A stretch of DNA of 34,626 nt from Caulobacteraceae bacterium. GTDB taxonomy: Bacteria > Pseudomonadota > Alphaproteobacteria > Caulobacterales > Caulobacteraceae. The DNA is taken from NCBI GenBank assembly GCA_025352085.1, contig JANXUA010000142.1:1-34626 (forward strand), read 5' to 3'. The notes beneath the pieces are model-generated. The model saw nothing but the letters and a program-made list of their open reading frames with translations. It did not search any database and was not told where the DNA came from. This document shows, piece after piece, positions 1 to 34,626 of the stretch; positions within the stretch are counted from its first letter, which is position 1; each line of letters opens with the position of its first letter. The position numbers and the translations under genes are program-made.

Positions 1-281
1 CGCCCCTTGTGACCGCCTCCGCCCACACGACCGAGGGCCTGGCCATGGGCCTCGCGCGCGACCTGGCGCCCATCCGGGTCAATGCGGTCTGTCTGGGCCT
101 GATCATGAGCGAGCAGGTTGAGGCCATGGGCGAGGCCACGATCAAAGGCTTCACCGCCAACCTGCCGCTGCCGCGCGGCGGCACCGTCGAGGAGGCGGCC
201 GAAGCCTACCTCTACCTGATGCGCGCCACCTATGTGACCGGCCAGATCGAGCGGGTCGACGGCGGCGGCAGCCTCGTGTGA
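1..281 (+). CDS. SDR-family oxidoreductase, C-terminal fragment (5' end outside window)
   Basis: The reading frame enters from the left edge and ends with TGA at 279-281, so only about the last 92 residues are visible. The segment RDLAPIRVNAVCLG is the conserved strand after the active-site helix of short-chain dehydrogenases, and the ending YVTGQIERVDGGGSLV matches the usual YITGQ...DGG terminus. Aligning on this block, the catalytic Tyr-x3-Lys positions fall at nt 9-11 and 21-23, which encode Val and Ala (V-T-A-S-A), so both catalytic residues appear replaced. Some SDR-fold proteins lack these residues and may not be oxidoreductases. The gene faces the Smr gene, with 12 bp between their stops. 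The family call is firm; the substrate is unknown. Confidence 0.8.
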   Translation, partial: PLVTASAHTTEGLAMGLARDLAPIRVNAVCLGLIMSEQVEAMGEATIKGFTANLPLPRGGTVEEAAEAYLYLMRATYVTGQIERVDGGGSLV

Positions 282-293
282 GCCGCCCCCGCG

Positions 294-833
294 TCACCGC
301 CTCTTCAGCGCAACATAGAGCGCGCCGTCGCCGCCGTGGCGGCGGTGGGCTTGCGAGAGGCCGGCGACCATGGCCCGCAGCGGCGGCTCGGCGAGCCATT
401 CGGGCGCGCGGCGGCGCAGGATCCCGTCGCCCCGGGCGCCCTTGCCGGTAATGACCAGGACGGTGCGGCGCCCGTCGGCGTGGGCGCGCAGGATGAAGGC
501 CGTGAGGGTCGCGCGAGCCTGGTCGTGATTGAGACCGTGCAGATCGATGACCCCGGCCAGCGGATCGCGCCCGCGAATGACCCGGCGATGGCGCCCTGGC
601 TCAAGAGGGGCGGGCTCCAGCAGGCCAAGCGCGCCTGGCGGCCGGGAAGGGGGGAGGGGACGCTCCAACGGCCGCGCGGGCGCCGTGGTCGGCGCCGCAC
701 GGATGGCGGCGGGCCGCGGTTTGGCGGCCGGAACGGTGCCGGGCGCCTTAGCCGACCGGCCGGGAAAGGGGCGGACCGTCGCCGCGACGATCGCCCACAG
801 GCGCGCGCCGACCGGGTCCCGGTCTGGCTTCAT
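294..833 (-). CDS. Smr-domain protein
   Basis: About 179 aa. The N-terminal 80 residues are Pro/Ala/Arg-rich and probably disordered. The C-terminal half is an Smr domain: VIDLHGLNHDQA is the characteristic DLHG motif, followed by VLVITGKGARGDG and the closing GDGALYVALKRR. Smr domains are found in MutS2 and in stand-alone proteins, where they act as nucleases or nucleic-acid-binding modules; the role of this alphaproteobacterial type is not established. The start is the ATG at 833-831, which overlaps the mltA stop as ATGA. A longer open frame runs upstream to 1040 but would lie inside mltA. Last gene of the leftward Tim44-like/mltA/smr set. Confidence 0.85.
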   Translation of the reverse strand: MKPDRDPVGARLWAIVAATVRPFPGRSAKAPGTVPAAKPRPAAIRAAPTTAPARPLERPLPPSRPPGALGLLEPAPLEPGRHRRVIRGRDPLAGVIDLHGLNHDQARATLTAFILRAHADGRRTVLVITGKGARGDGILRRRAPEWLAEPPLRAMVAGLSQAHRRHGGDGALYVALKRR

Positions 834-1936
834 TCGTCCGGCCGGGTCAAGGGCGTCAGCCGATAGAGGCGCAGGGTGTGGCGTACGCGTCCGGCCTCCA
901 CGCCGGCGGCGGGGCCTCGCCCCAAATAGAGATCCGCGCGCGCGTCGCCCTTGATCGCCCCGCCGGTGTCGAGCGCCACCACCAGGCGCCGGTAGCTGGG
1001 AAAGGCGCCGGCCAGAGTCGGCGCCGTGGCGTCGATCCACACCAGATCGCCCATACCGTGGCGACCGGCGTCGACGGCCACGGCGCGGCCGGGCTTAAGC
1101 GGCACGCCGGCGGCGCCCGCCGGCTCGCGGCCGTCATCGGCGACGAGGCGGAAAAACACATAGCGCGGATTGAGCCGCATGACCGCGTCGGCCCGCGGCC
1201 CGCGGTGCGCGGCCAACCAGGCGCGGATGGCGTCACCGGACGTCTGATCGGCGGCCAGCAAACCCTGGCTGCGCATGGGTGCCGCAATGGCGACAAACCG
1301 CGCGCCGTTGACGCCGTCGAACACCGCCCGCGCCCGCCGCCCATCGGGAAAGGTCAGGACGCCCGATCCCTGGATCTGCAGGAAGAACAGGTCCTCGGGC
1401 CGCATCCAGGCCAGCGCGTCGATCGCCGGTCTCGCCTCGATCGTCGCGCGATCGGCATAGCGTCCGTCAGGCGGCGGCGCGGCGGCGAGATCGGCGGGAT
1501 GGGGCCGCACCGGGGCGCTGAATTCGTCGGTCGGGTAGGCCCGCGCCTCATAGATCGGGGTGAAATAGGCGGTCAACAACCCCGGCGCCGGGACCGGATC
1601 AAGCCGGAAGTTGTCTTCAAAGAAGGCGCGCGCGCGCATCTCAGGCAGTGGACCGGCCTGACGGGCGCGGCGACACGCCCGCGCCAGGTCGTAATCCCTG
1701 GCCACCGAACAGCTCGCGGCGAAGGCGGCCAAAGCGGCGGCGTGGTCGTCCTCATTCCAGCCGGGCAGAGCGGAAAAGTCGAAACGGGGGGTGGGAAGCG
1801 GGCTGGGCGGCGGCTCATACGCGCGCGCGACGGGCGGCTCCAGGACCCGGAAAACAGGCGGCGGGGCAGGTTTATGGGTGGCGCACGCCGCCAGCCACCC
1901 GCACGTCAGGATGACCGCCCAGACTCTGGCTCGCAT
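830..1936 (-). CDS. mltA: Membrane-bound lytic murein transglycosylase A (MltA)
   Basis: About 368 aa. MltA cleaves the glycan strands of peptidoglycan to give 1,6-anhydromuropeptides and is normally anchored to the inner face of the outer membrane. The N-terminus has a lipoprotein signal peptide ending in the lipobox LAAC (Cys about residue 18), then a Pro-rich linker. Family motifs follow: LTAYFTPIYEA, LFFLQIQGSG and, near the C-terminus, VALDTGGAIKGDARADLYLG, the 3D-domain segment that carries the catalytic Asp. The start chosen is the ATG at 1936, whose A is shared with the TAA stop of the upstream Tim44-like gene. An in-frame start 12 codons earlier would add a Gly/Cys-rich stretch before the signal peptide and is less likely. 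Confidence 0.92.
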   Translation of the reverse strand: MRARVWAVILTCGWLAACATHKPAPPPVFRVLEPPVARAYEPPPSPLPTPRFDFSALPGWNEDDHAAALAAFAASCSVARDYDLARACRRARQAGPLPEMRARAFFEDNFRLDPVPAPGLLTAYFTPIYEARAYPTDEFSAPVRPHPADLAAAPPPDGRYADRATIEARPAIDALAWMRPEDLFFLQIQGSGVLTFPDGRRARAVFDGVNGARFVAIAAPMRSQGLLAADQTSGDAIRAWLAAHRGPRADAVMRLNPRYVFFRLVADDGREPAGAAGVPLKPGRAVAVDAGRHGMGDLVWIDATAPTLAGAFPSYRRLVVALDTGGAIKGDARADLYLGRGPAAGVEAGRVRHTLRLYRLTPLTRPDE

Positions 1937-2574
1937 TACGCCTCCGCCGCATCCACATGGATCAACGTCCAATTGGGGTTGCGGCTCTTAAGATTGCGTT
2001 CAAATGTCCACACTTCCGCCGTGCGACGATCATCGACCGTCTCGCCTTCGGGGCCCTTGCCGCGGTTGCGCAGTTCGGCGAGAAAGCGGACCGACGCGCG
2101 GGCCAGATCCCCGCTCAGGCTGACGTCTTCGAAATCCGCGCGCGGCGGGTGAAGGAAATCGACGCTTTCGGTGCGTCCTTCAGCTTCACGCGCCTCGATG
2201 GCCGTTTCGAAGGTCTGCATGACGGTCGGTTCAAGCAGGGGCTTGAGCGCGGCCCGGTCGCCGGCGGCGAAGGCGGTGACGATGGTTTGATAGGCGGTCT
2301 TCGCGCCCTGCAGGAATTGGCCGACGTCGAAGCTGGGGTCGCGCGCCTTCACCGCCGCCACGGCGGCGTCGGTGGCGGATTTGGCGGGCGCCGGCGAGGA
2401 AAGGCGCGTCGTGTCGCCAACGGTCACAGCCATCGGCGGCGCGTCGTTCGGCCCACGCCCGACCTTCCGCCCCAGCACGGCGTAGAGCTGGAAGAGGATG
2501 ATCGCCGCGATCACGGCGGGGACGATGAGTTCAAGAACCTGCAAGGGCGCACCGAGACTTTCAGAACAAACCAA
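1936..2574 (-). CDS. Tim44-like domain protein (TimA type)
   Basis: About 212 aa. One membrane segment lies near the N-terminus (about residues 12-33, ending LYAVLGRKVG). A variable linker follows, then a Tim44-like/NTF2-fold domain starting near FDVGQFLQGAKTAYQTIVTAFAAGDRAALK. Alphaproteobacterial proteins of this kind are related to mitochondrial Tim44; some associate with the inner membrane, but their bacterial role is poorly defined. The start is uncertain: the longest frame opens with TTG at 2574, and another TTG at 2544 would give a start directly before the membrane segment. Neither has a strong ribosome-binding site. It is divergent from secB and translationally linked to mltA. Confidence 0.8.
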   Translation of the reverse strand: MVCSESLGAPLQVLELIVPAVIAAIILFQLYAVLGRKVGRGPNDAPPMAVTVGDTTRLSSPAPAKSATDAAVAAVKARDPSFDVGQFLQGAKTAYQTIVTAFAAGDRAALKPLLEPTVMQTFETAIEAREAEGRTESVDFLHPPRADFEDVSLSGDLARASVRFLAELRNRGKGPEGETVDDRRTAEVWTFERNLKSRNPNWTLIHVDAAEA

Positions 2575-2692
2575 GGTTCTTCATATAGGCCATGACGCGG
2601 CCCGCGTCAGCACCGCGACGTTGCGATGAGCCCGGCGGCATGATAGCGACCCCGCTCGCCGGCCCCCTTTTTGCCTTTTTGGACCTTTTCCG

Positions 2693-3205
2693 ATGACCGA
2701 CACACCCAGCCCCGCGACTGCGGCGACTCCCGGCAACGGCGCCGGCGGGCAGGACCAGGCCACGCAGCCGGGCATCCGCATTCTGGCGCAATACATTCGC
2801 GATCTCTCGTTCGAAAACCCCCGCGCGCCGGACTCCCTGCGCGCCGGCGTTACGGCGCCGCAGATCGAAATGGGCGTCGAACTCAACGCCCAGGGCCGCG
2901 AAGGCGGGGTGTTCGAGGTCGAGCTTAAACTCAACGCCCAGGCCAGGCGTGAGACTGAAACAGTGTTTCAGATCGAGCTGGTCTACGCCGGCCTGTTCCA
3001 GATCGTCGGCGTCCCCGAGCAGGATATGGAGCAGGTGCTGATGATCGAGTGCCCGCGCTATTTGTTCCCCTTCGCCCGGCGCATGGTCGCCGACCTTACG
3101 CAAGAGGGCGGCTTTCCGCCGCTCATGCTCGAGCCGCTCGACTTCGCCGCCATCTACCTGGCCCGGCAGACCCAGGCGCAGGATCCGGCGGCCGGAACCG
3201 CCTAA
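2693..3205 (+). CDS. secB: Protein-export chaperone SecB
   Basis: 170 aa, the usual length for alphaproteobacterial SecB. SecB is a cytoplasmic tetramer that keeps preproteins unfolded and delivers them to SecA. A flexible N-terminus of about 28 residues precedes the core: [14 protein letters not shown] is the typical opening, and [32 protein letters not shown] is the highly conserved C-terminal part that lines the peptide-binding groove (quoted in two motifs, [11 protein letters not shown] and [12 protein letters not shown]). ATG start at 2693. It is transcribed alone, divergent from the Tim44-like gene and convergent with dnaQ; a perfect hairpin follows its stop. Confidence 0.97.
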
Positions 3206-3232
3206 GCGCGCGAGCTTAGCCGCCGAACCTTT

Positions 3233-3261
3233 CTTCTCCCCCGTCTTTCACGGGGGAGAAG
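3233..3261. repeat. Perfect 12-bp stem hairpin between secB and dnaQ
   Basis: CTTCTCCCCCGT (3233-3244) and its exact complement ACGGGGGAGAAG (3250-3261) flank a 5-base loop. No T-run follows on either strand, so it is not a classical intrinsic terminator. C-rich, G-rich hairpins of this kind also occur after hemH and around the DUF3576/ntrZ-like genes, so this is probably a short member of a dispersed intergenic repeat family that may still end transcription between the convergent genes. Confidence 0.7.
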
Positions 3262-3319
3262 GAACGTGCGGCCGTTAATCACCTGACCATAGTGGGGAGG
3301 GAGGAAGAGTGTTCCATCC

Positions 3320-4027
3320 TCACCCCTCCATCGCCCGCCACAGCGGCGAACCCTTAAGTTCATTCTGGATAAAATCGACATGCGCCGCGCGTTCGGCGTC
3401 GGTGATGCGAGACGCCAGCGGGCGGAGGCGCTGGCCGTACGACGCCTTGCCGCCGTTCGGATCGGCCAGGGCGGCGGCGGCCTGAGGGTCCAGATCCAAC
3501 AGTCTTTCGCGGCCGCCGCGCAACTCCAGATAGACCTGGGCCAAAAGCTTGGTGTCGATCAGGGCGCCGTGCTTTTCGCGTTCGGCCAGGGATATCTTGA
3601 ACCTCAGGCAGAGGGCGCTGAGGGAATTGCTCATGCCCGGAAAGCGTTTTTGCGCCAGGGGGAGGGTGTCGATCCATTGCGACTCGTCGGTCACCGGCAG
3701 GCCGGCGCGGTCCAGTTCGAAGTTGACGAAGGCGCGGTCGAACGCAGCGTTGTGGGCGATCAGGGTCGCGCCGCCCACAAATTCAAGGAAGGCCGCCGCC
3801 ACGGTCTGGTCGGCGAACAGCGGCTTGTCGGCCAGAAAAGCCGCCGAGAGGCCGTGCACCCGCTCGGCTTCCGGCGGCATGTCGCGCTCGGGATTGATGT
3901 AGCAGTGAAAATGCGCGCCCGTGGGCACATAGTCCATGAGCTCGATGCAGGCGATTTCGACGATGCGGTCGCCCTTGTTCGGATCGAAGCCGGTGGTTTC
4001 CGTATCGAGAACGATTTCGCGGGTCAT
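3320..4027 (-). CDS. dnaQ: DNA polymerase III epsilon subunit (proofreading exonuclease)
   Basis: 235 aa. This is the 3'-5' exonuclease that proofreads for the replicative polymerase. Motif ExoI is [11 protein letters not shown] with acidic residues Asp7 and Glu9. ExoII is seen in [17 protein letters not shown], and the ExoIII region in [18 protein letters not shown] has the catalytic His and Asp. A C-terminal segment follows that in this family binds the alpha subunit. The ATG at 4027 overlaps the coaE stop (ATGA), so it is the last gene of the ppsR-maf-coaE-dnaQ operon. In Caulobacter it also lies beside the origin. Confidence 0.96.
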
Positions 4028-4638
4028 GCCCCACCGTTCGCCTGCTTCGCGCGGGCGCGCAAGGCGGCGATGATCCCGGTGACCTGGGTGCGCGCCGAGT
4101 CCAGCCCGGCGCCGGCGTCGACCACGAAATCCGCCCTGGCGCGCTTTTCGTCGTCGGGGGTCTGGGCGGCCAGGATGGCGGCGAATTTCTGCTCGGTCAT
4201 GCCGGGGCGCGCCAGCACGCGCTCACGCTGCACGTCGGCCGGCGCCGAGACGACGACGACGACATCGACGCTTTTCTCGCCGCCGGTCTCGTAGAGAAGG
4301 GGAATATCGAAAATGGCGAAGGGTGCGCCGGCGCTTTCCGCCTGACGGATGAAATCGGCCCGCGCGGCGCCCACCAGCGGCCAGACGATCGCATTCAGGC
4401 GTTTCAGCGCCTGCGGATCGCCGAGCACATATTGGCTCAGCCGCGCGCGATCGATCGCACCATCGACGGTGACGCCTGGAAAAGCCGCCTCCACCGGCGC
4501 CACCGCCGGGCCGCCGGGCGAATAGAGGCGGTGAACCTCCGCGTCGGCGTCATAGACCGGGCAGCCCGCCTGCCTGAACATCGCCGTCGTCGTCGATTTA
4601 CCCATGCCGATGGAGCCGGTGACGCCGACGCGGATCAT
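4024..4638 (-). CDS. coaE: Dephospho-CoA kinase
   Basis: 204 aa. Catalyses the last step of coenzyme A synthesis, the ATP-dependent 3'-phosphorylation of dephospho-CoA. It opens with the P-loop [13 protein letters not shown], followed by [12 protein letters not shown], where the Asp residues contact substrate, and a later [11 protein letters not shown] motif typical of CoaE. The ATG at 4638 overlaps the maf stop (ATGA); a longer open frame to 4878 lies inside maf and is rejected. From memory, aroE lies between maf and coaE in Caulobacter crescentus; here the two genes are joined directly. Confidence 0.95.
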
Positions 4639-5237
4639 GCGGCTTCGACCTGATCCGCCGCGGCCGCGCGCAGGTAATTCAACAGGGGCAGGAGCGGCAA
4701 TCCCAGAATGGCGAAATGGTCGCCCTCGATCTCTTCGAACAATTGAATTCCCCGTCCTTCGAGCAAATAGGCGCCGACGCTTGAGAGAACCCTGTCGCCC
4801 TGATCGGCAAGATAGCGGTCGAGGAAGCCGTCGGAAAAGGGCCACATGGTCAGCGCCGCGGTGACGACGTCGCTCCACAATGCCTCCCCGCCGCTCGCCA
4901 CGGTGACCGCGCTATGCAGCAGATGCGTCCGACCGCGCAGGGCCTCCAGGGTTCGGCGCGCCTCGGCAAGATCACGCGGCTTGTCGAACATGGCCCCGTC
5001 GAGCTCGAGCGTCTGGTCCGCGCCGATCACGAGGCCTGAGTGCAGGCGCGATACGGCGATCGCCTTGAGGCTCGCCAATTGCACGGCCACGTCCAGGGGC
5101 CCCGCGTCCGCGGCCAGAAGCCCCGCCTTGGCCGCATCTTCATCGACGCCCGGCGCGATCGCCGTGAACGCGATGCCGGCGGCCTCAAGGATCGCGCGGC
5201 GCGAGGCGCTGGTGGAGGCCAGAATGAGGCCGCTCAA
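4635..5237 (-). CDS. maf: Maf-family nucleotide pyrophosphatase
   Basis: 200 aa. Maf proteins hydrolyse non-canonical or modified nucleoside triphosphates to monophosphates. The N-terminal [14 protein letters not shown] is the family substrate-loop signature; [16 protein letters not shown] carries the metal-binding acidic residue and the D-x-P segment; [15 protein letters not shown] is the usual C-terminal motif. The start codon is TTG at 5237-5235, overlapping the ppsR stop as TTGA. No upstream or nearby ATG fits, so a rare TTG start with translational coupling is likely. Whether it prefers m7GTP-type or dTTP/UTP-type substrates cannot be decided by eye. Confidence 0.93.
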
Positions 5238-6082
5238 CCGAGCAACTCCACATGGCCGTGGCCGCCGGAAATGATGTTGATCACCGCCGCCGCGGTCTCT
5301 TCAACCGAACGGCGCGACACGTCGATCACCGGCCAGCCCTGACGCTCGAACAGCCGCCGCGCCGCGACGACCTCAGCCCGCACCGCCTCGATATCGACAT
5401 AGCTGCTTTCGCGCCCTTCATTGATGCTGCGCAGGCGGGTGCGGCGGATCTCGATCAGGCGATCGGGCGACACCGTCAGGCCGACGATGGGGATTCGCTT
5501 CAGGTCCAACAGATTGGCCGGAACCCCGCTGGTCGGCACCAGGGCGACATTGGCGGCGCGCACCCCGCGGTGGGCGAGGTATATACAGGTCGGTGTTTTC
5601 GACGTCCGTGAAACCCCGACCAGGACCACATCGGCGGTCTTGAGATCCTGCCCGCCCTGCCCGTCGTCGTGTCCCAGAGCGTAGGAGAGCGCGTCCATGC
5701 GGTTGAAATAGTCGCTGTCGAGCGCGTATTGCGCGCCCACCCGGGTCGACAGCGGCGCGCCCAGATACCAGGACAGCGCCGACACCAGTGGATCAAGCGC
5801 GCCGAAGCAGGCCATTCCAAGCACCTGGCAGCCGTTTTCGAGCGCCGCGCGCAGGGTTTCGTCGACGATGGTGTGCATGACCAGGCCCGGCGCGTCGGCG
5901 ATTTCGGAGAGGGCGCGCTCGAGCTGACGGGGCGAGCGCACCAGGGCGTAAATGTGCTCGATCGGCAGGACATTGTTGAACCGCGCGCACACCGCCCGGG
6001 CCATGGCGTTGAGCGTTTCACCGGTGGAATCAGACACCAGGTGGACGTGGAAATAGGTGGCCAGGCGCGGCGGGTGCGTCAT
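5234..6082 (-). CDS. ppsR: Pyruvate,phosphate dikinase regulatory protein (PSRP family)
   Basis: About 282 aa, formerly DUF299. This bifunctional kinase/phosphorylase switches off pyruvate,phosphate dikinase by ADP-dependent phosphorylation of its active-site threonine, and reactivates it by phosphorolysis. Motifs: HLVSDSTGETL at the N-terminus and the P-loop-like GVSRTSKTPTCIYLAHRG in the centre. I chose the ATG at 6082, about 9 bases after GAAAG; in-frame GTG (6085) and TTG (6088) starts are possible. First gene of the leftward operon and the left border of the origin, the place held by RP001/CC_0001 in Caulobacter. Its probable target, ppdK, is at 28.7-31.4 kb. Confidence 0.95.
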   Translation of the reverse strand: MTHPPRLATYFHVHLVSDSTGETLNAMARAVCARFNNVLPIEHIYALVRSPRQLERALSEIADAPGLVMHTIVDETLRAALENGCQVLGMACFGALDPLVSALSWYLGAPLSTRVGAQYALDSDYFNRMDALSYALGHDDGQGGQDLKTADVVLVGVSRTSKTPTCIYLAHRGVRAANVALVPTSGVPANLLDLKRIPIVGLTVSPDRLIEIRRTRLRSINEGRESSYVDIEAVRAEVVAARRLFERQGWPVIDVSRRSVEETAAAVINIISGGHGHVELLG

Positions 6083-6105
6083 CACCAAGGGCTTTCAATG
6101 AAAGG

Positions 6106-6159
6106 CTAGAGCAGGATTATTTTAGACGGAATCGTCCAAAATCTTAAATCCTGCTCTAG
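6106..6159. repeat. Large palindrome at the left edge of the origin
   Basis: CTAGAGCAGGATT (6106-6118) and AATCCTGCTCTAG (6147-6159) are exact inverted copies, and the interior continues the symmetry imperfectly (ATTTTAGACG against CGTCCAAAAT). Palindromes ending in AGAGCAGGATT are, from memory, dispersed in many alphaproteobacterial genomes. A GANTC site, the CcrM methylation sequence, lies in its loop at 6129-6133. It is 24 bp upstream of the ppsR ATG and could shape that gene's leader RNA. Confidence 0.85.
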
Positions 6160-6172
6160 AAGCAAAAGTGTA

Positions 6173-6221
6173 GAGCCTGATTGAAGCGTTTGCATCTGTT
6201 CCGTGCAAACGCATCAGGCTC
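6173..6221. repeat. Second palindrome in the ppsR-origin gap
   Basis: GAGCCTGAT and GCGTTTGCA on the left pair exactly with TGCAAACGC and ATCAGGCTC on the right, with a 4-base bulge (tgaa) on the left arm and a 9-base loop. The 18 paired bases make a strong hairpin in either transcript. It differs in sequence from the neighbouring palindrome at 6106-6159. Confidence 0.8.
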
Positions 6222-6248
6222 GGACCGGGGGGCGGACGGCGCAATACC

Positions 6249-6257
6249 TGTGAACAA
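6249..6257 (-). promoter_or_regulatory. Candidate DnaA box, one mismatch
   Basis: TGTGAACAA matches the complement of the TTATNCACA box at 8 of 9 positions. It lies 5 bp left of the CtrA-type site, which fits an origin where the two regulators could compete. A 9-mer with one mismatch can occur by chance, so position is the main support. Confidence 0.5.
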
Positions 6258-6261
6258 TTCG

Positions 6262-6276
6262 TTAACGCTTGCTTAA
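6262..6276. promoter_or_regulatory. CtrA-binding site in the origin
   Basis: TTAACGCTTGCTTAA is a perfect TTAA-N7-TTAA, followed by CC as in the extended TTAACC form. In Caulobacter, phosphorylated CtrA binds such sites in the origin and silences replication in swarmer cells. It is the only full site I found in the gap; isolated TTAA half-sites occur at 6144, 6482 and 6639. Confidence 0.8.
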
Positions 6277-6372
6277 CCAATTGGCTCTGGCGGTGGAAGG
6301 GTCGGTGACGAAACGGACGGTCGCCCAAGCTCGGGCGCGGAGGGTTGAACAACCGGGGTCATTGCGCCGGCG

Positions 6373-6381
6373 TCGTCCACA
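6373..6381 (+). promoter_or_regulatory. Candidate weak DnaA box, copy 1
   Basis: TCGTCCACA, followed by C, matches TTATCCACA at 7 of 9 positions and resembles the moderate G-boxes (TGATCCACA) of the Caulobacter origin. The same ten bases recur at 6538-6547, which makes chance less likely. Confidence 0.55.
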
Positions 6382-6439
6382 CATGCGCCCATCTGTGCAT
6401 CGCGCCTGGCGCCATTTTCACCGCCGGTCGATCGCGGGG

Positions 6440-6448
6440 ATATCCACA
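6440..6448 (+). promoter_or_regulatory. DnaA box, near-consensus
   Basis: ATATCCACA differs from TTATCCACA only at the first base. It sits immediately after CGGGGA and next to the AT-rich stretch, so it is the best single candidate for a high-affinity DnaA site in this origin. Confidence 0.72.
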
Positions 6449-6454
6449 AATTCG

Positions 6455-6465
6455 TCCCCAAATTC
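6455..6465. promoter_or_regulatory. TCCCCA motif, left member of an inverted pair
   Basis: TCCCCAAATTC contains TCCCCA, the weak W-box described for DnaA in Caulobacter. It is the exact inverted copy of GAATTTGGGGA at 6552-6562. Between 6461 and 6483, AATTCAAA and TTTGAATT form a further inverted repeat. Confidence 0.55.
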
Positions 6466-6485
6466 AAAGACAGATTTTGAATTAA

Positions 6486-6498
6486 TATCAATATCTTG
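6486..6498 (+). promoter_or_regulatory. IHF-binding site in the origin
   Basis: TATCAATATCTTG fits WATCAANNNNTTR at every defined position. IHF bends DNA and helps assemble initiation complexes; a site is also present in the Caulobacter origin. It lies in the AT-rich stretch 38 bp after the best DnaA box. Confidence 0.75.
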
Positions 6499-6537
6499 CA
6501 GGTCCATCGCCCGTCGTGCGCCGGATGGTTCTGGCGA

Positions 6538-6546
6538 TCGTCCACA
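6538..6546 (+). promoter_or_regulatory. Candidate weak DnaA box, copy 2
   Basis: Second occurrence of TCGTCCACA(C), in the same orientation as 6373-6381. It lies 5 bp before the right member of the TCCCCAAATTC inverted pair, so DnaA-like motifs cluster closely here. Confidence 0.55.
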
Positions 6547-6551
6547 CGCGT

Positions 6552-6562
6552 GAATTTGGGGA
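6552..6562. promoter_or_regulatory. TGGGGA motif, right member of an inverted pair
   Basis: GAATTTGGGGA is the exact complement of 6455-6465. Further W-box-like motifs follow: CGGGGA at 6567-6572, TCCCCG at 6597-6602 and TCCCCA at 6612-6617. The clustering is the evidence; a lone 6-mer would mean little. Confidence 0.5.
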
Positions 6563-6721
6563 TTGGCGGGGAAGAACCGCGGCGTTGATACCGTTTTCCC
6601 CGACGTTAGGCTCCCCAACCACTTCCTCATAAATCATTTTAAAATCTATCTAGAAGTAAGTGGTCCATCGAAAATCGGACGCCCTCTTGAGGGTTTTCGA
6701 GAGACGGGGTCTAAGGCGCGC

Positions 6722-7750
6722 ATGACCATCTCAGAGACCCCCAAACTTGTGCGCGCCCTGCAAGGCGATATTTTTGAGCGACCGCCGGTGTGGTTCATGC
6801 GCCAAGCCGGTCGATCCCTGCCGGAATATCACGAGCTGCGCGCCCAAGCGCCGGACTTCATCGCCTTTTGCCATAATCCGGAAATGGCCGCCGAGGCGAC
6901 CCTGCAGCCGATGCGCCGTTTCGCCTTTGACGCCGCCATCGTTTTCGCCGACATCCTGCTTTTGCCGCGCGCTTTGGGGCAAGAGGTGTGGTTCGAGACC
7001 GGAGAGGGCCCGCGTCTGGGCGCCTTGCCTTCGCTGGAGGCCCTGGAGGGCGAAATCGGCGCATCGACCGGCAGGCTTTCGTCCGTCGGCGAGACGCTGC
7101 AGCGGGTGCGCGAGGTCCTTGAACCGGAGCGGACTTTGATCGGTTTCGCCGGCGGGCCGTGGACAGTGGCGACCTATATGATTGAAGGTCGTGGCGGCGA
7201 GCGCGCGGCGGCGCGGACCCGCGCGGTGGAGGATCCACGGATGGTGGATCGTCTGATCGCCATTCTTGTGGAAGCCACCGCCCACTATCTGGTCATGCAG
7301 GTCCGCACCGGCGCGCAGGTTCTGCAGATCTTTGAATCCTGGGCCGAAAATCTCGCCGAAGACGACTTTGATCGCCTGGTGACCCAGCCGCACGCCCGTC
7401 TGATCGCACGTTTGCGCGCGCTTGGCGTCGATACGCCGGTGATCGGCTTTCCGCGCGGCGCGGGGGCCTTGGTGGAGGGCTATGCAACGGCCGCGGGGGT
7501 GCGGGGGGTCGGTCTGGATGTCCAGGCGCCGGCGGCGCTAGGGCGGCGATTGCAATCGCATGTGACCATCCAGGGCGCTCTGGACCCCATCCTCCTGAGA
7601 GCCGGCGGCGCGGCGCTCGATCGGCGGATCGACACCCTGATCGAGCAGTGGAGCGCCGGACCGTATATCTTCAACCTCGGCCATGGCGTCCTCCCCGATA
7701 CGCCGGTGGCCCACATTACCCAGGCCGTGAAGCGCGTGACCGGTCGATGA
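6722..7750 (+). CDS. hemE: Uroporphyrinogen decarboxylase
   Basis: 342 aa. Converts uroporphyrinogen III to coproporphyrinogen III in haem synthesis. Family signatures are PVWFMRQAGRSLPEY (residues about 22-36, with the substrate-binding arginines) and IGFAGGPWTVATYM in the middle; the C-terminal FNLGHGVLPDTPV is also typical. The ATG at 6722 is preceded by TAAGG at a good distance. The frame stays open upstream to 6563, but that part lies in the origin and has no family similarity. Right border of the origin, as in Caulobacter, and start of the hemE-hemH-hemJ operon. Confidence 0.97.
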   Translation: MTISETPKLVRALQGDIFERPPVWFMRQAGRSLPEYHELRAQAPDFIAFCHNPEMAAEATLQPMRRFAFDAAIVFADILLLPRALGQEVWFETGEGPRLGALPSLEALEGEIGASTGRLSSVGETLQRVREVLEPERTLIGFAGGPWTVATYMIEGRGGERAAARTRAVEDPRMVDRLIAILVEATAHYLVMQVRTGAQVLQIFESWAENLAEDDFDRLVTQPHARLIARLRALGVDTPVIGFPRGAGALVEGYATAAGVRGVGLDVQAPAALGRRLQSHVTIQGALDPILLRAGGAALDRRIDTLIEQWSAGPYIFNLGHGVLPDTPVAHITQAVKRVTGR

Positions 7751-8856
7751 GTGACGCCGGGCCCCCAAAAACGCCTAGAGTCGCCGTCGTCCTCTTCAAC
7801 CTCGGCGGTCCGGACGGCCCAAAGGCGGTCAGGCCGTTTCTGGAGAACCTGTTCTCCGATCCGGCGATCATTGGCGCGCCGTGGATCATCCGCCGACCGC
7901 TGGCGGCCCTGATCGCCCGTCTGCGGGCGCGCTCGGCCATCGCCAACTACGCCGTCATGGGCGGCGGTTCGCCGATCCTTGGCCAGACCTTCCAGCAAGC
8001 CGAGGCGCTGCGCGCACGGCTCGCCGCCGACCGGCCGGACGCCCAGATCAAGGTCTTCGTCGCCATGCGCTATTGGAACCCGACGACCGAGGAGACCGCC
8101 CGCGCGGTCGAAGCCTTCGCGCCCGATGAGATCGTGCTGACGCCGCTTTATCCGCAGTTTTCGACGACGACGACGGCCTCGTCGTTCAAAGCGTGGCGCG
8201 GCGCCTACAAAGGAACCAGCGTCAGCCGGGCGATCTGCTGCTGGCATGACAACGCCGGCCTGATCGAGGGGCACGCCCATCAGATCGAGCGCACGTGGGA
8301 AGCGGCGGGTCGACCGAAGGTGCGGCTGCTGTTTTCGGCCCACGGCCTACCGGAAAAGATCGCCGCCGACGGCGATCCCTACCAATGGCAGATCGAACAG
8401 ATGTCGGCGAGGATCGCGATGCGCCTTGGCGACGGCTGGGATTGGAAGATCTGCTATCAGAGCCGCGTGGGCCCGTTGAAATGGCTCGGCCCTTCGACGC
8501 CGGACGCCATCGCCGAGGCTGGGCGGGAGGGCCTGGGCGTCCTGATCGATCCGATCGCCTTTGTCTCCGAACACATCGAAACCCTGGTCGAACTCGATCG
8601 CGACTACGCCAACCTGGCGCGCGCGGCCAACGTGCCGATCTATCTGCGCGCGCCGGTGGTAGGGGTCTCGGCGCCGTTCATCGATGGGCTCGCCGGCGCC
8701 GTTCAAAAGGCTGTGGCGCGCGGCGGCGTCGGCCCGGACGGCGCGCTTTGCCCGGCCAACCTCACCCGCTGCGGCGCGACGGGATTCGAGAATATCCCTC
8801 CCCTTTATGGGGACGGTGGATTGGCGTGCAGCGCCAAGACGGGTGGGGAAGTGTGA
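7747..8856 (+). CDS. hemH: Ferrochelatase with a repeat-encoded C-terminus
   Basis: 369 aa. Inserts ferrous iron into protoporphyrin IX. VVLFNLGGPDGP opens the protein, LLFSAHGLPEKI holds the active-site His, and YQSRVGPLKWLGPST is the second core motif. The ATG overlaps the hemE stop (ATGA). The tail has Cys335-x6-Cys342, resembling the cysteines that bind a [2Fe-2S] cluster in Caulobacter ferrochelatase, but the expected third Cys two residues further on is not there (Thr345 occupies it); the next Cys is 361. Residues 350-369 are encoded inside a dispersed intergenic repeat, so the native tail may have been replaced. Confidence 0.94.
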   Translation: MSDAGPPKTPRVAVVLFNLGGPDGPKAVRPFLENLFSDPAIIGAPWIIRRPLAALIARLRARSAIANYAVMGGGSPILGQTFQQAEALRARLAADRPDAQIKVFVAMRYWNPTTEETARAVEAFAPDEIVLTPLYPQFSTTTTASSFKAWRGAYKGTSVSRAICCWHDNAGLIEGHAHQIERTWEAAGRPKVRLLFSAHGLPEKIAADGDPYQWQIEQMSARIAMRLGDGWDWKICYQSRVGPLKWLGPSTPDAIAEAGREGLGVLIDPIAFVSEHIETLVELDRDYANLARAANVPIYLRAPVVGVSAPFIDGLAGAVQKAVARGGVGPDGALCPANLTRCGATGFENIPPLYGDGGLACSAKTGGEV

Positions 8857-8937
8857 TGACAAACACCAACATCGCGAATCCGGCCAAGAACCCCACCCCG
8901 GTCGCTCACGCGACTCGCCCTCCCCAGGAGGGGAGGG
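8795..8937. repeat. Multi-hairpin intergenic repeat overlapping the hemH 3' end
   Basis: It begins TCCCTCCCC (8795-8803) and ends GGGGAGGGA, an inverted pair. Inside are TTGGCG/CGCCAA (8821-8837), GTCGC/GCGAC (about 8901-8914), CCCTCCCC/GGGGAGGG (8918-8937) and a GGGTGGGG...CCCCACCCC pair. The composition is like the C- and G-rich elements near 3.2, 22.3 and 23.6 kb. The hemH stop (8854-8856) lies inside it, and it fills most of the gap before hemJ. Confidence 0.75.
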
Positions 8938-8992
8938 AAAAGGCTGGCGTTGGGACGTCGGAGCCCATGCGGTCCGAGAAGGCGTCGCCACT

Positions 8993-9427
8993 ATGATGTT
9001 TCGCGTCCTGCTCGGCCTGCACATTCTGGCGGTGATCGCCTGGATGGCCGGCCTGCTCTATCTGCCGCGCCTGTTCGCCTATCACACCCGCGCCGCGGTC
9101 GGCTCGGAGATGGACGAAACCTTCAAGGTGATGGAAACCAAGCTTCTGCGCATCATCATGAACCCGGCCATGTTCGCCGTGGTGATTTTGGGCGGCCTGC
9201 TCGTCTGGCAAGACGGCGTCCGCACCCTTGAAACGCCGTGGATGATCACCAAGCTATGCGGCGTGGTCTTCCTGCTCAGCTGGCATCACTACCTCGCCCG
9301 CGCCCGAAAAGCTCTCGCCGCCGGCCGTCGCGACCGCTCCGAACGCTTCTGGCGCATGACCAACGAACTGCCGTTCCTGGCCGCGATCGTGATCGTGCTG
9401 TCGGTGACGACCAAGTTCGGGGGGTGA
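8993..9427 (+). CDS. hemJ: Protoporphyrinogen IX oxidase HemJ
   Basis: 144 aa membrane protein with four predicted membrane segments, in the HemJ/CopD-like family. HemJ oxidises protoporphyrinogen IX to protoporphyrin IX, the step before ferrochelatase, in bacteria without HemG or HemY. Conserved features are the N-terminal LHILAVIAWMAGLLYLPRLF with its His, METKLLRIIMNPA in the first loop, and SWHHYLARARK. ATG start at 8993, or 8996, since two ATGs are adjacent; GAAGG lies upstream. Last gene of the haem operon; 136 bp of repeat DNA separates it from hemH. Confidence 0.93.
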   Translation: MMFRVLLGLHILAVIAWMAGLLYLPRLFAYHTRAAVGSEMDETFKVMETKLLRIIMNPAMFAVVILGGLLVWQDGVRTLETPWMITKLCGVVFLLSWHHYLARARKALAAGRRDRSERFWRMTNELPFLAAIVIVLSVTTKFGG

Positions 9428-9790
9428 TTTTTGATCGAGCTTCCCGCAGCGTATTTGACATCGTGTCGTGCTCGGTTTGCCTTGGCTATCGTTCGTCCTT
9501 TGGCCAGTTTCGATGGTCGAAGCCAACGATCTTTGATACTATGGTATACAAGATCATCATTGGAGCGATGGCGACAAAGGCCGTCATAGCTACGGAGATA
9601 TCTGTAGCGAGATGAGAACCGACATATGGGGTAAGAAGTTAGGCTGGCGAAACCAAGAAAAGCAAAGACAGTTGCGGATTTAGAACTACCAAGCGGAGTA
9701 AGAAAATGCTGGGGATGACGCATATAACGGCGATCAATCCTTAGAGAGCTTGACCGGCGGACGTTTTCGAGAGTCGACGGCTGAGCGGTT
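9428..9790. other. AT-richer spacer between hemJ and parE with no recognised gene
   Basis: Base composition falls below that of the neighbouring genes. No open frame here has convincing coding character: a 144-codon frame on the minus strand (9289-9723) runs back through hemJ antisense, and short plus-strand frames have no ribosome-binding site. Together with the ParDE cassette it looks like inserted or decayed accessory DNA between two conserved genes. Confidence 0.5.
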
Positions 9791-10096
9791 TCATTCGTCC
9801 CTCAGGATGGCTTCGAAGTCTTGGCCGCCATAAAAAATTCCGACCACATATGTCGCGGTTTCCTCAACGACGAAGGCGATCGTCACCCGTTTGCGAAACC
9901 CGATCGTTCGAAACCCGGGCAGAATATCGTCGCGAGCAACCCCACGGTGCGGGAAGGTCCGCAGGCTATCGAGTTGATCGAGAATGGCGTCATTGAACCG
10001 TAACGCGATCTTGGGTGACGCCGCCTCGGCAATATAGTCGTAGAGGCCGTCGAGCTGCGCCTGCGCCTCGGGCGAAACAATTATCGCGTTGCTCAC
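9791..10096 (-). CDS. parE: RelE/ParE-family toxin
   Basis: 101 aa, typical ParE length. The pattern IIVSPEAQAQLDGLYDYIAEAASPKIALRFNDAILDQL (seen as VSPEAQAQLDGLYDYI and RFNDAILDQLDSL), then FPHRGVARDD, RTIGFRKRVTIAFVV and VVGIFYGGQDFEAIL, is characteristic of ParE. ParE toxins usually poison DNA gyrase, whereas RelE-like relatives cut mRNA; the ParE form and its ParD partner favour the former. The start overlaps the antitoxin stop (ATGA), giving one bicistronic transcript. It faces hemJ across an AT-richer spacer. Confidence 0.9.
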   Translation of the reverse strand: MSNAIIVSPEAQAQLDGLYDYIAEAASPKIALRFNDAILDQLDSLRTFPHRGVARDDILPGFRTIGFRKRVTIAFVVEETATYVVGIFYGGQDFEAILRDE

Positions 10097-10380
10097 GCGG
10101 CGTCGGTCTTGGCTAACCGCGCGGCGTGACGCTCGGCCAGCGCCGCGCGGGCGTCCGCCAAGCCGGCGCCGCGAGAGGGATCGGCTTTCAACGTGTTGTA
10201 CGCGGGGACCACCTCATTGCGCAGCCAGTGTTCAAGGGCTTTGTCGCGCGCTTGCAGGGCGCGAAGGCCGTCCCGAATGACCTCGCTATCGGTGGCGTAT
10301 TCGCCCGATGCGACCTTGGCGCGCACCTGGTCGGCCATTTCGTTGGGCAGGGTGACGCTGAATTGCTGGGTGGTTCGCAT
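10093..10380 (-). CDS. parD: ParD-family antitoxin
   Basis: 95 aa. The N-terminal half, TTQQFSVTLPNEMADQVRAKV followed by GEYATDSEVIRDGLRAL, is a ribbon-helix-helix DNA-binding domain of the ParD/CopG type; the C-terminal half, rich in Ala and charged residues, would wrap the toxin. ATG at 10380 with GGAGG upstream. As in most such modules the antitoxin gene comes first, and the antitoxin should repress its own promoter through the palindrome at 10400-10416. Confidence 0.9.
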   Translation of the reverse strand: MRTTQQFSVTLPNEMADQVRAKVASGEYATDSEVIRDGLRALQARDKALEHWLRNEVVPAYNTLKADPSRGAGLADARAALAERHAARLAKTDAA

Positions 10381-10399
10381 TGCGGGCCTCCGTCATGGA

Positions 10400-10433
10400 G
10401 TAGGATTTAATCCTACGTCGATCAGGTTTTCAA
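10400..10433 (-). promoter_or_regulatory. parDE promoter and palindromic operator
   Basis: On the minus strand TTGAAA (10433-10428) and TTAAAT (10410-10405) are separated by exactly 17 bp and read toward parD, 25 bp from its ATG. The -10 lies in the near-perfect palindrome GTAGGATTTAATCCTAC (10400-10416), a natural site for the ParD ribbon-helix-helix dimer, so binding would block polymerase. Confidence 0.7.
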
Positions 10434-10707
10434 GAGTCGCATGGCCCGTCTGTCCGCTCACCCAACCCAACCCTTGACCTTCGGCGCCCTTTGTGGTTCC
10501 GCTATCGGCATCGTGTGGCGCGTCTCAATGCGCCGTGTGATCCCCGCCTCTTAAGAACCGCGCCACCATTGCGAAGGGCGATGCGCGGTTCTCCCCCGAA
10601 TTCACCATAGGCTTCGCGGTTCGCTTCGGATCGCCCAAGCCGTCACCAGATCGATCCGATCGGACCCTTGGGTCCCGGTTTCCCATTTTCAAGAGAACAA
10701 CAGAACT

Positions 10708-12099
10708 ATGTCAGATACCCTGGATATCGAGACGGACCCCACGTCCGAGACCCCGAACCTTGAGGCCGAAGGCGACGCCGGCGGCGAGCCTTCCGAACCA
10801 ACCGAAGCGGGCAAGACGGTCCTGGCCATGGGCCTCACCCGCATGTCCCTTCAGGAATTGAAGGAAAAATCCCCCGCCGACCTGCTGGCCTTCGCCGAAC
10901 AGTTCGACATCGAAAACGCGAACGCCATGCGCAAGCAGGACATGATGTTCGCCATCCTCAAGGCCTCGGCCGAAGAAGGCGTCGAGGTCTTCGGTTCGGG
11001 CACCCTGGAAGTCGTGCAGGACGGCTTCGGTTTCCTGCGCAGCCCGGAAGCCAACTATCTGCCCGGCCCCGACGACATCTACGTCAGCCCCTCGCAGATC
11101 CGCAAATTCGGCCTGCGCACCGGTGACACCGTCGACGGCGGCATCCGCGGCCCGCGCGAGGGCGAGCGCTATTTCGCTCTCACCAAGGTCGACCTGGTCA
11201 ATTTCGAGAACCCGGAAAACGTCCGCCACAAGGTGCACTTCGACAACCTTACCCCGCTTTATCCCGAAGAGCGGATGACCATGGAGATCGAGGATCCGAC
11301 CCTGAAAGACCGCTCCGGCCGGGTGATCGACATCGTCGCCCCGCTCGGCAAGGGCCAGCGCTGCCTGATCGTCGCCCCGCCGCGCGTCGGTAAGACGGTG
11401 ATGTTGCAGAACATCGCCAAGTCGATCGCCGCCAATCATCCGGAATCGTATCTGATCGTGCTGCTGATCGACGAACGGCCCGAGGAAGTCACCGACATGC
11501 AGCGCACCGTGCGCGGCGAGGTGATCTCATCGACCTTTGACGAACCGGCCGTTCGTCACGTCCAGGTCGCCGAAATGGTGATCGAAAAGGCCAAGCGCCT
11601 GGTCGAACACAAGCGCGACGTGGTCATCCTGCTGGACTCGGTCACGCGTCTGGGCCGCGCCTACAACACCACCGTTCCGTCGTCGGGCAAGGTGCTGACC
11701 GGCGGCGTCGACGCCAACGCCCTGCAAAAGCCCAAACGCTTCTTCGGCGCGGCGCGCAATATCGAGGAAGGCGGCTCGCTGACCATCATCGCCACGGCCC
11801 TGATCGACACCGGCAGCCGCATGGATGAAGTCATCTTCGAAGAGTTCAAGGGCACGGGCAATTCTGAAATCATTCTGGACCGCAAGGTCGCCGACAAGCG
11901 CATCTTCCCGGCGATCGATGTGCTGAAATCGGGCACCCGCAAGGAAGAGTTGATCACGCCGAAGGATCAGCTGCAGAAAACCTTCGTCCTGCGCCGGATC
12001 CTCAACCCGATGGGTCCGCAGGACGCCATCGAGTTCCTGCTCGACAAGCTCAAAAACGCGAAGAATAATGCCGACTTCTTCCAATCGATGAACACCTGA
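10708..12099 (+). CDS. rho: Transcription termination factor Rho
   Basis: 463 aa. Hexameric RNA helicase that ends transcription of untranslated RNA. It has an acidic N-terminal extension of about 35 residues beyond E. coli Rho, then the N-terminal domain ([21 protein letters not shown]), the RNA-binding cold-shock-like domain ([27 protein letters not shown], seen in GFGFLRSPE and [19 protein letters not shown]) and the ATPase domain. Walker A is APPRVGKT with Lys229; [15 protein letters not shown] is Walker B and the following loop. Rho follows the haem genes in Caulobacter too. A 327-bp leader separates it from parD and holds the parDE control region; no clear rho promoter was identified. 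Confidence 0.97.
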
Positions 12100-12119
12100 C
12101 GCCGATAATCCTCGTCAGG
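12095..12119. repeat. Inverted repeat at the rho stop codon
   Basis: CCTGACG (12095-12101, containing the rho TGA) pairs exactly with CGTCAGG (12113-12119) across an 11-base loop. No T-run follows. It may be a weak terminator or may modulate translation of the next gene; chance is also possible for a 7-bp stem. Confidence 0.4.
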
Positions 12120-12135
12120 CGGCGAGGATGTGGCG

Positions 12136-12384
12136 ATGAAGGTGAAGCTCGAGGTCGACTGCACGCCGGCCGAGGCGCGCTCGTTTCTTGGCCTGCCGGA
12201 TGTCGAGGCGCTCAACAAACACATCGTTGACGAGATGAAGTCGCGCATCGACGCCGGCGTCGCCATGGTCGCGCCCGAAGAATTGATGAAATCATGGATG
12301 AGTCTCGGCGGTCAGGCGACGGAACAGTTTCGCAAGCTGATGACCGCGGCGATGGCGGCCGGCGGCGCCAACAGGCCGGGATGA
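12136..12384 (+). CDS. DUF6489-family small protein
   Basis: 82 aa, soluble, no signal peptide. The opening MKVKLEVDCTPAEARSFLGLPDV and the repeated Met/Lys-rich helices are recognisable as the conserved alphaproteobacterial family DUF6489, of unknown function. I chose the ATG at 12136 because GAGG lies 8 bases upstream; a GTG two codons earlier (12130) is possible. Its stop overlaps the mnmE start (ATGA), so the two are translated together. Its constant place before mnmE suggests co-expression with the tRNA-modification genes but shows no function. Confidence 0.8.
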   Translation: MKVKLEVDCTPAEARSFLGLPDVEALNKHIVDEMKSRIDAGVAMVAPEELMKSWMSLGGQATEQFRKLMTAAMAAGGANRPG

Positions 12385-13721
12385 CCGACACCATCTTCGC
12401 CCTGGCCACGGCGCCGGGGCGCGGCGCGGTAGCGGTCATCCGCCTGTCGGGACCCGGGGCCGGCGCGGCTCTGGACGCTCTGGCCGGAAGGCGGCCCAAG
12501 GCCCGTCAGGCGACGGTTCGGCGGCTGCGCGATCCCGCCGGCGACGTGCTCGACCAGGCCCTGGTTCTGTGGTTCCCCGCGCCTGACAGCTACACCGGCG
12601 AGGATTGCGTGGAGTTGCATCTGCATGGCGGGGCCGCCGTCATCGACGGCGTGACCCGCGTTTTGCTCGCTCTGGGCCTGCGGCTGGCGGCCCCCGGCGA
12701 ATTCACCCGTCGCGCGTTCGAGAACGGCAAGCTTGATCTGGGCCAGGCCGAAGCGGTCGCCGATCTGATCGACGCCGAGACGCAGCGCCAGGCGCGCCAG
12801 GCGATCGATCAGCTGGGCGGCGCCCTGACCCGCCGGCACGAAGCTTGGCGCGCGGGTCTGGTCGAAGCCCTGGCGCGGTTGGAGGCCGCCGTCGATTTTC
12901 CCGACGAAGACCTGCCGGACGATGCGCTGAGCGCGGTGCGTGGGCTGCTGCACGGGCTGCGCGGCGCTCTGGACGAAGCCCTCGCCGAAGCCGGTCGCGG
13001 CCTGCGCGTGCGCGAGGGCTACCGGGTGGCCGTCATCGGCGCCCCGAACGCCGGGAAAAGCAGTCTATTCAACGCGCTAGCAGGCCACGACGGGGCCATT
13101 GTCACCGCGACGCCGGGGACCACGCGCGACGTGATCGAGGCCCATCTGACCCTGGCGGGCTACCGGATTCTGCTGGCCGATACGGCCGGTCTGCGCGCTG
13201 CCCAGGACGCCATTGAGGCCGAAGGCGTCCGCCGCGCGCGCGCCTGGGCCGAGGGCGCGGATCTGCGCCTTTGGGTCGTTGATCAGGGTACGGACGATGG
13301 CGCCTGGCGCGAGGCGTCGGCCCTCGCGCGCGCCGGCGACGTGTGCGTGTTCAACAAGATCGATCTGCCGCCCGGGCGCGACGCGGTGGCGGTTCGAGAG
13401 GCGGCGGCGACGCTTGGATTGCCGCTGATCGCGCTGTCGGTGACCGCGCAGGGCGCCCGGCCGGTTCTGGATGAACTGACGCGGCGGGTCGTTCGCGATT
13501 CCGCCGGCGCCGAATTTCCGGCCGCCACCCGCGCGCGCCACGTCGAGCAGCTGCAATCGGCGCGCGCCTGCCTGGATCGGGCCATCGCGCAATTGTCCGA
13601 CCTCGAATTGGCCGCCGAGGACGTCCGCCTCGCCGCGCGGGCGCTGGAGCGGGTGACCGGGCGGGTCGGCGTCGATGACGTGCTCGACGGCCTGTTCGCC
13701 AGGTTCTGTATCGGCAAATAG
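12381..13721 (+). CDS. mnmE: tRNA uridine-5-carboxymethylaminomethyl modification GTPase
   Basis: 446 aa. Works with MnmG to modify U34 of several tRNAs. Order of domains: an N-terminal folate-binding domain (TIFALATAPGRGAVAVIRLSG, shown as TIFALATAPGRGA, and PGEFTRRAFENGKLDL), a helical domain interrupted by a Ras-like G domain (IGAPNAGKSSLFNAL; DTAGLR; NKID) and the terminal CIGK whose Cys is conserved. The invariant VDFPDED precedes the G domain. It starts within the DUF6489 stop. The next gene, mnmG, encodes its partner enzyme. Confidence 0.97.
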   Translation: MTDTIFALATAPGRGAVAVIRLSGPGAGAALDALAGRRPKARQATVRRLRDPAGDVLDQALVLWFPAPDSYTGEDCVELHLHGGAAVIDGVTRVLLALGLRLAAPGEFTRRAFENGKLDLGQAEAVADLIDAETQRQARQAIDQLGGALTRRHEAWRAGLVEALARLEAAVDFPDEDLPDDALSAVRGLLHGLRGALDEALAEAGRGLRVREGYRVAVIGAPNAGKSSLFNALAGHDGAIVTATPGTTRDVIEAHLTLAGYRILLADTAGLRAAQDAIEAEGVRRARAWAEGADLRLWVVDQGTDDGAWREASALARAGDVCVFNKIDLPPGRDAVAVREAAATLGLPLIALSVTAQGARPVLDELTRRVVRDSAGAEFPAATRARHVEQLQSARACLDRAIAQLSDLELAAEDVRLAARALERVTGRVGVDDVLDGLFARFCIGK

Positions 13722-13722
13722 C

Positions 13723-13738
13723 TGTTTCACGTGAAACA
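13723..13738. promoter_or_regulatory. parS centromere site 1 (mnmE/mnmG junction)
   Basis: TGTTTCACGTGAAACA is a perfect 16-bp palindrome and a perfect parS consensus (TGTTNCACGTGAAACA). ParB binds such sites, spreads and, with ParA, segregates the origin. It begins 1 bp after the mnmE stop codon, about 7.2 kb from the origin and 2.6 kb upstream of parA. Confidence 0.95.
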
Positions 13739-13811
13739 CGCGGTCGCGCCCGCCTCGACCGCGCGTCCTGCCCGCGCTATACCCCCCGCTCATCGGCCGG
13801 AACCTTCTGAC

Positions 13812-15677
13812 TTGACCCCCTCAACGCGCACAGTCTGGGACGTGATCGTCATCGGCGGCGGGCACGCTGGATGCGAGGCCGCGGCCGCGTCGGCGCGGGT
13901 CGGCGCGCGCACGCTTCTGCTCACGCACAAGCTCGAAACCATCGGTGAGATGTCGTGCAATCCGGCCATCGGCGGTCTGGGCAAGGGCCATTTGGTGCGC
14001 GAGATCGACGCCATGGATGGCGTGATGGGCCGCGCCGCCGACCGGTCCGGCATTCAGTTTCGCATGCTCAACGCCTCGCGCGGTCCGGCGGTCCGGGGCC
14101 CCCGGGCGCAGATCGATCGGGCCCTCTATCGCAAGGCGATGTTCGATCTCCTCGCCGCCCAACCGGGCCTTGAGATGCGCGCCGAGGCGGTCGAGGACCT
14201 GCTGGTGGAGGAGGGCCGCGTCGTCGGCGTCGTCGGCGCGACGGGGCCCCACTACCGGTCGGCGGCCGTGGTCCTGACCACCGGCACCTTCCTCAACGGC
14301 GTCATTCACCGCGGCGACGAGCGGATTGCGGCGGGTCGCGCCGGCGATGCGCCGTCTATCGGCCTTGCCCAGCGCCTCTATGGTCTTGGGCTCGATATGG
14401 GCCGCCTCAAGACCGGCACGCCGCCGCGCCTGGATGGCCGCACCATCGACTGGGCGAGTCTCTCGATGCAGCACGGCGACACGCCGCCGATCCCGTTTTC
14501 CTTCCTGACCGAGAAAATCACCTCGCCGCAGATCGCCTGCGGGGTGACGGCGACGACGGCGCGGACGCACGCGATCATCGGCGCGCGCCTGTCCGAATCG
14601 GCGGTCTATGGCGGTCGGCTGGCCGGGCGCGGCCCGCGCTATTGCCCGTCGATCGAGGACAAGGTGGTGCGGTTCGCCGATCGCGACAGCCATCAGATCT
14701 TCCTCGAACCGGAAGGCCTCGACGATCCGACTGTTTATCCCAACGGCATATCGACCTCGGTGTCAGCGGCGACGCAGGATGCGTTCCTGCGCACCATTCC
14801 GGGTCTTGATCGCGTCGAGGTGATCCGCCACGGCTACGCCATCGAATACGACTATGTCGACCCGCGCGCGCTTGACCCGAGCCTTGGCGTCAAGCGGCTG
14901 GCCGGGCTCTATCTCGCCGGTCAGATCAACGGGACCACCGGCTATGAAGAAGCCGCCGCTCAGGGCCTGATGGCCGGCCTGAACGCCGCCCGCGCCGCCG
15001 GCGGCCGGGATCCGGTCACTTTGGGCCGCGACCAGGCTTATATCGGGGTGATGATCGACGATCTGGTGACGCGCGGCGTGACCGAGCCCTATCGCATGTT
15101 CACCAGCCGGGCGGAGTTTCGCCTGCGCCTGCGCGCCGACAACGCCGATCAGCGCTTGACCAGCCTCGCCGAGGGCTTCGGTTGCGTCGGGCCTGAGCGC
15201 GCCGGCGCCTGGACGACCAAGGCGATAGCCCTGGCGAACGTGCGGGCCGAGGCGGCGCGCCTGACCCTCACCCCCAATGCGGCGGCGAAGGCGGGGCTGA
15301 AGGTCGGCGCCGACGGCCAAAGGCGCAATCTGGTGCAGTTGCTGGCCTTTCCGAGCATCAATTTCGCGGATCTGGCGGGGATCTGGCCGCAGATCGACGC
15401 CTGGCCGGGGTTTGCGCGCGAGCAGATCGAGATCGACGCGGCCTACAACGGCTATCTTGAGCGGCAGGACGCCGATGTCGCCCTGTTCCAGCGCGACGAA
15501 GGCCTCGCCCTCCCCGCCGACCTCGACTACGCGGCCATGGGCGGGCTGTCGAACGAGGTGCGCGAAAAGCTCAGCGCCGTGCGCCCGCGCACTCTGGGCC
15601 AGGCCGCCCGGATCGAGGGCGTGACGCCCGGCGCGATCACCGCCTTGTTATCGCATGTCCGCCGCCGCGCCGCTTGA
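13812..15677 (+). CDS. mnmG: tRNA uridine-5-carboxymethylaminomethyl modification enzyme, FAD-binding subunit
   Basis: About 621 aa, the normal family length. The FAD-dependent partner of MnmE. The Rossmann motif [14 protein letters not shown] begins about residue 11; [32 protein letters not shown] and [20 protein letters not shown] are diagnostic. The start is unusual. The frame is open back to a GTG at 13731, but this lies inside parS and would add about 27 residues unlike the family. The TTG at 13812 puts the start 7 codons before WDVIVIGG, as expected, with GGAA upstream. The last 23 bases overlap rsmG. Confidence 0.95.
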
Positions 15678-16305
15678 GCGTTTCGCAGCGCCGGCCGACT
15701 TCGCGCAAGTGGTCGGAGCAACCCCGGAGCGCTTTTCGGACATCGAGCGTTTCCGGGAGATGCTGATCGAGACAAACGGCGCCTTCAACCTGGTGGGCGC
15801 CTCGACCCTGACCGATTTCTGGTCCCGGCATTTTGTCGACAGCGCCCAGCTTATCTGGTTCGATCGCCAGGCGCGGACGTGGGCCGATCTTGGATCGGGC
15901 GCGGGACTGCCCGGGTTGATATTGGCGATCCTGCTGAAGGGCGTTCCGGGCGCCCGCGTGCACCTGGTCGACAGCATGGCCAAGCGCTGCCGCTTCCTCG
16001 GCCAGGTGGTCGAGAGCCTCGATCTGCCGGCCGAGGTGCACAATGCGCGGGCCGAATCGCTCGATCTGGTCGTGGATGTGGTGACGGCGCGGGCCTGCGC
16101 GCCGCTGGATCGACTGCTTGGGTTTTCGAGGCCCTATTTCGCCCGCGGCGCGCGCGGACTGTTCCTCAAAGGGGCCGACGCCGATTCCGAAATCGTTCAG
16201 GCCAAAAAAGGCTGGCGATTTGACGCCGAAGTCTTCACCAGTCTCAGTGACCCTCGTGGACGGGTCGTGTCGATCCCCCGCCTCGCCATACGAAGGAAGG
16301 CTTAA
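15655..16305 (+). CDS. rsmG: 16S rRNA (guanine-N7) methyltransferase
   Basis: 216 aa, formerly GidB. Methylates G527 of 16S rRNA; loss gives low-level streptomycin resistance in several bacteria. The SAM-binding motif is [17 protein letters not shown], followed by [14 protein letters not shown], both typical of RsmG; FNLVGAST and RHFVDSAQL lie before it. ATG at 15655, overlapping the end of mnmG by 23 bp. The stop directly abuts the parA GTG (TAA then GTG). The mnmG-rsmG-parA-parB order is widespread. Confidence 0.96.
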
Positions 16306-17124
16306 GTGACCGTGAGGCCCAAAAGCATTCGCGTAATGGCCATCGCCAACCAAAAGGGCGGCGTGGGCAAGACCACCACGGCGATCAATCTGGGCACCGC
16401 CCTCGCCGCCGTCGGCGAGCGGGTCCTGCTCATCGACTCCGACCCGCAGGGCAACGCCTCGACCGGTCTGGGCGTGACGAGCGCCATGCGCACACGCACC
16501 GTTTATGACGTGTTGATGGAGGAATTCCCGATCGCCGAGGCGATCATTCCGACGCTTGTGCCGGGGCTGTCCCTGGTCGCGTCCGATCCGGACCTTGCCG
16601 GGGTCGAGCTCGAGCTCGCGCAAAGGCCGCGCCGGGCCTTCAAACTCAAGGACGCCCTGGAGGCCGTGCGGGCGGCGCGGTCGTGCGACTATGTGCTGAT
16701 CGACTGCCCGCCGTCGCTCAACCTCCTGACACTCAACGCGATGGCGGCGGCGGACGCGGTGTTCGTGCCGCTGCAATGCGAATTTTTCGCTCTTGAAGGC
16801 CTGACCCAGCTGCTACGCACGATCGAGCGGGTGCGCGTCACCCTCAACCCCTCCCTCGAACTGCAGGGGGTGGTGCTGACGATGTACGACCGGCGCAATG
16901 GCCTCTCGGCGCATGTCGCGCGGGACGTGCGCCACCATTTGGGCGACAAGGTCTACCAGACGGTGATCCCGCGCAATGTGCGGATCTCCGAAGCGCCTTC
17001 ATTCGGCAAGCCGGCGTTGATCTATGATCTCAGGTGCGCCGGCAGTCAGGCCTATCTGCAATTGGCCAAAGAAGTCATCGCCCGGGAGCGTCACGCGCGC
17101 CGGGCTCCCGTTGCGAGTGTGTGA
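16306..17124 (+). CDS. parA: Chromosome partitioning ATPase ParA
   Basis: 272 aa. Forms the ATP-dependent gradient that moves the ParB-parS complex to the cell pole. It has a deviant Walker A, KGGVGKTT at residues 17-24 with the signature Lys17, then VLLIDSDPQGNASTGLG (Walker A') and VLIDCPPSLNLLT (Walker B). The short N-terminus lacks a helix-turn-helix, as in chromosomal ParA, and the C-terminal YDLRCAGSQAYLQLAKE is typical. GTG start at 16306, preceded by GGAAGG and abutting the rsmG stop. Operon with parB; two parS sites lie nearby. Confidence 0.97.
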   Translation: MTVRPKSIRVMAIANQKGGVGKTTTAINLGTALAAVGERVLLIDSDPQGNASTGLGVTSAMRTRTVYDVLMEEFPIAEAIIPTLVPGLSLVASDPDLAGVELELAQRPRRAFKLKDALEAVRAARSCDYVLIDCPPSLNLLTLNAMAAADAVFVPLQCEFFALEGLTQLLRTIERVRVTLNPSLELQGVVLTMYDRRNGLSAHVARDVRHHLGDKVYQTVIPRNVRISEAPSFGKPALIYDLRCAGSQAYLQLAKEVIARERHARRAPVASV

Positions 17125-17135
17125 GGAGAACGACC

Positions 17136-18032
17136 ATGGCGGAAGGACGACGCGGTCTGGGACGGGGATTGTCGGCCTTGCTCGACGAAGCGCGCGCGGC
17201 GACGACGCCGGAGGGCCGCGAGGCGGCGGGCGCGATGGACTTGCCGATCGAGGCGATCCGGCGAAATCCGGAGCAGCCGCGGCGCGAGTTCGACGCCGGC
17301 GCCCTGGACGAGCTCGCCGAATCGATCCGCGAGCGGGGCGTCATCCAGCCGATTTTGGTGCGCCCCCTGCCGGGCATGGCCGGCGAGTATCAGATCGTCG
17401 CCGGGGAACGGCGCTGGCGCGCGGCGCAGCTCGCCGGTCTGCGGGCAATCCCCGCCCTGGTGCGCGACCTCGACGAGCTGGCGGTGATGGAAATCGCCCT
17501 GATCGAGAATATCCAGCGCGCCGATCTCAACGCCCTCGAAGAAGCGCGCGGCTATGTCGCCATGACCAAGCGCTTTGGCCGCAGCGCCGAGGCCATCGCC
17601 AAGATTGTCGGCAAGAGCCGCAGCCATGTCGCCAACACCGTGCGGCTGACGCGCCTGCCGGCCGCGGTGCAGGACCATCTGGAAGCCGGACGGCTGACCG
17701 CCGGCCACGCCCGCGCCCTGCTCGACCTTGACGAAGCGCCGCAGATCGCCGCGCGCATCATCGCCCAGGGCCTCAATGTGCGCCAGACCGAGGCTTTGGT
17801 GCGCCACGCGCGCGATCCGAAGTCGGGTGGTCGTCCGCGCGCCACGGCGCCGCGCAAGAAGGATGCCGACACCCGCGATCTCGAAGATAGCCTGCGCGAT
17901 GCGTTGGGCCTGAACGTCGATATCCGCGACGTCGCCGGCAAGGGTGAGGTGCGCATCTCTTACCAGAGCCTCGAACAACTCGACGATCTGTGCGCCCGCA
18001 TGCTGCGTGGCGGCCCGCTTAAGACCGCCTAA
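17136..18032 (+). CDS. parB: Chromosome partitioning protein ParB
   Basis: 298 aa. CTP-dependent DNA clamp that loads at parS. The N-terminal tail MAEGRRGLGRGLSALL carries the ParA-stimulating arginines. The CTPase domain contains NPEQPRREF, a variant of the usual motif, and GERRWRAAQLAGL; ENIQRADLNALEEA follows. The helix-turn-helix is AEAIAKIVGKSRSHVANTVRLTRLP (seen in AIAKIVGKSRSHVAN). A basic linker precedes the dimerisation domain. ATG with GAGGAG 8 bases upstream, 11 bp after parA. Its TAA overlaps the TAG of holA on the other strand, leaving no room for a terminator. Confidence 0.97.
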   Translation: MAEGRRGLGRGLSALLDEARAATTPEGREAAGAMDLPIEAIRRNPEQPRREFDAGALDELAESIRERGVIQPILVRPLPGMAGEYQIVAGERRWRAAQLAGLRAIPALVRDLDELAVMEIALIENIQRADLNALEEARGYVAMTKRFGRSAEAIAKIVGKSRSHVANTVRLTRLPAAVQDHLEAGRLTAGHARALLDLDEAPQIAARIIAQGLNVRQTEALVRHARDPKSGGRPRATAPRKKDADTRDLEDSLRDALGLNVDIRDVAGKGEVRISYQSLEQLDDLCARMLRGGPLKTA

Positions 18033-19081
18033 AGCCCCAGCCGCCGCGCCTTGCCGGCGACGGCGAGGGCCAGGCGCTCGCCGAGCAGGCGGTCCGGGGT
18101 TCCGGTCTGTTTGCAAGCGCGGTCGGCGGCGAGAATGTCGGGCTGCACGCCGTCCAATTCCTTCAAGGTCCACACCCGCGCCTGGCGCAGGACCTCGCGC
18201 TCGTTCTTCCAGAACACCCCGGCGGCCTTGGCGGCGGTCTGCGCCGGCGTTCCGCCTTGCTGGAGGACGGCGATCTTGCGCAAACGGGCCAGATGCGAGC
18301 CGAGGGCGCGCACCACCGCCGGTCCGCTCTCGCCCTCCTGCGCGGCGCGGCGCAGGCCGCTTTGCGCGGCGGCGAGGCGGCCGCCAAAGGCGTCGTTGGC
18401 CGCTTCGGCCAGCGAGGCTTCGGGTTCAACGCCGAAAAAATCCGCCAGATCGGCCGCGCCGGCGGTCAAGCCCTGGCCTGGGCCAAGAAACAGAGTCAAT
18501 CGCTCGATTTCCCGTCGCGCCACGCCCCTTTCGTGCGGCAGGCGCCCGACGAAGAGCTCGAGAGCCTCGCTGGTCAGGCTGAGGCGGTCGGCCGCGAGAG
18601 CGTCGCGGGTGAACCGGGCCAAATCGCCGGGCTCGTCGTCATAGCAGGCGATCGCCGCGCAGCCGGACGCTTTCTCGGCCGCCTTGCGCAGGGCGGAGTC
18701 GCGACCGAGCGCGCCGGTTTCGATGAGCAGGAAGGCGTCGGGATTGAATTTTTCGGCGACATGATCGGCTAGCGCCTCCGACGCCAGCCGGTCGATCGAA
18801 GCCTTGTCGCCCGACAGGCGCAAGCGCACCAGCCGCCGACCGCCCATCATCGAAATGGCCATCAGTTCGCCGTCGAGACGGCCCGGATCGCTCTCCAGAT
18901 CGGCGTCGGTGATGATGGCGACGTCGAAGGGATCGTCGGGGTTGGCGGTGGCGGCGCGGGCCAGGGTCTGGGCCCGTTCGCGCACGCCGCCCAGATCGCG
19001 GCCGTGAATGACGGCGGCGCGGAAATCCTGGCCCGGGTGGCTAAGAAACCGCTCGATCTCCTGCCGCTGCTTGAGGATCAC
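18029..19081 (-). CDS. holA: DNA polymerase III delta subunit
   Basis: 350 aa. Delta opens the sliding clamp within the clamp loader. The opening ILKQRQEIERFL, VIHGRDLGGVRERA near residue 24 and the region PDAFLLIETGALGRDSALRK are characteristic of alphaproteobacterial HolA, as is the C-terminal RVWTLKELDGVQPDILAADRACKQTG (shown as LKELDGVQPDILAADRACK). The start is GTG at 19081, 12 bp after the lptE stop, without a strong ribosome-binding site, so coupling to lptE is likely. Last gene of the leuS-lptE-holA operon, which is also the Caulobacter order. Confidence 0.93.
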   Translation of the reverse strand: MILKQRQEIERFLSHPGQDFRAAVIHGRDLGGVRERAQTLARAATANPDDPFDVAIITDADLESDPGRLDGELMAISMMGGRRLVRLRLSGDKASIDRLASEALADHVAEKFNPDAFLLIETGALGRDSALRKAAEKASGCAAIACYDDEPGDLARFTRDALAADRLSLTSEALELFVGRLPHERGVARREIERLTLFLGPGQGLTAGAADLADFFGVEPEASLAEAANDAFGGRLAAAQSGLRRAAQEGESGPAVVRALGSHLARLRKIAVLQQGGTPAQTAAKAAGVFWKNEREVLRQARVWTLKELDGVQPDILAADRACKQTGTPDRLLGERLALAVAGKARRLGL

Positions 19082-19093
19082 GCCCGGCGCCCG

Positions 19094-19606
19094 TCAGCCG
19101 GCTGGATGCCTGGCCATCCACGCGGCCAGATCGATCTGAATGCGGCGCGCGGCGTCGGCGGCGGCGCGGCTTTGGCTATCTTGGCGCGCGGCTATGCCGG
19201 CGTATGGGGCGTCGGCGGCGTCATAGCTGACCTGCGAACGCGCCTCGCCGCTGTGCACCGCCTGGCCGGTGGCGAGGGCGACGAGGGTGTATTTAATGGT
19301 GACGCCCAGCTCATAGCGTTCGGCGACATTGTCGGCGCGCAGGCCGCGCGGATCGCGGGTTTGCACGTCGGTAAAGTCCAGGCGCCATTGCGGCGGCGCG
19401 GATTTGTCGTGGGCGAGGGCGTCGTCGAGATCTTCACGGACGAGATAGGCCACCCGCCCTTCCGGCGCATTGATGGTGATGGCCGACAGGCCCGAGCTCA
19501 CGCCCGGCGTTGCATAGAGGGGCGTAAAGCCGCAGCCGGCGGTCGCCAGGGCCGCCAGTCCGGCCGCCGCCACGGCCAGAACGCCCGTGATCGTCGCCTG
19601 GCCCAT
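19094..19606 (-). CDS. lptE: LPS-assembly lipoprotein LptE
   Basis: 170 aa. LptE plugs the LptD barrel that inserts lipopolysaccharide into the outer membrane. The N-terminus is a lipoprotein signal ending ALATAGCGFTPLY, where the lipobox Cys (residue 25) begins the GCGFTPLY motif typical of LptE. The C-terminal part (SRAAADAARRIQIDLAAW) is the usual closing helix. ATG at 19606, 3 bp after the leuS stop. The family is weakly conserved, so the motif and the leuS-holA context together carry the call. Confidence 0.9.
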   Translation of the reverse strand: MGQATITGVLAVAAAGLAALATAGCGFTPLYATPGVSSGLSAITINAPEGRVAYLVREDLDDALAHDKSAPPQWRLDFTDVQTRDPRGLRADNVAERYELGVTIKYTLVALATGQAVHSGEARSQVSYDAADAPYAGIAARQDSQSRAAADAARRIQIDLAAWMARHPAG

Positions 19607-19609
19607 CGT

Positions 19610-22189
19610 CTAGCCCGCCACCAGATTGACGATGCGGTCCTGGACCACAATGACCTTGCGCACGGTCAGACCCTCCAATCGCTTGATGATGTCGGGACTT
19701 TCGCGCACCAGCTTTTCCACTTCAAGCGGCGTGGCGCCGGCCGGTGCGCGCACTTCGCCTCTGCGTTTGCCGTTGATCTGCACGGGCAGCACCTTTTCGT
19801 CGTCGTCGGCCAGGGCCGGATCATAGCGCGGCCAGTCCGCCAGCGCGATAAGGCCGGTCTGACCCAATGTCACCCAGCACTCCTCGGCCAGATGCGGCGC
19901 GAAGGGGGCGACCAGGCGCGCCAGGGCCGACAGGGCCTCTGTGCGCGCCGCAGCGGTCGATGGGGTGGACGGACAGGCGCGCAGGGCGGCGACAAATTCG
20001 TACAATCTCGCGATGGCGCTGTTGAAGCGAAACCCCTCGATGGCGTCGGTCACCGCCTTGACGGCGCGGTGCGTCGCGCGCCGCAGCTCCGTCGCGGCGC
20101 CCTCGTCGCCCGGTTCCGCGGCCGCGGGCGCCTCGTCCGCCAACACGTCGAACTCGGCCCAGATCCGGTTGATCAGCCGCCAGGCGCCCTCGACCCCGGC
20201 GCTGGTCCACTGCACGTCGCGTTCGGGCGGCGAGTCGGAAAGGACGAACAGGCGCGCGGCGTCGACGCCATAGGTGTCGGCGATGTCTTCGGGCGCCACG
20301 ACATTGCGCTTGGATTTCGACATCTTGACCGGCTCGCCGATCACCACCGGCTCGTCGGTGTCGCGAGCGCGGGCGCGGCGATCGCCACCCTCGGCGGCGA
20401 TTTCGACCTCGTCCGGCTCGAGCCATTCGCCGTTTTGCCGCCGATAGGTCTCGTGGGTGACCATGCCCTGGGTGAACAGGCCCGCGAACGGCTCGCGAAT
20501 GTTCAACATCCCTTCGTCGGCGAGGGCGCGGGTGACGAAGCGAGCGTAGAGCAGATGCAGGACGGCGTGTTCGATGCCGCCGATGTACTGATCCACCGGC
20601 AGCCAATAGTCGGCGGCCGCGGAGTCGATGACTTCGGGCGCGGCGGGATCGGCGAACCTGGCGAAATACCAGGAGGAATCGACGAAGGTGTCGAGGGTGT
20701 CGGTTTCCCTGATCGCCGCGCCGCCGCAGCCGGGGCACGCGACGTGTTTCCACGTCGGATGCCGTGCGAGGGCGTTGCCGGGGTGGCTGAAGTCCATGTC
20801 GGCGGGCAGGGTCACCGGCAGGTCGGCGTCCGGCACGGCCACGGCGCCACAGGCCGCGCAGTTGATGATCGGGATCGGGCAACCCCAGCCGCGCTGGCGC
20901 GACACGCCCCAGTCACGTAGCCGAAACACCGTGGCGCCGACGCCCCGGCCCAAAGCCTCGGTCCGCGCCACCGCCGCCGCCTTGGCCGCCTCGATCTCCA
21001 GACCGTCGAGGAATTGCGAGTTATAGATCCGACCGGGACCGACGTAGGCCGTCTGTTTCACGTGAAACACCGCCGGATCCTCGCCGGCCGGCAGAACCAC
21101 GGGGGTCACCGGCAGGTCGTACTTGCGGGCGAAATCGAGGTCGCGCTGGTCGTGCGCCGGACAACCGAAGATGGCGCCCGTCCCATAATCCATCAACACG
21201 AAATTGGCGATCCATACCGGCAATTTCTTTTGTAAATCAAACGGATGACTGACAAGAACGCCGGTGTCGAAGCCAAGTTTCTCCGCCGATTCAATGTCGG
21301 CCGCCGACGTGCCGCCCTTGCGGCATTGGGCGACGAAGTCGGCGACGGCGGGCCGCTCGGCGGCCAGCCGCTCGGCCAACGGGTGATCGGGCGCGATGGC
21401 CAGAAAGCTCGCGCCGAACAGGGTGTCGGGCCGGGTGGTGTAGACGGCGAGGCCGTCAATGTCGTCACCGCCGACGCCGTCGGCATACGGAAACGTCAGC
21501 CGCAGGCCCTGCGACTTGCCGATCCAGTTTTCCTGCATCAACCGGACCTTGTCCGGCCAACGATCGAGGGTTTCCAGGCCCGCCAGCAGCGCGTCGGCAT
21601 AGTCGGTGATCTTCAAAAACCACTGATTGAGCTTGCGGCGCTCGACCACGGCGTCGGAGCGCCAGCCCCGCCCATCGATCACCTGCTCATTGGCCAGGAC
21701 GGTCATGTCCACCGGGTCCCAGTTGACCAGACCCTCCTTGCGGTAGACCAGGCCGCGCGCCAGCAGCTTGAGGAACCAGGCCTGCTGACGTCCGTAATAG
21801 GCGGGCTCGCAGGTGGCCAATTCGCGCGACCAGTCGATCGACAGCCCCAGACGCTTCAGCGCTTCGCGCATCCTGGCGATGTTGTCGAAGGTCCAGTCCG
21901 CCGGGCTGACCCCCCGCTCGGCGGCGGCGTTTTCCGCCGGCAGACCAAACGCGTCCCAGCCCATCGGGTGCAGAACATTGAACCCGCGCGCGCGCTTGAA
22001 CCGCGCGACGACGTCGCCCATGGCGTAGTTGCGCGCGTGGCCGACATGCAGGCTTCCCGACGGATAGGGAAACATTTCAAGGACATAGTACTTCGGCTTG
22101 CCCGGCCGGATCGTGGCGCGAAACACGTCCGCGCTTTCCCAGGCCGCGCGCCACTTGGGTTCGGTTTCCTTGGGATTATAGCGCGCCAT
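19610..22189 (-). CDS. leuS: Leucyl-tRNA synthetase
   Basis: 859 aa, a normal bacterial length. Class I synthetase charging tRNA-Leu. The HIGH-type motif is HVGHARNY (residues 48-55); KMSKS is at 622-626. Between them are the CP1 editing domain ([24 protein letters not shown], shown as [13 protein letters not shown]) and a zinc-type cysteine cluster ([12 protein letters not shown]). A perfect parS is embedded in the coding sequence, encoding FHVKQT at about residues 373-379. ATG at 22189. First gene of the leuS-lptE-holA operon. Confidence 0.98.
21054..21069. promoter_or_regulatory. parS centromere site 2 (inside leuS)
   Basis: TGTTTCACGTGAAACA again, identical to site 1 over all 16 bp. It lies within leuS codons for FHVKQT, 7.3 kb from site 1 and about 14.6 kb from the origin. 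The parAB operon lies between the two sites. Confidence 0.94.
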
Positions 22190-22248
22190 GCCTCGCCGAA
22201 CTCCTCAAACGCTCTCTTGCACATCAGCGGGCGCGTCGATCCGCCGGA

Positions 22249-22418
22249 CGCCCCCTCCGTCTCGGCGCAAACGGGCGCCGCGCCCGTCGGACCTTCGGTC
22301 CTCCACCCACCGCTGCGCTTCCCTTGCATCCGGGGAGAAGGAGTTCAGCCGTTCCTCCCCGGTCCCGCAGAGGACGGGGGAGGTGGATCGCGCCCTCGCG
22401 CGCGAGCCGGAGGGGGCG
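22249..22418. repeat. 170-bp inverted-repeat element between leuS and DUF3576
   Basis: The ends are an exact 11-bp inverted pair, CGCCCCCTCCG and CGGAGGGGGCG. The interior holds a hairpin (GGACCTTCGGTCC) and a CCTCCCC...GGGGGAGG pair. The core GTCGGACCTTCGGTCCTCCA and AGGTGGATCGCGC recur in the same order and orientation in the element at 23583-23710. It encodes no protein; a short non-autonomous or palindromic repeat is likely. Confidence 0.78.
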
Positions 22419-22438
22419 ATCAGCGCCGGGGCCTCGTC

Positions 22439-22894
22439 TCAACCGCGCAGGTTTGACAATCTAAGCTGCCGCGCCTTGGTGAGAATGGCGTTTTCGATGT
22501 CGGTCGAGGTCTGATCGGAGGTTGGCGCGGCGGTCCAGCCGCCCGTCCCGTTGCTCACTTCCTTGAAGACCGTGACGTTCAGGCCATCGGCGCGCAGGCG
22601 CGAATCGAGAATGTACACTGTCGCCTTGAAGCGCTCGCCGGGCTTTTCGGGATTGACGTACCAATCGGTGATCACCACGCCGCCGTAGGGGTCGGCCGAC
22701 TGCAGGGGCATGAACGCCAGGGTGTCCAGCGTCGCGCGCCACAGATAGCTGTTGACGCCGATCGCTGCGACCGGCGCGTTTTTCGACGGGCGGGACCCGC
22801 CGCCGCCGCACGCCGACACGGCGAGCAGGCACAGGGGCACGACAGCCATTCTGGCCCCTCGCATGATCCATTGACGCCCAGACGGCATGCTCAT
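22439..22894 (-). CDS. DUF3576-family lipoprotein
   Basis: 151 aa. A signal peptide (MAVVPLCLLAVSACGGGG) ends at a lipobox Cys, so the protein is probably an outer- or inner-membrane lipoprotein facing the periplasm. The body (GVNSYLWRATLDTLAFMPL, DPYGGVVITDWYVNP, GERFKATVYILDSRLRADGL) matches DUF3576, widespread in alphaproteobacteria and of unknown function. ATG at 22894 has GGAG upstream; ATGs at 22888, 22864 and 22849 would shorten the signal region. From memory Caulobacter has the same gene between leuS and ntrZ. Confidence 0.85.
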   Translation of the reverse strand: MSMPSGRQWIMRGARMAVVPLCLLAVSACGGGGSRPSKNAPVAAIGVNSYLWRATLDTLAFMPLQSADPYGGVVITDWYVNPEKPGERFKATVYILDSRLRADGLNVTVFKEVSNGTGGWTAAPTSDQTSTDIENAILTKARQLRLSNLRG

Positions 22895-23065
22895 ATCGCT
22901 CCACTCAAATTCTGTTCAAAACGTGCGTCGCCGCGCGTCGCAACGCCCTACCACGGATTGCGTCTATAACATCCCGCGCGCGCGACCAACCGGGAATCAC
23001 GTGGCGTTTGCGCAACAGGCAGGCGCACTTTCGCGCGAGAGGCCGCCCAAATCGCTTGACTCCGG

Positions 23066-23094
23066 TTGACGTTGCGCAGCCGGTGCCCTTTATC
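23066..23094 (+). promoter_or_regulatory. Possible promoter of the ntrZ-like gene
   Basis: TTGACG (23066-23071) and TTTATC (23089-23094) are separated by 17 bp, about 60 bp before the ATG. The -10 matches TATAAT at only 3 of 6 positions, so this is a modest candidate. The rest of the 261-bp gap (22895-23155) shows nothing else recognisable. Confidence 0.35.
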
Positions 23095-23155
23095 AGAGGT
23101 CAGGTCGCCGAACGATTTGCATCAATCGGGGTTCTTGAGGAGATAAGCTTTCGGC

Positions 23156-23545
23156 ATGGCGCGGTCCCGGCTCATGGTTGCAGCACTCGCGGCGCTCGCT
23201 CTCGCGGCGGCGGCGGGCGCGCATGCCGAGTCGCAGGCACGTCTGATGCTGGTGGCCAACGATTTCAACGGCCCAGCCGGATCGGCCAGCTCCATTGCCC
23301 CGCGCCACAGCCTGGAATGGGACGCGCGGACCGGCCGCTGGGGCCTGAAACTGGGCGTCGAGCAACATTTCGACCGCGATGTTCAGCTGAAAGACCTGGA
23401 GCCGGGCGTCTACTACCGCCTGACCCCCCGGTTGCACGTCGGCGGCGGCTTCAGTCTCGCTCCCGATCAGGTGGACAGTCTGCGCCTGAGCGTTCCGCAA
23501 ATGCCCGCCCCCCGCGTGCGCCTGGAAACCACCCTTAAATTCTAG
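23156..23545 (+). CDS. ntrZ: NtrZ-like periplasmic regulatory protein
   Basis: 129 aa. A clear signal peptide (about 1-24, ending AGAHA) is followed by a small domain with GRWGLKLGVEQ, GVYYRLTPRLHVGGGFS and the C-terminal PRVRLETTLKF. This agrees with my recollection of Caulobacter NtrZ, a periplasmic inhibitor of the histidine kinase NtrY, and NtrZ is encoded at the same place there, next to the DUF3576 gene. The sequence resemblance is from memory and the family is small, so position counts heavily. ATG at 23156 with GAGGAGA upstream. Its partner ntrY is not in the window. Confidence 0.65.
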   Translation: MARSRLMVAALAALALAAAAGAHAESQARLMLVANDFNGPAGSASSIAPRHSLEWDARTGRWGLKLGVEQHFDRDVQLKDLEPGVYYRLTPRLHVGGGFSLAPDQVDSLRLSVPQMPAPRVRLETTLKF

Positions 23546-23582
23546 AACACTCGTCGGTTGAGTTGGCGCGGCGGATGGGGTT

Positions 23583-23710
23583 CGCCCCTTCCGTCACGCG
23601 AGGCGATAGAGCATCGCGCGCCCGTCGGACCTTCGGTCCTCCACACGCCGCCGCGCTTTTCTTGTAGGGCAGGTGGATCGCGCGTTCGCTTGCGCGAGAC
23701 GGAGGGGGCG
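23583..23710. repeat. 128-bp inverted-repeat element between the ntrZ-like and thiE-like genes
   Basis: Related to 22249-22418. The left end CGCCCCTTCCGTC is inverted at the right as GACGGAGGGGGCG (one mismatch), and the same hairpin core and AGGTGGATCGCGC block occur in the same order. It lacks the middle CCTCCCC/GGGGGAGG hairpin, which accounts for the shorter length. It lies between convergent genes and may aid termination. Confidence 0.75.
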
Positions 23711-23724
23711 CAAAGCGATTCAAT

Positions 23725-24375
23725 TCATCGCCTATCCCCATCGCCCACCCCCTCCATCAAGCCCTTTATGGCCGCGAGGCCGTGCGCTCCGGACGTCGTC
23801 AGCCGTCTCGCGGACCCCGCATTGACGCCCCCCAGGGGATAGACCGGCGACGCGGCAAGCCGAACCAGCCGCGCGAACGCCAGGACGCCAAGCGGCCGGC
23901 CCGCCGACGGGCTTTGGCTGGCGAACACCGGTGAAACGACCAGCCCGTCGACGCCCGCGCGCTCGGCCTTCAGGATAGCCGGCAGACTATGCGCCGCGGC
24001 AGTGAGCCAGAACCGTCGGCGCAGGGCGCGGCAGCCGCCGGCCCTTCCGGTCAGGCGCTCCGGCAGATGCACCCCGTCGGCGTTAAGCGCGATAGCCAGG
24101 CCGACATCGGCGCCGACGAAGAACGCCACGCCGCGCCGGCGCGCCAAGGTTGCCAATTTCCGGCCCTGGACAATGGCGTCCGCCGCGCCGAAGGCGCGGA
24201 ACACCACGCCCGATCCGCGCGGCAGGCGGGCGATCACGTCCCGCGGTCTGGGCGTTCGGAGCGGGTCGGTGAAGAACAACAGATACGGCAGGCGCTTTCC
24301 TGCCCGGCCGGCCTTGCGTAAGCTTCTCGCTTGCAGTCCGCGGCCGGTCCGCGCCAGAGAGTCCAATGACTTCAC
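23725..24375 (-). CDS. Thiamine-phosphate synthase-like protein
   Basis: About 216 aa, TIM-barrel ThiE/TenI family. Motifs: LLFFTDPLR (first strand), GADVGLAIALNADGVHLPE (residues that meet the pyrimidine substrate), LTAAAHSLPAILKAERAGVDGLVVSPVF (seen in GVDGLVVSPVFASQSP) and YPLGGVNAGSA near the end. A true ThiE has a recognisable TSTK-type loop; here the loop reads SQSPSAG, so the protein could be TenI-like with a different role. No ATG is available: GTG at 24375 or TTG at 24366 are the likely starts, overlapping the divergent yggS start by up to 10 bp. Confidence 0.75.
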   Translation of the reverse strand: MKSLDSLARTGRGLQARSLRKAGRAGKRLPYLLFFTDPLRTPRPRDVIARLPRGSGVVFRAFGAADAIVQGRKLATLARRRGVAFFVGADVGLAIALNADGVHLPERLTGRAGGCRALRRRFWLTAAAHSLPAILKAERAGVDGLVVSPVFASQSPSAGRPLGVLAFARLVRLAASPVYPLGGVNAGSARRLTTSGAHGLAAIKGLMEGVGDGDRR

Positions 24376-25058
24376 CAACCCCGTTCCCGGCCGATCTTGA
24401 GCGTCCCGGCGCGTGGGCCGATATTCTGAAGCGCATGGCGCTCGCGGCGCGGGCGGCCGGGCGCGATCCACGGGCGGTCACCCTGACCGCCGTCTCCAAG
24501 CAACAACCGTGGGAGGCGATCGCGCCGGTTCTGGCGGCCGGTCAGGCTGTGTTTGGCGAAAATCGGGTGCAGGAGGCCGCCGCGCGCTGGGCTGGCCGAC
24601 GCGGCGGCGTCGAGCTGCGCCTGATCGGGCCCCTGCAGACTAACAAGGCGCGCGAGGCCCTCGCCCTCTTCGACGTCATCGAAACCCTTGACCGCCCGCG
24701 CCTCGCCGAATGCCTCGCCAAGGAAATGGCCGGTCTCGCCCTCAGGCCTCGCCTGTATATCCAGGTCAACACCGGTGAGGAGGCGCAAAAGGCCGGCGTC
24801 ACGCCCGGCGAGGCTGACGACTTCATCCGCCATTGCCGTGATCGGCTGGATCTCGCTATCGAAGGGTTGATGTGCATCCCGCCCGCCTCCGAGCCGCCGG
24901 GGCCGCACTTCGCCCTGCTGGCCAAGATCGCCCGCCGCAACGCGATTTCCGGGCTGTCCATGGGTATGAGCGCCGATTTCGAGATCGCCATCGCGCTGGG
25001 CGCCACCGCGGTTCGGGTCGGTTCGGCCCTGTTCGGAGCGCGCGCCGCGCACGACTAA
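24366..25058 (+). CDS. yggS: YggS-family PLP homeostasis protein
   Basis: 230 aa. PLP-binding single-domain protein involved in vitamin B6 and amino-acid homeostasis. Key features are AVSKQQPWEAI with the PLP lysine, FGENRVQEA, LIGPLQTNKA, YIQVNTGEEAQKAGV and LSMGMSADFEIAIALGATAVRVGSALFG (shown as LSMGMSADFEIAI and RVGSALFGAR). ATG at 24366 with AGAGAG upstream. It diverges from the thiE-like gene with overlapping starts, and its TAA overlaps the TAG of the L,D-transpeptidase gene. Confidence 0.94.
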   Translation: MTSPTPFPADLERPGAWADILKRMALAARAAGRDPRAVTLTAVSKQQPWEAIAPVLAAGQAVFGENRVQEAAARWAGRRGGVELRLIGPLQTNKAREALALFDVIETLDRPRLAECLAKEMAGLALRPRLYIQVNTGEEAQKAGVTPGEADDFIRHCRDRLDLAIEGLMCIPPASEPPGPHFALLAKIARRNAISGLSMGMSADFEIAIALGATAVRVGSALFGARAAHD

Positions 25059-25579
25059 CCGGCAGACCGGTCGGCGACGATACGCAAAGCATCGCCCGGC
25101 GCCGCCCCGGCGAGCAGGGTCAGCAGATCGTCCCTGGCCAGGGCCACGCAACCCTGGGTCGGCGCATAGTCCTCGCGGGCGAGGTGCAGAAAGATCGCCG
25201 AGCCGGCGCCCGGGATCACCGGGTCGTCATTGTAGCCCAGCAGGACGATCAGGTCGTAGACGCCGTCCTCGCGCCACAGGTGTTCGGCGCCGGCCGGATA
25301 GGGCCAGGTCACCGCGCGGTTGTAGTGGGCGTCGTCCGGCGCGTCGCACCAGCCGTCATCGGGGCGAAGGGCGCGGGTCTCAAGGCCTGATTGCGGCCGC
25401 GCCAGACGGTCGGCGCGATAGAGAAGCGAGCGCAGGGGCCACAGCCCCGCCGGCGTCGCGCCGTCGCCCTCGCGCTTGTCCGCCGCCGCGACAATACCGC
25501 CCGGACCCAGGGCGCAGCGCACCCGCTTGGCGCCCACATCCAGCCGGCCATCCGCCCAGACCGTGAATGTCGTCGCCAT
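25055..25579 (-). CDS. L,D-transpeptidase family protein
   Basis: About 174 aa, YkuD-type fold. HLAREDYAPTQGCVAL holds the catalytic His and, in QGCV, the nucleophilic Cys of the family; VYDLIVLLGYNDDPV and TPAGLWPLRSLLYR are also typical. Such enzymes crosslink peptidoglycan or attach proteins to it. No signal peptide is visible (MATTFTVWADGRLDVG), which is odd for a periplasmic enzyme but seen in this cytosolic-looking subgroup. ATG at 25579; an upstream ATG at 25597 has poor spacing. Convergent with yggS and divergent from the regulator gene. Confidence 0.85.
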   Translation of the reverse strand: MATTFTVWADGRLDVGAKRVRCALGPGGIVAAADKREGDGATPAGLWPLRSLLYRADRLARPQSGLETRALRPDDGWCDAPDDAHYNRAVTWPYPAGAEHLWREDGVYDLIVLLGYNDDPVIPGAGSAIFLHLAREDYAPTQGCVALARDDLLTLLAGAAPGDALRIVADRSAG

Positions 25580-25625
25580 GGAGCCACCCCGATTCATGCC
25601 TTGTGTCCGCCCGCTCTAACGGTGC

Positions 25626-26324
25626 ATGTTCAAATCCATGGCGCAACGCAAGACGATCTTGATTGTCGACGACGACGATGACCTCCGTGCGCTCCTGTGC
25701 GAACAGCTTGAAGCTGGCGGCGAGTTCTCGACCTTCGCCGCGGTCGACGCCGACGCCGGCGTTCGCGCGGCTGTGGAGCGTCGCCCGGACCTGATCCTGA
25801 TGGACCTCGACCTGCCCGGCAAAAGCGGGCGCGACGCCTGTCGCGATCTGCGCGGCGAGGGTCTTTCGACGCCGATCATCATGCTGACCGCCTCCGACAG
25901 CGACGCCGACACCATTCTCGGTTTGGAATCGGGCGCCAACGACTATGTGACCAAGCCGTTCAAGGTGTCGGTCCTGCTCGCCCGCATCCGCGCCCAGCTG
26001 CGCGATCACGAACAGTCCGAGGACGCCGTCTTCCGCATCGGACCGTACGAATTTCGCCCGGCCGGCAAACTCCTGATCGACGAAAAGGGCAAGAAGCTGC
26101 GCCTGACCGACAAGGAGACCAATATCCTCAAATACCTCTACCGCGCCGGCGAAAAGCCGGTGTCGCGCGAGGAATTGCTGGCCGAGGTGTGGGGCTATAA
26201 CGCCGGCGTCACCACCCACACCCTGGAAACCCACGTCTACCGCCTGCGCCAGAAGATCGAACCGGACCCGACCAACGCGCGGCTGCTGGTGACCGCGTCG
26301 GGGGGGTATCGGCTGGCGCCGTAG
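25626..26324 (+). CDS. cenR: OmpR-family response regulator, probably CenR
   Basis: 232 aa. Receiver domain: acidic cluster IVDDDDD, phospho-acceptor Asp60 in LILMDLDLPG, switch residue in MLTASDSD and the invariant Lys in YVTKPFK. A winged-helix DNA-binding domain follows: LRLTDKETNILKYLY, VSREELLAEVWGYNAGV, TLETHVYRLRQKIEPDP and the closing GGYRLAP. Sequence style and position next to yggS and the L,D-transpeptidase gene suggest CenR, the essential envelope regulator of Caulobacter. No kinase gene is adjacent. ATG at 25626 or 25638 (giving MAQRKTILIVDDD, closer to family length). Confidence 0.88.
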   Translation: MFKSMAQRKTILIVDDDDDLRALLCEQLEAGGEFSTFAAVDADAGVRAAVERRPDLILMDLDLPGKSGRDACRDLRGEGLSTPIIMLTASDSDADTILGLESGANDYVTKPFKVSVLLARIRAQLRDHEQSEDAVFRIGPYEFRPAGKLLIDEKGKKLRLTDKETNILKYLYRAGEKPVSREELLAEVWGYNAGVTTHTLETHVYRLRQKIEPDPTNARLLVTASGGYRLAP

Positions 26325-26358
26325 GGTGTGGAGGCGAACGACCCCCAAGCAGACCTTA

Positions 26359-26811
26359 TCAATCGAACTGACTAAGGCGAGATCTTGCCGCTTCAAGCAC
26401 GTCTGCATCAAAGCGGGCGGGAAACTTGAGCGCCAAAGCCTCAAAGGTCAGGTCGGGCATCCCACGTTCGATCAACATATCAAATCCAGCCGATGCGCCC
26501 TTGAGGACGGGGTCGCGGACCGTCTTTTGCTCACCATCCCGACCGATTTTTTGCCGAGTCCGCGCTAGCAGGGTCGTTTTGTTCCGCTCATCCTTGAGCG
26601 CTTCCTCGAGCGCGTAGATGCTCTGCCAAACCGCGTGCTCTAATGTGCCTTGCTCAGCGGAAGGTTTCACCGCGCACAACCGCCGGAACGCTGCGTCGCG
26701 CACCTCGATCACCCCGCGTTCGCGGGCATTTTTCATGATCTGTTCCAGGCTGTTGGCGTCGTCGCAGTTTTCGATATGACGAAGCGCTCGCTTCACATGG
26801 TCCGTAATCAT
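26359..26811 (-). CDS. Conserved hypothetical protein, second gene of accessory operon
   Basis: 150 aa, soluble and charged, with no signal or membrane segment. The pattern TLEHAVWQSIYALEEALKDE followed by TTLLARTRQKIGRDGEQKTV, then a C-terminal FDMLIERGMPDLTFEALAL, looks like a conserved alphaproteobacterial hypothetical family, recalled without a function. The closing part resembles a repeat of helices. ATG at 26811, 6 bp after the stop of the first gene, so the two are co-transcribed. It is convergent with cenR. GC content is lower than that of its neighbours, which suggests acquisition. Confidence 0.75.
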   Translation of the reverse strand: MITDHVKRALRHIENCDDANSLEQIMKNARERGVIEVRDAAFRRLCAVKPSAEQGTLEHAVWQSIYALEEALKDERNKTTLLARTRQKIGRDGEQKTVRDPVLKGASAGFDMLIERGMPDLTFEALALKFPARFDADVLEAARSRLSQFD

Positions 26812-26817
26812 CAGTCT

Positions 26818-27141
26818 TTAGCCCCGCTCTTGTGAGGAGTGTAGCGAGCTAGCTGGTCCCCAAACTGCGCCATAAGTGAAGAAGCCACACCACGGCACTC
26901 GACCGCGCGCCTGGACAATCTCATAGTCTGGACGCATTTCTTTCGCGACTTCGTTGCCGACCCATTGCTTGAAGCGGTCGTGCTTCGCGAACTCGGGGAA
27001 ACGAGCGCTGATCTCGTGGACCACGGCCGCGACACCGGGAATTCCGAGGCGGGCACATAGGCGATATTCGGCGATCCGCTCTGGGGCATGGATGATAGCG
27101 GCAACTTCCCCTCTGACCTCTTCAGTAAACTCTGGCTGCAT
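26818..27141 (-). CDS. Hypothetical protein, first gene of accessory operon
   Basis: 107 aa, soluble. The frame opens MQPEFTEEVRGEVAAIIHAP and carries LCARLGIPGVAAVVHEISARF, HDRFKQWVGNEVAKEM and RVPWCGFFTYGAVW; I do not recognise the family. It is preferred over an overlapping 125-codon frame (26811-27188) because GGAGGT lies 5 bases before its ATG and its composition is protein-like, whereas the other is rich in Ser and Arg and has no ribosome-binding site. Transcribed leftward from a promoter with two palindromic repeats, then 26359-26811. Possible toxin-antitoxin or regulator pair; unproven. Confidence 0.7.
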   Translation of the reverse strand: MQPEFTEEVRGEVAAIIHAPERIAEYRLCARLGIPGVAAVVHEISARFPEFAKHDRFKQWVGNEVAKEMRPDYEIVQARGRVPWCGFFTYGAVWGPASSLHSSQERG

Positions 27142-27153
27142 ATTGACCTCCAG

Positions 27154-27201
27154 ACCGCACGTTTCGTGCTATTCAATATACCGCACAAATCGTGCGGTCA
27201 A
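27154..27201 (-). promoter_or_regulatory. Promoter with tandem palindromic operator of the unknown operon
   Basis: Two repeats of ACCGCAC-N3-TCGTGC lie at 27154-27169 and 27180-27195, 26 bp apart start to start. The right copy extends to a palindrome, CCGCAC/GTGCGG (27181-27197). On the minus strand TTGACC (27201-27196) and TATATT (27180-27175) form a -35/-10 pair with a 15-bp spacer, and the -10 lies between the repeats. The ATG is 13 bp past the proximal repeat. A regulator binding both repeats would block the promoter. Confidence 0.65.
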
Positions 27202-27273
27202 TAGCCAAATCAGGCCCTTGCTCGCACGCCGATCCGGGCTCGGCCAGGTGCGACGGCTACCAGATTTTGTCCG

Positions 27274-28080
27274 CTAAACCATCAGATCGATCGAGATTGG
27301 GGCGTGATCGCTGGGGCGCGCCCATTCGCGCACGTGGTCGTGCACCCGCGCGCCGGGCGCTCCGTTGGCGAAGGCGGCGGCGCGCAGGCCGGGCGTGATC
27401 CACAGATGATCGAGACGCAGGCCCCGGTTCGAGGCGCGAAAATCGGCGGCGCGATAGCTCCACCACGAATAGAGTTTCCGCGGCTCCGGGATCGCTTCGC
27501 GGGCCAGATCGATGAATTGCCCCGCGCTTTTGAGCGCCGCCATGGCCGCAAGCTCGATCGGCGTATGGCTGACCACTTTCGACATGTATTTGTGGTTCCA
27601 CACATCGTTCTCGCCGGGCGCGACGTTGAGGTCGCCGGCGACGATCAGGGCGTTGCGCGGATCGCGGCGGTCCATCTCGGCGGTCAGGCGCTCGAAGAAA
27701 TCGAGCTTGTGATCAAACTTCGGGTTGAGCGCGCGGTCGGGGATATCGCCGCCGGCGGGGATATAGAAATTCTGGATCTCGATGCCGCTGACAACCGCGC
27801 CGATGGCGCGGGCGTGGCCTTCGCGGCACAGATCCAGCGTCGGCGCGTCGTCGATCGGCAGACGCGAGGCGATGGCGACGCCGTGCGAGCCCTTCTGACC
27901 GCCGATGCGGAGATGCGGCAGGCCGGCGTCCACGAAGGCCTGCACCGGAAACTCGGCCTCGCGGCATTTGATTTCCTGCAGGCACAAGACGTCGGGTGCG
28001 GCTTCAGCGACGAACCGCGCGACCTGCTCGGCGCGCAGACGCACGGAATTGACGTTCCACGAAGCGATTCTGAGTTGCAT
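27274..28080 (-). CDS. xthA: Exodeoxyribonuclease III
   Basis: 268 aa. AP endonuclease and 3'-5' exonuclease of base-excision repair. The catalytic residues of the Exo III fold are present: Asn in ASWNVNSVR, the metal-binding Glu in LQEIKC, GDLNVAPGENDVWN, the Tyr/Asp segment FYIPAGGD, RLDHLW and the terminal SDHAPISIDL with the catalytic His. ATG at 28080, following the DUF4337 gene by 41 bp in the same direction, so it may be read from the ppdK promoter. Confidence 0.95.
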   Translation of the reverse strand: MQLRIASWNVNSVRLRAEQVARFVAEAAPDVLCLQEIKCREAEFPVQAFVDAGLPHLRIGGQKGSHGVAIASRLPIDDAPTLDLCREGHARAIGAVVSGIEIQNFYIPAGGDIPDRALNPKFDHKLDFFERLTAEMDRRDPRNALIVAGDLNVAPGENDVWNHKYMSKVVSHTPIELAAMAALKSAGQFIDLAREAIPEPRKLYSWWSYRAADFRASNRGLRLDHLWITPGLRAAAFANGAPGARVHDHVREWARPSDHAPISIDLMV

Positions 28081-28121
28081 GAGGCGGGTTTAGGGGAGGA
28101 TAAGGGGCGCGAAAAGAGGCG

Positions 28122-28683
28122 TCAGAGATACGCCCACACCGCTAACGCCAGGCCGGCGCCGGTCATGATCAGCGCCGTTCCCCACGGCCATTTGCGGCGC
28201 AGGATGATCGCCAGGGTGGCGATGGCGATGGCCATATGCAGCAGGGTGGAGGCAATGGTCAGGCGGCCGTGGCGGCGTTCGTGGACTTCGGCCTCTTCGC
28301 TGGAGCGATCGCGCGCCGCCTCGAACGCCCTGGCTTTTTTGGCGATGCCGGCCTGATCGGCGCCGTTCTGGGCGGCGATCCTGGCGTAGTCGGCGGCCTT
28401 GGCGCCGCCCTGATCGGCGGCCAGGCCATAGAGGTTCTTTTTCAGGCTCTTGGCTTGATAGAAATTCCAGGCGTCGGTGGCCTGGTTCTGCTGCAGCACC
28501 GCCTCGTTCTTGGTGACGATGGTCTTGTCGCCCTCGGTGGTTTCCAGGGTGGCGCCGACCGCCGCCAACACCGCCATCACCGCGATGGTCAGGGTGACGC
28601 GTGAGATCAGTGGGTCCGTCTCGTGCGCGCCATGCGCCGCATGTTCGGCGTGCTCGTGCGCCTCGAATTCCTCGAGCGGCGAC

Positions 28684-28691
<8 letters not shown>
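28122..28691 (-). CDS. DUF4337-family membrane protein
   Basis: 189 aa. A His/Glu-rich N-terminus (EEFEAHEHAEHAAHGAHETDP, quoted as HEHAEHAAHGAHETDP) is followed by a membrane segment near residues 32-52, an about 90-residue charged helical region (NQATDAWNFYQAKSLKKNLY) and two C-terminal membrane segments. This layout defines DUF4337, of unknown function. The His-rich tail could bind metal, but this is only an inference from composition. The ATG overlaps the end of ppdK by 8 bp, which suggests translational coupling. Confidence 0.85.
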
Positions 28692-31383
<2,692 letters not shown>

Positions 31384-31816
31384 GGCGGCAGTCTTTAGCC
31401 GATGAGGCCGCGCGGCGGAATTGCCAAAATGGCAGGAGGCCGGGCGTCAAGCCCGCCCCGCACAAACGTCGCGGATCAGGCGGGGCGGACGGGACGTCCA
31501 CCCTCCGGGGCGCTGGAACATGGCCAATCGGCTGAGGTCGCGCCACTTGACATGTAACGCGGCGCCGTCGAGCGGCAGCCAGACTGCCCGGCTGGGCGAA
31601 GGCTTGTCGTCCGAGCGCCACGCCAGAGGCGACCCTATTCGGCGCCAGTCTGGGGTTCAGATTTCATGCCAATTGACAGCCGCCGGTCAACAGGAACATA
31701 AACAATTTGACGGATTTGAGACTTATTCTGAGCGTCAATCAGAGTCCCGCGGCAGCAAAGCCCGTGTAAGTATACTTATCGCCCACTTACCATCAATCCC
31801 GAATTGGAGGCGCACT
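31384..31816. other. Gene-free stretch upstream of ppdK and of the orphan gene
   Basis: A frame is open from 31421 into the orphan gene, but no ribosome-binding site or coding character supports its first 130 codons. It holds two inverted repeats: TGCCA-AAA-TGGCA (31422-31434), about 40 bp upstream of the ppdK ATG and possibly an operator, and CCGCCCCGC/GCGGGGCGG (31453-31488). From about 31660 rightward the base composition becomes AT-richer. Confidence 0.5.
31767..31778. promoter_or_regulatory. Palindrome with a -10-like core before the orphan gene
   Basis: TAAGTATACTTA is a perfect 12-bp palindrome ending 38 bp before the ATG of the orphan gene, and contains TATACT, a good -10 match. No -35 match is visible at 16-18 bp upstream. 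It may be an operator or activator-dependent promoter. Confidence 0.4.
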
Positions 31817-32281
31817 ATGCCGGGATCAGTCAAGGGAGAATTCAGAGTAGAATATCGGAGAGACCATAATCTCTATGATAGAAATCTAATATTCTTCGCA
31901 ATAAACCCTGGGAAGAAGCAAAACGAGTGGCGCTCCCAGAACATTTTTGGGAAATCGCAGGTCGAAAAAATCGTCAGCGACATAAATTCCGCCAAAGTTT
32001 TTGCGGCTATTGTCCAAGATCCATCTCACGTGTTCGTCTCGAAGCAGGATATTGATCGCTTGACGATGTGGATTCGGCCCACCGACGCCCCATCCGGCGA
32101 TGCGGCGGCGTGGATCATTATGCAATCCAAGGAGTTGACCGTTGGAGAGTCGGTATTGATCAATGATAGTCTTAAGAAGACCATTACAGCAAACCTGAAG
32201 GGAGGAATTCAGGGGCTGGACGGGGGACAAAACCGCTTTGTGACCGTCACATTGAGCGAAGATTTTGTAAACACGAAGTAG
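31817..32281 (+). CDS. Orphan hypothetical protein of low GC
   Basis: 154 aa, predicted soluble, no signal or membrane segment. I recognise no family. Visible features: a basic N-terminus (VKGEFRVEYRRDHNLYDRN), a central stretch of alternating hydrophobic residues (AKVFAAIVQDPSHVFVSKQD), and a C-terminal part that looks beta-rich (NRFVTVTLSEDFVNTK). ATG at 31817 with GGAGG 7 bases upstream, a strong signal. Codons are markedly more AT-rich (ATA, AGA, AAA) than in neighbouring genes, which points to horizontal acquisition. It stands alone between ppdK and glyS and is convergent with glyS. Confidence 0.75.
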   Translation: MPGSVKGEFRVEYRRDHNLYDRNLIFFAINPGKKQNEWRSQNIFGKSQVEKIVSDINSAKVFAAIVQDPSHVFVSKQDIDRLTMWIRPTDAPSGDAAAWIIMQSKELTVGESVLINDSLKKTITANLKGGIQGLDGGQNRFVTVTLSEDFVNTK

Positions 32282-32360
32282 AACCGTCAAAGCTGAATGC
32301 CGAAGCGCGGTATGGCGCGCCCAGGCTGCGACGGGCGCGCTCCTCGAAGTCCTTCCCCGG

Positions 32361-32431
32361 GAGCGCGGACGTTCCCGTCCGCCCGCGCGGTCATGATGAT
32401 TTCAAGAGGAGCGGACGAGGGCGCCCGCGCT
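32361..32431. repeat. Imperfect inverted repeat between the orphan gene and glyS
   Basis: The left arm GGAGCGCGGACGTTCCCGTC (from 32361) and the right arm ending GCGGACGAGGGCGCCCGCGC TCC (to 32431) are complementary at most positions over about 23 bp. Elements of the form GGAGCGCGG...CCGCGCTCC are common dispersed intergenic repeats in GC-rich bacteria. It sits between convergent genes and may serve as a bidirectional terminator, though no T-run is seen. Confidence 0.65.
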
Positions 32432-32436
32432 CCAAC

Positions 32437-34458
32437 TCAACCCGAAATCAGCGCAAAGTCGGCGACCTTGGCCATGTCGTCGCGGACGCGGGCGAGGAGG
32501 CGCAGGCGGTTCGCGCGTTCGGCCGGATCGTTGGCATTGACCAGAACCTGCTCGAAAAACGCATCGACCGGCGCCCGCAGACCTGCCAACGCGGTCATCG
32601 CCCCGGCGAAGTCTTCGCGCTCGAGAGCGGATGACAGAGGCGCGCGCAGGGTCGCCAGCGCATCGAACAGGGCCGCCTCGGCGGCGGGTTCGGCCGAGCG
32701 GACGGGCTCGCCGGCGGGAAGTGGCTCCTTTTTGGCTTCGGCGGCGAGGATATTGCTGGCGCGTTTGTAGCCGGCGAGGAGATTGGCGCCATCGGCGGTG
32801 TCCAGAAACGCCGCCAGGGCCGTCAGGCGCGCCTCGCTCCGCACCAGATCGTCGTCGCCGAGCGCGAACACCGCATCGACCAGATCGTGGCGCGCGCCGG
32901 CGTCGCGCAGGGCGATCTTCAGGCGGTCGGCGAAAAAGGCCAGGACCTCGCCGCTGACGGCGGCGCCTGCCCCCGCCATGGCGGCCAGATCGCGCAGGCC
33001 GACGCGCACCCTGCGGTCCAGCATGATGCGGATGACCCCGAGCGCGGCGCGGCGCAGGGCGAAGGGATCACGCGAGCCGGTCGGCTTTTCGCCGATGGAA
33101 AAGAAGCCGACGATAGTGTCCAGCTTGTCGGCCAGGGCGACCGCGACGGCGACCGGGTCGGTGGGCAGGCTGTCGGCCGGGCCTTGTGGCTTGTAGTGCT
33201 CGGCGATGGCGGTGGCGACGGCGGGATCGAGGCCTTCGGCTTTGGCGTAATAGCCGCCCATCACCCCCTGCAGTTCGGGAAACTCGCCGACCATGTGGGT
33301 CGCGAGGTCCACTTTCGCGAGGCGTCCCGCAAGGCGAGCGAGGTCGGGATTGGCGCCGACGCGTGGGGCGATAGCGCGGGCTAGAGATCCGAGCCGCGCC
33401 GCGCGGTCGTACATGGTTCCCAGCCTGGCGTGAAACGTCACGCCTTTGAGGGTCTTGAGACGATCTTCCAGCGGAACCTTCAGGTCTTCATCCCAGAAAA
33501 ACCGCGCATCGTTCAGCCGCGCGGCCAGAACCCGCGCATTGCCCGCCGCGATCAGGGCGCCGCCGTCGGGGGTCTCGAGATTGGCGACAGCGATGAAGTG
33601 CGGCGCGAGCGTTCCATCGGGCTTCCGCACGGCGAAATAGCGCTGGTGCACGCGCATGCTGGTGCGGATCACCTCCGGCGGCAGGGTGAGGAAGCCGGCG
33701 TCCATGTCGCCGAGAATCGGGACCGGCCATTCGGCCATGCCGGCGACTTCATCCAGCAGGCCGGCGTCCTCGACCAGCGCCAGGCCCCTGGCGGCGCACA
33801 GGGCGCGGGCGCCCTCAAGAATGCGCGTCTTGCGATCGTCGGCGTCGAGTATGACGAAATGCTCGGTCAGGGCGGCACGATAGGCGTCGAAATCGCGCAC
33901 CTTGAACGCGCCCTTCGGCCCCATCACCCGATGGCCCTCGCTCAAATCACCGCTGACAAACCCGTCGATGTCGAGCGGGACGATCTGGCCATCGAACACC
34001 GCCAGGATCCGATGCAGCGGCCGCACCCAGCGCAGGGTTCCGGCGCCCCAGGTCATCGATTTGGGCCAGGGGAATTTGCGGACGATGGCGTCCGTCATTT
34101 CGGCCAGGATGTCGGCGGTCGGGCGGCCGGTGTGCGCAAGGACCGCGAACCAGGCGCCGTCGCGCTGGGTCAGGGCGTCGCGGCCGAGGCCGGTGGAACG
34201 CAGGAAGCCGTCGACGGCGGCGTCCGGGGCGCCGACGCGCGGCCCCTTGCGCTCCTCGGCGCGGTCGGCCTGGGCGGCGGGCAGGCCGTCGACGACCAGG
34301 GTCAGACGGCGCGGGCCGGCGAAGGCGCGCAGCTCGTCGAAATTCAACGCCGCGTCGGTCAGGACGGCCCGCGCCAGCCGGTCCAGATCGCGCGCGGCGC
34401 CAGCCTGCATGCGCGCGGGAATTTCCTCGCTGAAGAGCTCAAGCAGAAACTGCGCCAT
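32437..34458 (-). CDS. glyS: Glycyl-tRNA synthetase beta subunit
   Basis: 673 aa. The beta chain of the two-subunit bacterial glycyl-tRNA synthetase, which binds tRNA and completes charging with the alpha chain. The opening AQFLLELFSEEIPARM, the RKFPWPKSMTWGAGTLRWVRPLH block (shown as FPWPKSMTWGAGTLRWVRP), RYFAVRKPDGTLAPHFIAVAN (shown as HQRYFAVRKPDG) and DPFALRRAALGVIRI are diagnostic. ATG at 34458, 8 bp after the glyQ stop. The last gene of the glyQ-glyS pair; transcribed leftward, facing the orphan gene. Confidence 0.97.
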   Translation of the reverse strand: MAQFLLELFSEEIPARMQAGAARDLDRLARAVLTDAALNFDELRAFAGPRRLTLVVDGLPAAQADRAEERKGPRVGAPDAAVDGFLRSTGLGRDALTQRDGAWFAVLAHTGRPTADILAEMTDAIVRKFPWPKSMTWGAGTLRWVRPLHRILAVFDGQIVPLDIDGFVSGDLSEGHRVMGPKGAFKVRDFDAYRAALTEHFVILDADDRKTRILEGARALCAARGLALVEDAGLLDEVAGMAEWPVPILGDMDAGFLTLPPEVIRTSMRVHQRYFAVRKPDGTLAPHFIAVANLETPDGGALIAAGNARVLAARLNDARFFWDEDLKVPLEDRLKTLKGVTFHARLGTMYDRAARLGSLARAIAPRVGANPDLARLAGRLAKVDLATHMVGEFPELQGVMGGYYAKAEGLDPAVATAIAEHYKPQGPADSLPTDPVAVAVALADKLDTIVGFFSIGEKPTGSRDPFALRRAALGVIRIMLDRRVRVGLRDLAAMAGAGAAVSGEVLAFFADRLKIALRDAGARHDLVDAVFALGDDDLVRSEARLTALAAFLDTADGANLLAGYKRASNILAAEAKKEPLPAGEPVRSAEPAAEAALFDALATLRAPLSSALEREDFAGAMTALAGLRAPVDAFFEQVLVNANDPAERANRLRLLARVRDDMAKVADFALISG

Positions 34459-34466
34459 GGCGGCCC

Positions 34467-34626
34467 TTAAGCCTCCGCGCCTTCGAGCGCCAACCAGGCG
34501 CGGGCGCAGGCTTTGCAGAGGTCGCGGATGCGGGTGATGTAGCTTTGCCGTTCGGCCACCGCGATCGCGCCGCGCGCGTCCATCAGATTGAACAGGTGCG
34601 AGGCCTTCAGCACATGGTCATAGGCC
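34467..34626 (-). CDS. glyQ: Glycyl-tRNA synthetase alpha subunit, C-terminal fragment
   Basis: About the last 52 residues are visible; the gene continues beyond the right edge. The translation includes [20 protein letters not shown], then [19 protein letters not shown] and a stop TAA at 34469-34467; this is the conserved GlyQ C-terminus. The alpha chain holds the class II catalytic site that makes glycyl-adenylate. glyS follows 8 bp downstream, as usual. Confidence 0.95.

Follow-up and report, generated by a model that had tools for sequence, protein, structure and literature searches.

What do two small, adjacent open reading frames in a Caulobacteraceae genome encode, and do they make up one system? 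The window analysed here, meaning the whole stretch of DNA studied, spans 34,626 nucleotides (contig JANXUA010000142.1 of assembly GCA_025352085.1), and its preliminary description proposed an acquired, self-regulated two-gene system, possibly a toxin-antitoxin or phage-defence module. Two uncharacterised reading frames for proteins of 107 and 150 aa, separated by 6 bp, as described there, were recovered, and both are backed by homologs. The genes and their surroundings are as follows.

25626 to 26324, plus strand: response-regulator gene (cenR of the preliminary description), a conserved neighbour of xthA in the genus.
26325 to 27273, no strand: acquired insert of 949 bp in the convergent cenR-xthA gap, empty in 11 congeners and low in GC and GC3.
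26359 to 26811, minus strand: gene 2 (P0002), 150 aa, mostly helical, possible restriction-accessory protein (from homologs).
26818 to 27141, minus strand: gene 1 (P0001), 107 aa, predicted autorepressor with helices and a β-hairpin (from homologs and AlphaFold2).
27147 to 27151, minus strand: Shine-Dalgarno GGAGG of gene 1 (from the sequence).
27274 to 28080, minus strand: exonuclease III-like gene (xthA of the preliminary description), flanking the insert.

The horizontal origin of the gene pair as an acquired insert is well supported. In the window, 949 bp separate cenR from xthA, while in 11 of 11 congeners the two genes are likewise convergent but only 10 to 179 bp apart (measured between the ends of protein matches), with neither gene 1 nor gene 2 between them. 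These 11 are the congeners carrying the response-regulator gene and xthA on the same contig piece; for xthA itself, all 16 genomes of the genus gave a match. The GC content of the insert is 58% vs 67% for the window, and its GC3 is 0.62-0.66 vs 0.83-0.85 for the flanking genes. The lower GC noted earlier was thereby confirmed, and the proposed acquisition gained good support. No target-site duplication was detected at the insert ends. Elsewhere in the window, a second low-GC islet (49-58%, 31421-32281) lies between the genes for an 899-aa and a 673-aa protein; it carries an uncharacterised open reading frame on the plus strand and is possibly another small acquired insert.

Neither gene 1 nor gene 2 belongs to a family in Pfam, PHROGs, NCBIfam or PADLOC, no relatives were found in phage records or IMG/VR, and sequence-profile searches of the PDB returned chance-level matches only. 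The genes represent two separate, patchy families that meet only in this genome among the genomes searched. A single-sequence search of 148 genomes with gene 1 gave no match besides its own, and a profile search added one family relative (G017), in which gene 2 has no match. Likewise, gene 2 was absent from all 42 loci that carry a gene 1 relative, within the flanks fetched. The two genes do not form a conserved system, each normally occurring without the other, and the idea of one two-gene system, which had been made dependent on the genes being found together in other genomes, was accordingly given up. The restriction of the pair to a single genome would also fit two unrelated passenger genes, adjacent by chance and with no joint function, a reading that leaves room for gene 1 as an autorepressor. 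We hold it to be somewhat unlikely, given the 6-bp spacing, the one shared promoter, the single insert and the occurrence of relatives of both genes in defence neighbourhoods.

By sequence comparison, gene 1 is a member of an undescribed family with no Pfam or NCBIfam entry. Similarity extends across the whole domain, with Q59, G62, V82 and F88 invariant, and in 41 of the 42 loci (genome contigs) this domain makes up the N-terminal portion of a larger protein. The N-terminal domains of the fused Burkholderia, Paraburkholderia and Achromobacter proteins are homologous to gene 1 (about 31-44% identity), but these larger Burkholderiales proteins also carry a C-terminal DinB_2 domain (two members tested), which is absent from gene 1. 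No description of the function of the DinB_2-fused relatives was found in the literature. Relatives without DinB are few, namely those of Mesorhizobium, G017, G841 and G411. The Mesorhizobium gene has a recombinase gene region on one side and, on the other, an OLD-type ATPase/TOPRIM gene with an Eco57I-like methylase; that of G017 is divergent from a complete type I restriction-modification locus, hsdM-hsdS-hsdR (hsdM from a Pfam match, the other two from reading the sequence). The G841 relative, a longer protein, is divergent from AbiEi/AbiEii-like genes, and the G411 relative is longer too.

Gene 2 relatives were detected in 5 of the 148 related genomes and in 12 of 385 genomes of the class, counts that include its own genome and some matches to the C-terminal half only. 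In one congener (G013) 28 bp separate an EcoAI-type hsdR from the relative behind it, in another genome (G059) the relative lies 57 bp after an mcrC-like gene, and on a Sinorhizobium plasmid it follows an HNH-like fragment (HNH read from sequence). Five matches of gene 2 were to plasmids, four of these conjugative. Judged from its neighbourhoods only, gene 2 would assist restriction or another DNA-level defence. More distant relatives were found in metabolic operons, e.g. nadA-X-nadB (gene names read from sequence), so the family is not confined to defence. The phage-defence role suggested initially is thus borne out in part: relatives of the two genes do occur beside restriction and AbiE genes, but those of gene 2 also reside in the nadA-X-nadB setting. 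At one such locus (L147, 6059-6526) the gene 2 relative has nadA on one side and a nadB-like gene on the other, the ends overlapping, a hint of a housekeeping role for part of the family. In shorter proteins of about 96-168 aa (L097-L101) the similarity is confined to the C-terminal half of gene 2; this half may be an independent small domain that is widespread. Visual inspection suggested a RAMA domain beside another relative (L138), but Pfam did not support it. The model of gene 2 computed without an alignment (pLDDT 45) was too poor for use.

Small tandem genes with the antitoxin-like one first, palindromes on their promoter and residence in an acquired insert are also what would be expected of a toxin-antitoxin pair in which gene 1 is antitoxin and autorepressor and gene 2 the toxin. 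This reading is disfavoured because gene 2 relatives occur without gene 1, in nadA-X-nadB or after hsdR or mcrC; in addition, the fused gene 1 relatives lack gene 2 in the flanks fetched, and no toxin family was matched above chance. With neither a consistent partner nor a toxin family match, the earlier toxin-antitoxin proposal is not supported and we regard it as very unlikely.

Evidence on how the pair may be controlled comes from the DNA upstream of gene 1, where the following elements were assigned.

27153 to 27199, no strand: hyphenated dyad of 47 bp centred on the -10 region (from shuffles and ranking among 354 genes).
27157 to 27169, no strand: operator copy O2, core palindrome GCACGAAACGTGC, just 3' of the -10.
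27173 to 27180, minus strand: probable -10, either TATATT (27175-27180, 15-bp spacer) or TATTGA (27173-27178, 17-bp spacer), as judged from the sequence.
27180 to 27198, no strand: operator copy O1, ACCGCACGATTTGTGCGGT, filling the -35/-10 spacer and unique in the genome.
27196 to 27201, minus strand: probable -35, TTGACC, read from sequence.

The repeat ACCGCAC-N3-TCGTGC occurs in two exact copies (27154-27169 and 27180-27195), each of which contains a near-palindrome and which together form the single 47-bp dyad, whose 17-nt arms are separated by 13 nt and show 88% complementarity. Two operator copies on either side of the -10 had been described previously; both exact copies stand, and the geometry was corrected, the first copy making up the -35/-10 spacer and the second lying downstream of the -10. 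The score of the dyad was reached by none of 1000 shuffles of the 60-bp promoter. It was also among the strongest upstream dyads of 354 genes, the other top scorers being nearly all 5' of gene 1 relatives, a ranking that is a comparison within loci largely picked for holding the gene 1 family and no census. A perfect CGCACRWWTYGTGCG is found at one site only in the 3.0-Mb genome. The promoter is weak by consensus, and a consensus promoter scan made no call for it.

The AlphaFold2 model of gene 1, built from 16 sequences, was confident (pLDDT 90.5) and consists of helices followed by a β-hairpin of two strands. Fold searches with this model gave no significant match (best Foldseek E 1.0, best VIA Z 3.8), so that the structure prediction and search called for in the preliminary description yielded a reliable model but no assigned fold. 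Forkhead, histone H1 and Cullin winged helices were among the weak matches, all with Z below 4. Since the fold matches are weak, several of them being winged helices, the fold is at most compatible with DNA binding.

In most gene 1 relatives checked, a dyad was likewise found on the promoter -10, its sequence differing by clade (the -35 and -10 positions of relatives were read by eye). TAACGTATCNTTTTGATACGTTA or a close variant is present upstream of 41 of 41 fused genes, and each of the 8 Burkholderiales genomes searched (4.3-8.1 Mb) contains this dyad at a single place, with up to two mismatches allowed. The alphaproteobacterial member in G397 matches 18 of 23 positions of the Burkholderiales site, which one of 1500 shuffles equalled. 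The G017 relative has a different dyad at the same promoter position (shuffle fraction 0.002), and G841 and G411 share a third one (0.02 and 0.008, respectively). The Mesorhizobium relative, the nearest unfused one, is without a dyad at the -10 (shuffle fraction there 0.62) and has a palindrome 52-73 bp upstream; its GCACGCAACGTGC resembles O2 at 12 of 13 positions, as did one of 4000 shuffles. This type of palindrome is found at 14 sites in the Mesorhizobium genome and, being that common, was counted as suggestive only. A family of autorepressors would be expected to leave this pattern of sites, each private to one promoter in its genome, clade-specific in sequence and constant in position. 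The dyads on the -10, found at 41 of 41 Burkholderiales genes and once in each of the 8 genomes searched, thus argue that the gene 1 proteins repress their own genes through private operators. Self-regulation, as first proposed, is in this way supported indirectly, by the private operator in the window and by the dyads at the promoters of most relatives.

Two other explanations of the dyads were weighed. A host regulator encoded elsewhere could bind the dyad, with both genes as its targets and neither protein binding DNA; the lack of a significant fold match for gene 1 and the possibility that the DinB fusions are enzymes would agree with this. Regulon control would, however, leave several sites, whereas the host genome has this operator only once, all 8 Burkholderiales genomes searched likewise hold a single copy of their dyad, and the operator sequence varies with the gene 1 clade while its position is kept. 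Such private sites speak against control by a host regulator, which we consider unlikely. Alternatively, the inverted repeats could act as nucleic-acid hairpins (cruciforms or RNA structure) and not as protein operators. In Burkholderia loci (L053-L083) the promoter palindrome is prolonged by long outer arms that vary between species yet stay complementary, a pattern that could have arisen through selection or palindrome-correcting mutation. Across the fused gene 1 relatives, 7.3 of 12 outer-arm positions were paired vs 4.9 with shuffled partners, which speaks for hairpins. Against them, the left arm lies 5' of the inferred transcription start and would be absent from that RNA, the sequence of the inner core is conserved, as in a protein site, and Rfam gave no match here. 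Hairpins are, in our judgement, very unlikely.

An autorepressor of this kind can be compared with several known regulators. The controller (C) proteins of type II restriction-modification systems are small autoregulators that act through a promoter dyad and cause a delay when a new host is entered; they carry an XRE-type helix-turn-helix. Gene 1 would share with them the small size, the autoregulation and the promoter dyad, but no XRE-type helix-turn-helix was detected in it with Pfam or NCBIfam. Type II antitoxins and AbiEi also autoregulate by means of palindromes in their operons. The operon layout and the palindromes at the promoter resemble theirs, but gene 1 has neither an antitoxin family match nor a consistent toxin partner. 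RptR represses type I restriction-modification islands and controls its own promoter via short palindromes over the -10; it is a protein of 79 aa with four helices and no strands that binds TAGCTA repeats (PMC12255303). Some members of the gene 1 family, like RptR, are small single-domain proteins beside type I restriction-modification genes. Gene 1 differs in its length of 107 aa, its β-hairpin, its clade-specific dyad and a promoter (27142-27205) without TAGCTA repeats, and its profile gave no match beyond chance to PDB chains. The best-supported reading, by analogy, is that gene 1 would work like RptR or the C proteins while being a member of neither family.

Taken together, we slightly favour an acquired operon in which gene 1 is an autorepressor acting via the dyad and gene 2 its regulated cargo. 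The reading frames, the insertion, the dyad with its single occurrence in the genome, and the two families with their neighbourhoods are shown. In the model, the two genes entered the convergent cenR-xthA gap together by horizontal transfer. Gene 1, a small DNA-binding protein, would probably sit as dimers on both palindromes beside the -10; we infer that it binds the dyad and thereby shuts off its own promoter. Once the repressor has built up, expression of both genes would be low, and entry into a new cell or loss of the repressor would release a burst of both. Gene 2 would be a helical accessory cargo, some of whose nearest relatives end restriction operons, joined here to a repressor from a different family.

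More tentatively, and with slightly less than even confidence, we propose that gene 1 is the founding member of a so far undescribed family, in which each very small protein represses itself through a dyad centred on its own -10; the sequence of this operator would vary between clades and be private to one promoter in each genome. Unfused members of the family would act as plug-in switches, with restriction, AbiE and other defence genes as their cargo, and in the Burkholderiales proteins the DinB-type fusion may be a sensor. Few regulators are known that keep mobile restriction or defence genes quiet in a new cell, namely the C proteins, RptR and BrxR/CapW. If the proposal is true, these minimal repressors with predictable private operators would provide a test set for the co-change of repressor and site, and the private operators would offer a way to spot unannotated defence cargo.
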